Shown: positions 1 to 64,000 of the stretch, in pieces
Layout: each line of letters starts with the position of its first letter
Position numbering within the stretch: position 1 is the stretch's first letter
Source of the DNA: Streptomyces profundus
GTDB taxonomy: Bacteria; Actinomycetota; Actinomycetes; Streptomycetales; Streptomycetaceae
DNA: 64,000 bases
Reading direction: 5' to 3'
Assembly: GCF_020740535.1 (NCBI RefSeq)
Contig: NZ_CP082362.1
Location: 3,470,501-3,534,500 of the forward strand
Notes under the pieces: generated by a model
What the model was told of the DNA's origin: nothing
Databases searched by the model: none
What the model saw: only the letters and a program-made list of their open reading frames with translations
Position numbers and translations under genes: made by a program

Positions 1-67
1 GAGCTGCTGGGGCGGGGCGGCCCAGGGGCGCGCTGACCTCGTTGCCGGGGCCGCGCCAGCCCTGGCC

Positions 68-98
68 TTGACCCTGACGCGACGGCAACGTCTCTACT
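68..98 (+). promoter_or_regulatory. MerR-type promoter, probably giving a leaderless mRNA
   Basis: A -35 box TTGACC (68-73) and a -10 box TCTACT (93-98) are separated by 19 bp, the long spacer typical of promoters that MerR proteins remodel. A short inverted repeat (GACG...CGTC) lies inside the spacer. The expected transcription start, about 7 nt after the -10 box, falls on the ATG at 105, so the message would have no leader. Seen: boxes and spacing. Inferred: autoregulation. Confidence 0.5.
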
Positions 99-104
99 GG
101 CCGT

Positions 105-929
105 ATGCGTATCGGAGAGCTGGCCGAGCTGGCCGGCGTCACCCCCAGGACCGTTCGGCACTACCACCACATCGGGCTGCTCCCGGAACCGGAGCGGGCC
201 GCCAACGGCTATCGCGTCTACGGGCTGCTGGACCTCTCACGGGTGGTCCGCGTGCGCCGGCTGACCGCGCTGGGCCTGAGCCTGGACGAGGTGCGCGACG
301 TGCTGGCCGACGCCTCAGGCGGCGAGCTGCGGGAGGTGCTCGCCGAACTGGACGGGGAGCTGGCCCGGCAGGAGATCGCGCTCCGGCTGCGCCGCGCCCG
401 GGTGGCCGAGCTGTTGGCCGAGGCGGACCAGCATGCCGGCCTCCCGGCCGAGGGGCCCGTCTCCCCCGAACTCGCGGCGCTCTTCCGGCGGATGAAGGCC
501 GCCTCCGGCGAAAGACCGGGCCCCGAGCCGGCGGCGGCCGGGCGGGAACGGGAGCTTCTGGCGCTGCTGGACGGGGTGGCGCCGGCCCCCGACCAGGAGT
601 GGCTCGCCGGCTTGGCCCGCTCCTTCGGCTCGGATCCGGAGGCGATGCGGCTGGCCTACGAGATCTACGCCCGGATTGACGCGCTGGCGGAAGCGCCGGC
701 TGACGATCCCCGGGTCGAGCCGCTGGCCAGGACCATCGCCGAAGGCCTGCCAGAGGAGATCGCCCGCCTCGCCACCGAGGGCGCCGGCCCCGACCCGTGG
801 GACGGTGGGGGCGCGCGGGCCGGTTCGCCGGTGGGCCCGCTCGCCGAGGCGTTCTTCGCCTCCTATGGCCCGGCGCAGGTCGAGGTCATCCGGCGGGCCA
901 TGGCGCTGCTCGCGGAGCGGCAGCGATGA
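105..929 (+). CDS. MerR family transcriptional regulator
   Basis: A 274-residue regulator. Residues 1-70 form the MerR winged helix, with the family pattern RIGELAELAGVTPRTVRHYHHIGLLPEP at its N-terminus. It continues into a long dimerisation helix and an Ala/Glu-rich effector region longer than in metal-sensing MerR proteins. No paired cysteines suggest metal binding, so a small-molecule ligand is more likely. The ATG coincides with the predicted transcription start. The gene overlaps the next by 4 nt (ATGA), so it is co-translated with a membrane protein that may be its partner or target. Effector unknown. Confidence 0.88.
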   Translation: MRIGELAELAGVTPRTVRHYHHIGLLPEPERAANGYRVYGLLDLSRVVRVRRLTALGLSLDEVRDVLADASGGELREVLAELDGELARQEIALRLRRARVAELLAEADQHAGLPAEGPVSPELAALFRRMKAASGERPGPEPAAAGRERELLALLDGVAPAPDQEWLAGLARSFGSDPEAMRLAYEIYARIDALAEAPADDPRVEPLARTIAEGLPEEIARLATEGAGPDPWDGGGARAGSPVGPLAEAFFASYGPAQVEVIRRAMALLAERQR

Positions 930-1681
930 GCGGCGGGCCCCGGACACCAGGGAGCCGGCTGGCCGGCCTCCACCTCTCGCTCGCCGCCGACCTGGCGCGT
1001 TGGCTGGGCCGCCGCCCGCCGCACGGGCTGCGCCCCGACGACACGGCGGTGGGCTACGCCGCGGGGCGGTCGGCGCTGTGCTGGATCGTGCTGGCCGTCT
1101 CCGTGATCGAGACCGTGGCGGTGGCCCTGCTGGTGCCCTGGCCGACGGTCCGCCTGGTCCTGTTGGTGCTCGGCGTATGGGGCGTCCTGCTGGCCGCCGC
1201 CGCTCGGGCGTCCTGCGTGATGCGCCCCCATCTGGTGGGCGCGGACGGCTCGTTGCGGCTCCGGCACGGTGCCCTGGTGGATATCCGGGTTCCGGTGGAG
1301 AGCATCGCGGACGTCCAGCTGGAGACCCGCTGCCCCTCCGGTGGGCTGCTGGTGCTCGACCCCGCCGGGGAGGTCGCCGAACTGCCCGTCGGCGGGCGGA
1401 CCAACCTCACCGTGCGGCTGACCACTCCCGTCTCCTTCACCCGGCCGCTGGGCGGCCCCGCTACCGCCAGGCTCATCCGCTGCTACGCGGAGCACCCCCG
1501 GAGGGCGCTCCGCGCCTGGGCGACGCTCCCCTTCGATCTCCCCCCTGACCTCGATCTCCCTCCTGACCTCGGCCTCGGCCTCGGCGGCCCGGCTCGGGCG
1601 GAGCGCGCGCCGGGGCGGCGCGGGCCCGGCGGCTCGATGCCGGGGGAGCGGCGGCTGCACCGGAGCGAGCAGAGCGGCTGA
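926..1681 (+). CDS. Two-TM membrane protein with PH-like fold, unknown function
   Basis: The predicted protein has 251 residues. A hydrophobic hairpin of two membrane segments (about residues 49-93) is followed by a beta-rich stretch resembling the bacterial PH-like/YdbT arrangement (LRLRHGALVDIRVPVESIADV). The C-terminus is a low-complexity tail with repeated PPDL units and a basic end. The start is ATG 926, which overlaps the MerR stop codon; a longer upstream reading frame only duplicates the MerR coding region out of frame. Co-transcription suggests that the MerR protein regulates it. Function not known. Confidence 0.72.
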   Translation: MSGGPRTPGSRLAGLHLSLAADLARWLGRRPPHGLRPDDTAVGYAAGRSALCWIVLAVSVIETVAVALLVPWPTVRLVLLVLGVWGVLLAAAARASCVMRPHLVGADGSLRLRHGALVDIRVPVESIADVQLETRCPSGGLLVLDPAGEVAELPVGGRTNLTVRLTTPVSFTRPLGGPATARLIRCYAEHPRRALRAWATLPFDLPPDLDLPPDLGLGLGGPARAERAPGRRGPGGSMPGERRLHRSEQSG

Positions 1682-1687
1682 CGGGGC

Positions 1688-2287
1688 TCATAGGGGGGCG
1701 CTCGGCGCTGTCAGGAGCCGATGGAGGCTGATATGGAGCGCGGCCAGCGCCTCGGCCCGACTGAACCGGCCGGCGACGGCCTCCTCGGCCGCCGCGTGGC
1801 CCAGCGCGACGGTGGCCGAGGCCAACCAGGAGGCGGGCGGCTCGGGCGCGAACTCCCCTGCGGCCTGGCCGCGTTCGATGAGCTGGATGAGCCGCTCGAT
1901 GACCGGGAGATGGCGCTCGCTGTCCACCTCCGGATCGACTGCGGCGGTGCTGATATCGGCGAGCAGCGGATAGCGCTCCCCCGTTCGCCAGCTCGCGTCG
2001 ATCATCCTTCGCAGCGCGTCGATGGCGGAGTCCGCGCCCTCCTCGGCGGCGTCCATCGCGGCCAGCGACTCCTCGGTGACGCGGTCGAGCACCGCGCTCA
2101 ACAGGGCCTGGCGGGAGGGGAAGTGGGCGTAGACCGTCTGCCGCGTGACGCCGGCGGCGCGGCCGACCGCCGCCACGCTGGCGTCCGGGCTCTCGGCCAG
2201 CAGCGAGACGGCGGCATCCAGGATCGCCACGCGGCTGCGCTCCGCGTCGGCTCTGCGGCGTCGCGGGGGAGGCTCTGGAGAAGGCAT
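1688..2287 (-). CDS. TetR/AcrR family transcriptional repressor
   Basis: A 199-residue TetR protein. Residues about 12-60 hold the helix-turn-helix (SRVAILDAAVSLLAE then GVTRQTVYAHFPSRQALL); the remainder is the variable ligand-binding domain. It is transcribed divergently from the SnoaL-like/HMA operon at 2387. The 99-bp gap holds two copies of the half-palindromic motif TTACACnnnTGTCAA, which fit as its operators, so it probably represses both itself and that operon. No Shine-Dalgarno is obvious before the ATG. Ligand unknown. Confidence 0.88.
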   Translation of the reverse strand: MPSPEPPPRRRRADAERSRVAILDAAVSLLAESPDASVAAVGRAAGVTRQTVYAHFPSRQALLSAVLDRVTEESLAAMDAAEEGADSAIDALRRMIDASWRTGERYPLLADISTAAVDPEVDSERHLPVIERLIQLIERGQAAGEFAPEPPASWLASATVALGHAAAEEAVAGRFSRAEALAALHISLHRLLTAPSAPL

Positions 2288-2290
2288 TTC

Positions 2291-2340
2291 TTACACCCTT
2301 GTCAAAATTGAAGGTCTCGGATATCTTACACATGTGTCAA
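2291..2340 (+). promoter_or_regulatory. Promoter overlapped by two TetR operator copies
   Basis: The -35 box TTGTCA (2299-2304) and -10 box TATCTT (2322-2327) are 17 bp apart and point to the operon at 2387. Operator copy 1, TTACACCCTTGTCAA (2291-2305), covers the -35 box. Copy 2, TTACACATGTGTCAA (2326-2340), covers the end of the -10 box and the start site. Both match TTACACnnnTGTCAA, and their centres are 35 bp apart. This is the geometry expected for repression by the divergent TetR protein. Motifs are read directly; binding is inferred. Confidence 0.65.
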
Positions 2341-2386
2341 AGATCTTGGCCAGTGTGGGACCGGTGCGAGATAGGGGTGGTGGCTG

Positions 2387-2785
2387 ATGGATCCGTTGCG
2401 CGGCATGGCTCCGAAGCATTTTCTGGAGGAGTTCTACGCCTCCTTCAATCGCGAGATCGCCTCGGAGGAGGCGGATCCGGAGGTTGTGGTCGATCAGTAC
2501 TACACGCCCGACTGCGTGCAGACCACGGACGGCATTCCGATGGACCGGGCGAGACTGCTCGCCCATCTCTCCCCGGTGGGCAAGCTCCTGTCCACCGCCC
2601 GGGAGGAGCGCGTTGAGGTCCATGAGGCCCTGGCGGACGGCTCCCGGATAGCCGCCAGGATCACCATCCGGGTCACGCCGGCCGAGGGGGAGCCCATCGT
2701 CATGGAGGTGCAGATGATCGGGGAGCTGTCGGAGGACGGCCGCTTCCGCCGCACCCATGGACTCACCAGGGATGTGGCCGCGTGA
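2387..2785 (+). CDS. SnoaL-like / NTF2-fold protein
   Basis: A 132-residue protein with the NTF2-like pattern: an N-terminal helix (HFLEEFYASFN), a YYTPDCVQTTDG loop with an acidic residue, and a C-terminal beta-sheet (SRIAARITIRVTPAEGEPIVMEVQM). The family includes polyketide cyclases and ketosteroid-isomerase-like enzymes and cannot be assigned more closely from sequence. An AGGGGTGG Shine-Dalgarno sits 6 nt before the ATG. It is the first gene of the TetR-controlled operon and overlaps the next by 4 nt (GTGA). Confidence 0.75.
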   Translation: MDPLRGMAPKHFLEEFYASFNREIASEEADPEVVVDQYYTPDCVQTTDGIPMDRARLLAHLSPVGKLLSTAREERVEVHEALADGSRIAARITIRVTPAEGEPIVMEVQMIGELSEDGRFRRTHGLTRDVAA

Positions 2786-3090
2786 GCGCGGAGGTCTCGG
2801 CGGTGGTGGCCGAGTACCGGGTGCTGGGGATGGCCTGTCGGCGCTGCGCCGGCATGGTGGGCGGCCAGGTGCGCCGCCTCGCCGGGGTGCGGGATGTGGC
2901 GGTCGACGTGCGGAGCGAGACGGTTCGGGTCAGCAGCGAACACCTCTTGAACGAGGCCGAGTTGGCCGCCGTGCTCGCCGACTCCGGCTATCGGCTGGTG
3001 CGGGCCGACGCCTCTGGCGAACGCGAGGAAGGGGGCGGCGCCCCCGTCGGCGGCGCTGCGGATGCGCCGGTGCGGCCGGAGGAGCGGTGA
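2782..3090 (+). CDS. Heavy-metal-associated (HMA) domain protein, copper-chaperone-like
   Basis: A 102-residue protein with one HMA domain at about residues 11-75. The metal site is GMACRRC (Cys19 and Cys22), followed by the usual beta-alpha-beta pattern (VRRLAGVRDVAVDV, ALADSGYRLV-like end). HMA proteins bind Cu(I) or related ions. A charged, low-complexity tail follows. It starts with GTG overlapping the upstream stop. The TGATG at 3088-3092 couples it to the remains of a DUF1772 gene. Co-regulation by the upstream TetR is inferred. Confidence 0.8.
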   Translation: MSAEVSAVVAEYRVLGMACRRCAGMVGGQVRRLAGVRDVAVDVRSETVRVSSEHLLNEAELAAVLADSGYRLVRADASGEREEGGGAPVGGAADAPVRPEER

Positions 3091-3541
3091 TGCGCCATCG
3101 CTGGGGCTGGGGCGTGGCGCTGCTCTGCGCCGGGCTGCTCGCGGGTTCCTTCGGAGACGGCGCGGTGTCGCTGGCCCGTTCCGCCAGGTCCCGCTGGAGA
3201 TGCGGCTGTCCTTCCACGCCGAGTTGATGCCGATGAACGGCATGGTGACGCAGACGGCGATGGCGACCCCGGCGATGGCCGCCAGCTCCCTCCGCGTGCT
3301 GCGTCACGGAGTGCCCCGACCGCTGACCGGCCTGGGCGTCGGCTGTGCCGTGGTGTCCTTCCTGATCACCAGGCCGTGCGATGTGCCGATCAACGGCAGG
3401 ATCGAGTTGTCAGTGCCGGGTGTCATCATCGGGAGTCCTCATGCCCGCTCCTCGCCCTGGAGCGCCGGTGCGGGCTGGCCATACCGATCGCGGGTCCTCC
3501 CGTTCAAGAACCTCAGGCCGACACCAGAACCTCAGGAATGA
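3090..3541 (+). pseudogene. Frameshifted and truncated DUF1772 (anthrone-oxygenase-like) gene
   Basis: The gene opens at ATG 3090 with an SD (GGAGGAG) 6 nt upstream and a membrane segment containing LLCAGLLAGSFGDGAVS. At about 3174-3182 the homology moves to a different frame, continuing as FRQVPLEMRLSFHAELMPMNGM and ending in the family hallmark DVPINGRI. After the hallmark the normal C-terminus is missing, and the reading runs into unrelated sequence to a stop at 3539-3541. Intact DUF1772 proteins have about 150 residues in one frame, so one frameshift plus loss of the end has broken the gene. A sequencing error could explain the frameshift but not the lost end. Confidence 0.65.
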
Positions 3542-3543
3542 TG

Positions 3544-5850
3544 ATGTCTCCCGAGCAGTCACCTCAGCATCCGTCCGAACCGCACGGCCCGTTCACCGCC
3601 GATCAGCACCACCAGATCCAGGTGCGGGGCGCCAGGGAGAACAACCTGCGTGACGTCTCGCTGGACATCCCCAAGCGCCGGCTGACGGTCTTCACCGGGG
3701 TCTCGGGATCGGGGAAGTCCTCCCTGGTCTTTGGAACCATCGCGGCCGACTCCCAGCGCCTGATCAACGAGACATACACCGCGTTCATCCAGTCGTTCCT
3801 GCCCAGTCAGGGGCGCCCGGACGTCGACGGGTTGCACAACCTCAGCGCCGCCATCGTCGTGGACCAGGAGCGGATGGGCGTCAACTCCCGTTCCACCGTG
3901 GGCACGGTCACCGACGCCTACACGATGCTGCGGATCATCTTCAGCCGGCTGGGCACCCCGCACATCGGCACCTCGACCAGGTTCAGCTTCAACAGCGCCG
4001 AGGGCATGTGCCCCGAGTGCGAGGGCATCGGCGAGGTCAGCAGGATCGACGTCGACCAGCTGGTCGACCGCGAGCTGTCGATGCGGGACGGGGCGATCAC
4101 GGTGCCGGGGTTCGAGGTGGACTCCTGGTACTGGCAGGTGATGGCGGGCTCGGGGCTCTACGACCCCGACACCCCGTTGAAGGACTTCACCGAGACCGAG
4201 TGGGAGGACTTCCTCCACAAGCCGACCGCCAAGATCAAGGTCGGCACCAGCAACATCACCTACGAGGGCCTGGTCACCAGGGTCCAGCGGATCTACCTCA
4301 GCAAGGACCGCGAGTCGATGCGCCCAGGGCTGCGCGCCTTCGTCGACCGGGCCGTGGTCTTCGCCGAGTGCCCTGCCTGCGGGGGCAGCAGGCTGAACGA
4401 GGCGGCGCTCGGCTGCACCATCGACGGCGTCAACATCGCGCGGTGTTCGTCGATGCAGATCAACAACCTGGCCGAGTTCGTCGGTGGGCTCAGGGCGCCC
4501 GAGGTGGCGCCGCTGCTGACGTCGCTGCGGGAGCTGCTGGAGTCGCTGGTGGAGATCGGGCTCGGCTATCTCAGCCTGGACCGCCCCTCCTCGACGCTCT
4601 CCGGGGGTGAGTCGCAGCGGGTCAAGATGGTGCGCCATCTGGGGTCCAGCCTCACCGACATCACCTATGTCTTCGACGAGCCCACCGCCGGGCTGCACCC
4701 GCACGACATCCAGCGGATGAACGGCCTGCTGCTGCGGCTGCGCGACAAGGGCAACACGGTGCTGGTGGTGGAGCACAAGCCCGAGGTGATCGCGATCGCC
4801 GACCATGTGGTCGATCTGGGGCCGGGCGCGGGCTCGGACGGCGGTCAGATCTGTTACGAGGGCCCGCTCGACGGATTGCGCACCTCGGGCACGCTCACCG
4901 GCCGGCATCTGGAGCACCAGGTCGGTCCGAAGGCATCGGTGCGCACACCCACCGGCCGGCTCCCGATCGCCGGCGCCAAGTTGCACAACCTCCAGGACGT
5001 GCATGTGGACATCCCGACGGGCGTGCTCACGGTGGTCACCGGGGTCGCGGGCTCGGGCAAGAGTTCGCTGATCCACGGTTCGCTGCCCGGCCGGGAGGGC
5101 GTGGTGGTCGCGGACCAGACGCCCATCCGTGGATCCCGCCGTTCCAACCCGGCCACCTACACGGGCCTGTTGGGCCCGATCCGCACCGCCTTCGCGAAGG
5201 CCAACGGCGTCCGGCCGGCGCTGTTCAGCGCCAACTCGGCCGGCGCCTGCCCCAACTGCAACGGCCTCGGCCTGGTCTACACGGATCTCGCCATGATGGC
5301 GGGTGTCGCCTCCGTCTGTGAGGAGTGCGGAGGCAAGCGGTTCACCGCCGAGGTCCTCGGCTATCTGCTGCGTGGCAAGAGCATCAGCGACGTGTTGGAC
5401 ATGTCGATAGCCGAGGCCCACGCGTTCTTCCCGTCCGGCCAGGCCGAGGTCATCCTGGCGCGGCTGAACGACGTGGGCCTCGGCTATCTCCGGCTCGGCC
5501 AACCGCTGACCACCCTCTCCGGGGGCGAGCGGCAGCGCCTCAAGCTCGCCATCCACATGGCGGAACGCGCGGCCATCTACGTTCTGGACGAGCCCACCAC
5601 CGGTCTGCATCTGGCCGATGTTGATCAACTACTCGCGCTGCTCGACCGGTTGGTGGACGCCGGCAACACGGTGGTGGTGATCGAGCACCATCTGGCCGTG
5701 ATGGCACACGCCGACTGGCTGATCGATCTGGGCCCCGGCGGCGGATACGACGGCGGTCGGGTGATCTTCACCGGCACCCCGGCCGAGATGGTGGCCCAGG
5801 GGGACACCCGCACCGCCACCCACCTGCGCGGCTACGCCCAACGCGGCTGA
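3544..5850 (+). CDS. UvrA-like tandem ABC protein (drug-resistance/UvrA2 type)
   Basis: A 768-residue soluble protein with two ABC modules of UvrA type. Module 1 has Walker A GVSGSGKSS (from residue 52), Cys pairs in CPECEGIGEV and CPACGGSRLNE, signature LSGGESQR and Walker B VFDEPTAGLH. Module 2 has GVAGSGKSS, CPNCNGLG and CEECGGKRF, LSGGERQR and [10 protein letters not shown]. Real UvrA has about 950 residues; this one is shorter, as in UvrA2/DrrC-like paralogues that lack the UvrB-binding region. It probably binds DNA or protects against intercalating compounds. Three ATGs are consecutive at 3538-3546; 3544 has the best spacing from AGGA. Confidence 0.82.
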   Translation: MSPEQSPQHPSEPHGPFTADQHHQIQVRGARENNLRDVSLDIPKRRLTVFTGVSGSGKSSLVFGTIAADSQRLINETYTAFIQSFLPSQGRPDVDGLHNLSAAIVVDQERMGVNSRSTVGTVTDAYTMLRIIFSRLGTPHIGTSTRFSFNSAEGMCPECEGIGEVSRIDVDQLVDRELSMRDGAITVPGFEVDSWYWQVMAGSGLYDPDTPLKDFTETEWEDFLHKPTAKIKVGTSNITYEGLVTRVQRIYLSKDRESMRPGLRAFVDRAVVFAECPACGGSRLNEAALGCTIDGVNIARCSSMQINNLAEFVGGLRAPEVAPLLTSLRELLESLVEIGLGYLSLDRPSSTLSGGESQRVKMVRHLGSSLTDITYVFDEPTAGLHPHDIQRMNGLLLRLRDKGNTVLVVEHKPEVIAIADHVVDLGPGAGSDGGQICYEGPLDGLRTSGTLTGRHLEHQVGPKASVRTPTGRLPIAGAKLHNLQDVHVDIPTGVLTVVTGVAGSGKSSLIHGSLPGREGVVVADQTPIRGSRRSNPATYTGLLGPIRTAFAKANGVRPALFSANSAGACPNCNGLGLVYTDLAMMAGVASVCEECGGKRFTAEVLGYLLRGKSISDVLDMSIAEAHAFFPSGQAEVILARLNDVGLGYLRLGQPLTTLSGGERQRLKLAIHMAERAAIYVLDEPTTGLHLADVDQLLALLDRLVDAGNTVVVIEHHLAVMAHADWLIDLGPGGGYDGGRVIFTGTPAEMVAQGDTRTATHLRGYAQRG

Positions 5851-6059
5851 GCGGCGCCGGTCGGCTCCGCCCCGCACGCCCGAGGCGGGAGGGGAGCCGA
5901 CCGATCGGGCGCTTATCGGGTTGCCAGCGGCCTGGGCCACATGGGAACTTTCGGGCTGACTTGGACGTCTGCTGGGTAGGGGAATGGCGACTTCCGGCTT
6001 GGGCGGGCGCTGTCGCGGCGCGGCCGTCGAGTGGGTGGGGCGATCGGGGAGGCTGCGGT

Positions 6060-6671
6060 ATGTCGATGGAGTACTGGCAAGGTGGGCAGCCGGCGCCGTC
6101 CATGATGCGCGCATCGGACAGCGACCGCGAGCGTGCCGCCGACGTCCTGAAGGCGGGGTTCGCCGAAGGCCGCCTGGGCAAGGACGAGTTCGACGCCCGG
6201 GTGAACCGCCTGCATCAGGCCACCACCTACGCGGAGATCCAGCCGCTGCTCGCCGATCTCCCCCAGGGGCCGATGCCGATGCCTCCGTCGCCCCCGGCGG
6301 CGACGCCCTACCCGCCGACCGTCGCACCGTCGTTCGTCATGCAGCGGCCCCCGTTCCCGGGGCCCGGCTACGGCCCGGCCTACGGCGGCCCGCCGCGTCC
6401 GATCTACCACGCGCCGCGTCCACTGCCGTTCCCGCCGCCGCCCCAGACCAACGGCAACGCCGTGGCCGCCATGGTCTGCGGCATGTGCGGCTTCTTCACC
6501 TACGGCCTGACCTCCATCCCCGCGGTGATCCTCGGCCACCGCGCCCGCGCCACCATCCGCCGCACCGGCGAGACCGGGGACGGCATGGCGATGGGCGGTC
6601 TGGTCATGGGCTATCTGACGTTGGCCCTGATGACCGTCGGCATCACCCTGCTGGTCCTCCTCGCGGCCTGA
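6060..6671 (+). CDS. DUF1707-DUF4190 membrane protein
   Basis: A 203-residue protein. Residues about 15-68 carry the DUF1707 motif (RASDSDRERAADVL, then GRLGKDEFDARV), a short helical module common in actinobacteria. A long Pro/Tyr/Gly-rich linker follows. The end is a DUF4190-like pair of membrane segments (AAMVCGMCGFFTYGL and GYLTLALMTVGITLL) around a cytoplasmic HRARATIRRTG loop. GGGGAGG lies 7 nt before ATG 6060. It stands alone and converges on the glycosyltransferase gene. Function unknown; an envelope role is likely. Confidence 0.8.
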   Translation: MSMEYWQGGQPAPSMMRASDSDRERAADVLKAGFAEGRLGKDEFDARVNRLHQATTYAEIQPLLADLPQGPMPMPPSPPAATPYPPTVAPSFVMQRPPFPGPGYGPAYGGPPRPIYHAPRPLPFPPPPQTNGNAVAAMVCGMCGFFTYGLTSIPAVILGHRARATIRRTGETGDGMAMGGLVMGYLTLALMTVGITLLVLLAA

Positions 6672-6685
6672 GGCGGCGGGCGAGG

Positions 6686-6709
6686 GCCTGTCCGGCGGAT
6701 CGGGCAGGC
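6686..6709. terminator. Likely bidirectional hairpin between convergent genes
   Basis: GCCTGTCCG and CGGGCAGGC form a stem with one mismatch between the DUF1707 gene and the stop of the convergent glycosyltransferase. No U-run is present, as is usual in high-GC actinomycetes. Confidence 0.35.
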
Positions 6710-8157
6710 TAGCCGGCCGATGCCCTGCCGGGGACGGCGTCCCCGCGCGTCGTCGCCTGGTCCGACGGCGGCCTCGTGTCGGCCATGGGCTCAGCCGTCA
6801 CCTCCACCCGCTGTCGCGTGCCCCAGGCGTTGATGTGCCAGCAGGTGGCCAGGGCGTAGAGGTACAACGGCCGCAGCACCAGCAGCCGCCACAGCCCGGC
6901 GAGCGGCGAGAGGGCGAACAGCGTCAGCGACACGGAACGCGGCTCGTCGAGGCGCCGGACGCTGAACCGCCGCAGCGCGACGAGGTAGTTGATCGCACAT
7001 CCGATGACCAGCGCGTGCAACATGATCCCGGTCAGATTGGCCCGCGCCCAGGGGTCGGCGACGACCATCACGGGCAGGAGCAGCCCCAACAGCAGATGGG
7101 TGTACTCGACCACGGGCATCCAGAAGCCGAGCGAGCGCAGCGGCATATGACGCAACCACCAGAGGTGGCGGACGGTGGTGCCGCGCATCCACCGCAGCTG
7201 CTGGTTGACATAGTGCGCGGGGCGCTCGGGGACCAGCGTGAAGACGATCGCCGAGGGCTGGTGGACGGTCCGGCCGTCGAGTCGTGCGTACATGGTCAGC
7301 ATCGAGTCGTCGTTCAGCTGTATCGGCACGCCACGGAACCGCTCGCGCTCGTAGACGCCCGCGTGGGCGCGCACCACATCGGCCCGGTAGAAGGCGAGCG
7401 TCCCCGAGTTGATCAGTACCGAGCCCAGGACCGACTGCGCGCTGCGCAGCCCTCGGGTGAAGGGGAGGTACAGCATGGAGGTGAGCATGGTCAGCGCGTT
7501 GCGGCGGGTGTTGAGTACGGTGACCAGCCCGGCCACCGACCGCACCCGCGGGTCCGCGAACGGCTTGAGCCCCTCCCGTACCGCGTGTCGGTCCAGGACC
7601 GAGTCGCTGTCCAGGGTGACGAAGATGTCGGCGTCGTCCTCGGCCAGGACCCGCATCTGGGCCCAGCGCTTTCCCTGGTTGACCGTGTGTTCCCAGCGCA
7701 CCTCGATGCCCAGCGGCCCGGCGCGTCGTTCCAGGTGCGCGCGTTCGGCCCGGTAGGTGATCGGTTCTCCGGTGGTGACATCGACCGAGCCGTCGTTCAC
7801 CACCGCGATGCGTTCGACCCGGCGGCTCTGGTCGAGCGCCGAGTCCAGGCAGAGGCGGAGCGCGTGGGGGTCCTCGTTGTAGACGGGGATCTGCACGGTG
7901 ACCCGCAGCCGGTCCACCCCGTGGCGCTGGGCGCGGGAGACGCCGATCGGGCGTTCCCACCAGCACAGCGGCAGCCACCATGCCAGGGAGAAGGACGCCA
8001 GCCAGATGAGTGCCAGCGGGGGCGCCCCGTCCGACCAGGTGATGACGCCGACGAGATGCCAGGTACCCCACACGGCGAGCGCGACCAGGGCGATCGCCGC
8101 CAACGCGGCGTGCCGCCCCGGGGCGGCGTGGTCGGCGCGGGGCGGCTCATACCTCAT
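6709..8157 (-). CDS. Hyaluronan-synthase-like processive GT2 glycosyltransferase
   Basis: A 482-residue membrane glycosyltransferase. Two N-terminal membrane segments (about residues 17-37 and 47-65) precede the GT2 core, which contains VQIPVYNEDP, VNDGSVD, DSDS (residues 183-186, metal/UDP-sugar binding) and QLRWMRG (the QxxRW processivity motif). Three or four C-terminal membrane segments form the channel region. This layout fits enzymes that make and export a beta-linked polysaccharide. ATG 8157 was chosen because it overlaps the end of the upstream microprotein gene by 11 nt; GTG 8172 is an alternative. Sugar specificity cannot be read from sequence. Confidence 0.85.
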   Translation of the reverse strand: MRYEPPRADHAAPGRHAALAAIALVALAVWGTWHLVGVITWSDGAPPLALIWLASFSLAWWLPLCWWERPIGVSRAQRHGVDRLRVTVQIPVYNEDPHALRLCLDSALDQSRRVERIAVVNDGSVDVTTGEPITYRAERAHLERRAGPLGIEVRWEHTVNQGKRWAQMRVLAEDDADIFVTLDSDSVLDRHAVREGLKPFADPRVRSVAGLVTVLNTRRNALTMLTSMLYLPFTRGLRSAQSVLGSVLINSGTLAFYRADVVRAHAGVYERERFRGVPIQLNDDSMLTMYARLDGRTVHQPSAIVFTLVPERPAHYVNQQLRWMRGTTVRHLWWLRHMPLRSLGFWMPVVEYTHLLLGLLLPVMVVADPWARANLTGIMLHALVIGCAINYLVALRRFSVRRLDEPRSVSLTLFALSPLAGLWRLLVLRPLYLYALATCWHINAWGTRQRVEVTAEPMADTRPPSDQATTRGDAVPGRASAG

Positions 8158-8308
8158 GGGCGCTCTTGCCACGTCGGAAGGTGGTCCGCACCAACAGGGC
8201 CCCGGCGAGCACCAGGGCCAGCGCCCCCACGACGAACCAGACCTGGCCGAGGGCGATGCCCCCCAGGGCCAGCCCGGCGCCCGTGGGCGCGAGCGAGTGA
8301 TACGCCAT
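8147..8308 (-). CDS. 53-residue membrane microprotein with LAPTG sorting-like motif
   Basis: A short reading frame begins at ATG 8308, 5 nt after a strong GAGGAG Shine-Dalgarno. It encodes MAYHSLAPTGAGLALGG..., one long hydrophobic segment (about residues 12-40) and a basic end with RTTFRRGK. This is the order of a sortase sorting signal (LAXTG, hydrophobic helix, positive tail), with only five residues before the motif. The last codons overlap the start of the polysaccharide synthase, so translation is coupled. It may be a small partner of the synthase rather than a sortase substrate. The upstream stretch 8309-8400 is unusually AT-rich. Confidence 0.7.
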   Translation of the reverse strand: MAYHSLAPTGAGLALGGIALGQVWFVVGALALVLAGALLVRTTFRRGKSAHEV

Positions 8309-8432
8309 CAGCACTCCTCATGAATAGCCCGTATGGCAATGGCATATAACAAATAACAGAAAAAGGTAGAAACGGGCTGATTGATGCGTTGGTCCGTCTC
8401 CAGGTGTGGCCCTCGCGGCGCATCATGGGGAG

Positions 8433-9239
8433 ATGCCAGAGGGAGACACGGTGTGGCTGACCGCGCGGCGCCTGGACGACGCGCTGCGTGGCCGGACGTT
8501 GGTCCGGTGCGATCTGCGGGTCCCCCGGCTGGCCACGGTCGATCTGCGTGGGCGTGCCGTGCGGGAGGTCGTCGCGCGTGGCAAACACCTGCTGACCCGG
8601 GTCGAGGGTGGCCTCACCCTCCACTCCCACCTGCGGATGGACGGCGCCTGGCGCGTCTTCGACATCGGTGAGCGCTGGCGTGGCGGCCCGGGGCACCAGA
8701 TCCGGGCCATCCTCGGCAACGACCAGCGGATCGCGGTCGGCTACCGCCTGCCCGTGCTCGACCTGCTGCGCACCGATCAGGAGCGGCGCGTCGTCGGACA
8801 CCTCGGCCCCGATCCGCTGGGCCCCGACTGGGACCGGGAGGAGGCGCTCCGCCGGCTGCGCTCCCAACCGGAACGTCCACTCGGCGACGCCCTGCTCGAC
8901 CAGCGCAACCTGGCCGGCGTCGGCAATGTCTACCTGGCCGAGCTCTGCTTTCTCGCCCGGGTCACCCCCTGGCTACCCGTCGGCGAACTCCCCGACGCCG
9001 AGGCGATGTTGACCACCGCTCAGCGGCTCCTCACGGCCAACAGGGAACGCTTCGACCGCACCACCACGCCGCCCGCCGAGCGGCGCTCCCGCCTGTATGT
9101 CTACGGCCGCGCCGGTCGGCCCTGCCTGCGCTGCGGGACCCCGGTACGGGTCACCGCCGACACCCATGGCGAACCGGGCAGGGAGCGCCCCACCTACTGG
9201 TGCCCGCGCTGCCAACTCGGCCCGCCGCCCCCGCGCTGA
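8433..9239 (+). CDS. nei2: Formamidopyrimidine-DNA glycosylase family, Nei2 type
   Basis: A 268-residue bifunctional base-excision repair glycosylase. The protein begins MPEGDTV: after Met removal, Pro2 is the Schiff-base nucleophile and Glu3 the acid. A conserved Lys in VARGKHLL and the helix-two-turn-helix region (LLDQRNLAGVGNVYLAEL) follow. The C-terminal zinc finger is CLRCG...CPRC. PEGDT rather than PELPE points to the Nei/endonuclease VIII branch, which removes oxidised pyrimidines. The start is fixed by the catalytic N-terminus even though GGGGAG lies very close to it. Confidence 0.9.
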   Translation: MPEGDTVWLTARRLDDALRGRTLVRCDLRVPRLATVDLRGRAVREVVARGKHLLTRVEGGLTLHSHLRMDGAWRVFDIGERWRGGPGHQIRAILGNDQRIAVGYRLPVLDLLRTDQERRVVGHLGPDPLGPDWDREEALRRLRSQPERPLGDALLDQRNLAGVGNVYLAELCFLARVTPWLPVGELPDAEAMLTTAQRLLTANRERFDRTTTPPAERRSRLYVYGRAGRPCLRCGTPVRVTADTHGEPGRERPTYWCPRCQLGPPPPR

Positions 9240-9409
9240 GCGTGCGGCTTCGCCTCCACAGGTGCACGACCAACGCTCTGACCAGGCGGAACTCCACGAC
9301 TCACCGAGCGTACACACATGGTTCACCACCCGGTCATCCGGCCGTATCCTGACCCGCTGATCAGGTGTTTACCGTCGCATAGATTCTGCCTACGGCTTCT
9401 GGAAACCTG

Positions 9410-10384
9410 GTGCCAAAACTCTCTGTGATCGTCACCTGCCACAATGTGCAGGAGTTCCTGCCCACCACCCTGCGCGGACTGGCCCGGAACGCCGGTCCGG
9501 AGACGGAGTTCATCCTGGTGGATGACCGTTCCGTCGATGCGACGGGGGAGATCCTGGGCCGTGCCGAAGGAGAGTTGCCCCGGTCCAGAGTGATCAGGCA
9601 CGCGACCAACCAGGGCATCTCCCAGGCCCGCAACACCGGGATCGAGGCCGCCGGCGGCGCCTATGTCACCTTCCTGGACGGCGACGACTGGTACGCCCCC
9701 GGCTATCTCGCGGAGCTGGTCACCGCGATCGAGGAACTCGACTGCGACGTGGTGCGCACCGACCATGTGCAGTCGACGGAACGCAAGCGGACGGTCGTGC
9801 GCGCCCCCTCGCCGCGCCGGGACGCGGCCTTCGACCCCAGGGACGCGATCGGCCCGGCCGACCGGAAGACCATGGTGGACTACCCCTTCGTCTGGGCCGG
9901 TATCTACCGCCGCGCGCTGCTCGACGAGCGGGAGCTGCGCTTCACCCCCGGCCTGCGGACCGCCGAGGACCGGCTGTTCACCTGGCAGTTGCATCTCCGC
10001 GCCCGCTCGATGGCCACGGTGGGGCTGCTCGGCGTGTTCTACCGAAGAGGGGTGACCACGTCGTTGACGCAGATCAAGGACGAGCGGCAGTTGGACTTTC
10101 TGCCCGCGCACGATCAGATACTGGCCGAGGTGCAGGCCGACCACGAGAGTGATCGCTTCCTGCCCAAGATCGTCCGCACCTACTGCGCGATGATCGCCTT
10201 CCACGCCGCCAACGCGGACGGCTACGAGCCGGCCGCGGCCCGGCGGCTGCGCCGGGAGGCAGCCGCCGCCCTCCACCGCTTCCCGCCCGATTTGCTGGAC
10301 CGCACGCTTGTGGCGATGGGTGAGGAACGCGGCCGAGTACTCCGTCGGTTGGCCGGCCGGAGCCGGAAGGCGGTCACCGCATGA
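9410..10384 (+). CDS. GT2 family glycosyltransferase
   Basis: A 324-residue soluble GT-A glycosyltransferase, starting at GTG 9410. The N-terminal nucleotide-sugar fold shows LSVIVTCHNVQEFLPTTL, EFILVDDRSVDATGEIL, and the metal-binding DGDD in VTFLDGDDWY. It belongs with polymer-building GT2 enzymes such as teichoic-acid or capsule transferases. Its stop overlaps the start of the polysialyltransferase-like gene by 4 nt (ATGA), so the two probably act on the same cell-wall glycan. Donor sugar unknown. Confidence 0.85.
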   Translation: MPKLSVIVTCHNVQEFLPTTLRGLARNAGPETEFILVDDRSVDATGEILGRAEGELPRSRVIRHATNQGISQARNTGIEAAGGAYVTFLDGDDWYAPGYLAELVTAIEELDCDVVRTDHVQSTERKRTVVRAPSPRRDAAFDPRDAIGPADRKTMVDYPFVWAGIYRRALLDERELRFTPGLRTAEDRLFTWQLHLRARSMATVGLLGVFYRRGVTTSLTQIKDERQLDFLPAHDQILAEVQADHESDRFLPKIVRTYCAMIAFHAANADGYEPAAARRLRREAAAALHRFPPDLLDRTLVAMGEERGRVLRRLAGRSRKAVTA

Positions 10385-11739
10385 CGGGGAAGCGGCGTAC
10401 CCAGATCTTCGAGGTCTCCACCCTCTATGGCGCGGCCACCCTGGCCGCCGCCCTGGACGCCGGGCGGTTCGGTCCACGCGGCTCCGCCCGGCGGATGCTG
10501 CTGCTCTCCAACAACGCGACCGTCCCCGAGACGGCCGCGGGGCTCCCGGACATGACCGGCTGGGCGCAGGTCGTCTCCCGGTTCGACGCGGTACTGGACT
10601 GGAACGAGGCGATCCGGCCGTTCCACCCGGGGGACTGGCGTCCCGTGGACCGGGACGCCCCGCTGTGGCAGCGGCTGCTGCGCCGCTACTGGGATCTGGG
10701 CGAGGGGCCGATCGAGCTGGTCGTCGAGTCGGTGCACGCCGCCCCGGCCGCCGCCCTGGCGACGATCTTCTCGGACGCCGACCTCCATGTGTACGCGGAC
10801 GGCCTGATGAGCTACGGCCCGACCCGGGAGCGGCTGCCGGTGGGCACCGCCTGCCGGATCCGTCGACTCCTCCACCTCGACCTGGTGCCGGGACTGCGCC
10901 CGCTGCTGCTCTCCGAGTACGGCGTGCCGGCCGAGACCGTGCCGAGCGACAGCTTCCGCGCGATCCTCGACGAGATCACCCAGGCCAGCCCGCCGCCCGC
11001 CCAGGAGATGGGCGTCGAACGTCCGGCGGTGCTGCTCGGCCAGTATCTGGCCGCGCTGAACATCCTCACCGAGGCGGAGGAGGAACAGCTCCACGAGCGG
11101 ATGCTGCGGGGCGCGGCACGGGCCGGCTTCCGGGCGGTCGTCTTCAAACCGCACCCCACCGCCCCCGTGCGGTACTCCCGTCTGCTGGAGAAGGCCGCGG
11201 CGGAGGCGGGCGTCCGGCTCACCGTTCTGGACACCCCGATGCTCGCGGAGACCGTCTTCGCGCGGTACCGCCCCGGACTTGTGGTGGGCTGCTTCTCCAC
11301 CGCCCTGCTGACGGCCTCCGTCGCCTACGGGATCCCCGTCGCCCGGGTCGGCACCGGGCCGCTGCTGGAACGGATCAAGCCATACCAGAACAGCAACCGG
11401 GTGCCGCTGACCCTGGTGGACGCGCTGCTGCCCGATCTGGAGGCGACGGCGAAGGGTGAAGTGGTCACCGACCGCCCGACGTTGGCCCAGGAGATCGAGC
11501 CGCTGCTGCGTACCGTCGGCTACTGCATGCAGGCCAAGGCCAACCCCGGGCTGCGCGCGGAGGCCGAACGGTGGCTGGACGCCGAGCTCGGCCCCGCCAC
11601 CCACCGCTACTTCAAGCGGGCCCGCCTCACCGCGCTGGCCCTGCCGGGCGGCTTCGGCTCCCAGCTGGCCCGTCAACTCCCCGGCGGCGGCGCCGCCATC
11701 CGGGTGGCACGCCGCGTCCGAAAGGCCACCCGCCGCTGA
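10381..11739 (+). CDS. Polysialyltransferase-family (POLYST-like) glycosyltransferase
   Basis: A 452-residue protein resembling the bacterial alpha-2,8-polysialyltransferase family. It has an N-terminal FEVSTLYGAATLAAALDAG segment, a mid-protein VLLGQYLAALNILTEAEEE region, and FKPHPTAPVRYS, whose PHP matches the conserved HP motif of the GT-B sialyltransferase fold. The C-terminus is basic (RVARRVRKATRR). Streptomycetes rarely make sialic acid, so the donor may be another nonulosonic acid or polyol-like sugar. It is coupled to the GT2 gene upstream and followed by a strong terminator. Confidence 0.72.
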   Translation: MTGKRRTQIFEVSTLYGAATLAAALDAGRFGPRGSARRMLLLSNNATVPETAAGLPDMTGWAQVVSRFDAVLDWNEAIRPFHPGDWRPVDRDAPLWQRLLRRYWDLGEGPIELVVESVHAAPAAALATIFSDADLHVYADGLMSYGPTRERLPVGTACRIRRLLHLDLVPGLRPLLLSEYGVPAETVPSDSFRAILDEITQASPPPAQEMGVERPAVLLGQYLAALNILTEAEEEQLHERMLRGAARAGFRAVVFKPHPTAPVRYSRLLEKAAAEAGVRLTVLDTPMLAETVFARYRPGLVVGCFSTALLTASVAYGIPVARVGTGPLLERIKPYQNSNRVPLTLVDALLPDLEATAKGEVVTDRPTLAQEIEPLLRTVGYCMQAKANPGLRAEAERWLDAELGPATHRYFKRARLTALALPGGFGSQLARQLPGGGAAIRVARRVRKATRR

Positions 11740-11769
11740 CCGCCTTGCCGCTGGGGCTTGCGCGGCGCT

Positions 11770-11799
11770 GTGCCTGAGCGGCCACGGCCGCTCAGGCAC
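11770..11799 (+). terminator. Strong hairpin terminator after the glycosyltransferase pair
   Basis: A perfect 14-bp inverted repeat (GTGCCTGAGCGGCC, 2-nt centre, then its complement) starts 31 nt after the stop of the polysialyltransferase-like gene. Confidence 0.75.
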
Positions 11800-12251
11800 G
11801 ACACGACGGGAGGCCGCCTTGCCCGCGACCGCTGCCGGCTCGCGCCGGGGCCGGGCGCCCCAGCGAAGTGGGCGGACGCGCCCCGCCGACAGACAGGGCC
11901 GTGGCCGATGAAGGGGAGCGAAGCAGCCGCCGGCAGGGCTTGCCGCCGAGGCGCGTTCGACGGCGGGGTGCCGGTCGCGCGGTCCGGTGTGCCGGGATGG
12001 GTGGGCCGATACCGGGTGGCCGTTGCCGCGCCAGCGGGCTGGTCGCCTCCATCCGAGGCGCCGGCCCCCACCCGCTGGCGGGTGGCCGCTGCGATGCCGC
12101 AGTCGGTGCGGGGGGCGTGGACTGATGGGCATGGCGGACGCGGGCGCCGACCGCCCGTTCCGTTCGCCCCGGCGTCAACGTGCCCCGGGCCGGCCGGCCC
12201 CCGGTGTGGGCCGGGGGCGGTCGGTGCGGAGACGTGCGCGCCGCGGGGGAG
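11800..12251. other. Gene-free GC-rich stretch beside parS
   Basis: About 450 bp between a terminator and the parS palindrome. Reading frames here are arginine/proline-rich in every phase and lack a Shine-Dalgarno or a consistent codon bias, so I see no gene. Short imperfect GC palindromes are frequent. An open stretch next to parS would suit ParB spreading, but nothing in the sequence proves a function. Confidence 0.4.
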
Positions 12252-12273
12252 GCTTGTTTCACGTGAAACAAGC
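12252..12273. promoter_or_regulatory. parS: parS centromere site
   Basis: The 14-bp ParB consensus GTTTCACGTGAAAC is present without mismatch at 12256-12269, and the palindrome extends perfectly to 22 bp (GCTT on one side, AAGC on the other). ParB binds such sites and organises the origin region for segregation. In Streptomyces about twenty sites cluster around oriC, which places this window in the origin-proximal core. It lies between genes, just downstream of the acyltransferase stop. I saw no second copy in the window. Confidence 0.93.
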
Positions 12274-12296
12274 ACCGCTGTGGGGAAGACGTGCGG

Positions 12297-13406
12297 TCAG
12301 CCGAGGGTGCGGCGGAGTCCGAGTCGCCCCCAGAGGAGGCTGACGGCGTAGGAGAAGGCGAGGGTCGCCAGCAGAAGACCCGGGAAGAACACGGCCGTCT
12401 CCAGCCCGGACCAGTCGGGCTCCAACAGGCGCACCACGATCTCCTCGATGAACAGGACATGCACCAGATAGGCGCCGAGTGCCGCGTTGGCCAGCTTGTT
12501 GACCAGGGGGCGGCGGTGCTCGGGAACCCGCACGCGGATCAGGAGCAGCACCACACAGACGCTCAACACCGCCACAAACGGGTGCGCGTTGGGGATCACA
12601 TAGTGGATGTCGACGTTGTACCAGACGATGCCGGCCACGGCGGCGAGGCCGGTGAGGGCCAGCGGCCAGCGGTACCGCGTGGCCACCGCGCTCGCGCTGG
12701 CCAGCAGGAACGCGCCGCCGACCGCGTAGATCACCGAGTAGGTGCCGAAGCCCCAGCCCACCCGTGGCATGGTCCACCCCGTGATCTCGTGGATCGTGGT
12801 CAACGCCGGGCCGAGACCGGCGAGGCCCATCAGCAGCAGGCCGAGGCCCCAGGGGCGGGCTCCCGCCCGGAGCAGCACCACAAAGCCCAGCATCACCACG
12901 ATGGGCAGGTAGGCGTACATGAACCACAGGTGGTAGGCCGGCTCCACCGAGTCGAAGAGGGAGTCGACGGCCAGGTCGGTCATCGGCTTCTCGTTGCGGT
13001 CGCGCAGCCAGGCCCAGAGAAGGTAGATGCCGGTCCAGACGAACATCGGCACGAGGTTGCGCCGCAGGCGCTGCCAGAGGCGCCCGCTCGTCCTGGGCGG
13101 TGCGCCGGAGATCACCGCCCAGCCGGCTATCGCGAAGAACACCGGCACCGCGAACGCCATGGTGGAGTCGCCGACGAAGCCGGTCCAGTAGACCGCCGCG
13201 CCCTCGGACTCGCGTTGGTTCACGGCGTGGATCAATGACGCGCTGACATGTGTCGTGATCACCGCGCAGGAGGCGACCAGCCGCAGCAGATCAATGTCGT
13301 GGCGGTGCTCTCGCGCGGGGGGTGGTGGCTCGGCGGTGGCGGCGGCCGAGGCCGTGCCCTGGCCGTTCTCGGAAACGGCGGCCGTGGGTGCGGTGTTGGT
13401 GGGCAT
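12297..13406 (-). CDS. Acyltransferase 3 (OafA/WecH-type) membrane protein
   Basis: A 369-residue polytopic protein with about ten membrane segments. After an Ala/Pro-rich cytoplasmic N-terminus comes DIDLLRLVASCAVITTHV, whose late His matches the catalytic region of the acyltransferase-3 family. VPVFFAIAGWAVISG and LWFMYAYLPIVVML are further conserved blocks. Such enzymes transfer acetyl or other acyl groups to surface polysaccharides or peptidoglycan. Near the two glycosyltransferase genes it could decorate the same polymer, but it is transcribed separately and towards the parS site. Confidence 0.85.
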   Translation of the reverse strand: MPTNTAPTAAVSENGQGTASAAATAEPPPPAREHRHDIDLLRLVASCAVITTHVSASLIHAVNQRESEGAAVYWTGFVGDSTMAFAVPVFFAIAGWAVISGAPPRTSGRLWQRLRRNLVPMFVWTGIYLLWAWLRDRNEKPMTDLAVDSLFDSVEPAYHLWFMYAYLPIVVMLGFVVLLRAGARPWGLGLLLMGLAGLGPALTTIHEITGWTMPRVGWGFGTYSVIYAVGGAFLLASASAVATRYRWPLALTGLAAVAGIVWYNVDIHYVIPNAHPFVAVLSVCVVLLLIRVRVPEHRRPLVNKLANAALGAYLVHVLFIEEIVVRLLEPDWSGLETAVFFPGLLLATLAFSYAVSLLWGRLGLRRTLG

Positions 13407-13730
13407 GGTTCCGATCGTCAGTCGTCAGAGGTGCCCACGGCTGCCGCGCCGTGCCAGCGATGGCCACCGGTCGCGGGGCACCGGGCCCCGACAGGATCCG
13501 GCGCCGGCACGGGTGGCGGATCGGGGCGCGCGCGATGTCGACGGTGGGCTCAGGCGGAGTGAAGATAGCCCGGGAGCGCCAACTCCTCGCCGCGGCCGAG
13601 TATCCGCTGGGTGAACGTCTGGCCAAGGCGGGGGAACCCGTGCTTCGGACGCGCCCTACCACGGTTGGGCCGCTGCCCGGGGGCCCGGGCGCCTCCGAGC
13701 CCTCGGGGGCGCCGGTGCGACGATGGCCGC
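13407..13730. other. Divergent intergenic region, no gene seen
   Basis: A 324-bp gap between the start of the acyltransferase gene and the start of the TauE-like transporter, transcribed away from each other. I see no reading frame with a Shine-Dalgarno and no clear promoter boxes. It must contain the two start regions. Confidence 0.4.
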
Positions 13731-14480
13731 ATGGTGATGGGTCTCGGCGGTGCGGAACTGGCGGTGCTGGCCGTCGCGGCCGTGCTGGTCGGGGTGGCCA
13801 AGACGGCGATCGGCGGGGTCGCCTCGATCACCGTGGCGCTCTTCGCCATGGCGCTGCCGGCGAAGGAGTCGAGCGGCGCGCTGCTGCCGCTGCTGATCGT
13901 CGGGGATCTGCTGGCGGTGGCGGCCTACCGTCGGCACGCGGACTGGAGCGCGCTGTTGCGCCTCTTCCCCTCGGTGGCGGCCGGGATCCTGGTGGGCGCC
14001 TGGTTTGTCTCCCGGGTCGACGACACGGTGATGCGGCGCACCATCGGCGGAGTGCTGCTGCTGGTGGTCGCGGCGCACCTGTGGCAGCGGAGACGAAAGG
14101 GCGAGCGCAACGGCAAGGGCGCCGCGCCAGCCCTGTTCTACGGCCTGCTGGCCGGGTTCACCACGATGGTGGCCAACGCGGGCGGCGCGGTGATGGCCGT
14201 CTATCTGCTGGCCGCCGGCTTCCCCATGCTGACCTTTCTGGGCACCGCGGCCTGGTTCTTCCTGATCGTGAACGTCTTCAAGGTCCCGTTCAGCGCGGGG
14301 CTCGGGCTGATCGGGCCCGAGTCCCTGACACTGAACGCGATCCTGCTGCCCGGGGTCTTCCTCGGCGCCTTCCTGGGCCGACGGTTGATCAGGGTGCTGC
14401 AACAGGGGGACCGGCAGCAGCTCTTCCAACGCCTGATCCTCGGCTTCACCGTGGTCTCCGCGCTCAACCTGCTTCGCTAG
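13731..14480 (+). CDS. TauE/SafE family anion permease
   Basis: A 249-residue membrane protein with seven or eight hydrophobic segments. Its two-fold repeat is characteristic of TauE/SafE: GVAKTAIGGVASITVALFAM in the first half and GLLAGFTTMVANAGGAVMAVY in the second. Members export sulfite or sulfoacetate or carry other small organosulfur anions; the substrate here is not predictable. The start is ATG 13731 (MVMGLGG), immediately before the first membrane helix; longer readings upstream are arginine-rich and unlikely. It converges on the ABC permease gene. Confidence 0.85.
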   Translation: MVMGLGGAELAVLAVAAVLVGVAKTAIGGVASITVALFAMALPAKESSGALLPLLIVGDLLAVAAYRRHADWSALLRLFPSVAAGILVGAWFVSRVDDTVMRRTIGGVLLLVVAAHLWQRRRKGERNGKGAAPALFYGLLAGFTTMVANAGGAVMAVYLLAAGFPMLTFLGTAAWFFLIVNVFKVPFSAGLGLIGPESLTLNAILLPGVFLGAFLGRRLIRVLQQGDRQQLFQRLILGFTVVSALNLLR

Positions 14481-14559
14481 GCCGGGTCCGCGAAGTCGAG
14501 CCGGGCCCGCGACGCCAGGCACCCGCCACCCGCGTCCCCAACCTCACAGGGCAGTACAC

Positions 14560-16167
14560 CTAGCCGGTCGCTCGGCGCCGCGCGGCGTGACGGGCCCAGC
14601 CGAGGGCGGCGACGCCGACCGCCACGGCCCAGATGGCCGGCAACGCGAACGGGCCGTCGGCGAGTTGGGCCGGCAGCAGCGCCGACAGCGTCAGCAGCGG
14701 GCCCCTGCCCTGCCAGAGCAGGGCCTGCACCGGGCCCGAGTTGCCGGCCGGGGTCTCCACACCGAGCATCATCGAGCCGGGCATGATGCCGCGATAGGCG
14801 CTGACCAGCGAGGCGCCGAGCAGCGCCGGCACGCAGAGCGGCAGCAGCGCGAGCGCCGGATCCCCGAGGCCGCTCGCGGCGCAGAGGGCCAGGGCCGGCG
14901 GCAGCGTGACCCAGAGCAGGACCGCCGGCAGCACGGCGTGCCACAGCGCCAGGGTGCCGTGCGGCCAGGGCAGCTGCGCGGCCCGCCGCCGGTCGTCGCT
15001 CTCCAGACGGGCCGGCTCCACCAGTTGGGCCGCCGCCAGATAGCCGGTGACCAGCGCGGCCACCAGCGCCAGCGGCTGCCCCGAGGCGGTGCACACGATG
15101 GTCAGCGCCCAGAGACCCAGGCCGAGGCCGAGCCGTCGGGGGGCGCGCAGCAGCCCGGTGGCGTCCCGCCAGGGCAGCAGCAGCAGGCGGGCGCGCGGCG
15201 CCGGCAGCCGGGGAAGGAACGTCGCCAGCGGTCCAGACGCGCGGCGGGAGCGAAGGGTCGGGCGCAGCGCGGCGTGGGCCTGACGCGCGTCGAGGCTCCA
15301 GAGCGCGGCGAGGAACCCGTCGGCCACGGCGGCCTGTTGCCGCAGCACCCGGGCCGGCACGGCGCGCGCCGCCCGGTGCGCCACCAGCAGCGCGGCGCCC
15401 GAGGCCAGCACGGCGAGCGCGGCGCCGGCGATCCCCTCGGCCGTGGTGACCCGCCCGCCGGCGGCGGCCAGCGGCAGCACCGGCCAGCCCCAGGGGCCCG
15501 ACCAGAGCGCGATCCGCCCCGGCCCGACGTGCCCGGTGGCCGCCGCCAGCGTGGCATACGCCCCGGCCGCCAGGGCGACCAGCGCCAACAGGGGCCGCAG
15601 CCGCTCGCGTTGGTGCCACGGGTGGTCGCGTTGCACCAGCACGGACGTGGTGGTGACCAGCGTGCCGACCGCGAGGCCGCCCCCGGCGCCGGCGAGCACC
15701 AGCGGCAGCGGGCGGCCGGCGCCGACCGCGTAGACCAGGAGTCCGACCACCCCGCCGAGCACGGTGGCGGCGACCGCGGTCACCAGCAGGCCGACCCGCA
15801 GCCGGGGCAGCAGCAGCGCCGCGCGGGAGACCGGATGGGGCAGCAGCCAGTGCACGGCGGGCGCCGACAGCCGCACCGGGCCGCGCCAGACGGCCAGTTG
15901 GGCCGCGCCCAGCAGGACCAGGGCCACCAGCGCGGGGCCGGTGGTGGGCAGCGAGACCAGCAGGCGCTCGGCGGCGGGCCCGCGCCACCGTTCCTCCACG
16001 GCCGCGTTCGCCAGCGCCCACACATAGGGGACGGCGTAGATCGCGGTCAGCAGCAGGACGCAGTAGAGGGTGTAGGCGGCCTGCCGGCGCCTGGCCCGGC
16101 GGGCCGGGGCGCGCAGCGCGTCGAGCGCCGCGAGCGCGCCGCCGTGGTCCGCGTGCTCAGTCGTCAC
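14560..16167 (-). CDS. ABC exporter permease, large polytopic type
   Basis: A 535-residue membrane protein with about twelve hydrophobic segments and Arg/Ala-rich loops, translated from GTG 16167, which overlaps the end of the upstream ATPase gene by 11 nt. There is no recognisable FtsX or ABC2 signature, but the arrangement with an adjacent ATPase is that of an ABC exporter. Actinobacterial pairs of this kind are usually of unknown substrate. A reading extended to 16254 would overlap the ATPase by nearly 100 nt and is less likely. Confidence 0.75.
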   Translation of the reverse strand: MTTEHADHGGALAALDALRAPARRARRRQAAYTLYCVLLLTAIYAVPYVWALANAAVEERWRGPAAERLLVSLPTTGPALVALVLLGAAQLAVWRGPVRLSAPAVHWLLPHPVSRAALLLPRLRVGLLVTAVAATVLGGVVGLLVYAVGAGRPLPLVLAGAGGGLAVGTLVTTTSVLVQRDHPWHQRERLRPLLALVALAAGAYATLAAATGHVGPGRIALWSGPWGWPVLPLAAAGGRVTTAEGIAGAALAVLASGAALLVAHRAARAVPARVLRQQAAVADGFLAALWSLDARQAHAALRPTLRSRRASGPLATFLPRLPAPRARLLLLPWRDATGLLRAPRRLGLGLGLWALTIVCTASGQPLALVAALVTGYLAAAQLVEPARLESDDRRRAAQLPWPHGTLALWHAVLPAVLLWVTLPPALALCAASGLGDPALALLPLCVPALLGASLVSAYRGIMPGSMMLGVETPAGNSGPVQALLWQGRGPLLTLSALLPAQLADGPFALPAIWAVAVGVAALGWARHAARRRATG

Positions 16168-16822
16168 GGGCCGCGGTGGGAGTGTGCGGCAGCAGGGCGC
16201 CGTCCAACAGGGTGTACTGCCGGTCGGTGATCCGGTCGGCGAGCGTGGCGTCATGGGTGGCCAGCAGGATCGCGGTGCCTTCGGCGGCCTCCTGGTTGAG
16301 CCGTTCGGCGAGTTCGGCGCGGGCCAACTCGTCGAGGTGGGCCTCGGGCTCGTCCAGGATCAGCAGGGCGCGGGGGCGGACCCTGGTGGCGGCCAGCGAC
16401 AGCAGCTGGGTCAGCCCGGCGGAGAGGACGTTCGGCAACTCGTCGGCGTGGCCGGACAGTCGGTGGCCGGCGAGGGCCTCGTCGACCAGCGCCTCGGCGT
16501 CGGGCACCGCGTGCGCCAGCGCGACCAGCAGCAGATGCTCCCGCACGGTCAGATCCGGATAGCACGCGCCGGGCGCCAGCGCGCAGGCGACGCCGGCGCG
16601 GAACTCGGGGCGGTCCTCGCTGGCCGGTTCGCCCAGGAAGTCGGCGGTGCCGGCGTCGGGGGTCTCCCGGCCGGCCGCGATCCGCAGCAGGGTGGACTTG
16701 CCCGAGCCGTTCTGCCCCAGCAGGGCGACACGGTCCCCGGCGGTCAGCGTCAGGGACACCGAGGCGAGCACGGTGCGTCGTCCGTAGCCGTGGGCCACAT
16801 CGGCCAGTCGGAGGACGTCCAT
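16157..16822 (-). CDS. ABC transporter ATP-binding protein
   Basis: A 221-residue nucleotide-binding subunit. It shows Walker A GQNGSGKST, Walker B LLILDEPEAHLD and the H-loop THDATL. The signature loop reads LSAGLTQLLSLA instead of LSGGQ, a divergence in the second and fourth positions. It is translationally coupled to the permease that follows and starts divergently from the DNA ligase gene, with only 91 bp between them. Confidence 0.88.
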   Translation of the reverse strand: MDVLRLADVAHGYGRRTVLASVSLTLTAGDRVALLGQNGSGKSTLLRIAAGRETPDAGTADFLGEPASEDRPEFRAGVACALAPGACYPDLTVREHLLLVALAHAVPDAEALVDEALAGHRLSGHADELPNVLSAGLTQLLSLAATRVRPRALLILDEPEAHLDELARAELAERLNQEAAEGTAILLATHDATLADRITDRQYTLLDGALLPHTPTAARDD

Positions 16823-16913
16823 CCGATCAGCAGATCACACGGTGGGCGGCGTGGGCCTGGTGGGGGTGCTCTTCGCCGCGCCGGTCGTGGCCGGCAGGGG
16901 CAGCATGGGAGGC

Positions 16914-18449
16914 ATGCTGCTGGCCGATGTCGCGGAGACCTGGCGAGAGGTGGCCGCCACCGCCGGGCGGTCGGCGAAGGTGGCCGCCCTGGCCCGGCTG
17001 TTCGCCGAGACCGAGCCCGAACGGGCGCCGGTGGTGATCACCTGGCTGGCGGGACGGCTGCCGCAGCGGCGGCTCGGCGTGGGCTGGCGGGCGTTGGCGG
17101 AGCCGCCGCCGCCGGCGGGGTCGGCGCGGCTGACGGTCGCCGAGACCGACGCCACCCTGGCCGAGATCGGCCGCACGGCGGGTGCGGGCGCCGAGGCGAG
17201 GCGGCGGCGGCTGCTGCACGGGCTGTTGGCCAGGGCCACGGAGCCCGAGCAGTCGTTTCTCGCCGGCCTGATCAGCGGCGAGCTGCGGCAGGGCGCGTTG
17301 GACGCGCTGGCGGCCGAGGGCCTGGCCGTCGCCGTGGGCGCGACGCCGGCGGCGGTGCGGCGGTCGGTGATGCTGGGCGGTTCGCTGGGCGCGGTCGCCG
17401 AGGCCGTGTTGGCGCGTGGACCGGCGGCGCTGGCGGAGTTCACCCTGCGCGTCGGCCGCCCGGTGGCGCCGATGCTGGCCAGCGGCGCCGGCAGCCTGGA
17501 CGAGGCGCTCGACCGGCTGGGCCCCTGCGCCCTTGAGGAGAAGCTGGACGGGATCCGGGTGCAGGTGCACCGGGACGGCGACACGGTGCGGATCTACACC
17601 AGGACGTTGGACGAGGTCACCGAGCGACTGCCGGAGGTGCGCGCCGCCGCGTTGGAACTGGCGGTCGAGAGCGCCGTGTTGGACGGCGAGGTGATCGCCC
17701 TGGACGAGGCGGGCCGGCCGCGCCCGTTCCAGGAGACGGCCGGGCGGGTGGGCTCCAGGCTCGACGTGGCGGGGGCGCTGGCCGCGCTGCCGCTCTCCCC
17801 GGTCTTCTTCGACCTGCTGGCGGTGGACGGCCGGGAGCTGTTGGACCTGCCCACCGAGGCCCGGCACGCCGAACTGGTGCGGATCGCCCCCGATCCGCGC
17901 CGGGTGCGTCGGCTGCTGGTGACCGATCCGAGCAGCGCCGAGCAGCGGGCGGCGGCCAGGGAGTTCAACGAGCGGACGTTGGCCCGGGGGCACGAGGGGG
18001 TGCTGGTGAAGGCGGCGGACGCGCCGTACAGCGCCGGGCGCAGGGGCGCGTCCTGGGTGAAGGTGAAGCCGGTGTACACCCTGGATCTGGTGGTGTTGGC
18101 CGCCGAGTGGGGGCACGGCCGGCGGGCCGGGTGGCTGTCCAACCTGCATCTGGGGGCCAGGGACGAGGACGGCTCGCTGGTGATGCTGGGCAAGACGTTC
18201 AAGGGGCTGACGGACGCGCTGTTGACGTGGGGCACCGAACGGCTCCAGGAGCTCGCGGTGGACAGGGAGCGCTGGGGGGTGCGGGTGCGGCCCGAGTTGG
18301 TGGTCGAGGTGCGCGTCGACGGCGTGCAGCGCTCCAGCCGCTATCCCGCCGGAGTGACGCTGCGCTTCGCCCGGGTGGTGCGCTACCGGGAGGACAAGAC
18401 CCCGGACGAGGCTGATTCGGTGGCGGCCGTACGGGCGCTTTTGCGGTAG
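16914..18449 (+). CDS. ligB: ATP-dependent DNA ligase, LigB type
   Basis: A 511-residue ligase matching mycobacterial LigB (about 507 residues) in length and N-terminus (MLLADVAETWREVAA). An N-terminal helical DNA-binding domain (1-200) precedes the adenylylation domain with motif I EKLDGIR (Lys210 accepts AMP), motif III-like VFFDLLAVDG, motif IV HEGVLVKAADAPY and motif V ASWVKVKP. The OB-fold domain completes the protein. It is probably a repair ligase that acts beside the essential NAD-dependent enzyme. ATG 16914 is preferred over the in-frame ATG 16905 because of homology to LigB. Confidence 0.9.
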   Translation: MLLADVAETWREVAATAGRSAKVAALARLFAETEPERAPVVITWLAGRLPQRRLGVGWRALAEPPPPAGSARLTVAETDATLAEIGRTAGAGAEARRRRLLHGLLARATEPEQSFLAGLISGELRQGALDALAAEGLAVAVGATPAAVRRSVMLGGSLGAVAEAVLARGPAALAEFTLRVGRPVAPMLASGAGSLDEALDRLGPCALEEKLDGIRVQVHRDGDTVRIYTRTLDEVTERLPEVRAAALELAVESAVLDGEVIALDEAGRPRPFQETAGRVGSRLDVAGALAALPLSPVFFDLLAVDGRELLDLPTEARHAELVRIAPDPRRVRRLLVTDPSSAEQRAAAREFNERTLARGHEGVLVKAADAPYSAGRRGASWVKVKPVYTLDLVVLAAEWGHGRRAGWLSNLHLGARDEDGSLVMLGKTFKGLTDALLTWGTERLQELAVDRERWGVRVRPELVVEVRVDGVQRSSRYPAGVTLRFARVVRYREDKTPDEADSVAAVRALLR

Positions 18450-18593
18450 TTCATCCCGCCGGTCTCGCGCGCGGTGACAGAATCGCGACGTACGTGGCCG
18501 CATTGTTATGGCCGCAGCCGCAACAAACCACCGGTTTCGCGCATCTTTACCTATGAGGTCCGGTGAGGTCCCGTTATCCCAGGGGGAATTCTG

Positions 18594-19697
18594 ATGCGCT
18601 CCGCGCCCGTTCGCATGTCCTCGCGTAGAACTCCGCGAGGTGTGCTGCTCTCCGTTGTCGCCGCCGTGGCCGCGGGTTCGCTGCTGGTCACCGGCTGCGC
18701 CGCGCAGGGGCAGGAGGCGCCCGAGGATTCGGCGGCCACGGAGGAGGCCACCCCCGATGAGACCGCGGACGACGCCGGCGGGGACACGGGGGACGAGGAG
18801 CCGGAGGAGGCCGAGGAGGCCCTGCTGGAGTTCGGCGACGAGTCCGAGCAGGTGCGGGAGTTGCAGGCCAGGCTCACGCAGCTGGGCCACTTCACGGCCC
18901 AACCGACCGGCTACTACGGCGATGTCACGGTCGGCGCCGTCTCCGAGTACCAGCGGGAGCGGGATCTTGAGGTCTCCGGCACCGTCTTCGAGTCGACGTG
19001 GGACGCGCTCACCGGCGAGACGAGCGATCCCACGCAGGACGAGCTGTTCCCGCGCCAGCAGGTGATGGGCTACGGCGACAACACGGACCAGGTGCGGGAG
19101 TTGCAGGCCAGGCTCGCGCAGCTGGGCCACTTCACGGAGAACCCCACCGGCTACTACGGCGATGTGACGGCCACGGCGGTGCGCGCCTTCCAGTCCGCCG
19201 CCGGCATCGAGGCGAGCGGCACCGTCTTCGACGACACCTGGGACGCGCTCACCGGGCAGACGACCCAGCCCACCGAGGAGGAGATGTATCCGCCGCTTGA
19301 GGTGCCGGAGGCGGAGCCGGAGAGCGATCTGGACGAGCGCTGCCTGACGGGCCGGGCGCTGTGCGTCTCCAAGACCTCGAACACCCTGTCCTGGGTGGTG
19401 GACGGCGATGTCCGGATGACGTTGGACGTCCGCTTCGGCGCCGAGGAGACGCCCACCCGCGAGGGCGAGTTCGAGCTCTACTGGAAGTCCCGGCACCACC
19501 ACTCCACGCTCTACGACTCGCCGATGCCCTACGCGATGTTCTTCGACGGCGGCCAGGCCGTGCACTACTCCGAGGACTTCGCGGCCAACGGCTACAACGG
19601 CGCGTCCCACGGCTGTGTGAACGTGCGCGACGAGGCCGGCATCGCCACCCTCTTCGACGAGGCGCAGGAGGGCGACAAGGTCGTCGTCTACTGGTGA
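18594..19697 (+). CDS. L,D-transpeptidase lipoprotein with two peptidoglycan-binding domains
   Basis: A 367-residue secreted lipoprotein. The signal peptide ends in the lipobox LVTGC (Cys35). An acidic linker leads to two PG_binding_1 repeats (about 82-145 and 162-225, each with QVRELQARLxQLGHFT and GYYGDVT). The C-terminal YkuD domain (about 245-367) ends with SHGCVNV, Cys341 being the nucleophile. It forms 3-3 peptide cross-links or attaches proteins to peptidoglycan at the outer face. AGGGGGAATTCTG precedes the ATG. The two binding repeats are nearly identical at DNA level, a recent duplication. Confidence 0.92.
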   Translation: MRSAPVRMSSRRTPRGVLLSVVAAVAAGSLLVTGCAAQGQEAPEDSAATEEATPDETADDAGGDTGDEEPEEAEEALLEFGDESEQVRELQARLTQLGHFTAQPTGYYGDVTVGAVSEYQRERDLEVSGTVFESTWDALTGETSDPTQDELFPRQQVMGYGDNTDQVRELQARLAQLGHFTENPTGYYGDVTATAVRAFQSAAGIEASGTVFDDTWDALTGQTTQPTEEEMYPPLEVPEAEPESDLDERCLTGRALCVSKTSNTLSWVVDGDVRMTLDVRFGAEETPTREGEFELYWKSRHHHSTLYDSPMPYAMFFDGGQAVHYSEDFAANGYNGASHGCVNVRDEAGIATLFDEAQEGDKVVVYW

Positions 19698-19703
19698 GCC
19701 CCC

Positions 19704-19734
19704 CCGCCCGGACCGGGGACCCCGGTCCGGGCGG
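19704..19734. terminator. Bidirectional terminator
   Basis: A perfect 15-bp inverted repeat (CCGCCCGGACCGGGG, one base, complement) lies between the convergent L,D-transpeptidase and solute-binding genes. A short tandem GGTCAGCCGCC repeat follows at about 19742-19770, running into the stop of the latter. Confidence 0.8.
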
Positions 19735-19765
19735 AGCCGTCGGTCAGCCGCCGGTCAGCCGCCGG

Positions 19766-21313
19766 TCAGCTGTTGGGATCCGGGCAGGTATCCGCCCTCG
19801 GCGGCGCCCCGTCAGGCCAGCCGAGGCCCAGGAACCTCACCTCGACCTCGTCGCCCTCGAGGGCTGGGACGAGTTGCACGATGGAGACGGCCTTGTTGCC
19901 CGGGTGGCCGTCAGCGTTCAGGCAGATCCAGCCGCTGACTCCGACCAGCTTGAGATTGCCCCTCATCTGCCGCCACGTGTTGGTGACGTCCTCCAGCTCG
20001 GGGATTCCTTCGCCCCCCTTGACCCGGATGCCCTCCACCGCCACCGCTACCGCGTCGTACATGGTGATCGCGCGGGAGTCGACCAGATCCACCGTGCCCG
20101 CCAACTCCTGCTCGGCCACCAGCTCCTCAAGGTCCTCGAACTCCTCATACGAGCCGCCGATCCCGTCGTTCCCCAGCCAGGTATCCGGGTGTGCGTTGGT
20201 GGTGTAGAGGACGGTCACCCTCTCCAGGGCCGAGACGTCCAGCTCCGGGTCGGTGGTCAGGGTGGAGGCGCCGGAGATGGTGATCACCGTGAACTCCCGC
20301 TCGCAGTTGTGCTGGCCCAGCGCGTTGACGAACAGCCGCAGCTGGACATTGCGGCCGGCGAAGTAGATCACCTCCGCGTCGCTCGCATGACAGAGGCTGG
20401 TGATGATGCGCTCGAAGTCGGTGGTCAGACTCCCCGTGTCATTGACGTCGTCCGGTGAGCTGAAGGTGTCGACGCGGCGGTTCTGGTCTCCGTGCAAGTT
20501 ACCCATCACCCTCGTCAGCGAAGAGAGATGCCTGTCCCCCGCGCGCACGTCCCTGACCAGGTGGGTCTTCGAGAGGTCGATGTCAAGGTCGCTGATGCCG
20601 GGGAGGCCGTTCCGCAACGCCCTGCCCTGGGCGTCGTTATCGGGCACCACCCGGGCCGGGTTGGGGGCACGATGCGGCTCTCCGCCGTCGTCGCTTTCAT
20701 GGCCCAGGTTCTCCGCGGTCAGCGGCCCTGTCACCACCGGGATGCCCTCCCCGGTGAGATAGTCCAACGCCGCCGCAGTCTCGTCCGTGCTCACGTTGAA
20801 GCCGACGACCGCGCGCAGATTGTCCTCGTCGGAGGCGGCCATCTCCACCAGTTGTGCGGCGACCGGCTCCCACTGCTCACTGTCCTGACCGGTGTTGGCC
20901 AATGCCAGCCGGATCTTCGGCACCGCGCTGTTCGCGTCGTGGTTGGCCCGGTGCTGCGCCAGATAGGCTCCCGCGACCTCGTTGACCATATGGCCGCGCT
21001 GGATCTCGTCCCCGGCGGTGAACGGCAGGATGAAGCCGAGCGTCACATAGTCCTCCTCGCCGTCCACCACCGCCCTGTTCTCCTCCCTGATGAGCCGCGA
21101 CAACTCCGTGAACTCATCGGAGTCGGCCATGAAGTTGAAGGAGCCGTCCGTCACGCCCACGCACTCGTCCCTCGGGCCCTTCTTGGACACCCCGTCGGCA
21201 CACCTGGTGTCCTCGGCGAAGAAGGCCCGATAGGCCATCACGCCGACCGTGCCGAGCAGCGCCAACGCCAGGACGGCCAGGAGCGACTTCACGGCCGGGC
21301 TGTTCCATCTCAT
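19766..21313 (-). CDS. Membrane-tethered ABC-type solute-binding protein (Leu/Ile/Val-BP-like)
   Basis: A 515-residue protein with one N-terminal membrane anchor (about residues 8-30) and no lipobox. An extracellular domain of periplasmic-binding type I follows: YVTLGFILPFTAGDEIQRGH, VPKIRLALANTGQD, LRAVVGFNVSTDETAAALDYL, GIPVVTGPLTA, EVIYFAGR and YDAVAVAVEGI. No permease gene is nearby. Instead its start overlaps the stop of a P-loop NTPase gene (ATGA), so the protein looks like a sensor that passes ligand information to the NTPase rather than a transport subunit. Ligand unknown. Confidence 0.78.
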   Translation of the reverse strand: MRWNSPAVKSLLAVLALALLGTVGVMAYRAFFAEDTRCADGVSKKGPRDECVGVTDGSFNFMADSDEFTELSRLIREENRAVVDGEEDYVTLGFILPFTAGDEIQRGHMVNEVAGAYLAQHRANHDANSAVPKIRLALANTGQDSEQWEPVAAQLVEMAASDEDNLRAVVGFNVSTDETAAALDYLTGEGIPVVTGPLTAENLGHESDDGGEPHRAPNPARVVPDNDAQGRALRNGLPGISDLDIDLSKTHLVRDVRAGDRHLSSLTRVMGNLHGDQNRRVDTFSSPDDVNDTGSLTTDFERIITSLCHASDAEVIYFAGRNVQLRLFVNALGQHNCEREFTVITISGASTLTTDPELDVSALERVTVLYTTNAHPDTWLGNDGIGGSYEEFEDLEELVAEQELAGTVDLVDSRAITMYDAVAVAVEGIRVKGGEGIPELEDVTNTWRQMRGNLKLVGVSGWICLNADGHPGNKAVSIVQLVPALEGDEVEVRFLGLGWPDGAPPRADTCPDPNS

Positions 21314-23442
21314 GCGGGTGCTTCTCCCCTCTGTATCGGCAGGTCGGGCGCCTGGACGCCGCTCTCAAGCGCGGCGGGCCACTGTCGGAAGGCCGTGCGC
21401 AGGGTGTCCTCGTCGCGGTGCTGGGTCAGGGTGAGCAACGCGGCCCGCACCCGGTCCAGATCGGCTGGCGCCGGCTCGGGGAGCAGCGGGTCGGAGGCGG
21501 CCCACACGCCCCGCACCAGGTTGCCGACCGCCCGGTGCACCACCTCGCCGCCGGCGTCCGCACAGGACGGGCAGTCCGCGTCGTCGGACCAGACCCTCAC
21601 CCCCCTCGGCGGGGGCGGCGCCGCGCACACCACCTGCACGGCGGCCAGCCAGTCCGGCTCGGCCAGCCGGCCAAGCCGGTGGTGCAGCCCGCGCACCGCT
21701 GGCGCCAACTCCCCCAGCGTCAGCGAGTGGTGCAGATAGCCAAGACCGTGCTCCGCCGACCCGGCGGGCAGCTCGTCGGGGTTGTGCGCGGCGCGCAGCT
21801 CGCCGAGGACCGGGACCACCGTCTCCCCGCCGCGCTCGACGGACAGCCGCCACAGCAGTAACGCACGGAGCGCCCGGTCGCCGACCAGCGGAACGGGGCG
21901 CGCCGGCCCCGGCTCCTCGACCGGCCAGGGCCAGGGCCGCACCCGCCAGTGCGCCCCCGCCTGCTCGGCGTCCACCGCCTTGAGCCGCCGGTCCAGATCG
22001 TGTTCCACGTTCCCCGGCTGCGGTCGGCCGAGGGCGCGCAGCGCCCGCGCGGCGGAGTCGGTGTCCAGGGCCGGGGCCAGCAGGGTCAGATCGCGCAGCA
22101 CATCGGGGTCGGGCAGCAGCAGCCGGGCCAGCCGTTCGCCGACCGGGGTCTCCCCCTCGGCCGGCAGCGCCAGCAGCTCCTCGATCGGCGTCTCCTCCCC
22201 GCGCCCGGCGCGGGTCGCCACCGCGTCCAGCAGCAGGGCCGCGCTGCCGGGGCGCGTACCGGCGAACCGATCGATCACCCGGCTCAGATGGCGCGGGAAG
22301 GCGGCCGAGCCCGGGGCGCGACGCATCCGCTGCATCGTGCCGATCTCCTTCGGCCCCACCTCGGGGACGGCCAGGGACAGCAGCCAGTCCTCGGCGCGCC
22401 CGTCGGCCGGGCGCTGCCAGGAGGCCCCGCCGGCCGCCTCGGCGCAGCTGGTCAGCCCCTCCGTGCTGCCCAGCGCCGTGGTCACAAAGGCGACGGGGAA
22501 GTGCGCCTCGGCCGCGTGGCCCGCCCGCGCGAGGGACTGATAGGCATCCAGGAGCAGCGTCAGCACATGATGGCCCACCGTGGTGTGCACATTGTCCAGC
22601 AGCACCAGTGGCCTCGGAGTGGCGTTCCACCTGCGTACCACGCCGTGGTGGGCGGCCAGATCGGCGAGGAACGCCCGTAGCAGCAGGAGCTCCACCGCTC
22701 GCCGGCCCTCGCCCCGCTCACGGAACTCGCCCACCATGCCGAACAGCCGCTGCACCGCGCTGCCCTGGTACTCCAGCTGGTCCCGCCACCAGGCCAGCGC
22801 CCTCCTGTCGGGCCGGCCGCCGACGGAGCTCAGCACACCGCGCAGGAGGGGCTCCACCGCCGCCCCCGCCATCGGAAACCCTAGCGAGTCGACCACCTGG
22901 ACGAACCACTGCTGGGCCGCCTCGTTCAGCTTCTTCCGGTTGGGCTCCCGCTGTTGCAGCAGATCCCGCAACTCCTGCTCGGACTCCCGCAGATCCGCCG
23001 GCACGCCGCGCCAGCCCTCCGACACGTCCGCACTGGTCCGCCAGGCGGTGATCACCAACAGACCGACGCGCAACCGGGGAAAGGCCAGGGGGCGGCGGAA
23101 TCTGGTGGTCTCAGAGGCCAGCCGATAGGAGAGCAGATAGAGCAGATGGGTGGTGGCGGAGGCGTTCTCCGCCGCCTCGCCCGTGAGGTCGCTCAGGACG
23201 GACTCGCCGAAGTCGGGGGCGCCCAGATCGGCCCTGGCCAGCGGGAGTCGCTGGTTGTAGTTGCTGAACAGGGCGCCCAGCAGCGCCGTCTTGCCGGTGT
23301 TGCGCCCGCCGACCACCCGCAGCACCGGCCCGCCCAGCGGGAACTCGAACCGCACCCCCCGGTTCTGATGCGGATCGAGACCGACCTGGCGCGGTACGAC
23401 CCGCTTGATTAACTCCTCGTGCTCGTGGAGCTGTCCACCCAT
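21310..23442 (-). CDS. P-loop NTPase coupled to the solute-binding protein, unknown function
   Basis: A 710-residue protein with Walker A GGRNTGKT (residues 45-52) and a Walker B-like PLVLLDNVHTT. No membrane segments are obvious. The rest is helical and Ala/Arg-rich, with a CPSC pair near the end. It resembles no ABC ATPase: the LSGGQ signature is absent. AGGGGG-type Shine-Dalgarno sequence precedes ATG 23442. Codon 11 (23410-23412) and codon 528 (21859-21861) are TTA, so translation should depend on the bldA tRNA. It is coupled to the solute-binding gene downstream and divergent from panE. Function not known. Confidence 0.72.
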   Translation of the reverse strand: MGGQLHEHEELIKRVVPRQVGLDPHQNRGVRFEFPLGGPVLRVVGGRNTGKTALLGALFSNYNQRLPLARADLGAPDFGESVLSDLTGEAAENASATTHLLYLLSYRLASETTRFRRPLAFPRLRVGLLVITAWRTSADVSEGWRGVPADLRESEQELRDLLQQREPNRKKLNEAAQQWFVQVVDSLGFPMAGAAVEPLLRGVLSSVGGRPDRRALAWWRDQLEYQGSAVQRLFGMVGEFRERGEGRRAVELLLLRAFLADLAAHHGVVRRWNATPRPLVLLDNVHTTVGHHVLTLLLDAYQSLARAGHAAEAHFPVAFVTTALGSTEGLTSCAEAAGGASWQRPADGRAEDWLLSLAVPEVGPKEIGTMQRMRRAPGSAAFPRHLSRVIDRFAGTRPGSAALLLDAVATRAGRGEETPIEELLALPAEGETPVGERLARLLLPDPDVLRDLTLLAPALDTDSAARALRALGRPQPGNVEHDLDRRLKAVDAEQAGAHWRVRPWPWPVEEPGPARPVPLVGDRALRALLLWRLSVERGGETVVPVLGELRAAHNPDELPAGSAEHGLGYLHHSLTLGELAPAVRGLHHRLGRLAEPDWLAAVQVVCAAPPPPRGVRVWSDDADCPSCADAGGEVVHRAVGNLVRGVWAASDPLLPEPAPADLDRVRAALLTLTQHRDEDTLRTAFRQWPAALESGVQAPDLPIQRGEAPA

Positions 23443-23568
23443 GGTGCCCCTCCCCCTGCGGCTTGAGAAGCCCGCCTTGACGCGTGGTCCCCTTCGCACC
23501 GAGATTAGCGGCGGCCGGATCAGCCCGTGGTAAAACCAACGATCGCGGAACGAGGGAGAATGTGCCGC

Positions 23569-24636
23569 ATGCGGTACATCATCATCGGCGCCGGCGCGGT
23601 CGGCGGAGCGATCGGCGGACGGCTGGCACAGAGCGGCCACCAGGTTGTGTTGGTGGCCCGAGGGGCGCACGCGGCGGCGATGCGCGCCGATGGCCTGCGC
23701 CTTGACACCCCCGAGGAGAGCCTCAGGCTGCGACTGCCGGTGGCCGAGGGGCCGGAGGAGGTCACGCTGGGCCCGGAGGATGTGCTGATCCTCGCCGTCA
23801 AGGTCCAGGACAGCGTGGCCGCACTCAACGCCTGGGCCCGCCGCCCGGTGGCCGGCGGCGGCACCGCCGGCGAACGGCTGCCGTTGCTCTGCGCGCAGAA
23901 CGGGGTGGCGGGCGAACGGCTGGCGCTGCGCCGCTTCCGTCATGTCCACGCGGTGTGCCTCTGGCTCCCCGCCCAGTACCTCACCCCGGGCCGGGTGGTC
24001 GCCCCCTGCTCCCCGCTCACCGGCGTCCTGCACCTGGGCCCCTACCCCGAACAGGCCCCGCACCAGCCTTCGCAACAGTCCCCGCAACAGCCCTCGCCGC
24101 AGCGGGAGTTCGCGGACCAGACGCTCCGCTCGATCGTCGCCGACCTGGAGCGTTCCCGCTTTCTCGCCCGGCTGACGCCCGACGTGTCGCGCTGGAAGTA
24201 CGCCAAGCTGCTGGGCAATCTGGCCAACAGCCTGGAGGCGGTCTGCGGCCCACTGAGCGCGGACGAACGGCTGCTCGACCTCTATGCCCTGGTCCGCGCC
24301 GAGGGCGAGGCGGTGTTGGCCGCCGCTGACATCCCCTATGTCAGCGAGCGGGAGGAACGGGAGCTGCGCGCCGGCCGGATGGAGATGCTCCCGGTGCCCG
24401 ACACCGACTTCAGGGCCGGCTCCTCCTGGCAGAGCCTGCGCCGGGGCGCCGGCTCCATCGAGGCCGACTACCTCAACGGCGAGATCGCGCTCCTCGGCCG
24501 TCTGCACGGCGTCGCCACCCCGTGGAACGAGACCCTGCAACGGCTGGCCAACACCTTCGCCGCCGAGGGCCGCGAGCCGGGCTCCCTCCCGGTGGACACC
24601 CTGGTCAAGGAGGCGTCGGCCGCCTCGGCCCGGTGA
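23569..24636 (+). CDS. panE: 2-dehydropantoate 2-reductase family protein
   Basis: A 355-residue NADPH-dependent reductase of the ApbA/PanE family. The Rossmann motif is at the N-terminus (MRYIIIGAGAVGGAIGGRLA). NGVAGERLALRRF holds the conserved Asn of the active site, and WKYAKLLGNLANSLEAVCG carries the catalytic Lys and Asn. A GPYPEQAPHQPSQQSPQQP insertion is low-complexity. In vitamin B5 synthesis the enzyme makes pantoate, but the family includes paralogues with other ketone substrates. ATG 23569 is chosen because GAGGGAG is then 10 nt upstream; ATG 23560 is too close. Confidence 0.82.
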   Translation: MRYIIIGAGAVGGAIGGRLAQSGHQVVLVARGAHAAAMRADGLRLDTPEESLRLRLPVAEGPEEVTLGPEDVLILAVKVQDSVAALNAWARRPVAGGGTAGERLPLLCAQNGVAGERLALRRFRHVHAVCLWLPAQYLTPGRVVAPCSPLTGVLHLGPYPEQAPHQPSQQSPQQPSPQREFADQTLRSIVADLERSRFLARLTPDVSRWKYAKLLGNLANSLEAVCGPLSADERLLDLYALVRAEGEAVLAAADIPYVSEREERELRAGRMEMLPVPDTDFRAGSSWQSLRRGAGSIEADYLNGEIALLGRLHGVATPWNETLQRLANTFAAEGREPGSLPVDTLVKEASAASAR

Positions 24637-24938
24637 CCGACCTCGGACGGAGGGGCGTACGCGCGGCCCGCGCGGGCCTCGGCCGCGTGGGCCCCCGCCG
24701 CGCCGTGCCAGCTCCGACTGGGCGAGTGGTGATCCCGCTCGGCCACGCGGCGTCCCCGCGTCCTTCGGCGGCCCGGCGCCGGTATCCGTCCGCGCCCTGA
24801 ACTCCACCACGATCCGGGCCGGTCGCCCGATCGGCGAGTCCGGGGGCCGAGGCCCACCGTGTGCGTCGTCGGGCGAGCTGTCCCCGCCCGGGGCCGGTGG
24901 CGATCGAACTCCCGCCGGCCCCCGGCCCGGGATGTCGC
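24637..24938. other. Convergent intergenic region, no gene seen
   Basis: A 302-bp gap between the ends of panE and the convergent HTH gene. The frames here are arginine-rich and lack ribosome-binding sites. I see no strong hairpin. Confidence 0.4.
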
Positions 24939-25376
24939 CTACAGCTCGTCGGCCGGCGGGCGTTCGGTCAGCCGGGCGTGGCGTTGGCGGGCGGCCTGCG
25001 GGGTGCCGAGGCCGAGGCCGAAGGCGATCTCCTGCCAGGTGAGGCCGCGCCCCCTGGCCATCTCCAGCAGGCCGCGCTCCAGCTCGTCGAACTCCGCGCG
25101 GGCCCTGGGCACCAGGCTGAGCGCCGCCGTGATGTCCGCGTGGTCGATCTCCGCCTCGCCCTCGGCGCGCTCGGCGGCGCCGCTCAGCAGGAACGCCACC
25201 AGCCGCACCGCCTCGTGGGGCGCGAGAACGAACGGGTGCGCGCCCCGCGCGCGTTGCTCGGGGGAGGCGGCATGGCGCTCGGCGATCCGGAAGAGCGCGG
25301 CGTGCGCGCGGTGCGCCCGGGCGGCTTCCGGATCAGGGGGCGTGAACGGATCGGCAGGCTCTGGCACTTCGCTCAT
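24939..25376 (-). CDS. Small HTH DNA-binding protein
   Basis: A 145-residue protein. The C-terminal third is a helix-turn-helix: RGLTWQEIAFGLGLGTPQAARQRHARL. The N-terminal part is helical and His/Ala-rich. It resembles a conserved streptomycete DNA-binding family without known targets. ATG 25376 (MSEVPEP) starts the conserved region; an extension of eight residues is possible. It lies directly downstream of nothing on its strand, next to the end of the large hybrid regulator. Confidence 0.72.
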   Translation of the reverse strand: MSEVPEPADPFTPPDPEAARAHRAHAALFRIAERHAASPEQRARGAHPFVLAPHEAVRLVAFLLSGAAERAEGEAEIDHADITAALSLVPRARAEFDELERGLLEMARGRGLTWQEIAFGLGLGTPQAARQRHARLTERPPADEL

Positions 25377-25443
25377 GCGCCCCATCCTGAGCCGGCGCAC
25401 GCACGCTTGTCAACGTATTGATGTAAACATCTCGTTCAACAGC

Positions 25444-28400
25444 CTAGGGGTTCTGGGAGCCGGCCCGCTCCGCCCGCGCGTCCCGGTAGGCGTGCGGGGC
25501 CATGCCGGTCTGCTTCCTGAACACCCGGCTGAAGTAGGCGCGATCGTGGAAGCCCACCGCGCGCGCGATGGTCGCCACGCTGTCGTCGCTCCGCCGCAGC
25601 CGCTCCTTGGCCCGCTGGACGCGCAGCCGGGTGAGGTACTCCCAGAGCGTCAGGCCCAGTTCGCGGTGGAAGAGCCGCCCCAGGTGGTCCTCGCTGACCC
25701 CCGCCGCCTGGGCCACCTGCCAGCGCGAGAAGCGGTGCCGGTAGTGCTGCTCCAGATAGGCCAGGGCGTAGCGGACCGGCGCCGCCGCGCGCTGCGCCGC
25801 CGGATCGGTACGCCGCGACATGCCGCCCAACAGCGCGGCGACCTCCCGCTCGTCCAGGATGTCCCGGCCCAACAGCAGCAAAGCGGGCAGCGGTTCGGCG
25901 CGCCGCGCGTCGGCGACCGTGAAACCCCGGTCGCTGAGAAGCAGCGCGGGGACGCCCGGCAGCCGTTCGACCACCTCGAAGCCCGCCATGTCGGGCAGCG
26001 CGCGGTCCACGATCAGCAGCCCGGGCGGCTCGTCCGCGAGCAGCGCCAGCGCGGCGGTGCCATCGGCCGCCGCCCGGACCGGCCGGCCCGGCATCGCCTC
26101 GGTGAGCAGGGCCCGCACCCGCTCCCTGCGCGCGGCCGAACCGTCCACCACCAGCACCGGGTCGGCCAACTCGCTGGGCCGCAGCGCGAGCAGCGCCTGG
26201 TGCAGATCGTCCCCGGTGACCTGGCCGTAGAGCAGGAACGGGGTGTGCCGCAGCGCCGGATGGTCGTGCAGCCGGCGGACCAGCGCCCAGTGCCGCGCGC
26301 CGCCTGGGCCGGCGGCGTCCCAGACCACGGCGGCCGGGCCAGGCGCGCCGACCAGCGAGACGAGGTCCTCGTCCGGTCCCGGCAGCCGGGGACGCAGCCG
26401 GTGCCGGCGTGCCAACGCGGCGATCTCCGGGGCGAGTTCGGCCTCGTTCGGGGCGGCGACCAGGAGTTCGCGCCCCGGCGGGGGCGCGGTGTGGCCGGGC
26501 GCCTCGGCCGGCGTCGGCAGCGGCAGGGTCAACTCGAAGCCGGTGGGCGGCGGTTGTCGGTGCACCGTCACCGAGCCGCCGTGCAGCACGGCCAGCCTGC
26601 GGGCGATGGCCAGGCCCAGACGCGCGCCGCGCGCCCCGGCGGCGAACGGCTGGAACAGCCGTTCCTCCTCGTCCTCCGGCATCACCAGATCCGGCCTGGT
26701 CACCCCGACGGTCAGTTGTGCCGGGCCCACCTCGACGGTCAGCCGCAGCCCGGGGCCCGCGGCGGCGATCAGCAGGTTGAGGACGATCTGCCGCAGCCGG
26801 CCCTCGTCGGCGTGGACGGCCGGCAGCCGGGCCGGCAGGCGCAGCGCGGTGGGATCGCCGCCGGCCGCCCGAAACGATTCAGTCAACAGCGGCAGCGGGT
26901 CCAGGAGTTGCCGCGAAAGGTCGAGGGCGTCGATCTCGGAGCGCGACAGGTCGAGCAGATCGTCGATCAGCCGCAGCAGTCGGCCCGCGTGCTCGCGCGC
27001 CACCTCGCCGTCCCTGGTGTGCCGCAGGATCGCCTCGACCGGGCTGCGCAGCTCGTCCGTCGCGTTGTCCAGCAGCCTGGACTTGAACCGGTTGGCCCGT
27101 TCCGCCGTGTCCCTGGCGCCCCGTACCTCGGTGAAGAGCCGAACGCCCTTGAGCGCGGCGCTGATCTGGTCGCCCAGCGCCCGGTAGAGCGATCCGTGCG
27201 GGGCCGACCCGCGCTGTCCGGCGCCCTCGGACGCCGTGCCCTCGGGCGTGACGCCGTCGAACGCCACATAGCCGAGCTGTTCGTCGCCGATGTGCAGCGG
27301 CTCCAGCACCGCGGTGAACCGGCCCTGGCGGGGCAGCAGTCGGGCCAGCGGTGGCGGCTCGGTCGCGTCCCGCAGCGCCAGCCGGTACTCCGGCACGCCG
27401 AGACCCGGCAGATGCCGCCGCAGCGCCCGGTGCAGCCCGGCGGCGTGCGTGACCGTGGTCAGCGTGGTGGCCAACGCCCGCAGCCGTCTGGCCTGTTGCT
27501 CCTCCGCCCAGCGCTCGTACTCCAGCAGCCGCCGGGACTTGTCGGCGACCAGCAGCCTGGCCTGGCCGATCACCCGCTCCAGCCGTGCCGGGTCGGCGCA
27601 GCCGCCACCGCCGTCGCCGTCGCGCAGCCGCAGCAGCGCCCGGTCCCACTCCGCGGCGTCGTCATAGGACGTCAGTCCCGCGCCCAGCCGGCGCTCCAGC
27701 AGGCGCAGGAAGTCGACCCCGCTGTCGCCGGGGTCGGTGGGCAGCCGGGCCAGCAACTCGGCGTCCAGCAGGCCGGGCCCCGGCGGGATCGGCGCCGGAG
27801 CCGTGCCGGCCTCGCCGACCAGCGGCGAGTGGCAGCCGCAGGACCGCCGCACGGCAAGGGTCCCCGGTACCACCCGGCGCGCCGGCGGCACCGTGCCCCG
27901 CAGCCGCGCCAGCAGCGTGTCGACGGCCAGCTCGCCCAACTCGGCGAACGGCAGCGCCACGCTGGTCAGCGGCGGATCGCTGACCCTGGCCTCCACCGAG
28001 TCGTTGAAGCTGATCAACGCCACCTCGTCCGGCACCCGCACGCCCCGCTCGGTGAGGAAGCGCAGCGCGTCGGCGGCCAGCGCGTCGCTGCACGCGACCA
28101 CCGCGTCGAAGTCCCGTCCCGGGCGCAGCCCGCGCACCTCGATCAGCACCCGCATCGCCGAGGCGCCGGCGCCGTCCGCGTAGTCCAACGAGGCGGCGAT
28201 CAGCGAACGGTCCTCCGGGATGCGGTGGCGGCGCAGCGCGTCCAGATAGGCGCGGGAGCGGTCCAGCGCCACCGGATTGGTCAACGGGCCCCGGATGCAC
28301 GCCAGTCGACGCCGGCCGTGGTCGGTGACCAGATGGCTGACGGCCTTCCGCATGCCCGCGTGGCTGTCCAGCAGCAGCGTCTCGTGATGCTCAAGGGCGC

Positions 28401-28740
28401 GGTTCAGGCTGACCACGGGAAGCCCGTCGAGCCGGCGCACCAGCCGCGCCGCGCGCCCCCCGCGCGCCGGCAGGCCCAGGGTCGAAGTCCAGCAGATCAC
28501 GCCGTCCAACTCACCCTCGTCCAGCAGCTCGTAGAGCGCGTTGCGGGGCGCGCCGCTCTCCCGGATCGCGTCGCCGGGGAAGCAGACCAGATTGGCTCCC
28601 GTCCGCTCGGCCGCCGCCCGCACCCCGGACCACAGGGGCGCCCCCACGCCCAGATGGATGTTCGCTGTGACCAGCCCCAACAGCGGTCGGTCGGGGCGGT
28701 CGCGGGGTGCCGGTGACACCCCTGGCCCGCGTTCCACCAT
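25444..28740 (-). CDS. LacI-type sensor / degenerate histidine kinase / receiver / AraC hybrid regulator
   Basis: A 1098-residue one-protein signalling chain. Residues 19-300 form a LacI/GalR ligand-binding domain without the N-terminal HTH. A linker with a GAF-like part (430-540) leads to a kinase region: the HisKA motif reads TDELRSP (561-567), with Asp562 where the phosphorylated His should be; the N-box is VLNLLIAAAG and the DxGxG box is missing. Residues 860-970 are a receiver (Asp912 kept, upstream acidic pair reduced to VVDGS). Residues 985-1090 are an AraC DNA-binding domain. It probably works by conformation, sensing a sugar. The pectate lyase just upstream on the same strand is a likely target. 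Confidence 0.85.
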   Translation of the reverse strand: MVERGPGVSPAPRDRPDRPLLGLVTANIHLGVGAPLWSGVRAAAERTGANLVCFPGDAIRESGAPRNALYELLDEGELDGVICWTSTLGLPARGGRAARLVRRLDGLPVVSLNRALEHHETLLLDSHAGMRKAVSHLVTDHGRRRLACIRGPLTNPVALDRSRAYLDALRRHRIPEDRSLIAASLDYADGAGASAMRVLIEVRGLRPGRDFDAVVACSDALAADALRFLTERGVRVPDEVALISFNDSVEARVSDPPLTSVALPFAELGELAVDTLLARLRGTVPPARRVVPGTLAVRRSCGCHSPLVGEAGTAPAPIPPGPGLLDAELLARLPTDPGDSGVDFLRLLERRLGAGLTSYDDAAEWDRALLRLRDGDGGGGCADPARLERVIGQARLLVADKSRRLLEYERWAEEQQARRLRALATTLTTVTHAAGLHRALRRHLPGLGVPEYRLALRDATEPPPLARLLPRQGRFTAVLEPLHIGDEQLGYVAFDGVTPEGTASEGAGQRGSAPHGSLYRALGDQISAALKGVRLFTEVRGARDTAERANRFKSRLLDNATDELRSPVEAILRHTRDGEVAREHAGRLLRLIDDLLDLSRSEIDALDLSRQLLDPLPLLTESFRAAGGDPTALRLPARLPAVHADEGRLRQIVLNLLIAAAGPGLRLTVEVGPAQLTVGVTRPDLVMPEDEEERLFQPFAAGARGARLGLAIARRLAVLHGGSVTVHRQPPPTGFELTLPLPTPAEAPGHTAPPPGRELLVAAPNEAELAPEIAALARRHRLRPRLPGPDEDLVSLVGAPGPAAVVWDAAGPGGARHWALVRRLHDHPALRHTPFLLYGQVTGDDLHQALLALRPSELADPVLVVDGSAARRERVRALLTEAMPGRPVRAAADGTAALALLADEPPGLLIVDRALPDMAGFEVVERLPGVPALLLSDRGFTVADARRAEPLPALLLLGRDILDEREVAALLGGMSRRTDPAAQRAAAPVRYALAYLEQHYRHRFSRWQVAQAAGVSEDHLGRLFHRELGLTLWEYLTRLRVQRAKERLRRSDDSVATIARAVGFHDRAYFSRVFRKQTGMAPHAYRDARAERAGSQNP

Positions 28741-28795
28741 GGCGGCAGCCTCGCTTCTCGGCAACGCTCGGCGGCAACGCCAGCGGCGTGCCGCG

Positions 28796-28821
28796 CCACC
28801 TCGGCGGCGCCGCCGAGGTGG
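28796..28821. promoter_or_regulatory. 26-bp perfect palindrome between pectate lyase and hybrid regulator
   Basis: CCACCTCGGCGGC is followed directly by its reverse complement. It lies 98 bp after the pectate lyase stop and 55 bp before the regulator ATG. It can serve as a terminator of the lyase gene or as an operator. Confidence 0.5.
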
Positions 28822-28919
28822 CGAGGACGATAGCGCCGCGTCGGCACGCCGACAAGGCCGGCGTCACGGCACCCTTCACCGTGACACCGGCCCGTCGACT
28901 CGCGCTCGGGCGCCCGCGG

Positions 28920-29891
28920 TTACAGCTGGCCCACCCCGGCCCCGCCGGTCACGATGGACTTGACGTCAGCGGCCGAGTCGGGCGAGTAGCCGTAGGGGAT
29001 GCCGGACACCGAACCGCCGGCCTCCCCGCTGCCCGAGTTCACGAAGTGGTTGTCCCTGGCCACGATGGATCCGGGACCCGAGGCCGCCTCGCCCAGGTGG
29101 AACGGGTCGTCGGTGTTCTCGAAGTAGTTGGCCTCCACCAGCACGCCGGCGTCCTCGGTCGAGGCGACGCCATAGGAGCCGATGTTGTTGTAGTAGTTGT
29201 TGTAGACGTGGACCGGGTCGCCGAACCGCACCCGCGGGTTGCGCTGGTTGACGCCGTCGAACCAGTTGTGGTGGTACGTGACGTTCAACTTCCCGATGTC
29301 CTCGGACCCGTTGTCGTCCGAGTGCCCCAACAGCATGTTCTTGTCGGAGTCGTAGGTGTGGTTCCACGACACCGTGATGCCGGTCGACGCCCGCTTGATG
29401 TCCAGCGCGCCGTCGTTGGGGTTGGTGAAGTCGTTGTGGTCGATCCACACGTTGGTGCTGTACTCGACGTTGATCCCGTCGTCGTTCGAGTTGGCGAACC
29501 TGAGGTTCTGCACGATCACGTTGTCGGCCTGGCGGATGTTCAGACCGCTGCCCTGGATCGTGGCGCCCGACCCGGCGCCGACGATCGACTTGTCCGACGA
29601 GACCCGGACCATCGAGCTGACCGAGATCGTGCCGTTGACCTCGATCTGCAACGGTCCGTCGCTGTTGGCGGCGTCGATCAGCTGGTCCGCGGTGGACACG
29701 GAGACCACGTCGCCGCCGGCTCCGCCGGTGGCACCGGCGCCGAACCCGGTCGGCGACCCGACGACGAGGGGGGAGACGTCGGCCGGCTCGTTGGCGGTAC
29801 CCGTCGCGGCGGTCAACCCGCCGATGGTCGCCACGGCGGCCGTGACCGCGACCGCGCTGGCCAGCTTGAATCGTGCGCTCGTCCTGCGCAT
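28920..29891 (-). CDS. Secreted pectate lyase, PL1 family
   Basis: A 323-residue extracellular enzyme with a Sec-type signal peptide (about residues 1-33, ending near GTANEP). The right-handed beta-helix shows the PL1 landmarks STNVWIDHNDFTN (metal-binding Asp region), WNHTYDSDKNMLLGHSD, and QRNPRVRFG, which contains the catalytic Arg (RxPxxR). It cleaves polygalacturonate by calcium-dependent beta-elimination. Its adjacency to a sugar-type sensor regulator suggests induction by plant-derived oligosaccharides. Confidence 0.92.
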   Translation of the reverse strand: MRRTSARFKLASAVAVTAAVATIGGLTAATGTANEPADVSPLVVGSPTGFGAGATGGAGGDVVSVSTADQLIDAANSDGPLQIEVNGTISVSSMVRVSSDKSIVGAGSGATIQGSGLNIRQADNVIVQNLRFANSNDDGINVEYSTNVWIDHNDFTNPNDGALDIKRASTGITVSWNHTYDSDKNMLLGHSDDNGSEDIGKLNVTYHHNWFDGVNQRNPRVRFGDPVHVYNNYYNNIGSYGVASTEDAGVLVEANYFENTDDPFHLGEAASGPGSIVARDNHFVNSGSGEAGGSVSGIPYGYSPDSAADVKSIVTGGAGVGQL

Positions 29892-30106
29892 GAGATTCTC
29901 CGTCCGGTTTGTGGGGGGTGTAACTGGAGGGACCTTGCCGCGCGGCCTGGCAACGCCTCGATGCTATGGGGGGAGTTGTGGACGATGACGGTGCGCGTGT
30001 GGACTATCACGACGCCCCTGGCCCTGCCGGCCGGGCCGGCGGTCGTTCGCGCTGGTGGGGGGTGGTTTGTCGGGCGGCTGTCAGTGGCGTGGGTGACACT
30101 GGGGAG

Positions 30107-30337
30107 ATGTGCAGGAGTATCAAGACCCTTCGGGCCCCGGTCACCCCTGATGTGCGGGATGAGGACATCCGGGCGGCGGCCCTTCAGTACGTTCGCAAGG
30201 TCAGCGGGTTCAGGGCGCCGGCGGCGCACAACCAGGCGGTTTTCGATCAGGCCGTCGCGGACGTCACCGCCGCCACCCAGCATCTGCTGGCGCATCTGGA
30301 GGTGCGCGGCTCGGGTGGTGGGGCTTCGCGGGAGTGA
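30107..30337 (+). CDS. DUF2277 family small protein
   Basis: A 76-residue protein matching DUF2277: MCRSIKTL at the N-terminus, EDIRAAALQYVRKVSGFRAP in the middle, and an ending helix AVFDQAVADVTAATQHLLAHL. The family is widespread in actinobacteria and its function is unknown. GGGGAG precedes the ATG with a very short gap. The stop overlaps the GTG of the alpha/beta hydrolase gene (GTGA), so the two form an operon. Confidence 0.85.
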   Translation: MCRSIKTLRAPVTPDVRDEDIRAAALQYVRKVSGFRAPAAHNQAVFDQAVADVTAATQHLLAHLEVRGSGGGASRE

Positions 30338-31155
30338 ACGTCGTTAGGCCCTTCGTGGGGCGGATAGCCGGCCCGGCCGAGCGCACCCTGCTGGTGATCC
30401 ACGGCGGCCCCGACTGGGACCACGGCTATCTGCTCGATCCGCTGCGGGAGTGGGCGGGCGAGCGCCAGGTGCTCCTTCCCGACCTGCGGGGATGTGGCCG
30501 TTCGCCCGGAGGGCTGCCCCCGGAGCAGTACACGCCTGACGCCGTCGTCCTGGATCTGCTGGCGCTGCTCGACAGCCTCCCGGTCGAGCAGGTCGACCTG
30601 CTCGGGTTCTCCTATGGCGGGTTGCTCGCGCAGCGGCTCGCGCTGGCCGCGCCCGAGCGTTTCCGCTGTCTTGTGGTGGCCTCCTCCAGCGTGCTGCCGG
30701 TGCCGGCGGACGCCTGGGACGACTGGCCGGAGCGGGCCGCCCTGCGGGCGGCCGAGGCGCGGGTGTGGGCGGAGGGGCGCTGGGACGGGCCGGCGTTGAC
30801 GCGGGCCGCCGCGCTGGCCGGGGCGCCGGCCAACGTCTGGCGGGCGGAGGCGCTGCCGCGCTATCGGGAGGTGCTGGCGCGGGTGCGGTTCACGGCCGAG
30901 TGGCTCGGCCCGTTCCGGGCCGGCCTGCTGCCGCCGGCCCGTCCGGACGACGCGGCCCGCCGGCTGGCCGCGAGCGGTCCCCCGGTGCGGCTGCTGCACG
31001 GCCGGCAGGACATGGTCTTCCCCGCCGCGCTCGCCGAGGAGGCCGCCCGGCTGATTCCGGGCGCCCGGGTGGCGATCCTCGACGAGGCGGGGCACATGGC
31101 CCACATAGACCAGCCGGCGGCCTGGTTGGCCGCCCTGTCCCAGCACCTCTCCTGA
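30334..31155 (+). CDS. Alpha/beta hydrolase, proline-iminopeptidase-like
   Basis: A 273-residue serine hydrolase. HGGPDWDH is the oxyanion region of prolyl aminopeptidase relatives; GFSYGG holds the nucleophile Ser93; LLHGRQD has the acid; AGHMAHID ends with the catalytic His (about 254). It starts with GTG 30334, overlapping the DUF2277 stop. Substrate not predictable beyond small esters, amides or N-terminal proline. Confidence 0.85.
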   Translation: MNVVRPFVGRIAGPAERTLLVIHGGPDWDHGYLLDPLREWAGERQVLLPDLRGCGRSPGGLPPEQYTPDAVVLDLLALLDSLPVEQVDLLGFSYGGLLAQRLALAAPERFRCLVVASSSVLPVPADAWDDWPERAALRAAEARVWAEGRWDGPALTRAAALAGAPANVWRAEALPRYREVLARVRFTAEWLGPFRAGLLPPARPDDAARRLAASGPPVRLLHGRQDMVFPAALAEEAARLIPGARVAILDEAGHMAHIDQPAAWLAALSQHLS

Positions 31156-31160
31156 GGCCG

Positions 31161-31187
31161 GGGAGCCCCGCCGTCGGCGGCGCTCCC
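31161..31187. terminator. Bidirectional hairpin between convergent genes
   Basis: GGGAGCCCCGCCG and CGGCGGCGCTCCC pair with one mismatch and a 1-nt centre, between the hydrolase stop and the DUF885 stop. Confidence 0.6.
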
Positions 31188-31197
31188 GCCCGGAGGG

Positions 31198-32871
31198 CTA
31201 CAGGGCGGCGAGTTCGTCCGTCAGGTCGTCGAGGCCGAGGGAGCCGAGCGAGAGCGCGGCCATATGCCAGGACTTGGCGTCGAACGCGGCGCCGGCGCGG
31301 CGCCTGGCCGCTTCGCGGCCGGCGAGCCAGGCCCGTTCGCCCAGCTTGTAGCTGATGGCCTGGCCGGGGAGGCCGAGGTAGCGGACGATCTCGGAGTCGG
31401 TGAACGACGCGGCGCATCCGGTGTACCGGGCGAAGAACTCGGTCGCCAGCTCCGGCGTCCATCGCTCGCCCGGGTGGAAGCTCTCGCCGGCCGGTATCCG
31501 CAGCCCCAGGTGCATCCCGATGTCCACGATCACCCGCACCGAGCGCATCATCTGGGCGGAGAGGTAGCCAAGACGGTGGGCCGGGTCGGCGAGGAAGCCC
31601 AGCTCGTCCATCAGGCGTTCCGCGTAGAGCGCCCAGCCCTCGGTGGTGGCGCTCACCGAGCCCAGGCTGGCCTGGAACTTGGAGAGCCGGTCCGCCACAT
31701 ACACCCACTGGGCGAGCTGGAGATGGTGTCCCGGGACTCCCTCGTGGTACCAGATGGAGACCAACTGCCAGGTGGGGAAGCTGGTTTCGCCCCTGGTGGG
31801 CAGCCAGGTGCGGCCCGGCCTGGCGAAGTCGAGGGAGGGGCGGGTGTAGTAGGGCGCCGCCGCGCTGCCCGGGGGCGCGATCATGGACTCGACGCGGCGC
31901 ACCGGCTCGGCCAGATCCACATGGGTGCCGTCGAGCTCGCCGATCGCGCGGTCCATCAGCGCCTGTAGCCAGTCGCGGATCCGGTCCACGCCCTCGACGA
32001 CCTCGCCGTTCCTGTCCAGGTGCCGCATCACGGCCAGGGTGGACTCGCCGGGCAGGATCCGCTCGGCGACGTGGCGCATCTCCTCGCGCAGCCGGTGGAA
32101 CTCGGACCAGCCGTAGGCGTACGCGTCGTCCAGGTCCAGTTGGGCGCCCGTCCAGCTGCGCGCGCCCCGCAGGTAGCGTTCGCGCCCCACGGCGTCCGGG
32201 GTGCCCTCGGCGGCCGGGACATAGGTGTCGGTGAGGAAGCGGCGGACGCCGTCGAGGGCCGCGTCGACCTCGGTTGCGGCGCGGTCGAGTTCGGGGCGCA
32301 GCGCCTCGGGCCCCCCGGCGGCGAACGTCCCGTACCAGTCGCTGTCGAGCCACTCGCCGAGCTGCCCGGCGAGGACCAGCGCCTGGCGGGGGGCGACGGT
32401 GAGCCCCCGGTCGATGCCGGCGGTCAGCCCCTCGGTGTAACGGGTCAGCGCGGCCGGGGTGTTGCGCAGGCGGCGCGCGATCACGGCCCAGTCGTCGGCC
32501 GTCTCGGTCGGCATCTGGAGCAGTGTCGAGCGCAGCTGGGAGACGGGGGAGAAGAGGTTGCGCACCTGGCGCAGGTCGTCGCCCGCGTCGTGCAGGTCCA
32601 GTGCCGCGGTGAGCCGCTCGCGCAGCAGCCGGGCCGCTCTGCGCTCGCCCTCGGGGAGCTGTTCGGAGCCACCCGCGGCGGCCTCTGCCGCGTCCAACTC
32701 CCCGAGGGTGGCGCGCTGGGCGTCGGCCACCGCGTCGAGCCCCTCGGGGGAGAAGTCGGGCAAGGCGTCCTGGCCGGGGCGGATGCCCAGACTGGAGCCG
32801 ACGCTGGGGTCGAGGTCGGCGAGCGTCTCTACATAGGCGTCCGCGATGATCCGCGGGGTGGAATGCGACAT
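31198..32871 (-). CDS. DUF885 family metallopeptidase-like protein
   Basis: A 557-residue protein of the DUF885 family. The zinc-peptidase signature HEGVPGHHLQ (HExxPGHH type) lies in the second half, followed by TEGWALYAERLMDELG, which supplies the downstream Glu. The family is thought to be related to carboxypeptidase Taq and M32 peptidases; substrates are not established. There is no signal peptide, so it acts in the cytoplasm. GAGG lies 8 nt before ATG 32871. It is divergent from the large AAA regulator 42 bp away. Confidence 0.85.
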   Translation of the reverse strand: MSHSTPRIIADAYVETLADLDPSVGSSLGIRPGQDALPDFSPEGLDAVADAQRATLGELDAAEAAAGGSEQLPEGERRAARLLRERLTAALDLHDAGDDLRQVRNLFSPVSQLRSTLLQMPTETADDWAVIARRLRNTPAALTRYTEGLTAGIDRGLTVAPRQALVLAGQLGEWLDSDWYGTFAAGGPEALRPELDRAATEVDAALDGVRRFLTDTYVPAAEGTPDAVGRERYLRGARSWTGAQLDLDDAYAYGWSEFHRLREEMRHVAERILPGESTLAVMRHLDRNGEVVEGVDRIRDWLQALMDRAIGELDGTHVDLAEPVRRVESMIAPPGSAAAPYYTRPSLDFARPGRTWLPTRGETSFPTWQLVSIWYHEGVPGHHLQLAQWVYVADRLSKFQASLGSVSATTEGWALYAERLMDELGFLADPAHRLGYLSAQMMRSVRVIVDIGMHLGLRIPAGESFHPGERWTPELATEFFARYTGCAASFTDSEIVRYLGLPGQAISYKLGERAWLAGREAARRRAGAAFDAKSWHMAALSLGSLGLDDLTDELAAL

Positions 32872-32913
32872 TGTGTCATCCTCATACAACACAGGACGCA
32901 ACGGAAGGCACAT

Positions 32914-35900
32914 GTGTTCGATCAGTTGATCGGTCGGGAGCACGCCGCGGCTGTGTTGCGGGCCGAGATCGCCAGGGCCGGGAGCAGCCACGGCGGTCTG
33001 GTGCTGGTCGCCGGCGAGGCGGGGATCGGCAAGACGACACTGGTCACCGGCGCGGCCAGGGAGGCGGGCCAGGAGGGTTTCCTGGTGCTGGGCGGCGCCT
33101 GTTGGGACGCGGACAACGCGCCGGGCTACTGGCCCTGGACGCAGGTGGTGCGGGCGCTGCGCAGGGCCGCGAGCGCCGAGGAGTGGACGGCGATCGAGGA
33201 GGCGGCCGGGCCCGAGCTGGACGCGCTGTTGACCGAGGCCAGGCTGCCGGCCGAGCTGGACGCCGAGGACGACGATCCGGACGGCTTCGCGCTGTCGGAC
33301 GCGGTGACGACGGCGCTGGTCACCGTCTCCCAGCGGCGGCCCGTGCTGGTGGTGCTCGACGATCTGCACTGGGCGGACAGCGCCTCGCTGCGGCTCCTCC
33401 GGTTCGCGGCCCAACACACCTGGTTCGAACGGGTGTTGCTGGTGGCGACCTATCGGGACGCGGAGGTGGACCCGAGCGCGGACGAGCAGCTGGGGCATCC
33501 GCTGTGGGACACCATGACGCCGCTGCTCAGCAAGGCGACCACGCTGGTGCTGACCGGTCTCGGGCCGGACGAGGTGGCCACGCTGATCAGTCGCACGGTC
33601 GGCAGGGAGGCCGAGCCGACCCTCGTCGCCGAGGTGCACCGACGCACCGGCGGCAACCCGTTCTTCGTGGAGCAGACCGCCAGGCTCTGGCACAGCGGGG
33701 GCGCGGTGACCAGCATTCCGCCCGGCGTGCGCGACGCCGTGCGCCGGCGCGTGGGGCTGCTGCCGCCCGCCGTGGTGACGATGTTGGCGCAGGCCGCCGT
33801 GTTGGGCCGGGAGTTCCACCGGCAGGTGCTGGCGGCCAGCCTCGCCACCCCGGCGGCGCGCGCCGACCGGCTGTTGGAGGCGGCCGTCACCGCTCGTCTC
33901 GTGGTGCAGCGCGGGGCCGGCCGGTTCGCGTTCGCACACGATCTGGTGCGGGAGACGCTCTACGAGGCGCTGGACGCCGACGAGTCGCGTCGGCGGCACG
34001 CGGCCGTGGTCCGCGCGCTGGACCAGCAGCCGGCGCTCGCCGAGCGGGTGGTCCCCGCCGATCTCGCCCGGCACGCCCATCTGGCCGGCGACGAGGTGGC
34101 TCCCGCGCACGCCCTGACCCTGCTGAGCGCGGCGGCGAGGGAGGCCACCGCCCGGCTGGCGTTCGACGAGGCCAACGGCCACCGGCGGCGCGCCTACGAG
34201 CTGACGGGCGCCGTCGACCCGCGCCGGCGGGTGGTGCTCGGCCTTGAGCTGGCGGAGGGACTGCTCCAGGCGGACCGGTGGGACGAGGCCTGGTCGTACT
34301 TCCAGAAGGTGATCGACGAGGCCAGGGCGGTCGATGACGCCATGCTGCTGGCGCGGCTGGCGCTGACGCTGCACCAGTCGCGGGCGGCCAGGCGCGATCC
34401 GGTGGCTGGGCTGCTGCCCTCGCTGCTGACGGAGACCCACCGCAGGCTGCTGCCCGGCGACCCGCCCGCGCCCGACGATCCGGCCGACCCGGCGACCCAG
34501 GACCGGCTGGCCCGCGCCCTGGCGGTGCGGGTCGCCGTGTTGGCCCGGCGGGGACAGGACGACGACGCGTTGGCGTTCGGCCTGAGCGCCCGGCACGAGG
34601 CGATCTGGGGCCCCGGCTCGGCGGCCGAACGCGCCACGCTCACCCAGGAGATGATCACCGTGGGGCGCCGCTCGGGGGACGTGGAGCTGGAGCACTTCGC
34701 GCGCTCCCTGCGCTGGGTGGCGCTGCTGGAGCTGGGCGATCCCGAGTACCTGCGGGAGCTGGGCGCCTTCCAGGGGATCGTGCGGCGGGAGGCCCAGCCG
34801 CAGTACCAGCTGTCGGGCCGGATCGACCTGGCCATCGTGCGGACGTTGCAGGGCGAGTTCGCCGAGTCCCAGGAGCTGGAGGCGGCGGCCGGCGCGCTGG
34901 TCGCCGAGATGCCGAGGAACCGCTGGTACGAGCGGTTCATCCAGCATCTGCGCTGGTCGCGGCTGATGCTCAGGGGCAGGTTCAGGGAGTTGGACGAGCT
35001 GCTCGGCGAGCTGCCCTCGACGGGCTATCCCCATCTCGAACTGCTGGAGGGCGTGACGGCCGCGCAGCGCGGGGACGCCGAGACGGTCTGCCGGGTGCTG
35101 GCAGCCGCTGACGGCGGCGAGCGCTATCCGCGCCATATGCGGTGGCTCTGGCTGCGCTTCCTCGCCCAGGGCACCGCGCTGTTGGGCGACCGGGAGCGCT
35201 GCCTCCAGGCGCGCCGCGAGGTGGCCCCGTTCGCCGACCAGTGGTCGGTCTCCCTCTACGGCTTCGACGTCAGCGGTCCGGTGGCGCTCTGGATCGCCGA
35301 GCTGGACGCCGCGCTGGGCGACTGGGGGCGCGCCGTCGACGGCTTCGCCAGGGCGGCGCTCTCCGCCGACTGGCTGCGGGCCAGGCCGTGGGCGGCCGAG
35401 GCCAGGGTGCGGCAGGCCGAGGCGCTGCTGGCCAGGAACGAGCCGGACGACCGGGCCGAGGCGACGGAGCTGCTGCGGGTGGTGGCCGACGAGGCCGAGG
35501 CGCTGGGGCTCGAACAGGTCGCGGAGCGGGTGATGGCGGCCAGGGAGGGCCGCGCCGGGGTGGAGCGCCGCGCCGCGGCCGAGGCGGAGTTCCGGTTCGA
35601 GGGGACGGTCTGGACGCTGCGCTTCGCCGGCCGGACGGTGCGGCTGCCGGATGCCAAGGGGCTGCGCGACCTGCGGGAGCTGCTGGCCAGGCCGGGCTCG
35701 GACATCTCCGCCGTCCGGCTGCTCAACCCGGCGGGCGGCGAGACGCTGGCCGCCGCGCGTTCGCTGGGCGGCGATCCGGTGTTGGACGACACGGCCAAGG
35801 CCGCCTACCGGCGCCGGCTCACCCAGCTCGACGCCGAGATCGACCGGGCCGCCGAACGCGGCGACGAGGCGGCGGCCACCGCCCTGGGCGACGAACGGGC

Positions 35901-36126
35901 GGCGCTGCTCGACGAGTTGCGGGTGGCGGCCGGCCTCGGCGGGCGCACCAGGCGGCTGGGCGACGAGGCCGAGCGGGCCAGGAAGACCGTCACCGCGCGG
36001 ATCAGGGACACCCTGCGGCGGCTGGACGACAAGCACCCGGAGCTGGCCGCGCACCTGCGGGCCGCCGTCGCCACCGGAGCCACCTGCGGCTACCACCCGA
36101 AGGACGGCGTCGCCTGGCGGCTGTGA
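32914..36126 (+). CDS. Large AAA-ATPase regulator with TPR-like core
   Basis: A 1070-residue protein starting at GTG 32914, 5 nt after GGAAGG. The N-terminal AAA_16 ATPase has Walker A GEAGIGKTT (from residue 34), Walker B VLVVLDDLHWAD and the sensor RTGGNPFFVEQ, as in MalT/LuxR-family ATPases. A helical TPR-like array fills the middle. The C-terminus is not a LuxR HTH: it has a beta-rich KGLRDLRELLARPG unit and a helical end (AERARKTVTARIRDTLRRLDDKHPELAAHLR, split here as a conserved actinobacterial tail). It probably acts as a signal-responsive regulator. Confidence 0.78.
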   Translation: MFDQLIGREHAAAVLRAEIARAGSSHGGLVLVAGEAGIGKTTLVTGAAREAGQEGFLVLGGACWDADNAPGYWPWTQVVRALRRAASAEEWTAIEEAAGPELDALLTEARLPAELDAEDDDPDGFALSDAVTTALVTVSQRRPVLVVLDDLHWADSASLRLLRFAAQHTWFERVLLVATYRDAEVDPSADEQLGHPLWDTMTPLLSKATTLVLTGLGPDEVATLISRTVGREAEPTLVAEVHRRTGGNPFFVEQTARLWHSGGAVTSIPPGVRDAVRRRVGLLPPAVVTMLAQAAVLGREFHRQVLAASLATPAARADRLLEAAVTARLVVQRGAGRFAFAHDLVRETLYEALDADESRRRHAAVVRALDQQPALAERVVPADLARHAHLAGDEVAPAHALTLLSAAAREATARLAFDEANGHRRRAYELTGAVDPRRRVVLGLELAEGLLQADRWDEAWSYFQKVIDEARAVDDAMLLARLALTLHQSRAARRDPVAGLLPSLLTETHRRLLPGDPPAPDDPADPATQDRLARALAVRVAVLARRGQDDDALAFGLSARHEAIWGPGSAAERATLTQEMITVGRRSGDVELEHFARSLRWVALLELGDPEYLRELGAFQGIVRREAQPQYQLSGRIDLAIVRTLQGEFAESQELEAAAGALVAEMPRNRWYERFIQHLRWSRLMLRGRFRELDELLGELPSTGYPHLELLEGVTAAQRGDAETVCRVLAAADGGERYPRHMRWLWLRFLAQGTALLGDRERCLQARREVAPFADQWSVSLYGFDVSGPVALWIAELDAALGDWGRAVDGFARAALSADWLRARPWAAEARVRQAEALLARNEPDDRAEATELLRVVADEAEALGLEQVAERVMAAREGRAGVERRAAAEAEFRFEGTVWTLRFAGRTVRLPDAKGLRDLRELLARPGSDISAVRLLNPAGGETLAAARSLGGDPVLDDTAKAAYRRRLTQLDAEIDRAAERGDEAAATALGDERAALLDELRVAAGLGGRTRRLGDEAERARKTVTARIRDTLRRLDDKHPELAAHLRAAVATGATCGYHPKDGVAWRL

Positions 36127-36186
36127 TCCGGTGGCGGCCGACGGCCCGCACGGCCCCCGTGCCCCCCGTTCCCCCGTGGCCGGTGG

Positions 36187-37065
36187 CTACTTGCGGTTGT
36201 AGAGCCGCATGGTCAGCGTCCCGAAGACCCCGATCAGCAGCGCGGTGGCGACCGCCACCCAGGCCAGCTCGCCCATCTCGACGTTCCCGTCCATCAGACC
36301 GCGCACGGCGGCCACCACGTGGGTGATCGGGTTGACGTCGACAAAGCCCTGGAGCCAGCCCGGCATGGTGTCGGGCGAGACCATGATGTTGCTGAGGAAG
36401 CTGGCCGGGAACAGCACCATCATGCTGACCCCCATCACCGACTTCTCCGAGCGGAGCAGCAGGCCGAACATGGTCCACACCCAGGAGAAGGCGAAGGAGA
36501 AGCCGACCAGCAGCAGGATGCCGAGCACCACGCCGACCGGGCCGCCGTCAGGCCGGTAGCCCAGGACGAGACCCAGCGCGAGGATGACCACCGAGGCCAG
36601 GCTGTACCGCAGCACATCGCCCAGCAGATAGCCGACCATCGCCGAGGGACGCCACACCGGCAGGGTGCGGAAGCGGTCGAAGACCCCCTTGGCGATATCG
36701 GTGTTGACCGCGACGCCGGTGTACATGGTGGTCATCACCACGCTCATCACCATGATCCCGGGCAGCAGGAACTGGAGGTACTCGCTGGTCGAGCCCGCCA
36801 GCGCACCACCGAACAGGTAGGTGAACATCAGCGTCATCATGATCGGGAAGATCGTCACGTCGATCAGCTGTTCGGGGACATGCTTGATCTTGAGCATGGC
36901 CCGCCAACCGAAGGTGATCGAGGCGGAGAGCGGGCTGGGCCGCGGCGGCGCCTGCGTCTTGGCCAACACCGAGGCCAGTGAGGCGTGATCAGCCTCGAAG
37001 TTGTCCGCGGCCTCCGCCGGTGCGGCCGAGCCGCTTTCGCTGGTGGTGTCCGTCGCGGTGCTCAT
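36187..37065 (-). CDS. ABC-2 type permease, DrrB-like
   Basis: A 292-residue membrane protein with six predicted membrane segments after a 50-residue cytoplasmic N-terminus. The ABC2_membrane core shows [38 protein letters not shown] and [17 protein letters not shown]. These blocks match DrrB-family multidrug exporters. Its ATG 37065 overlaps the stop of the ATPase gene (ATGA). Confidence 0.88.
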
Positions 37066-38126
37066 GCCACGCTCTCCTTCTCCTGGTCGGACCGCTGCTG
37101 GTCGGTGGTCGGGGCCCCACCGGCGGGCGCGCCGGACGGGGTGGATCGGCCGGGCCCGGTGGGCTTGCCGGTCAGGGACAGGAAGACCTCGTCGAGGCTG
37201 GGCTGGCCGAGCGAGAAGTCGTCCACGGTGATCCCGTCGGCGGCCAGCTCGCCCAGGGCCGCCGCCGCGCGCTCCGCCGGGCCGAGCGCGCCCTCGTCCG
37301 GCAGCAGCCTGGCGGTCAACGAGACCGGGTCGGAGTCCAGCGCGACCTCCGTGCCCAGCCGCCTGGACAGCACCTCGCGGGCCACCTCGCGCTGGTCCCG
37401 GTCGCGCAGCCGGACCCGCACCGAGCCCGCGCCGACCGAGGACTTGAGCTCGCCCGGGGTGCCCTCGGCGATCACCCGGCCCGTGTCGATCACCGCGATC
37501 CGGTCGGCCAACTGGTCGGCCTCGTCCAGATACTGGGTGGTGAGCAGCACCGTGGTGCCCTGGGCGACCACGGCGCGCACGATGTCCCACACCTGGTTGC
37601 GGCTGCGCGGGTCGAGGCCCGTGGTCGGCTCGTCGAGGAAGAGCAGATCGGGGGTGTTGAGGATGCTGGCGGCGATGTCCACCCGCCGCCGCATGCCGCC
37701 GGAGTAGTTCTTCACCTGCTTGTCGGCCGCCTCGGTCAGGCCGAACGCCTCAAGCAGCTGGGCGGCGCGGATCCGGGCCGCCGGCTTGCGGTGGCCGAGC
37801 AGCCGCCCCAGCAGGATCAGGTTCTCCGCGCCGGTGAGGTCCTCGTCGACCGAGGCGTACTGCCCGGTCAGACTGACCCGCGAGCGCACCGCGTCCGCCT
37901 CCCGCAGCACGTCGTGCCCGAACACCCTGGCCTCGCCGCCGTCCGGGCGGAGCAGCGTGGCCAGCATCCGCACGGTGGTGGTCTTGCCGGCGCCGTTCGG
38001 CCCGAGCACCCCGTAGACGCTGCCGGCCGGTACGGCCAGATCGACGCCGTCCACGGCGCGCAGGGCGCCGAAGGTCTTGACGAGACCGGACGACTCGATC
38101 GCCAACCCGTCGTTGCGCTCACTCAT
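37062..38126 (-). CDS. ABC transporter ATPase, daunorubicin-resistance DrrA-like
   Basis: A 354-residue ATPase. Walker A is GPNGAGKTT, the signature is NYSGGMRRR and Walker B is [16 protein letters not shown]. The C-terminal extension with [19 protein letters not shown] is the DrrA-type regulatory tail. With the permease it forms an exporter for hydrophobic compounds. AAAGGA precedes ATG 38126; the GTG just before it is an alternative start. A CGAAATTTCG palindrome about 70 bp upstream may be its operator. Confidence 0.9.
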
Positions 38127-38195
38127 CACAATCCTTTCACCTGGGAGAACGCTGAGGTAGACCGTTCGGGCGAGGAGAACTCATCGCCCTGCGGT

Positions 38196-38205
38196 CGAAA
38201 TTTCG
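38196..38205. promoter_or_regulatory. Palindrome CGAAATTTCG upstream of the exporter operon
   Basis: A 10-bp perfect palindrome in an AT-richer stretch, with CGAACG/CGTTCGG repeats on both sides (38162-38168 and 38204-38210). It is placed like a repressor operator for the DrrAB-like genes. No regulator gene adjoins it. Confidence 0.35.
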
Positions 38206-38271
38206 TTCGGTTTTTGAGGTCGCCAGGGTAACCCCTGGGGCGACGGCTTCACGCAGCCGCTCGGCGACCGC

Positions 38272-38835
38272 TCAGGCGGTGTAGGGCCGGAGCCGTTTGG
38301 CCTCGCGCAGGGCCAGACCCCACCACACCAGCTCGTCCAACATCGCCGAAGCCGCGCTGACCTGGGCCGGGGTGCCGCAGAGACCGGAGACGTCGATGCC
38401 CACCTCGTCCCGCATCGTGACGGTACGCAGCTCCACGAAGACACAGCGCAGCGCCGCCACCGCCAACTGCCCCCTGGCGCGGAGCCCGTAGGAGACGAAA
38501 CCGACCGGTTTCGCGTGCCACTCGTCGTAGGCGTAGTCGATGGCCTGCTTGAGGGCGGCCGGATACCCCGCGTTGTACTCGGGGGTCACCACCACAAAGC
38601 CCTCGGCCCGCTCGATCGCGCCAGCGAACCGGCACATCTCCGCCGTCGGCTCCTCGGGGAACCGCTCGGGGAACGAGAAGTCCAGCAGGTCCAGCACCTC
38701 GACCTCGACATCGTCCCGCTCCCGCACCACCCCGGCGAACCAGTCGCCCACCGCGGAGCCGACCCGTCCCTCACGGGTGCTGCCGATCAGCAGTGCCAAC
38801 CGCAGCGGAGCGACGGCCACAGCCACCTCGGTCAC
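38272..38835 (-). CDS. NADPH-dependent FMN reductase family protein
   Basis: A 187-residue flavodoxin-fold oxidoreductase. The phosphate-binding loop is LLIGSTREGRVG and the FMN-binding region is VVVTPEYNAGYPAALKQAIDY. Family members reduce FMN, azo dyes or quinones with NAD(P)H. The GTG 38835 start is almost directly on a GGGGGAGG motif; the GTG three codons later is better spaced and may be the true start. It lies between the Clp gene terminators and the exporter promoter. Confidence 0.85.
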   Translation of the reverse strand: MTEVAVAVAPLRLALLIGSTREGRVGSAVGDWFAGVVRERDDVEVEVLDLLDFSFPERFPEEPTAEMCRFAGAIERAEGFVVVTPEYNAGYPAALKQAIDYAYDEWHAKPVGFVSYGLRARGQLAVAALRCVFVELRTVTMRDEVGIDVSGLCGTPAQVSAASAMLDELVWWGLALREAKRLRPYTA

Positions 38836-38899
38836 CTCCCCCGGGAAACGCGCCCCGTGCGGTCCCTCCGCACGCTGTCCTCACCCTCCAGGCGCGAGA

Positions 38900-38970
38900 C
38901 GCCCCGCCAGATCGGATCTAGCGGGGCGCCAACCAACGCCGGGCCGTCCCGCTGCGCGCGGAACGGCCCG
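38900..38970 (-). terminator. Two successive hairpins after the Clp ATPase gene
   Basis: At 38900-38928 CGCCCCGCCAGAT pairs with ATCTAGCGGGGCG (one mismatch, 3-nt loop). At 38940-38970 CGGGCCGT pairs with ACGGCCCG. Both lie between the Clp stop and the FMN reductase start. Confidence 0.6.
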
Positions 38971-39037
38971 ACGGCTCCTCCTCCCGGTCTTCCCCCTTCT
39001 TCCCCCTTCTTCTGGCTTCTCCGGTGCGACGCGTTCT

Positions 39038-41602
39038 CTAGGGCGACGCCGGCTCGCCCGCGCGCTGCCGGAACTCCAGCCGGTCGTCCACCACATCGAC
39101 CGTCAACGCGGAGTGCGGGGTCAGCTCCCCGCGCAGCAGGCGGCGCGACAGCTCGTTGGTCACCTCGCGCTGGATCGTCCGGCGCAGCGGCCTCGCCCCG
39201 TACTCCGGCTGGTAGCCGCGCTCGGCCAGCCAGTCGACGGCCGCCGGCGTGAAGCTCACCGCCACGTCCTGCGCGTGCAGCTGGTGCCTGGTGTCGTTCA
39301 GCATCAGATCGGTCACCGCCCGCAACTGCTCGCCGGTGAGCTGCCGGAAGATCACGATCTCGTCGATCCGGTTGAGGAACTCGGGGCGGAAGTGCTCCCG
39401 CAGCGGGCGCAGCACCCGTTCCCTGCGCTCCTCCTCCGCGCCGCCCGCGCCGCTGCCGAAGCCGGCCCTCGGACCCCTGGCGCTGATCACCTCGGAGCCC
39501 AGGTTGCTGGTCATCACGATCACCGTGTTGCTGAAGTTGACCCGCCGTCCCTGCGCGTCGGTCAGCCGGCCGTCGTCCAACACCTGCAACAGGATGTTGA
39601 ACACATCGGGATGCGCCTTCTCCACCTCGTCCAGCAGCAACAGCGAGTACGGGTTGCGGCGCACCATCTCCGTCAGCTGACCCGCCTCCTCGTGGCCCAC
39701 ATAGCCGGGCGGCGCCCCCACCAGGCGGGACACCGTGTGCCGCTCCTGGTACTCGCTCATGTCCAGCCGGACCATCCGCTCGTCGCTGCCGAACAGCGCC
39801 TCGGCCAGGGCCCTGGCCAGCTCCGTCTTGCCGACCCCCGTCGGGCCCAGGAACAGGAAGCTGCCGATCGGGCGGTCCCCGCCGGTCAGCCCCGCCCGCG
39901 AGCGCAGCACCGCGTCGGCGACGGCCGTGACCGCCTCGTCCTGCCCGATCACCCGCTCCCGCAGCTGGCTCTCCAGGCCCAGCAGCCGCTCCCGCTCCTC
40001 CTGGGTGAGGCTGCTCACCGGGATCCCCGTCTGCCGCGACACCACATCGGCGATGTCGTCCACCGTCACCTCGGCGATCCGCTCCCGCTCCGGACGGTGC
40101 TCCCCGTCCTCCTCGACGCGCAGCTCCAACTCCGCCAGCCGGTCCCGCAGTTCGCTCGCCCGCTCGTAGTCCTCCGCCGCCACCGCCTGGTCCTTGTCCC
40201 GGCCGACCTGCTCCATCTCCCGTTGCAGCGCCCGGACATCGGTGCTGGTGGTGGACGTCCGCATCCGCACCCGGGCGCCCGCCTGGTCGATCAGGTCGAT
40301 CGCCTTGTCCGGCAGGAACCGGTCCGTGAGATAGCGGTCCGAGAGCTGGACGGCCGCGATCAGCGCCTCGTCCGTGTAACGCGCCTGGTGGTGCGCCTCG
40401 TAGCGGTCCCGCAGCCCGCGCAGGATCGCCACCGCGTCCTCCGTCGTCGGCTCCGGCACCAGAATCGGCTGGAAGCGCCGCGCCAGCGCCGCGTCCTTCT
40501 CGATGTACCGCCGGTGCTCCTCCAGCGTGGTGGCGCCGATCACATGCAACTCGCCCCTGGCCAGCGCCGGTTTGAGGATGTTGCCGGCGTCCATCGCGCC
40601 ACCCTCACCGCCGCCCCCGGCGCCCACCACCGTGTGCAGCTCGTCGATGAAGACGATCACCTGGTCGGACTGGGCGCGGATCTCGTCGATCAGCCCGGTC
40701 AGCCGCTCCTCGAAATCGCCCCGATAGCGCGTACCGGCCACCAGCGCCGAGAAGTTGAGCTGCACCACCCGCCGCCCCAGCAGGCTGTCCGGCACATCGC
40801 CCTCGACCATCCGTTGCGCCAACCCCTCGACCACGGCCGTCTTGCCGACGCCCGCCTCGCCGATCAGCACCGGGTTGTTCTTGCCCCGCCTGGCCAGCAC
40901 CTCCACCGTCTGCTCGATCTCCCGCTCCCTGCCGATCACCGGATCGATCTCCCCGGCCTTCGCCAGCTCGCTCAGATCCCGCCCGTACCGGTCGAGGTTC
41001 GACGTCCGGCCGCGCCCGGACGGGCTCGGCGCCCCCGCCCGCTCGCTCGGCCCCTGGCCGCCGCCCTGACCGGCCGGCGTGCCCGAGGACGAGGGGTCGA
41101 ACCTGGCGGCGTCCAGCGTCCGCCCCGCCGTCGAGTCCTTGTTCGCGGCCAGCGCCAACAGCAGATGCTCGGGGCCGATATAGCTCGCGCCCGAGGCCAG
41201 CGCCACCCGGTGCGCGTCCAGCAGCGCGCGCTTCGCCGCCGGGCTCACCGACAGCGAGCCGCGCGCCGGCGCGTTCCGCGCGTCCCCCGCGTGCTGGTCG
41301 ATCTCCTCGGCCAACGCGTCCGGATCGGCCCCCGACCTGGCGACCATGCCCCGGGTCGGCTCGGTGACCAACGCCGCCCGCAGCAGATGCTCGGTGTCCA
41401 GATCGTCGCTGCCGTGCTGCGCCGCGTAGGAGGCCGCGCCCGAGACCAACTGCCAGGCCGGTTCGCTCATCAGCCGCAGGAAGTCGTGTGTGCCACGGTC
41501 GGGACGCGCCCCGCCCAGGGGCGCTCCGCCGCCGAAGAGCCGCGCCAGGTACTCCCCCAGCGGATCGCGGCCGAAGTCGTCAGGACCCAATGGACTCGTC
41601 AT
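39038..41602 (-). CDS. ClpC-like AAA+ chaperone, Clp protease ATPase subunit
   Basis: An 854-residue Hsp100 protein. The N-terminal part (about 40-185) carries the double Clp_N repeat. AAA module 1 has GEAGVGKT and [16 protein letters not shown] short coiled middle domain ([17 protein letters not shown]) marks it as ClpC/ClpA rather than ClpB. AAA module 2 has [14 protein letters not shown] and [17 protein letters not shown]. It unfolds substrates for ClpP or disaggregates proteins. It differs from the main ClpC by a Gly/Pro-rich insertion after the N-domain. The start is ATG 41602; no heat-shock-type promoter is evident. Confidence 0.87.
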
Positions 41603-41743
41603 CGCTGCCACCCGTCGGCCGGCGCCCGGCCGAGATCGCTTGTGCTGGACGTGTGCCAGGGCCGAGTTCCCCGGGGGCGCCGATCCACACTGATCGACGC
41701 CGATCGCGGGGTGCGGGCGGAGCGGTGCCGTGCCGGACGCGCG

Positions 41744-41953
41744 TCAGCCGTGCGGGGGCGAGCAGGTGACCGAGGACTGGCAGGTGTAGCCCCTGCCCTT
41801 GCAGTGCCAACAGCGGTGCGGCGCGACCACGCCCTCGGCCTCGCCGGTGTCGGAGAGGTAGAGCGTCTCGCGCACGTCCATGCGCTCACCGCCACAGCCC
41901 CGGCACCGTGGGTGCGGACCCGGGCAGCATCGTGTTCGCCAACGTCTGTTCAT
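41744..41953 (-). CDS. 69-residue cysteine-rich zinc-ribbon-like protein
   Basis: A small protein with eight cysteines (residues 9, 10, 17, 20, 48, 51, 58, 64), arranged as CRGC and CWHC pairs around a short MDVRETLYLSDTGEAEG segment. This is a zinc-ribbon-like layout. GGAAGG is 5 nt before ATG 41953. It lies immediately upstream of the Clp gene on the same strand and may be co-transcribed. Function unknown. Confidence 0.6.
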   Translation of the reverse strand: MNRRWRTRCCPGPHPRCRGCGGERMDVRETLYLSDTGEAEGVVAPHRCWHCKGRGYTCQSSVTCSPPHG

Positions 41954-42140
41954 GGTGGCCTTCCGCATCGGTGGGGTCGATCGGGGGGCGTTGATCGGTG
42001 GGGGGTTGATCGAAGACTCGGGGACTCGAAGGGGGGTCAGGGGGTTCTCGACGGGGTACTCGACGGGATTTCGCCCGTGGCGGGTGATCCCGGTTCGCCT
42101 CCTACCCGGCAACGGGCATCGGACCCCCATCCGCCCTTCG

Positions 42141-42152
42141 TACACTTGTGTA
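42141..42152 (+). promoter_or_regulatory. TACAC-TT-GTGTA repeat and -10-like box at the start of the PLP gene
   Basis: A 12-bp inverted repeat ends one base before ATG 42154. Its left arm TACACT also resembles a -10 box, which would make the message nearly leaderless; there is no Shine-Dalgarno. Confidence 0.35.
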
Positions 42153-42153
42153 G

Positions 42154-43086
42154 ATGTTGTCGACGTCGGCCACACTCCCCTCCCCGTCGCAGGAGATCGA
42201 CGATCCCCTGCTGCGACGGGCCGGCATCAGCCTGTGGATCAAGCGGGACGACCTGATCCATCCGCTGATCCCGGGCAACAAATGGCGCAAACTGCTCCCC
42301 AACCTGCGGGCCGCCCGGATCGCGGGACACCGCCGGCTGCTCACCTTCGGCGGCGCCTACTCCCACCACCTCACCGCCGTCGCCGCCGCGGCCGCGGCCA
42401 CCGGCTTCGACTCCGTCGGCCTGGTGCGCGGCGACGAACTGGCCACGGCGCCCCGCAACCCGGCGCTGGCCAGAGCCGAACGGGACGGCATGCGGCTTGC
42501 GTTCCTCAGCCGCGCCGCGTACCGGGAGACGCTGCGCGCGCTGGACGAGCCGGCCACGCGACGCCGGCTGACGGAACGGTTCGGCACGGCCCATGTGCTG
42601 CCGGAGGGCGGCTCCAACGCGCTGGCCGCGCGCGGCGCGGCCGAGATCGTCGCCGAGCTCGCCGCCGAACGCCCCGGCGGCCTCGGCCCGCGCGATCTCG
42701 TCTGCTGCCCCGTGGGCAGCGGCGGCACGCTGGCCGGCATCGCGGCGGCCCTGCCGCCGGGCGCGCACGCGCTGGGGGTCGCGGTGCTGCGCGGCGCGGA
42801 CGGCTATCTGGAGGCCGAGGTCGCCGCGCTGCACCGCGCGGGCTGGGGGCGCGAGTTCCCGCGCTGGACGATCGACCACGGCCACCACGGCGGCGGCTAC
42901 GGCCGCATACCTCCCGAACTGGCCGCCTTCACCGACGACTTCGAGCGGACGCACGGCATCCGTCTCGAACGGCGCTATGTGGCGAAGACGCTGCGCTGTC
43001 TGTACCAGCGCACCGCCCAGGGCCACTTCCCCCCTGGCACCCGCCTCACCGCCGTGGTCACCGGGCCTCCGACGGACACCGACTGA
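42154..43086 (+). CDS. PLP-dependent ACC deaminase / D-cysteine desulfhydrase family
   Basis: A 310-residue fold-type II PLP enzyme. PGNKWRKLLPNL places the cofactor Lys at residue 43; LTFGGAYSHHLTAVAAAA is the substrate/phosphate region and CCPVGSGGTLAGI the glycine-rich loop that binds the PLP phosphate. Members degrade 1-aminocyclopropane-1-carboxylate or D-cysteine; the two are not separable here. The gene converges on the methyltransferase gene with 15 bp between. Confidence 0.85.
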   Translation: MLSTSATLPSPSQEIDDPLLRRAGISLWIKRDDLIHPLIPGNKWRKLLPNLRAARIAGHRRLLTFGGAYSHHLTAVAAAAAATGFDSVGLVRGDELATAPRNPALARAERDGMRLAFLSRAAYRETLRALDEPATRRRLTERFGTAHVLPEGGSNALAARGAAEIVAELAAERPGGLGPRDLVCCPVGSGGTLAGIAAALPPGAHALGVAVLRGADGYLEAEVAALHRAGWGREFPRWTIDHGHHGGGYGRIPPELAAFTDDFERTHGIRLERRYVAKTLRCLYQRTAQGHFPPGTRLTAVVTGPPTDTD

Positions 43087-43101
43087 CCGCGCGGGCTCCG
43101 G

Positions 43102-43884
43102 CTAAGGGGCGGTGACGCGGATCTTGGACTGGCCGTGGGGGAGTTCCTCCCAGTCGTCCATGAACTGGGCCTTGAGCCCGTGGCGTTCGGCGAGCGCCAC
43201 CAGCGTCTCGGTGCGGTAGTAGAAGTCCTCGCGCAGCACCTGGTGTTCGCGGCCCTCGGTGCGGTCGTAGGTGAAGTCGAAGAAGCCGTCCGGGGCCAGC
43301 AGGCGACCGACGTGGCTCAGGCACTCGTCGATCACCTCGATCGGCGAGTGCGAGAAGACGCTGTGCGCGTGCACCACGTCGAAGTGCCCGCTGGGCAGGA
43401 AGTCGAAGGTCAGGTCGCCGCTGATGGCGAGATAGGGCAGCTTGGGCTGCAACTCGTAGCTGACCAGCGTCTTCTTGGCGTTGACGAGGATGTCGGGCGA
43501 GATGTCGATCCCGTAGTAGTGCCCCGGATCCAGGTAGTCGATGAAGCGCCAGCCGGCACGCAGGTTGCCACAGCCGATGTCGAGCATGCGGTGGTCCGGG
43601 CGGAGCCCGTGCCGCTTGAGGTAGTCGAACTGCATCAGCCCGAGCGCCAGCCACCGTTCGTGGCTGCGGCTGCCCACCGCCGCCTCGGGGTCGCGGCCCG
43701 CGTCGGAGGCCATCACGGCGCGGTAGTAGGAGACATGGTCCCGGTGCTTGGCGCGGAGCCACAGGTCACGGGCGGTGCGTCGCAGATAGGGCACCACCCG
43801 CCGGGGATTGCGGGTGGCGTAACGCACCTTGTGCACGACGCTGGACCGGTTCACGTTCAGTTTCTTGTGCCGTTGGCCCTGCAT
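43102..43884 (-). CDS. Class I SAM-dependent methyltransferase
   Basis: A 260-residue protein. A basic N-terminal segment (VRYATRNPRRVVPYLRRTARDLW) precedes the methyltransferase fold with motif I RMLDIGCGNLRAG, motif II YYGIDISPDI and FDVVHAHSVFSH. It resembles methyltransferases placed among glycan genes. AAGGAG lies about 10 nt before ATG 43884. Substrate unknown. Confidence 0.82.
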   Translation of the reverse strand: MQGQRHKKLNVNRSSVVHKVRYATRNPRRVVPYLRRTARDLWLRAKHRDHVSYYRAVMASDAGRDPEAAVGSRSHERWLALGLMQFDYLKRHGLRPDHRMLDIGCGNLRAGWRFIDYLDPGHYYGIDISPDILVNAKKTLVSYELQPKLPYLAISGDLTFDFLPSGHFDVVHAHSVFSHSPIEVIDECLSHVGRLLAPDGFFDFTYDRTEGREHQVLREDFYYRTETLVALAERHGLKAQFMDDWEELPHGQSKIRVTAP

Positions 43885-44279
43885 GTGGTGCTCGCTCTCC
43901 TTGACGTTCCGTTTACGTGTCGTCGGCTTTCCGGCGGTTGCGGATGCCTGGCAGCTTGGTTCACGGTGGCGCTCGCGCCCGGAAGGCGCGCAGCGAACCG
44001 CCGAGTTCGCCACCCGGCGGTGACGGTCGCCCCGGGGTTGACGAGGAGGGTGGATACCCCCGCCGGGTACATTGGGGAGCCGGTGGCCTGGCAGCGACGC
44101 CGGCCGGAGATGCCCGCTCGCGGGGGCGTGAATCAGCCATGCGAATCGGCCAGTTGCGGAACCGGAACGAGGCCGGGGGTCCGGCTGACGAAATAATCGG
44201 GTGGCGGGCGGAGTCAACACCGGAGTGGGTGCGAGGGGGCCGGGCCGAGCGGTCGGCTCGGCGAGGCGAGGGGGAGACG
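43885..44279. other. Divergent intergenic region with no supported gene
   Basis: A 395-bp gap between divergent methyltransferase and TerB-like genes. A TTGACG sequence at 44038 points to the TerB side but has no -10 box at normal distance. A 28-codon frame at about 44108 lacks a usable ribosome-binding site. I see nothing firmer. Confidence 0.4.
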
Positions 44280-44708
44280 GTGAGCAAGGAACTGCACGAG
44301 TGGTTGGTGTCCAAGAAGGCGGCGTTCCGCGGTGCCCCGTACCGGGACGCCAGCATGGCGATGTGCGCCCTGGTGGCCAGCGCGGACGGCAGTGTGCACG
44401 CCGCGGAGCGCAAGCGCGTGGAGTCGTTGATCGCCGGGCACGAGCGGCTGAAACACTTTCCACCCGATCAACTGCTGAGGCTCTTCAACCGACATATCGA
44501 CCGTCTCTCGCGCGACTTCCGCTGCGCGCGGGGCGGGGTGCTCAGGGAGATCGCCAAGGTCCGCGACCAGCCGGAGCTGGCCAGGGCGGTGATCCGCACG
44601 GGGGTGGTGATCGCGGGGGCCGACGGACACTACGCGCACGCCGAGCGCCAGGTGATCCTGGAGGTCTGCGAGCTGCTGAACGTCTCGCCCACGGAGTTCG
44701 GCCCCTGA
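44280..44708 (+). CDS. TerB-family tellurite resistance-like protein
   Basis: A 142-residue helical protein of the TerB/DjlA-like family. The acidic motifs SADGSVHAAERKRV and GADGHYAHAERQVI are the paired metal-binding helices typical of TerB. It starts with GTG 44280, after GGGGGAG. The family takes part in tellurite and phage resistance and general stress, in membrane-associated complexes with TerC/TerD, none of which are encoded nearby. Confidence 0.82.
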   Translation: MSKELHEWLVSKKAAFRGAPYRDASMAMCALVASADGSVHAAERKRVESLIAGHERLKHFPPDQLLRLFNRHIDRLSRDFRCARGGVLREIAKVRDQPELARAVIRTGVVIAGADGHYAHAERQVILEVCELLNVSPTEFGP

Positions 44709-44724
44709 GGGCCCGCTGACATGG

Positions 44725-44762
44725 GTCGGGCGCCGCCCCCCGACCGGGGAGCGGCGCCCGAC
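44725..44762. terminator. Bidirectional terminator between terB-like gene and aspS
   Basis: GTCGGGCGCCGC and GCGGCGCCCGAC form a perfect 12-bp stem around a 14-nt loop, between two convergent stops. Confidence 0.8.
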
Positions 44763-44780
44763 GCACACCCGTCGCTACGC

Positions 44781-46553
44781 CTACTTCGACGGCTTGCGGA
44801 GGCTGAGGTGCAGCTCCCGCAGCCGGGCCTCGGAGACCTCGTTCGGCGCGCCCATCAGCAGATCCTGGGCGTTGCCGTTGAGCGGGAACGCGATGGTCTC
44901 GCGGATGTTGGGCTCGTCGGCCAGCAGCATCACGATCCGGTCCACGCCGGGGGCGATCCCGCCGTGCGGCGGCGCGCCGTAGTGGAAGGCGCGCAGCATG
45001 CCGCCGAACTCCCGCTCGACCTCCTCCTTGCTGTAGCCGGCGATCTCGAACGCGCGGTACATGATCTCCGGCTCGTGGTTCCTGATCGCGCCCGAGGACA
45101 GCTCGATGCCGTTGCAGACGATGTCGTACTGCCACGCCAGGACGTCCAGCGGGTCCTTCTCCTCCAGGGCTTCGAGGCCGCCCTGCGGCATGGAGAACGG
45201 GTTGTGCGAGAACTCGATCGCGCCGGTGTCCTCGTTCCGCTCGTACATCGGGAAGTCCACGATCCAGCAGAAGCGGAACACGTTCTGCTCGAAGTGGCCG
45301 GCGCGCTTGGCCGCCTCCACCCGGACCGCGCCCATGATCTTGGAGACCTCGTCGAACGCGCCCGCGCCGAAGAACACCGCCGTGCCGGGGCCGGCCGAGA
45401 GCCGCTCGGTGAGCGCCGCCACGTCCTCCTCGGTGAGGAACTTGGCGATCGGGCCGGTGAGCGCGCCGTCCTCGCCGACCCGGACCCAGGCCAGGCCCTT
45501 GGCGCCCTGGGCGACGGCGAACTCGCCGAGCTGGTCGAAGAACTTCCGGGGCTGGGAGGCGGTGTCGGGGACGGCCAGGGCCCGCACATGCTTGTCGGCG
45601 AACGCCTTGAACCCGGAGCCGGCGAAGACGTCGGAGACATCGACCAGCTCCAGCTTCGCCCGCAGATCCGGCTTGTCGGAGCCGTACTTGAGCATCGCCT
45701 CACGGAACGGGATGCGCGGGAAGGGCGACGTGACGTGCCGGCCGCCGCCGAACTCCTCGAACAGCTCCGTCATCAGCTTCTCGATGACGGTGAACACGTC
45801 CTCCTGCTCGACGAAGCTCATCTCGACGTCGAGCTGGTAGAACTCGCCGGGCGAGCGGTCGGCGCGGGCGTCCTCGTCGCGGAAGCAGGGGGCGATCTGG
45901 AAGTAGCGGTCGAAGCCGGCGACCATCAGCAGCTGCTTGAACATCTGCGGCGCCTGCGGCAGCGCGTAGAACGTGCCGGGGTGCAACCGGGAGGGGACCA
46001 GGAAATCGCGCGCTCCCTCGGGAGAGGTAGCGGAGAGGATCGGCGTTGACAGCTCGGTGAAGCCGAGGCCCGTCATCTTGCCGCGGATGGCCGAGATCAC
46101 CCGCGAACGCAGCATGATGTTGCGGTGCATCCGCTCGCGGCGCAGGTCGAGGAAGCGGTATTCGAGCCGGCGCTCCTCGTTCACCCCGTCGTCGGCGTTG
46201 ATGGTGAACGGGATCTGGTCGGCCGCGCCCAGCACCTCGACCGCCGCGACCTCCACCTCGACCTCGCCGGTGGCCAGCTCCGCGTTGACGTTCTCGGCGC
46301 CGCGCTCCACCACCCGGCCGTCGATCCTGAGCACCGACTCCTTGCTCAGCGAGCTGAGCCGCTCCAGGACCGCCTCGGCGCCCGGGGCGTCCGGGTGGAC
46401 CACCAGCTGCGTGATCCCGTAGTGGTCCCGCAGGTCGATGAAGAGGATGCCGCCCAGGTTCCGGCGATTGTGCAGCCAACCGGCGAGCCGGACATCGGAG
46501 CCGATGTCAGCCGAACGCAGTGCGTCGCAGGTGTGGGACCGGTACCGATGCAT
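44781..46553 (-). CDS. aspS: Aspartate-tRNA ligase
   Basis: A 590-residue class II aminoacyl-tRNA synthetase of bacterial type. The N-terminal OB fold (about 1-105) binds the anticodon; the catalytic core shows motif 2 [20 protein letters not shown] and motif 3 [13 protein letters not shown], with the GAD insertion between. It attaches aspartate to tRNA-Asp, and in actinobacteria lacking AsnS often also to tRNA-Asn. It serves as a synteny marker for the origin-proximal core. The start is GTG/ATG at [13 protein letters not shown]. Confidence 0.96.
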
Positions 46554-46645
46554 CGTGAGTCCAAGTCGTCAACGAGATTCCGGGGGACGGGCTCAGACTA
46601 CCGTTGCCCACTCTCACCCCGCCTCGGCGTATCGCGCCCGACGAA

Positions 46646-46733
46646 TCCCGACGGAGTCCCGGCGCAATCCTGGCGGAGTCCCGGCGCAATCCCGGCGGAG
46701 CCCCGACGGAATCCTGGCGGAATCCTGGGAGAA
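46646..46733. repeat. Eight 11-bp tandem repeats between aspS and the SpoIIE gene
   Basis: Eight consecutive units fit TCCYGGCGSAR-like variants (TCCCGACGGAG, TCCCGGCGCAA, TCCTGGCGGAG, TCCCGGCGCAA, TCCCGGCGGAG, CCCCGACGGAA, TCCTGGCGGAA, TCCTGGGAGAA). The period equals about one helical turn. They lie 93 bp upstream of the aspS start and 51 bp upstream of ATG 46784. Confidence 0.85.
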
Positions 46734-46783
46734 AGATGACGGAATCCCGATGAACGCTGATGAAACAGCATAGGTTCGCAGGT

Positions 46784-48964
46784 ATGCGCACCGAGGACGT
46801 GCTGGCCGCCGCCGGGGTCGGGGTGTGGACCTGGGACGACGCCAGGGGCGTGGTCACCATGGACGCCGTCGCCGCCGAGCTGTTCGGCCTGGCAAGGGAG
46901 CCCGTGGTGCTGACCGAGGCCACCGTGCGGTCCCGGATCCATGTCGAGGACTTCGTCGTGATCGAACGGGTGGTCGCCCTCGCGGCCAGCGACGAGGAGG
47001 AGGCGGGCACCGCCCGCGAGGTCGAGTTCCGGTTGGTCGGCAGCGACAACGAGGTGCTCGGCCGGCTCCGCAGCCGGGTGCGGATCATCGACCCGGGAGG
47101 AGCCACGCCGACGCCGGGGGAGGGCTCGCTCTCCCTGGTCGGCATCCTGGTCGAGGCCACCCCGGCGGACCAGCAGGAGGTGGGCGGCGACTGGGACACC
47201 ACGCGCGCCAGGGAGACCTTCGTGCTGCGTACCGGTCAGGCGCTGTCCGAGGCCAACAGCGTGCACGAGGTGCTGCGGGTGGTCGCCACCCTGACCATGC
47301 CGGGCTTCACCCCGGACGGCGTCGCGGTCTACGACCGGGAGGGCGACCACCTGCGGATGCTGGAGTACCAGGGGCGGGATCTCGACTTCTCCGCCTTCGG
47401 CTTCCCCATGCCGGTGGAAACCGACTATCCGGCGGCCGAGGTGATCCGCACCGGCCGCGCCGTCTATGTCTCCTCGCCCGAGGAGTACGCCGAGCGCTAC
47501 CCGCATGTCTGGCCGGTGATCGCCCCGCTGCAACGCAGCTCCTGGGCCTATCTGCCGCTCGTGGTCGCCGGCCGCACCATCGGCGTCTGGCTGGCCGCCT
47601 TCGACTACCAGCTGGAGTTCAGCTGGGAGGCCCGCGCGACGTTCAGCAGCATCGCGCGGATGGCCGCCCAGGCGCTCTCCCGCGCCACCCTGAACGACAC
47701 CGAACGCGAGCTGTCGGCCGACCTCCAGCACGCCATGGGCCCCAGCCCCATGCCCAGGGTGCCCGGGCTCGCGATCGCCGCCCGCTATGTCCCCACCGGG
47801 GCCGGGCTCCAGGTGGGCGGCGACTGGTACGACGTGATCCCGCTGCCGTCCGGCCGGGTCGCGCTGGTCATCGGGGACGTCCAGGGCCACGATGTGCGGG
47901 CCGCCGCGCTGATGGCACAGCTGCGGATCGCGCTGCGCGCCTACGCCTCCGAGGGGCACCACCCGGACGCGGTGCTCAGCCGCGCCTCCCGCTTCCTCGC
48001 CGCGCTCACCCCGCAGCCGCCCGAGGGCCGGGGCCCGGAGGGCCAGGACATTCCCGAGCAGCCCTCGGCACCGAGCGACAGCAGGTTCGCGACCTGCCTC
48101 TATGTCGAGGCCGACCCGCGCTCCGGCACCTTCGACATGGCCCGCGCGGGCCATCCCGAGCCCGCGTTGCTCTTCGACGACGGCGTGATGCAGCCGCGCC
48201 CGACGGACGGCGGGCCGCCGCTCGGCGTCGACCTGAGCATGGACTACCCGGTCACCCGGGTGAACCTCCAGCCCGGACAGACGCTGCTGCTGTGCACGGA
48301 CGGGCTGTTGGAGACCGGCCGACGGGATCTGGACGCCGGCTGGGAGCGGATCCGCCGGGTGGTCGCCGGGCTCCCCGGATCAGGTCTCGAACAGCTGGCG
48401 GACAGTCTGATCGAGTCCGTGCACATCGCCGAGGACGAGGACGCGGACCAGGGCGAGGACGAGCGGGCGAGCGACAACCCGGGCAACGAGGACGACATCG
48501 CGCTGCTGCTGCTGCGCCGCGAGGAGACCGGCCGCGAGGTGCCGCGCGGCGGCACGGCGGTGCGCCGTTTCGTGCTGAACGTCGGCCAGTCGGAGCCGGC
48601 CAGGATCGCCCAGGCCCGCAGCCAGCTGACCGGTCTGCTGCACGACTGGAAGGACCGGGACGTGGTGCACGGCGCGGCGCTGATGGTCTCCGAGATCCTC
48701 ACCAACGTGCTGACCCACACCGACGGGGACGCGCTGATGGTCGCCGAGGTCAGCGGGGTGGTCGGGGACCGCCGGCTGCGGGTCGAGGTGACCGACGCGA
48801 GCGACAAGCTGCCGCACCGCAGGGAGCCGGGCGAGCTGGCCTCGTCCGGCCGTGGCCTGCTGCTGATGGAGTCCCTCGCGGACGACTGGGGCGCCCAGCC
48901 GCGCGGCGAGGGCAAGACCACCTGGTTCGAACTGGGCGAACACTCGACCGCCGGCCGGGACTGA
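46784..48964 (+). CDS. SpoIIE-family PP2C phosphatase with PAS/GAF sensors and RsbW-like ATPase
   Basis: A 726-residue regulatory protein. A PAS-like domain (about 1-120) precedes a GAF domain (about 155-300), then the SpoIIE phosphatase (about 320-590) with QVGGDWYDVIPLPSGRVALVIGDVQGHD and GNEDDIALLLL, and a C-terminal HATPase with MVSEILTNVLTHT and GRGLLLMES. Such proteins control anti-anti-sigma factors by dephosphorylation and phosphorylation. ATG 46784 (MRTEDVLAA) begins the conserved region; ATG 46760 is in frame and possible. It is divergent from aspS. Confidence 0.88.
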   Translation: MRTEDVLAAAGVGVWTWDDARGVVTMDAVAAELFGLAREPVVLTEATVRSRIHVEDFVVIERVVALAASDEEEAGTAREVEFRLVGSDNEVLGRLRSRVRIIDPGGATPTPGEGSLSLVGILVEATPADQQEVGGDWDTTRARETFVLRTGQALSEANSVHEVLRVVATLTMPGFTPDGVAVYDREGDHLRMLEYQGRDLDFSAFGFPMPVETDYPAAEVIRTGRAVYVSSPEEYAERYPHVWPVIAPLQRSSWAYLPLVVAGRTIGVWLAAFDYQLEFSWEARATFSSIARMAAQALSRATLNDTERELSADLQHAMGPSPMPRVPGLAIAARYVPTGAGLQVGGDWYDVIPLPSGRVALVIGDVQGHDVRAAALMAQLRIALRAYASEGHHPDAVLSRASRFLAALTPQPPEGRGPEGQDIPEQPSAPSDSRFATCLYVEADPRSGTFDMARAGHPEPALLFDDGVMQPRPTDGGPPLGVDLSMDYPVTRVNLQPGQTLLLCTDGLLETGRRDLDAGWERIRRVVAGLPGSGLEQLADSLIESVHIAEDEDADQGEDERASDNPGNEDDIALLLLRREETGREVPRGGTAVRRFVLNVGQSEPARIAQARSQLTGLLHDWKDRDVVHGAALMVSEILTNVLTHTDGDALMVAEVSGVVGDRRLRVEVTDASDKLPHRREPGELASSGRGLLLMESLADDWGAQPRGEGKTTWFELGEHSTAGRD

Positions 48965-49051
48965 CGGGCCCTCACCCCCGCCGCTCGGCCGCCCGCGTCG
49001 TCGCCGAGGGCATCCCGCGCCGAACGGTGCGCCGGGCGACGCCGGTCGCCG

Positions 49052-49189
49052 TCAGCCCTGCGCCGGTCCTTCGGCGTTCATGCCGTGGATGGTGGGGATG
49101 GTGGGGAGGCGGCCCTTCTGGAAGTCGTCGAAGGCCTGTTGGAGTTCGGCGCGGTTGTTCATGACGAAGGGGCCGTAGTGGGCCATGGG
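49052..49189 (-). pseudogene. Duplicated 3' end of the pirin gene (left island boundary)
   Basis: Forty-five codons repeat the C-terminus of the intact pirin gene at 60877-61854: MAHYGPFVMNNRAELQQAF through TIPTIHGMNAEGP, followed by AQG and a stop at 49052-49054 (the intact copy ends RS). The sequence is in frame and has no start codon region of its own. It marks where an element was inserted or a duplication occurred. Confidence 0.85.
49076..49189. repeat. Left 114-bp direct repeat of the island
   Basis: It aligns without gaps to 60898-61011, with four mismatches (two adjacent, GG for CC, and two C/T changes). Identity ends sharply at 49189/49190. Confidence 0.9.
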
Positions 49190-49237
49190 GCGCTCCTCGC
49201 CGATCTGCTCGTCTCGGCCCTCGCCCGCCCCTGATCA

Positions 49238-49669
49238 TCAGGGCGTCCGCTCCGGCTCGCCGAGTGGGGGGACGCTCAGCAGGACGCGGTAGGAGTGCAC
49301 CTCGTCGGGCTCGCCGACGCGGCGGCGTTCGGCTTCGACCCAGGCGTGGGCGGCGAAGGGCGGGGTGCGGACTCCGCTGCACCACGTCGGCCACACGCCG
49401 CGCATCCGGCACAGCAGCACCGTGGCCAGGGAGCGCTGGAGGCAGTACGTGCCGGCGCAGCGGGTGGATGTCGTCGTCACATGGCTCCGGGCACGCAGTG
49501 TCTCCTCGTGGGTCGCGGGGGTCGCGCGGTTCCGTAGAACGCGCAGGACGGCGACGATCCGCTTGGGGGGCTGGCGTGCCAGCAGCCGTGCCGCGAGCAC
49601 CACCAGGTGGACGGGGACGCGGCGGAGCAGGGACGGGCGTTCGCCGGAGATGTCCAGGATCTGGCTCAC
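49238..49669 (-). CDS. Lasso peptide B2 leader protease (transglutaminase-like)
   Basis: A 143-residue member of the lasso-peptide B2 family. The cysteine-protease triad can be placed at Cys76 (TYCLQRSLA), His108 (FAAHAWVE) and Asp122 (GEPDEV). The N-terminal helices (RLLARQPPKRIVAVLRVLR) are also usual for the family. It cuts the leader after the Thr-x pair of the precursor, guided by the separate B1 protein. Its ATG overlaps the stop of B1. It is the last gene of the operon, next to the pirin remnant. Confidence 0.9.
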   Translation of the reverse strand: MSQILDISGERPSLLRRVPVHLVVLAARLLARQPPKRIVAVLRVLRNRATPATHEETLRARSHVTTTSTRCAGTYCLQRSLATVLLCRMRGVWPTWCSGVRTPPFAAHAWVEAERRRVGEPDEVHSYRVLLSVPPLGEPERTP

Positions 49670-49941
49670 GACGCGTTCCCCGCCTCGATCAGCCGGGCGC
49701 GGGTGAGCTGGTCCACGAGCGTGCGGATGTCCTCGGTCGCCCGGTCCGCGGTGACGGGCTGTTTCCGGGAGAGTTCCGCGGCGATCCGTTCCACCGTGGC
49801 GCCGCCGAGCAGGCCGCGGACGATGGCGGCGCCGGTGGCGTTGAGCTGCCAGTAACGGCCGCGGCGGCTGTCCAACAGGACCAGGCCGTCCTCGGTGTCG
49901 CAGCTGACGACATCAGGCCTCAGTCGCGGGCTCGGGCTCAT
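49666..49941 (-). CDS. Lasso peptide B1 protein, PqqD-like RiPP recognition element
   Basis: A 91-residue PqqD-fold protein: DGLVLLDSRRGRYWQLNATGAAI forms the beta-hairpin and first helix, and LLGGATVERIAAEL and DIRTLVDQLTRARLI the helical part. RRE proteins bind the leader peptide, here expected to be the YxxPxL motif of the precursor. The start overlaps the cyclase gene by 29 nt and the stop overlaps B2 by 4 nt. Confidence 0.9.
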   Translation of the reverse strand: MSPSPRLRPDVVSCDTEDGLVLLDSRRGRYWQLNATGAAIVRGLLGGATVERIAAELSRKQPVTADRATEDIRTLVDQLTRARLIEAGNAS

Positions 49942-51772
49942 GGGTGTGCTCCTCCAGGTAGCGCGGGGCGGGGTGCCGTTCGAGGGCGCGCAGCCAGGAT
50001 TCGAGGGTTACCGATGCCTCGGCGGGGGGACCCTCGTGGGCGGGCAGCGTGCCGGGGCTGAGCCAGGCGCGGGCCAGGGCGCGCGGCTCGGCCAGCCCGG
50101 CGGCGACCAGACGCGAGTCCTCCAGCCAGCCGGCGAGGGTGCGCTGGTGGACCCGCATGCCCCGATGCCACTCCGGGGTGGCGTTTCCCTTCGTGGTGCG
50201 GTCCAGCAGCGGCTGCGGGACGATCCCGCGCATGGCGGTGGCCAGCAGCGGCTTGTACGCCCAGGGGGTCGTGGCCTCGTGCGGTCGCACCCGCAGGCAG
50301 GCTTCGACGACGGCGTCGTCGCAGAAGGGCATGTCCAGCGCGATGCCCAGGCGGTCGTAGAGCAGGGCGACCCGTCCGGACTGCTGGGCCATGTACAGCC
50401 ACAGGTGCCTCCCGCGGGTGTCCGCCAGCGGCTGGGTGCGGGTGGCCGCCTCGCGCAGCAGCCCGGCGGTCGACTCCCGTGCCCGGTCCGTGGCCCAGTG
50501 CGGGAGGGACATCGCCAGGCCCCAGCCGAGCCTGACATCGCCGGCCGGTCCGTGGTCTCCCGTGACGCGTCCGGCCTCGGCGGTGAGCCAGGCCCCGAAC
50601 GGGCGCCGGTCGGCCAGTGCCCGGAGTGTGGCCGTGCGGGGCCAACGCTCCTTGGCGGCGTAGGCGGCCAGCTGGCGTGTCGCGCGCCGTGGTTCGCGCC
50701 GCACCAGATCGTGCAGGTACGAGGGCGGCGGGATCACCAGCTGGTCCCCGCCCTGTCCGCACAGCCGCCGCTTCACCCCGTACGCGTGCGCCACACCGGC
50801 CAGATGCTCCTGCTGGGCCCGGTCGCGGATGCCCAGCGTCGGCTCGTCCTCCGGCTCGCCTTCGTCGAGGCCGGTGTAGTACGAGGGCAGCGCGGTGGCA
50901 TCGAAGACCAGGTGTGGGGTGTCGGACGGGAGCCCGGCGGCGGCGCGGCGCGCGTAGGCGACGTCCTCGTCACCCGGCGCACCCGGGTCCAGTGTCAGGG
51001 TCACCAGCTCCGCGCCCGCCTCCGCGGCCAGGAAGCACAGCGAGGTCGAGTCCATACCGCCGGAGAGGTCGGCGGCCCACCGCCGGCCGGGCGCCACCCG
51101 TGCGCGCACCGCCGCGAGCAGGGCCTCGCGAAGGCCCTCCGCGCCCTCGGCGAGGGGGAGTTCGGACTCCGGGGGCTGCCACCAGCGGCGTTCGGCGGCT
51201 TCGCCCGCGCGCTCCAGCAGGACGGCCTGCCCCGGGGGTACGGCCCGGACGCCATCGAAGAACGACGCCTGATCGAGGGGGAACGGAGGCGTTGCCACCG
51301 AGACGAGCCGCGAGGCCACCTGGCGGAGGTCCACCGTGGCCCCGGTGAACCGGGCGAGGGTACGGGCGCGGTCCGCGACGACGGTGACGCCGTCCACCTC
51401 GGCGCGGTAGAGCCGGCGGCTGCCGGACGCCGTACCCCGGGCGTACACCCGGCCCGCCACCGAGGCGAGCAGGAAGTGGTCGCCCGCGCTCCCCCGGACG
51501 GCCGTCTCCACATCGGAGATGGCGCGTACGGCCCGTGCGCGCCCGCGCAGTCGCTCGGTGTCCAGCGTGCTGACCCCCAGGACGACGAGCCGCACGTCAC
51601 CCGCCTCGGCGAGGCGTGCCGCGGACGCTTCCCAGCAACCGGCCAGCCAGGGACGTCCGGAGGCGTGCCGAACCACCTGGCAGCCGGCGTTCCGGACGCG
51701 CTCGAAGACGGCGGACGCCGCCTCGTGGTCAGGAAGGACCACGAACCAGCGTCCGCCCACGGAATGACCCAT
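49913..51772 (-). CDS. Lasso peptide cyclase C (asparagine synthetase-like)
   Basis: A 619-residue AsnB homologue. The N-terminal part (1-200) is a glutaminase-like domain that lacks the catalytic Cys2. The synthetase part contains the PP-loop LSGGMDSTSL (residues 236-245) for ATP. It activates the Asp side chain of the core as an AMP ester and closes the macrolactam with the new N-terminus. It starts 4 nt after the stop of the precursor gene. Downstream genes overlap it, so the order A-C-B1-B2 is transcribed as one unit. Confidence 0.92.
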   Translation of the reverse strand: MGHSVGGRWFVVLPDHEAASAVFERVRNAGCQVVRHASGRPWLAGCWEASAARLAEAGDVRLVVLGVSTLDTERLRGRARAVRAISDVETAVRGSAGDHFLLASVAGRVYARGTASGSRRLYRAEVDGVTVVADRARTLARFTGATVDLRQVASRLVSVATPPFPLDQASFFDGVRAVPPGQAVLLERAGEAAERRWWQPPESELPLAEGAEGLREALLAAVRARVAPGRRWAADLSGGMDSTSLCFLAAEAGAELVTLTLDPGAPGDEDVAYARRAAAGLPSDTPHLVFDATALPSYYTGLDEGEPEDEPTLGIRDRAQQEHLAGVAHAYGVKRRLCGQGGDQLVIPPPSYLHDLVRREPRRATRQLAAYAAKERWPRTATLRALADRRPFGAWLTAEAGRVTGDHGPAGDVRLGWGLAMSLPHWATDRARESTAGLLREAATRTQPLADTRGRHLWLYMAQQSGRVALLYDRLGIALDMPFCDDAVVEACLRVRPHEATTPWAYKPLLATAMRGIVPQPLLDRTTKGNATPEWHRGMRVHQRTLAGWLEDSRLVAAGLAEPRALARAWLSPGTLPAHEGPPAEASVTLESWLRALERHPAPRYLEEHTHEPEPATEA

Positions 51773-51776
51773 CGGG

Positions 51777-51914
51777 TCAGACGAGGGGGCGGAACCCGGA
51801 GAAGTCCCACCAGTGGCCGGTCCCGCCCTGAGTCATCTCGGTGTAGTCGCCGGCCTCGGCCAGCACCGGGGCCTCGTAGACCTCGGTCTCCTCGATCTCC
51901 AGCTGTCGTTCCAT
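51777..51914 (-). CDS. Lasso peptide precursor A, predicted 16-residue core
   Basis: A 45-residue precursor on the minus strand. The 29-residue leader holds the RRE-binding motif YEAPVL (Y13, P16, L18) and Gly22, and has Thr28 at position -2, the usual B2 recognition residue. The predicted core is GGTGHWWDFSGFRPLV (30-45): Gly1 would bond to Asp8 to form an 8-residue ring with an 8-residue tail, without cysteines (class II). Large residues Phe9, Phe12 or Arg13 may act as steric plugs. The SD is GGAAGGAAGG, 6 nt before the ATG. I do not recognise this core among known lasso peptides. Confidence 0.88.
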   Translation of the reverse strand: MERQLEIEETEVYEAPVLAEAGDYTEMTQGGTGHWWDFSGFRPLV

Positions 51915-52016
51915 GGCATACCTTCCTTCCACGCGACGGGCATGCGCTGGGCGGTGAGCGGCAGCCGTCCCGCACCGCGCCTGCTGACGACTCAGGATGA
52001 GGGGCGCTGCTTTCCT

Positions 52017-52050
52017 CGCGCTTTCACAGTCGGCGGGAACGCACTTTCAC
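52017..52050 (-). promoter_or_regulatory. Direct repeat upstream of the lasso operon
   Basis: Two 11-mers, CGCGCTTTCAC (52017-52027) and CGCACTTTCAC (52040-52050), lie 23 bp apart, about two helical turns, 103-136 bp upstream of the precursor ATG. They suit a dimeric activator. No -35/-10 pair was clear. Confidence 0.4.
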
Positions 52051-52087
52051 CAAGACAGGCTTGGAGGTCGCGCGGCTGGGCGGGCGC

Positions 52088-52203
52088 TCACGGGCGTCGC
52101 TCGGGGCGCTCGTCCCAGCGGTGGGTGGTCCAGGCTTGGTTGATCAGGCCACGGATGGTGATGATCGTGTCCGCGAGGTCGAGGAAGGCGTTCTGCCGCT
52201 GGC
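52088..52203 (-). pseudogene. C-terminal remnant of an IS5-type transposase
   Basis: The minus strand encodes QNAFLDLADTIITIRGLI followed by NQAWTTHRWDERPERRP and a stop at 52088-52090, the typical end of IS5/IS4811-group transposases of streptomycetes. Homology stops at about 52203, where unrelated sequence begins. No inverted repeats or remaining catalytic residues are present. Confidence 0.75.
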
Positions 52204-52540
52204 ACCAAGCCCGCCGACACCACCAACAACAAGCAGCCGCCCACCAAACCCTCACCCACCTCCGCACCGCCTACCACCACGCCACCCGCACCCTCACCAC
52301 CCCAACTCCCACCACCGATCCACGCATCACCGCCCACTGGGCCACCGTCCTCCACACCACCCACCCCACCGCCGCCCCTTACATCACCACCGACCCCAAC
52401 TGGCCCGCCCTCGCCGCCCTCCTCCACCACCACCTCCACGACCACACCTTCCAACATCGCCACACCCAGGGCGCACTCGTGCCGGGCGCGCCCAGGCCAA
52501 CACCCCGCACCCGACGCAGCCACTGATGGGAGGCGCAAAC
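52204..52540 (+). other. Truncated reading frame of strongly CAC/ACC-biased codon use
   Basis: The plus strand stays open with a His/Thr-rich, amphipathic reading (HQQQAAAHQTLTHLRTAYHH, later TDPNWPALAALLHHHLHD). Composition is unlike the neighbours and resembles the C-terminal regions of plasmid transfer or mobilisation proteins. The 5' end is cut off at the transposase remnant, so this is a fragment. Assignment is tentative. Confidence 0.4.
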
Positions 52541-52622
52541 CAGCCCCGACGCGGCACACAGCAACTGCCCAACGTCTCACTGCGCGGCGTCAGTAGTCTC
52601 CGGCTTTCACCGACGAAACGCG

Positions 52623-52988
52623 TCAAGCAGGCCGAGGGGGCGGTACCCGGAACACCCGCTTCCGTCGTACGACGCCGAGCGTTCGCCAGCGAATGGTGAT
52701 CTCACTCAATCGCGAGTTCGCGGCAGCCACGTAAACCAGATGCGCCTCGGTCCCGCGCCACAGCGGGCCCGGCTGGCGGAACCGATTGTCGACAACCCGT
52801 CCTCCGCCGAGCTGTTTCCGATCCGGCTCGGCGACGTGGAAACGCCGCAAGCGCAGGCCCCTGTTCTTGATGACGAGGCGACGCTGATGCCGTTGGTCAG
52901 TGAGGTGCTCGATTTCCAGGTGTGCAGTCAGCCGGTCCAGCCATGTAGCCGCTGCGGAGGCCACCGGAGCTGGTGATGGGGTGCCCAT
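52623..52988 (-). CDS. Hypothetical protein, possibly a fragment
   Basis: A 121-residue reading frame with less biased codon use than the neighbours. The sequence has protein-like beta strands (RRLVIKNRGLRLRRFHV, AHLVYVAAANSRLSEITIRW), similar in tone to immunoglobulin-like domains of streptomycete hypothetical proteins. No Shine-Dalgarno is obvious before ATG 52988. It may be the C-terminal part of a lost gene. Confidence 0.4.
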   Translation of the reverse strand: MGTPSPAPVASAAATWLDRLTAHLEIEHLTDQRHQRRLVIKNRGLRLRRFHVAEPDRKQLGGGRVVDNRFRQPGPLWRGTEAHLVYVAAANSRLSEITIRWRTLGVVRRKRVFRVPPPRPA

Positions 52989-53178
52989 ATCCGGCTAACG
53001 CCACCTTCAGCAGACGAGTTCCTACTCAGCTGTGCCCAAACGACCTCGGTGCCCAGGCAGCGACCGATGTTCGAGAGTTCGGCACCGCGAGCAACCGTCC
53101 GGGTTCAGAGTTATCGGCTGGGGCACATCGCCAGCCAGGCGCAACGCTTCCGATCCCCCTACGAACGAATGCTGCCGC

Positions 53179-53661
53179 TCACCTTTGACCTGGCGCGTAA
53201 TAGTCCGCCAGCATCTCGCTCGGCCAGGCCGGTTGGCGTACCTCGCCCCGGGGGCCCATTTCTTCGAACCACGGTTTGATGTCGAGGATCGGGGTGCCGT
53301 CCACCGCGTCCAGGTCCTCCACGTGGAGGTCCAGGCCGTCGACCTTGAGCAGTCGGCACCGTGAGACGCCCAGCCAGTTCAGGCGGCGCATGTTGCGGTG
53401 GGCGAAGATTCCGCCGGCCGGCCATGCCGGGTTGTTCCGTGGTCGGCGGGGCTCGGGGTGGAGGTCGGTCGGGTCGGTGAGGTGGAAGCGGAAGACGACC
53501 TCGATATGGGAGAAGTCGGCCAGGCCAACGGCCGCGCCCTCGTCGAACCGATCTCCGTCGATCCGCACGATGGCGCGCGTTCCGCCCCAGTAGTCGTCCG
53601 TCGGCTCCACGCGTCCTCCGACGACGTGTGCCACCGGCACGACCGTGAACTCCTCTGCCAT
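53179..53661 (-). CDS. TrmO-like (YaeB/UPF0066) SAM-dependent methyltransferase
   Basis: A 160-residue protein of the TrmO family, a beta-barrel that uses SAM. It shows VVPVAHVVGG at the N-terminus, LADFSHIEVVFRFH in the centre, RNNPAWPAGGIFAHRNMRR, and the terminal VDGTPILDIKPW. E. coli TrmO N6-methylates t6A37 of tRNA-Thr. This copy lacks the C-terminal domain of the E. coli enzyme, as many actinobacterial homologues do. GGAGGAG precedes the ATG. The gene reads away from the regulator gene in the same direction. Confidence 0.85.
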   Translation of the reverse strand: MAEEFTVVPVAHVVGGRVEPTDDYWGGTRAIVRIDGDRFDEGAAVGLADFSHIEVVFRFHLTDPTDLHPEPRRPRNNPAWPAGGIFAHRNMRRLNWLGVSRCRLLKVDGLDLHVEDLDAVDGTPILDIKPWFEEMGPRGEVRQPAWPSEMLADYYAPGQR

Positions 53662-53695
53662 CAGGCTCTCCTCCGCATACGGTCAGATTGAGGCG

Positions 53696-55096
53696 TCAGA
53701 TTGAGGCGGATGTGGTCAGGTAGGCGGCGGCTCTGCGGTCAAGTTCGTTCACTGCCGTGATGCCGCGTCCTCGCAGGGGTGACAGCGCGGTGCGCATGTC
53801 GGCGGCGACGCGGCGGGTGCGGGCGGACTGGATGCCGTCCATGGTGTCCAGGGCGCGGTTCCAGGTGGCGCAGGCGTCGTCGATGGCGCCCTGGCGTGCC
53901 TGGACCGAGCCGAGGTCGCCCAGGGTCACCGCGTGGGTCCGGGTGAAGGACTCGGCTTTGCGGGTGCGGACGCTGCGGCGGAACTGGCTTAGGGCGCCCG
54001 GCAGATCGCCGGAGTGCCGCAGGGTATACGCCGTCTGGTGCGCCAGGCTGGCCTCGCCGAAGAAGAACACCCGCCCTGGCTCCGCCCCGTCCGGGGTCGT
54101 GGCCCGCAGGTCGTCCTCGGCGCGCAGCAGGGCGGTCGCGGCGGCGCGTTTCTGTCCGCTGGCCGCGAGGGCGCGGGCGTGCACGACGCCCAGGAGGGAG
54201 CGTTCGCGCGGGCTCGCGTCCCGGTAGCGCGCGCCGTCGACGGAGGCCGAGGCGAGGTTCAACGCCTGTCGCGGATGGCCGAGGTCCACGGCCTGGTGCG
54301 CCATCGCGCGCAGGACGTGGCCGGCCAGCGGGGCGTCGTCTGCCTCGGCGGCGAGGCTGACGGCCAGCGTGTAGTAGTGCTGGGCGGTGGCGTGTTCGGC
54401 ATTGTCGAAGGCCATCCAGCCGGACAGGTAGGCCAACTCGCCGGCGGCCGAGTACATCCCGCGTCGCACCGTCTCATCGGCGAACCGGCCCCGGAGGTAG
54501 GCGCCGACGTCCGAGGTGAGGTACTGGACCACGGTGGAACGAGCGTGGCCCCCGCCATGACGTTGGTCGGCCCGGGAGAAGACGGCGATCATGTCGCGTA
54601 CCGCCTCCAGGTCACGGCCGCCGACCCTGCGGGGCGCGGTCGGCTCGCGGCTGGCGGCGTGGGCGGTCTGCTGGGGCCACCACGAGGCACCCGGGACGGC
54701 GAGCGCGGCGACGGAGTAGGCGGCGGCCGAGAGGGCACGCCGGCGCACGATGTCCAAGTCCTGCCTCCCTAGTTCGATTAGGGCGTTCAGCGTATCCGCA
54801 TGCCATTCCAGGGCGGGTCGGAGTCGCGGCTGAAGTAGGCCGACTTCCTCGGGACCGACCGGGCGTCGCAGGTATCGGGAGAGCGCCTCGACCAGGTAGA
54901 GCGAGGTCGGTTCCTTCGGCTCGGCGCCGGCAACCCAGTGAGCGACGTTGGAACGGTTGGTGTGCAGCGCCTGCCCGGCCTCGGCGGCCACGGCACGAAC
55001 CTTGCTGGCCAGAGCCTCGTAGGTGACGCCCTCGGCCTTCAACAAGTCCCGAAGTCGCGTGTTGGGCGCACGGCCTTTCCGAGCTGGCTTCTCCAT
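53696..55096 (-). CDS. HTH-TPR transcriptional regulator
   Basis: A 466-residue protein. Residues about 8-70 resemble an XRE-type HTH (LRDLLKAEGVTYEALASKVRAV, then HTNRSNVAHWVAGAEP). A hydrophobic segment near 130-150 (RALSAAAYSVAALAVPG) is followed by TPR-like helices to the end. Such proteins are common in streptomycetes and often lie beside nucleotide or plasmid-transfer genes. AAGGGGG precedes ATG 55096. It diverges from the seven-gene operon at 55302 and is the likely regulator. Confidence 0.82.
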   Translation of the reverse strand: MEKPARKGRAPNTRLRDLLKAEGVTYEALASKVRAVAAEAGQALHTNRSNVAHWVAGAEPKEPTSLYLVEALSRYLRRPVGPEEVGLLQPRLRPALEWHADTLNALIELGRQDLDIVRRRALSAAAYSVAALAVPGASWWPQQTAHAASREPTAPRRVGGRDLEAVRDMIAVFSRADQRHGGGHARSTVVQYLTSDVGAYLRGRFADETVRRGMYSAAGELAYLSGWMAFDNAEHATAQHYYTLAVSLAAEADDAPLAGHVLRAMAHQAVDLGHPRQALNLASASVDGARYRDASPRERSLLGVVHARALAASGQKRAAATALLRAEDDLRATTPDGAEPGRVFFFGEASLAHQTAYTLRHSGDLPGALSQFRRSVRTRKAESFTRTHAVTLGDLGSVQARQGAIDDACATWNRALDTMDGIQSARTRRVAADMRTALSPLRGRGITAVNELDRRAAAYLTTSASI

Positions 55097-55149
55097 CACG
55101 CCCCCTTCGCACCGGACCCATTCCAAGGTAGCGAGGCACTGCCCGCACG

Positions 55150-55165
55150 GCTAAACACGCTAAAC
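55150..55165. promoter_or_regulatory. Direct repeat GCTAAAC in the divergent control region
   Basis: GCTAAAC occurs at 55150-55156 and 55159-55165 (9-bp period), about 55 bp upstream of the regulator start and 137 bp upstream of the ATPase start. It could be the binding site of the HTH-TPR regulator. AT-rich compared with its surroundings. Confidence 0.35.
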
Positions 55166-55301
55166 GCATCGCCACGACATGACCCCTGTCCGTGGCGGAC
55201 CGGGGCTCGTTCACTGGTTGGCAAGCGTGACAGCACAGCGACTCAGCGTCAGCTGAACCAACGCGGTGCCGCCCACCCTCCACCGGACCCAGGTATCGAC
55301 C

Positions 55302-55715
55302 ATGATCGCTACGCTCAGTCCCTCCAGACAACCACGTGTCACCCACACCCTGCCGGCCGTCGCCGCCAGCACCGCTGCCGCCCGGCGGATCGTCCGAGAA
55401 GCCCTGGCCGCCTGGCTGGTGGAGTCTCTCGCCGACGACGGCGCCCTGCTCGTCACCGAGTTGGTCAGCAACGCGGTGCGACACACCGGCTCCCGCTCCC
55501 TCCGGGTCACGGTGACCCGTCTCGACCCGACGTCCGTCCGCATCTCCGTGGTCGACAAGTCACCTGACCTGCCGATCCGGGTCTCCGCGAACGACGACTC
55601 CGTGCGCGGCCGTGGCCTGGCCCTGATCGAGGCCATCACCACCCGCTGGGGCGCCGACCCGTTGCGGTGGGGCAAGCGCGTCTGGGGCGAACTGACCGTC
55701 CACACCGGTCGATGA
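55302..55715 (+). CDS. RsbW-like anti-sigma-factor ATPase
   Basis: A 137-residue HATPase protein of the type common in Streptomyces. N-box: ELVSNAVRHT; G1 region: SVVDKSPDLP; G2: GRGLALIEAI. It lacks any sensor or phosphatase domain. Kinases of this type bind sigma factors or anti-sigma antagonists. It is the first gene of the operon next to the HTH-TPR regulator. The ATG is 55302; the region before it has no strong Shine-Dalgarno. Confidence 0.82.
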   Translation: MIATLSPSRQPRVTHTLPAVAASTAAARRIVREALAAWLVESLADDGALLVTELVSNAVRHTGSRSLRVTVTRLDPTSVRISVVDKSPDLPIRVSANDDSVRGRGLALIEAITTRWGADPLRWGKRVWGELTVHTGR

Positions 55716-55813
55716 GAGCGCGCCGTCCGGCAACCTCCGCTGGGCCGTCAACACCACACGCGGATCCGCGTCTTCCTCCTACCACCCGACCAGCCAAAAG
55801 ATCGGAGTATCCA

Positions 55814-56341
55814 ATGCCGCAGACCGTTTCTTATCCCAGGCAGCACATGGCCACCGAGCCCTCGCCGGCGAGCGAACGCGCCTTGGCAGTGCGGGTATCG
55901 CTGCTGGCGACCACGCGCGACAACCACGTGCTGATGGTCCGAGATCCCCATGTCGAGGGCGGCTGGCAGTTGCCGACGAGCATCGTCCCGCCCGGCGACT
56001 GTCCCGTTCGGACCGCGTGGCACCTGAGCGTTTCCCGGACCGGTTACTACCAGGAGGCCGCGTACGCGCTGGCCGTCAGTCTGGAACACGGCCCGTCCGG
56101 GCTCCCGATCGCGCTCGACTACATCCTCGACGGCGGCCAGTCGGACACCCCGCCCTGCGACGCGGTATCTCTCACGGACGGTGCTGGTTGGCGCCCCATG
56201 CGGGAGTTGCTGGAATCCCCGCCCGTGGTGCAGAACGCCCTGCTCGCCCTGGCCCACGGTGAGCGCGTCCCCGTCCTCGTCAACGGTGACCGACCGGCCG
56301 CCGACTGGCCGGAGCCGGACGCCGAGGACCAGTCCGCCTGA
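55814..56341 (+). CDS. Degenerate NUDIX-like protein
   Basis: A 175-residue protein with a NUDIX-like fold pattern: RVSLLATTRDNHVLMVRDP as the first strands, then GGWQLPTSIVPPGDCPVRTAWHLSVSRTGY in place of the NUDIX box (split here; positions about 58-88). The REUXEEXGU acidic residues needed for magnesium and catalysis are absent, so it probably binds a nucleotide without hydrolysing it, or is a scaffold. It is followed by a 56381-56402 hairpin and the Cys-rich gene. The operon context ties it to nucleotide chemistry. Confidence 0.65.
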   Translation: MPQTVSYPRQHMATEPSPASERALAVRVSLLATTRDNHVLMVRDPHVEGGWQLPTSIVPPGDCPVRTAWHLSVSRTGYYQEAAYALAVSLEHGPSGLPIALDYILDGGQSDTPPCDAVSLTDGAGWRPMRELLESPPVVQNALLALAHGERVPVLVNGDRPAADWPEPDAEDQSA

Positions 56342-56380
56342 TGCTGCTGGCGCTGTGCGCCGCACCGCTCGCGTTGTTGG

Positions 56381-56402
56381 CACCCCCTCCTTCCGGGGGG
56401 TG
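56381..56402 (+). promoter_or_regulatory. Intercistronic hairpin CACCCCC...GGGGGTG
   Basis: A 7-bp stem with an 8-nt loop lies in the 155-bp spacer between the NUDIX-like and Cys-rich genes. It may be an attenuator or processing site within the operon. Confidence 0.35.
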
Positions 56403-56496
56403 TCTTCACCGTCGCGTTGGTCCGGCGCATCGCTCAGGCCGACCGCGACACCGCGCAACCCCACCCCTTCAGCCCCCGCCCGGAAAGTTGATCGCA

Positions 56497-57147
56497 GTGC
56501 CCGAACTCCTCGTCTCCGAAGCCCTGATGACCTGGGGCCCGCGCCGTCTCCCGGTGCCCTACGCCGCGGCCTGGAGCGGCGAAGAACCCGACGGGCGAGG
56601 GGTGGCGATCCGCTCGGATCTGGCCGGCATCCGCTACCGGGACGAGACGCCCGCCGACCGCGACACCTTCGGCGTGCTGTGGGCCCGAGTTCGCGAAGCG
56701 CCCGGCGAGGGCCGCCCGAACTTCCCCGCCATGCACCCGGCACGCCAACGCCAGGTGCAGGCCGAGCGGTTGTGCCAGGTCTGCGGCAAGATCGCCAGCC
56801 ACACCCGGGACGGCTGGCTGTTCCTGATGAACGACGACGAGGACTGCTACGAGGGGGCGAGGACCACCAAGCCCCCGGTCTGCCTCCCCTGCGCCGCCCT
56901 CGCCGTCCGCCTCTGCCCGCACCTGACCAACCCGGTCGGAGTACGCTCCCGTCGCCCGAAGATCTGGGGCGTCTTCGGCACCCTCTTCGGCCCCACGCCG
57001 AACGCCCGGCTGAAGGTTCATGAGGACGACCACCTGCCCTACGGACACCGGGGCACGGAATGGTTCCTGGCCTCCCAGCTGATCGTGGAACTCAAGCGCT
57101 GCACCGTTGTGGACCTCGACGCGGAGCTCGCGGCGCTGATCGGTTAG
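56497..57147 (+). CDS. Cysteine-rich protein of unknown function
   Basis: A 216-residue protein. Two cysteine pairs, CQVCGKIA and CLPCAAL, with a further CPHL, suggest a zinc site in the middle of the protein. YGHRGTEWFLASQLIVELKRC forms the C-terminal helix. Related proteins appear next to nucleotide genes in streptomycete islands, as far as I recall. GTG 56497 with GGAAAG 9 nt upstream is chosen; ATG 56341 would give an extra 52 residues whose third codon positions are not GC-biased and is unlikely. No function known. Confidence 0.65.
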   Translation: MPELLVSEALMTWGPRRLPVPYAAAWSGEEPDGRGVAIRSDLAGIRYRDETPADRDTFGVLWARVREAPGEGRPNFPAMHPARQRQVQAERLCQVCGKIASHTRDGWLFLMNDDEDCYEGARTTKPPVCLPCAALAVRLCPHLTNPVGVRSRRPKIWGVFGTLFGPTPNARLKVHEDDHLPYGHRGTEWFLASQLIVELKRCTVVDLDAELAALIG

Positions 57148-57234
57148 CCGTGCCAGCCTTTCGGCTTGCCGAGCCTTGTCGCTCGGCTGGCCCGCGTCAT
57201 GAACGACCCCGATCACTCAACTCTCGGAGGTCTC

Positions 57235-58260
57235 ATGCACCAACCGCCCGCGTATGCCACCTTCGAGGACGCCTATCTTGATGTCCTCGCTCACATCGAC
57301 GGCGCGTTCGAGTACCGCAACGCGCCCCGGGGGAACAGCAGCCACGAGTGTCTTGGCCTGTCGTTCCGCCTCAGCGACCCACGTCAGCGCGTGCCCTATC
57401 TGGCGGCGCGGCGCGTCAACCCGGTCTTTCACTTCGCCGAGGCGCTCTGGTACCTGGCCGGCCGAGACGATCTGGCGATGATGGCGCACTATTCACCCCG
57501 GATGCGGGACTTCTCCCGCGACGGAGTCACCATCGGTTCGGCTTACGGGGCGCGCCTGTTCAACCCGGTGCCCGGCTCCGGGCAGTCCCAGTTCGACCGG
57601 GTTCTGGACCTGCTGCGGACGGAGGCCGACAGCAAGCGCGCGGTGCTGTCGGTCTTCCGCCCGGAGGAGTTGGCGGTGGCGAACAACCCGGACGTGTCGT
57701 GCGTCGTCGCCCTGCACCTCCTGGCCCGTGAGGGCCGGTTGCACATGGTCTGCTACATGCGGGCCAACGACGCCAACCGGGGCCTGATCGCCGACATCTT
57801 CTCCTTCACCCTCATCCAGGAGTTCGCCGCCAACCTGCTCGGCCTGGAACTGGGCAGCTACACCCATCACGTCGGCTCCCTCCACCTCGGCGAGCGCGAC
57901 TTACCCCAGGTGCAACGGGTGCTCGGCGAGGCGCGCACCCGCGACACGTCCCCCGTTCGGGCGTTCCCCTTCCTGGAGTTACCGCGCGAGACAACCTTCC
58001 AGACCATCGCCTCCGTGTTGGAGCACGAGCACCTGCTGCGCATCAACCAGGCCGCGTACGAGCCGGACGACATCGCCGCGTTGGGCCTGCCGCGCTACTG
58101 GCAGCAGGTTCTCCTGCTCTTCGAGGCCCACCGCCAGATCACCCACCACCCCGGCGAGCCGGTCACCGAGCCGGTTCTCGCCGCGCTGGACCCGGGGTTC
58201 CGGTGGCTGATGGCCCGCCGCTGGCCGCGCCGTATCGCCCCTGCCGGAGGCGGGCGGTGA
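57235..58260 (+). CDS. Thymidylate-synthase-family protein, predicted cytidylate hydroxymethylase
   Basis: A 341-residue ThyA-fold enzyme with catalytic Cys156 (PDVSC). EALWYL (from Glu69) and GSAYGARLF match ThyA blocks. In YMRANDANRGLIADIF, Asp187 replaces Asn177 of E. coli ThyA, the residue that selects uracil; Asp is found in cytidylate enzymes such as T4 dCMP hydroxymethylase. Lys134 and Ala177 replace the Arg and Ser seen in dNMP enzymes, exactly as Lys133 and Ala176 do in MilA, which prefers CMP. The predicted product is 5-hydroxymethyl-CMP (or dCMP). GGAGG sits 4 nt before ATG 57235. Codons 223 and 249 are TTA (57901, 57979). Confidence 0.8.
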   Translation: MHQPPAYATFEDAYLDVLAHIDGAFEYRNAPRGNSSHECLGLSFRLSDPRQRVPYLAARRVNPVFHFAEALWYLAGRDDLAMMAHYSPRMRDFSRDGVTIGSAYGARLFNPVPGSGQSQFDRVLDLLRTEADSKRAVLSVFRPEELAVANNPDVSCVVALHLLAREGRLHMVCYMRANDANRGLIADIFSFTLIQEFAANLLGLELGSYTHHVGSLHLGERDLPQVQRVLGEARTRDTSPVRAFPFLELPRETTFQTIASVLEHEHLLRINQAAYEPDDIAALGLPRYWQQVLLLFEAHRQITHHPGEPVTEPVLAALDPGFRWLMARRWPRRIAPAGGGR

Positions 58261-58838
58261 TCCCCGCCGCGCGGGCGCCGGAGTTCCGGGGCGGGGTACT
58301 CGGCGGGATCGACTGGGAGCGGTGGAGCGTGGTGCTCCTCAAGCCCGACTGTGTGCGCCTCGGCCTGGAAGACGCCGTGTTGGACCGGCTCGCCACGGTG
58401 GCCGACATCGCCGCCAGGACGACGCTCACGGTCGCCGACTGGCAGGTCTTCGTCCACTACTGGGATCTGCTGGTGGACGCGGACTGGTTCGACGTGGACG
58501 TGCCCGGCGCGCTGCGCACCATGTACGTGGGCCACCGGGTCACGGTCGCGCTCGCCCACGGACCGGCCGGAATCGCCGTGACGCTGCGTGGGCTGCTGGG
58601 GCACTTCGACCCGTCCCAGGCCGCCGCCGGCACCATCCGCGGTGATCTCGGGACCGACAGCCTGGCCACCGCCCGTGCCGAGGGCCGACTGGTGCACAAC
58701 CTCGTGCACACCAGCGACGACCCCGCCGCCGCGCGCCGCGACTTCGGCACCTGGTACGGCGCCCACCAACACCAACTCCTCCACCCCACCCGCCCCGACC
58801 TGCCGCACGCCCGCGACGCCAGGAGGCCCCAGCCATGA
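58257..58838 (+). CDS. Nucleoside-diphosphate-kinase-like protein
   Basis: A 193-residue protein with NDK features: SVVLLKPDCVRLGLEDAVLDRL (Lys of the KPDxV block), GTIRGDLGTDS, and NLVHTSDDPAAARRDFGTWYG, in which His is the phosphate-carrying residue. It is longer than the 137-residue housekeeping Ndk at both ends, with an insertion in the middle. It may phosphorylate the modified nucleotide to the triphosphate. GTG 58257 overlaps the previous stop (GTGA). Confidence 0.72.
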   Translation: MIPAARAPEFRGGVLGGIDWERWSVVLLKPDCVRLGLEDAVLDRLATVADIAARTTLTVADWQVFVHYWDLLVDADWFDVDVPGALRTMYVGHRVTVALAHGPAGIAVTLRGLLGHFDPSQAAAGTIRGDLGTDSLATARAEGRLVHNLVHTSDDPAAARRDFGTWYGAHQHQLLHPTRPDLPHARDARRPQP

Positions 58839-60031
58839 ACACGAACCACCCCACCGCCGGCCACCGCCGGACCCTGCCCTTACTCAGCCAGCGCGAAATC
58901 GCCGCGCTGAAACCCGAGTTGGCCGAGGTGATCGAGTACCGCAAGTCCGGCCTCTCCCTCAACCACATCGTCGGCTGCCCGCTGGACTGCGGCTACTGCG
59001 TCCGCCACCTCTTCGGCAACTACGCCATGAAGACTCCTCGGGCGCTGATGAGCGACGAGGAGGCTGTGGCCCAACTCGTCGGCCACCGCTACTTCCAGCC
59101 CCACCGCACCCCGGTCCAGATCTTCAACCGCGCGACCGACCCGATGCTCCCGCCCGTCAAACCGCACACCTTCAACGTCCTGCGCCTCCTCGACCAACAA
59201 GGCCTGACCAACCACGTCCTGGTCATCACCCGCTGGCGCGTCGAACCCGAGGACTGCGCGGTGCTCAACTCCCTCCGCAACATCACGTTGACCGTCCTGG
59301 TCACCCACTCGGGTATCGACGCCCCCAGGATCGAGCCGGCCGACTCCCGCATCGCCGCCGCCAGCCTGCGCACCCTCCACGCCCACGCGCGCCGCTACCG
59401 CACCGTCCTGTACTGGCGCCCCATCGTCCCCGGCCTCAACGACACCCCCACCCACCTCGCCCGCGCCCGCGAACTCGCCGAACACGCCCACGCCACCGTC
59501 TTCACCGGCCTGTTCTACCGAGACGAGATCGCCGCCTACTACCAGGCCAACGGCCTACCCAGCCCCTACGAGGACACCGCCCGCCGCAAGATCCTCCCCG
59601 AGGACACCGAAGACCGCATCCTGGCCGCCTTCCACCGCGCCGGCGACCCCAACACCCGCTACGGGGCGCTCTTCCGCAAGACCTCCTGCGCCGTTGCGTA
59701 CGCCCACGGCCGAGCCGACTACAACGGCCACTACGGCATCCGCGAACTCTGCGACATCTGCCCCCGCGCCCAACTCAACCTCTGCGCCGACGCCTGGCAC
59801 ACCCCCGACCCGGCCGAGGTCACCGAACAGGCCCGCGCCCTCGGCGCCACCGGCGACGTCGAGGTCACCGAGTGGGCCATCATCGTGGAAGGCTTGGACG
59901 AACCACCGCGCTACCACCTGCAACACGCCTACGGCTACCAGTGCCACGACCGCGCCAAGCCACACCACCACCGACGCCACGGCCGCGCCGACATCGGCTG
60001 GCCGACCCCCGCCCGGGACGGGACACCATGA
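58835..60031 (+). CDS. Radical SAM enzyme of the SPL-like (COG1533) type
   Basis: A 398-residue protein with the iron-sulfur motif CX3CX2C at Cys48, Cys52 and Cys55 (VGCPLDCGYCVRHLF). RATDPMLPPVKPHTFNVLRLL and VLVITRWRVEPEDCAVLN follow the COG1533 fold. A later CDICPRAQLNLC cluster could hold another cluster or zinc. It may act on the hydroxymethylated pyrimidine or on DNA lesions. Codon 16 is TTA (58880-58882). It overlaps both neighbours by 4 nt (ATGA). Confidence 0.8.
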   Translation: MNTNHPTAGHRRTLPLLSQREIAALKPELAEVIEYRKSGLSLNHIVGCPLDCGYCVRHLFGNYAMKTPRALMSDEEAVAQLVGHRYFQPHRTPVQIFNRATDPMLPPVKPHTFNVLRLLDQQGLTNHVLVITRWRVEPEDCAVLNSLRNITLTVLVTHSGIDAPRIEPADSRIAAASLRTLHAHARRYRTVLYWRPIVPGLNDTPTHLARARELAEHAHATVFTGLFYRDEIAAYYQANGLPSPYEDTARRKILPEDTEDRILAAFHRAGDPNTRYGALFRKTSCAVAYAHGRADYNGHYGIRELCDICPRAQLNLCADAWHTPDPAEVTEQARALGATGDVEVTEWAIIVEGLDEPPRYHLQHAYGYQCHDRAKPHHHRRHGRADIGWPTPARDGTP

Positions 60032-60636
60032 ACGACTTCACCACCTGGCCACCGCTGTTCGTCGTGGACGTCGAGGGCAACGGCGCCAACCCACCCGACC
60101 TCGTCGAAGTCGCCGCCCTCCCCATCCGCGATGGCCAACCCGACAGCACCACCGCAGGACACTGGCTCATCCAACCGCCCAACCCCGTCACCCCGTTCGC
60201 CGCCCGCGTCCACGGACTCACCACCCAGCAGCTCGCCGACCACCCCAGGTGGGAAACGGTCGCGCCGCAGGTGCACGGGCTGCTCAGCGAGGCATGGATC
60301 TGCGCCCACAACGCCCACGTCGACTACCGGGTACTCTCCCGCCACCTCCCCGACTGGCGGCCGGCCGGCGTCATCGACACCCTCCGCCTCGCCCGCGCCA
60401 CCTACCCCGACGGACCCCGCCACACCCTCGACGCCCTCATCACCCACACCGGCATCGACCTCACCCACGCGCCCGCTCAAAGACACCGCGCCACCTACGA
60501 CGCCTACGCCACCGCCCACCTGCTCCTCACCATGGCCACCCACTACGACGACTGGGACGCACTGCGCGCCACCGCCGTGCCCCCCGGCCTCCCGGGGGAC
60601 CGACAGCCAACCGAAGACGCCCCCGGACTGTGGTGA
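60028..60636 (+). CDS. DnaQ-like 3'-5' exonuclease (DEDDh)
   Basis: A 202-residue exonuclease domain protein. Exo I: FVVDVEGNG (Asp14, Glu16); Exo II: AHNAHVDYRVLSRHL; Exo III: HRATYDAYATAHLL with the catalytic His and Asp. It hydrolyses DNA or RNA 3' ends, possibly removing modified or damaged nucleotides. It is the last gene of the operon, translated from ATG 60028 that overlaps the radical SAM stop. Confidence 0.82.
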   Translation: MNDFTTWPPLFVVDVEGNGANPPDLVEVAALPIRDGQPDSTTAGHWLIQPPNPVTPFAARVHGLTTQQLADHPRWETVAPQVHGLLSEAWICAHNAHVDYRVLSRHLPDWRPAGVIDTLRLARATYPDGPRHTLDALITHTGIDLTHAPAQRHRATYDAYATAHLLLTMATHYDDWDALRATAVPPGLPGDRQPTEDAPGLW

Positions 60637-60876
60637 ACGCGGATCGCGTCCGGCGAAACGACCTTCCGACCGCACACCCACGGCAGCACTGCGGGGCGGG
60701 GACTGGCTCCTGGGTGTCGATCGCGGTGCCCAGGAGGTAGGGGAGGCGGACGGCGTCCAGGTCGTGAGGGTCACTTCGTAGGGCTGGGCGGTCTGCTCGG
60801 TGATGCCGCGGTCCGACCAGTCGATGACGGTGCCGGGCCGTTCGGAGCCGATCAGGGTCCGCCTGAGAGGTCCCGA
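60637..60876. other. Island end with an unrecognised broken reading frame
   Basis: A 240-bp segment before the intact pirin stop. The minus strand reads GTVIDWSDRGITEQTAQPY and, after a frame change, DAVRLPYLLGTAIDTQ, both protein-like but unassigned; I take this as decayed coding sequence. No terminator is obvious. Confidence 0.3.
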
Positions 60877-61854
60877 CTAGCTGCGGGGCCCCTCCGCGTT
60901 CATGCCGTGGATGGTGGGGATGGTGCCGAGGCGGCCCTTTTGGAAGTCGTCGAAGGCCTGCTGGAGTTCGGCGCGGTTGTTCATGACGAAGGGGCCGTAG
61001 TGGGCCATGGGCTCGCGGATGGGTTGGCCGCCGAGGAGGACGATGTCGAGGTCGGGGGTGTTGTTGTCCTGCTTGTCGTCGGCGCGGATGGTGAGGGAGG
61101 TGCCGTTGCCGTAGACGGCGGTCTGGCCGAGGTGGATGGGGCGGCGGTCGGGTCCTGCGGTGCCTCGGCCGGCGAGGACGTAGGCGAGGGCGTTGAAGTC
61201 CTCGCGCCAGGGGAGGGTGAGCTCGGCGCCGGGGGCGAGGGTGGCGTGGATCAGGGTGATGGGGGTGTGGGTGGCGCCGGGTCCTGCGTGGCCGTCGAGC
61301 TCGCCGGCGATGACGCGGAGCAGCGCGCCGCCGTCGGGGCTGGTGAGCAGGCCGACGCTGGTGCTGCGGAGGTCCTGGTACTTGGGGGCCATCATCTTGT
61401 CCTTGGCCGGCAGGTTGACCCAGAGCTGGATGCCGTGGAAGAGGCCGCCGGACATGACGAGGGACTCGGGCGGGGCCTCGATGTGGAGCAGCCCGGAGCC
61501 GGCGGTCATCCACTGGGTGTCGCCGTTGGTGATCGTCCCGCCGCCGCCGTGGCTGTCCTGGTGGTCGAATATGCCGTCGATGATGTAGGTGACGGTCTCG
61601 AACCCGCGGTGCGGATGCCACGGGGTGCCTTTTGGCTCGCCAGGCGCGTATTCGACCTCGCCCATCTGGTCCATCATGATGAACGGGTCGAGGTGGCGGT
61701 AGTTGATGCCGGCGAAGGCGCGGCGGACGGGGAAGCCCTCGCCCTCGTAGCCGGTGGGCGCGGTGGTCACGGTCAGCACCGGGCGCGCCACGGCGTCCGC
61801 CGGCGCGGCCACGCGCGGCAGGGTCAGCGGGTTCTCGACGGTGATGGCGGGCAT
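60877..61854 (-). CDS. Pirin family protein
   Basis: A 325-residue bicupin. The N-terminal cupin holds the metal-binding pattern (HPHRGFETVTYIIDG, then HQDSHGG and later HIEAPPE), and the C-terminal cupin closes with LPWREDFNALAYVLAG. Bacterial pirins bind iron and act as quercetinases or redox regulators. It starts at ATG 61854, after GAGGAGG. Its last 114 bp are duplicated at 49076-49189, so the 3' end may have been supplied by the island. Confidence 0.92.
   Translation of the reverse strand: MPAITVENPLTLPRVAAPADAVARPVLTVTTAPTGYEGEGFPVRRAFAGINYRHLDPFIMMDQMGEVEYAPGEPKGTPWHPHRGFETVTYIIDGIFDHQDSHGGGGTITNGDTQWMTAGSGLLHIEAPPESLVMSGGLFHGIQLWVNLPAKDKMMAPKYQDLRSTSVGLLTSPDGGALLRVIAGELDGHAGPGATHTPITLIHATLAPGAELTLPWREDFNALAYVLAGRGTAGPDRRPIHLGQTAVYGNGTSLTIRADDKQDNNTPDLDIVLLGGQPIREPMAHYGPFVMNNRAELQQAFDDFQKGRLGTIPTIHGMNAEGPRS
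60898..61011. repeat. Right 114-bp direct repeat of the island
   Basis: It is the pirin 3' end and matches 49076-49189 at 110 of 114 positions; it lies within the intact pirin gene. Confidence 0.9.
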
Positions 61855-61890
61855 GGGACAACCTCCTCGAACGAATCATTCCCGAGGGAA

Positions 61891-61921
61891 CGTATGTCCG
61901 AGGTTAGTTGAACAGTCAACT
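61891..61921 (-). promoter_or_regulatory. Pirin promoter with inverted-repeat operator
   Basis: On the minus strand TTGACT (61919-61914) and CATACG (61896-61891) are 17 bp apart. The -35 box lies within AGTTGA-ACAG-TCAACT (61906-61921), a perfect 6-bp inverted repeat of the kind bound by MarR or TetR proteins. No such regulator adjoins. Confidence 0.55.
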
Positions 61922-61958
61922 TTAGTCGAGGGTGCGGCGCCCCGCTCCGGGCGGCGGC

Positions 61959-62465
61959 TCAGCCGTACAGCCTCCGCATCGTGTACTCGACCATCTCCTC
62001 GACGGACTTGGCGTCCAGCACCAGTCGGTGCTCGCCCTCCATGTCCAGGGCGAAGCCGTAGCCGCTCGGCAGCAGGTCGAGCACCTCGCCGCCGGTCACC
62101 GTGAAGTGCCGCGACTCCTTGCCCGCGTAGCGGCGCAGCTCCTTGAGGGAGGTGAAGAGCGGGATCACCGGCTGCTGGGTGTTGTGGAGCGCGAGGAACC
62201 CCGGGTTCTCGCCGCGTGGGCAGTAGATCTTGGCGGCGAGGAAGGTGTCGTGGAACTCCTCGCTCGACATCGCGCCCGAGGTGTAGGCGCGCAGCGCGTC
62301 GGCCAGGGTCGGGGGCGCGGGCGGTCCGGCCTGGGCGGCCGGCGGCGGCTGTTGTTGCTGCTGCTCGGGGTAGTAACTCTGGCCGCCGTAGCCAGCGACC
62401 GGCTGCTGAGGCGCGCCATAGGGCTGCTGTCCCGGATAGCCGGGCTGCTGGTCGTAGCCATACAT
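61959..62465 (-). CDS. SseB-like protein with Gln/Pro/Tyr-rich N-terminus
   Basis: A 168-residue protein. The first 55 residues are low-complexity (QPGYPGQQPYGAPQQP, QQQQQPPP). The C-terminal part (about 55-168) resembles the SseB/YbjN-like domain: ALRAYTSGAMSSEEFHDTFL, IPLFTSLKELRRYAG, and LLPSGYGFALDMEGEHRLVL. The family is common in Streptomyces, including near ESX and Type VI systems, but its role here is unknown. It is divergent from the acyl-CoA dehydrogenase gene. Confidence 0.78.
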   Translation of the reverse strand: MYGYDQQPGYPGQQPYGAPQQPVAGYGGQSYYPEQQQQQPPPAAQAGPPAPPTLADALRAYTSGAMSSEEFHDTFLAAKIYCPRGENPGFLALHNTQQPVIPLFTSLKELRRYAGKESRHFTVTGGEVLDLLPSGYGFALDMEGEHRLVLDAKSVEEMVEYTMRRLYG

Positions 62466-62489
62466 GCCGGAAAGACTACTGACTCACAC

Positions 62490-62551
62490 TTGACCGGTTT
62501 CCGCTTGCTTCTTATTACCAGTGGGTAGCATCATGGCGTTACTTACCGGTA
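62490..62551 (+). promoter_or_regulatory. Promoter of the acyl-CoA dehydrogenase gene, with palindrome
   Basis: TTGACC (62490-62495) and TATTAC (62513-62518) are 17 bp apart, close to consensus. The palindrome TACCGGTA (62544-62551) and a related TTACCAGTGGGTA (62516-62528 region) lie just downstream, as operators of TetR/FadR-type regulators of fatty-acid genes often do. Confidence 0.55.
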
Positions 62552-62578
62552 CCCATCGCCAGCTACGGAGTCGTCGTC

Positions 62579-64000
62579 ATGGGGCACTACAAGTCCAATC
62601 TCCGCGACATCGAGTTCAACCTGTTCGAGGTCCTGGGAAGGGACGCCGTCTATGGCAGCGGCCCGTTCTCGGAGACGGACACCGACACCGCGAGGAGCGT
62701 GCTCGCCGAGATCACTCGCCTCGCCGAGAACGAGCTTGCCGAGTCCTTCGCCGAGGCGGACCGCAATCCGCCGGTGTTCGACCCCACGACCAACACGGCG
62801 CCCGTCCCCGAGACGTTCCGCCGCTCCTACCGCGCCTATATGGACGCCGAGTGGTGGCGGATGGGCATCGGCGAGGAGCTGGGCGGCATGAACGCGCCGC
62901 GCTCCCTGGTCTGGGCCGCCGGCGAGAACGTCCTCGGTTCCAACCCGGCCATCTGGATGTACGCCTCCGGCCCCAGCTTCGGCCGTGTCGTGTACGACGA
63001 GGGCACCGAGGAGCAGCGCAAGATCGCCCGGCTGATGGTGGACCGCGAGTGGTCGTCCACCATGGTCCTCACCGAGCCTGACGCCGGCTCCGACGTGGGC
63101 GCCGGGCGCACCAAGGCGATCCGCCAGGAGGACGGCACCTGGCATATCGAGGGCGTCAAGCGCTTCATCACCTCGGGCGAGCACGATCTCACCGAGAACA
63201 TCATCCACCTGGTGCTGGCCCGCCCCGAGGGCCATGGCGCCGGCACCAAGGGCCTCTCCCTCTTCGTCGTGCCCAAGTACGACTTCGACTGGGACAGCGG
63301 CGAGCTGGGCGAGCGCAACGGCGTCTACGCCACCAATGTCGAGCACAAGATGGGCCTCAAGGTCTCCAACACCTGCGAGGTCACCTTCGGCGCCAACCAC
63401 CCGGCCAAGGGCTGGCTGCTCGGCGAGAAGCACGACGGCATCCGTCAGATGTTCAAGGTCATCGAGCTGGCCCGGATGATGGTGGGCACCAAGGCCATCG
63501 CCACCCTCTCCACCGGCTATCTCAACGCGCTCGAATACGCCAAGGAGCGGGTGCAGGGCGCCGATCTCACGCAGTTCACCGACAAGACGGCCCCCCGCGT
63601 CACCATCACCCACCACCCGGATGTGCGCCGCTCGCTGATGACGCAGAAGGCGTACGCCGAGGGGATGCGTTCGCTGGTCCTCTACACCGCCAGCGTGCAG
63701 GACGACATCGCGGTCAAGGAGGCCGCCGGCGAGGACACCGCCGCGGAGAACGCGCTGAACGACCTGCTGCTGCCGATCGTCAAGGGCTATGGCTCGGAGC
63801 GCTCCTACCAGCAGCTGGCCGAGTCCCTACAGACCCTCGGCGGCTCCGGGTACCTCCAGGAGTACCCGATCGAGCAGTACATCAGGGACGCCAAGATCGA
63901 CACCCTCTACGAGGGCACCACGGCGATCCAGGGCCAGGACTTCTTCTTCCGCAAGATCGTCCGCAACCAGGGCGTGGCGCTCAGCGGGATCGCCGAGGAG
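62579..64000 (+). CDS. Acyl-CoA dehydrogenase, N-terminal 474 residues (runs off the window)
   Basis: The first 474 codons of a long acyl-CoA dehydrogenase are present without a stop. [20 protein letters not shown] is the N-terminal extension of the roughly 600-residue class. [20 protein letters not shown] and [14 protein letters not shown] are FAD-binding blocks; [20 protein letters not shown] and the following [14 protein letters not shown] contain the catalytic Glu. It oxidises fatty acyl-CoA in beta-oxidation. CGGAG is 8 nt before ATG 62579. Only the C-terminal domain is missing. Confidence 0.93.

Follow-up and report, generated by a model that had tools for sequence, protein, structure and literature searches.

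Gene organization of the locus

The window, that is, the whole 64,000-nucleotide stretch of Streptomyces profundus DNA that was analyzed, carries seven open reading frames (g1 to g7), all of which are read in one direction on the + strand between positions 55302 and 60636, as the initial annotation had described. The first gene, g1 (55302..55715), encodes the expected anti-sigma-like HATPase (HATPase_c_2, PF13581, 1.2e-10), a probable regulator, and its family is present in 14 of the 34 actinobacterial loci. The product of g2 (55814..56341) was searched against Pfam, NCBIfam, PADLOC and PHROG, none of which gave a match at E ≤ 1, and its earlier description as a degenerate NUDIX protein is thus left without profile support. 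A NUDIX-like gene does occur in relatives, where it comes after the aldo/keto reductase gene; g2 was rejected as its homologue because no BLASTP similarity was detected. The g3 product (56497..57147) contains several cysteines and has no Pfam match at E ≤ 1; it matches phrog_30088 (9e-35). When called genes were clustered, its family appeared in 7/34 actinobacterial loci, and tblastn found it in more.

The last four genes encode a MilA-type hydroxymethylase homologue (g4, 57235..58260), a nucleoside diphosphate kinase (NDK)-like protein (g5, 58257..58838), a radical SAM enzyme (g6, 58835..60031) and a DnaQ-like exonuclease (g7, 60028..60636). The reported overlaps among them can all be read directly from the sequence, as four bases each: GTGA at g4/g5 (58257-58260), and ATGA at both g5/g6 (58835-58838) and g6/g7 (60028-60031). 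The proposal of a seven-gene operon therefore holds for the tightly overlapping g4-g7 (57235-60636), but not in the same way for g1-g3, which are separated by gaps of ~98 (g1-g2), ~155 (g2-g3) and ~87 (g3-g4) bases and vary among relatives; g1-g3 are variable companions of a g4-g7 core. This core is under purifying selection when judged against the S. sedi copy, with dN/dS values of 0.19, 0.39, 0.27 and 0.25 for g4, g5, g6 and g7, respectively.

On the opposite strand, the two genes that had been noted were both recovered: an NsdA-family TPR regulator (53696..55126; NF053720, 2.3e-121), which is divergent from g1 and whose family occurs on the opposite strand in 11/34 actinobacterial loci, and a TrmO-like methyltransferase gene (53179..53661; PF01980, 5.8e-21), which also adjoins the cassette in loci L003, L043 and the decayed L070, and by annotation in L085.

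The MilA-like hydroxymethylase

The 341-aa product of g4 (PF00303, 6e-22) is the sole PF00303 match in the window's genome. In the PDB it matches the CMP 5-hydroxymethylases 5jnh (E 5e-85) and 5b6d (E 3e-84), and thymidylate synthases match far worse (E 1.6e-15 or weaker). A canonical dTMP synthase was ruled out, as g4 is far nearer to MilA and the genome contains ThyX. In MilA, Lys133 and Ala176 are described as the ribose residues and Asp186 as the cytosine residue, and Tyr218 touches the 2'-hydroxyl of the ribose (PMC5175136). The g4 product retains K133, A176, D186, C155, H216 and E68 (MilA numbering) and has Gly at the position of Tyr218. Across 121 aligned hydroxymethylase rows, the catalytic Cys155 and Glu68 are present in 121/121, as are Lys133 and Ala176, and Asp186 is present in 120/121; Tyr at position 218 was found in 0/121, its place being taken by Gly, Asn, Ala, Cys or Arg. 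The predicted CMP hydroxymethylase is thus upheld as MilA-like by PDB match and signature residues but departs at Tyr218 from the MilA/BcmA enzymes of mildiomycin and bacimethrin biosynthesis. CMP rather than dCMP as substrate would fit the signature, Tyr218 excepted; because this residue is missing from every row, we call g4 MilA-like with an altered sugar pocket, and not a proven CMP hydroxymethylase.

The radical SAM enzyme, the kinases and the exonuclease

The 398-aa product of g6 had been described as a radical SAM enzyme similar to spore photoproduct lyase. Its Pfam match to PF04055 is weak (E 0.02, under the cut-off), and no PDB sequence matched at E ≤ 5. The CxxxCxxC motif is nevertheless present, with invariant Cys48/52/55, and the nearest solved structure to the predicted fold is indeed spore photoproduct lyase, at ~10% identity and with different gene company. 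By this motif and the predicted barrel fold, g6 is assigned to the radical SAM superfamily. The prokaryotic viperins are radical SAM enzymes that make ddh-nucleotides, and a pyrimidine nucleotide substrate may likewise be proposed for g6. Kinase partners occur in viperin operons, and PADLOC includes viperin models; g6 and two relatives had no PADLOC match at E ≤ 1.

The 193-aa g5 product is NDK-like, as proposed (PF00334, 2.5e-12): it retains the NDK Lys, Arg, Asn and His, and the catalytic His and the phosphate-binding Lys/Arg are kept in all 56 copies examined. A second, separate NDK lies elsewhere in the same genome (C1:4851697-4852095). Many Streptomyces copies of the cassette carry an extra kinase and an aldo/keto reductase, both absent from the window's copy, and no homologue of this extra AAA_28 kinase was found in the window's genome by a search run without a positive control. 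Against PDB sequences the AAA_28 kinase had no match below E 0.64.

The 202-aa g7 product is a DnaQ-like DEDDh 3'-5' exonuclease, in agreement with the earlier reading (PF00929, 6e-18); in the PDB it matches exodeoxyribonuclease X (1.7e-16), and all five catalytic residues (Asp, Glu, Asp, His, Asp) are in place. All five occur together in 40 of 61 exonuclease rows; a further 16 carry Glu as the third acid, and 5 are partial. In two S. violaceusniger loci, L006 and L007, the exonuclease frame is interrupted beside an intact radical SAM gene.

Conservation and genomic neighborhoods

Conservation of the genes together elsewhere had been named beforehand as the point on which the idea depended, and the idea survived a co-occurrence search across a non-redundant set of 51 radical SAM gene loci; chance clustering was rejected on the same count. 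The exonuclease gene adjoins the radical SAM gene in 50/51 loci, not doing so in the Nostoc copy, and a kinase gene is likewise present in 50/51, none being found in L055. The hydroxymethylase and NDK genes are both present in 35/51 loci and both absent in 16/51. The radical SAM-exonuclease-kinase module extends over actinobacteria, alphaproteobacteria and, in part, a cyanobacterium, and the gene set looks mobile. IMG/VR yielded nine loci, all nine with further cassette genes; a lytic-phage origin of the cassette was rejected, as g6 had no match in 50,697 phage records.

For the suggested role in phage defense, the picture from the gene neighborhoods is mixed. Around six alphaproteobacterial plasmid copies (six of the 10 non-Streptomyces loci), defense genes make up 22/90 neighbors vs 6/252 control genes, in a tally made by hand with keywords picked after the loci had been seen. 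Streptomyces neighborhoods, in contrast, are not enriched: 8 PADLOC family matches fell among 120 neighbor proteins at 14 copies vs 23 among 125 control proteins. Identity of the cassette with a PADLOC-known system was also rejected, the hits being weak with the exception of generic DEDDh matches (3e-30, 8e-28), a match of the thymidylate-kinase-like protein to candidate family PDC-M51B (3.6e-11) and a match of an HD protein to dGTPase (4.5e-6).

Comparison with published clusters

Contrary to the statement that no system of this composition was described, the same gene-product order is drawn for S. albus DSM 41398 in a 2025 paper, which calls S. albus a known bacimethrin producer and whose Fig. 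3B legend presents the genes as a bacimethrin cluster: ABC, hypothetical protein (HP), TS, nucleoside phosphate kinase, radical SAM, DNA polymerase, HP and oxidoreductase (PMC12345177). Judged by the order and names of the gene products only, this putative cluster seems to correspond to the cassette's long form; its HP and oxidoreductase genes are absent from the window's version. Among openly licensed PMC articles, this drawing was the only account of the system found. The thmA-C genes of Photorhabdus form the 4'-thiothymidine cluster, in which thmC gives resistance (PMC12691670). As described there, they share with the cassette the logic of a radical SAM enzyme, a nucleoside kinase and a self-protecting hydrolase; however, that hydrolase is a triphosphatase, whereas the cassette has an exonuclease, and no hydroxymethylase is named among thmA-C.

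Proposed function of the cassette

Since a predicted cytidine-modifying enzyme and a radical enzyme are paired with kinases and an exonuclease, the probable product of the gene set is an unusual intracellular nucleotide. The best reading, to which we give a little less than an even chance, is that the cassette forms a modified cytidine nucleotide within the cell and keeps it phosphorylated there, and we infer the steps as follows. The MilA-like g4 would hydroxymethylate C5 of CMP or of a sugar-altered CMP, and g6 would alter the sugar or base. The triphosphate would be formed by kinases, namely the NDK g5 in the window's version and NDK with a NadR/thymidylate-kinase-fold kinase in longer versions, in which the aldo/keto reductase would also act. 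The targets of this triphosphate may be phages, plasmids or rivals, which it would poison or in which it would be mis-incorporated; g7 would remove the modified nucleotide from the host's own 3' ends. Several observations run against this reading: the unenriched Streptomyces neighborhoods, the interrupted exonucleases of S. violaceusniger, the Nostoc and L055 exceptions, and the window's lack of the AAA_28 kinase and reductase.

A somewhat less likely explanation is a released nucleoside antibiotic: the modified cytidine would be dephosphorylated and exported, with the kinases serving intermediates and the exonuclease conferring self-resistance. The make-up shared with thmA-C, the location of Streptomyces copies outside defense islands, the RiPP-type genes near plasmid copy L086, an HD_3/YfbR-like (5'-nucleotidase-type) gene ~7 kb upstream in 6/34 actinobacterial loci and a methyltransferase gene in 6/34 are consistent with it, and NsdA-type regulators are linked to antibiotic production. 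However, no transporter was recognized among the 20 families common to at least 4/34 loci (2/20 without assignment), the alphaproteobacterial copies lie among defense genes, and the kinase genes are near-constant.

Modification or repair of nucleic acids appears improbable: the g6 enzyme would have DNA or RNA as its substrate, perhaps at residues derived from hydroxymethyl-CTP, and the exonuclease would trim ends. The nearest solved fold is that of a DNA repair enzyme and many g6 relatives bear the source name 'DNA repair photolyase', but a fold likeness at ~10% identity proves no function, the K133/A176 signature indicates ribo-CMP and not dCMP, and the kinase companions fit a free nucleotide.

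Bacimethrin biosynthesis, to which the S. albus drawing and the MilA-like g4 would point, fits poorly and is highly improbable, because the next enzyme of the route, the hmCMP N-glycosidase (MilB/BcmB), was not matched on the same strand in any of 67 stretches at E ≤ 1, the single match being antisense (E 0.025). PF05014, which we take to be its family, was matched nowhere in the window's genome; it occurs in 3/12 cassette genomes, far from the cassette.

The intracellular modified cytidine nucleotide thus remains our preferred reading. In a bolder form, which we regard as unlikely, the radical SAM-exonuclease-kinase module would be a new class of nucleotide-based immunity, in which a sugar-altered pyrimidine nucleotide poisons foreign polymerases and the module's own proofreading is the antidote; in actinobacteria, the Tyr218-less MilA-like enzyme would turn sugar-altered CMP into a nucleotide that carries two modifications and has not yet been described. 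The cassette is small enough for testing in laboratory Streptomyces. If the preferred reading is true, the literature assignment of the S. albus gene order to bacimethrin would need correcting, and bacteria would have, besides viperin, another radical SAM way of making a nucleotide analogue within the cell, one that brings its own antidote in the form of the exonuclease. The product would then give the search for polymerase inhibitors a new lead.

The Cassette in Streptomyces profundus

The window corresponds to C1:3470501-3534500 of a 7.65 Mb genome assembled as one contig, and it carries a run of seven open reading frames (g1-g7) on the + strand at 55302-60636. The last four form a tight unit, with a 4-base overlap at each of the three junctions, and judged from their sequences they encode a MilA-type CMP 5-hydroxymethylase homologue (g4), a predicted NDK-like kinase (g5), a predicted radical SAM protein (g6) and a putative DEDDh exonuclease whose nearest PDB match is exodeoxyribonuclease X (g7). 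The run also includes a predicted HATPase regulator (g1), a gene that the initial annotation took for a degenerate NUDIX protein, a reading that received no profile support (g2), and a protein of no assigned function that is related to an entry of the phage-protein library (g3). The opposite strand carries an NsdA-family regulator and a TrmO-like gene. Compared with the Streptomyces sedi copies, g4-g7 are under purifying selection (dN/dS 0.19-0.39). g4 is the sole PF00303 match in the genome, and ThyX (C1:5570560-5571198) presumably carries thymidylate synthesis.

Distribution and Composition

The initial proposal that the ThyA-like, NDK-like, radical SAM and DnaQ-like genes belong together held up: all four occur in identical order in the nine named loci, which come from S. 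sedi and from seven further species or strains, with two loci in S. violaceusniger. The closest is that of S. sedi (g4 identity 96%), and the exonuclease frame is interrupted in both S. violaceusniger copies. At E<=1e-5, the radical SAM gene was matched in 33 of 392 genomes of the genus: a near full-length relative (identity >=63%) in 21, nothing beyond fragments in 9, and a distant protein (28-35%) in 3; phylum-wide, at E<=1e-30, 1 of 396 genomes matched, the window's own. The gene is therefore patchy. Plasmid records gave 36 matches, 18 of them from Streptomyces. Further radical SAM relatives carry names from the Bacteroidetes, the Ignavibacteriae and Paenibacillus. Distant radical SAM relatives at 26-35% identity in loci L072 and L073 have no adjoining exonuclease of the cassette type and possibly represent a sister family in another context. 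In two Streptomyces genomes, G344 (L048, L049) and G384 (L042, L052), a single contig bears two cassettes separated by megabases; in L048, one of these four, the AAA_28 kinase match is fragmented.

Composition was scored in 51 loci after the near-duplicates L079, L088, L089 and L099 were dropped; in one scored locus, Nocardia L080, the radical SAM frame is interrupted by a stop. The exonuclease adjoins the radical SAM gene in 50 of 51 (exception, Nostoc L077), and 50 loci have a kinase gene, none being found in L055. The hydroxymethylase and NDK are both present in 35 and both absent in 16; 39 loci have an AAA_28 kinase and 31 an aldo/keto reductase. The form seen most often (20/51) combines hydroxymethylase, NDK, radical SAM and exonuclease with the AAA_28 kinase, the reductase and a NUDIX-like gene; the four core genes stand alone in six (the window, L002, L003, L005, L046, L104). 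A second subfamily in Streptomyces is represented by four loci: three join a thymidylate-kinase-like gene to the radical SAM, exonuclease and reductase genes, and L060 lacks the reductase. Alphaproteobacterial forms pair radical SAM and exonuclease with the AAA_28 kinase, and four of those scored are also annotated with an HD protein; the HD score of a fifth, L082, comes from a separate dGTPase gene. The HD protein of L078 (12304-13740) weakly resembles a PADLOC dGTPase (4.5e-6); if it is a dGTPase, nucleotide depletion would join the functions of the cassette. The NUDIX-like companion in plasmid locus L088 (13159-14043) has a MazG-like C-terminal part (PF03819, E 0.0033, below cut-off).

Decay of Cassette Copies

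In ten Streptomyces copies (L062-L071) the radical SAM gene is broken; seven of them keep an exonuclease frame open across 92% or more of the query, one has a disrupted exonuclease and two have none. Two retained exonucleases gave dN/dS of 0.38 and 0.40 against the window's. The converse, an intact radical SAM gene with a broken exonuclease, was seen only in L006 and L007, from a single assembly, in a survey that started from the radical SAM gene and was thus biased, the converse case being still detectable. More frequent loss of the radical SAM gene is the pattern expected from a protective exonuclease, for which it provides weak evidence. L006 and L007 are the S. violaceusniger NBRC 13459 copies; they lie on separate contigs, and one of them has a contig end no more than ~75 kb away. 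Their interrupted frames may reflect decay or assembly error.

Genomic Context

Around six alphaproteobacterial plasmid copies, 22 of 90 neighbours, cassette genes excluded, were labelled as defence or toxin-antitoxin genes versus 6 of 252 control genes from distant stretches of the same plasmids (Fisher test), in a tally made by hand with keywords picked after the loci were seen. Ten non-Streptomyces plasmid loci were read, L075, L077, L079 and L080 being uncounted and without control. The six Streptomyces plasmid loci were left out of the tally; two of these (L084, L087) lie close to a MazE7/Doc pair. In Streptomyces, by contrast, PADLOC (E<=1e-10) gave 8 family-matches for 120 proteins neighbouring 14 cassettes, versus 23 for 125 control proteins (of 182) from ~200 kb away. 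A defence location is therefore seen for the alphaproteobacterial copies only.

Relation to Bacimethrin Clusters

For S. albus DSM 41398, PMC12345177 (Fig. 3B legend) names the gene products as ABC, HP, TS, nucleoside phosphate kinase, radical SAM domain protein, DNA polymerase, HP and oxidoreductase under the title 'gene cluster for bacimethrin biosynthesis'. By these product names it resembles the long cassette form, which adds the AAA_28 kinase and reductase to the core genes. The same legend pairs a TS-like gene with thymidylate kinase in Microcystis 'bacimethrin' clusters, a parallel to the cassette. According to PMC4081090, the known bacimethrin route requires an hmCMP N-glycosidase. A MilB query against 67 stretches, among them decayed and duplicate copies, gave no match on the same strand. 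PF05014, which we take to be the family of the MilB N-glycosidase, has no match in the window genome; of 12 cassette genomes searched, 3 have one, each time over 1 Mb away from the cassette. On these results the bacimethrin label, matched to DSM 41398 by gene-product names, is unlikely for the cassette.

Proposed Function

The cassette is real and under selection, follows a coherent nucleotide logic and looks mobile; it belongs with two known kinds of system, MilA-based nucleoside pathways and radical SAM nucleotide analogues. It probably works by hydroxymethylation of CMP or a CMP derivative, alteration in a radical step and phosphorylation, and the exonuclease would remove incorporated residues. 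In another system, as shown in PMC9415739, an exonuclease can excise from RNA a cytidine analogue made by a radical SAM enzyme. The thmABC cluster of Photorhabdus follows a similar logic, with a triphosphatase as its protection (PMC12691670). The product may act within the cell on phages or outside it on competitors. That the cassette represents a new class of nucleotide immunity is the less likely reading, and the more interesting one.
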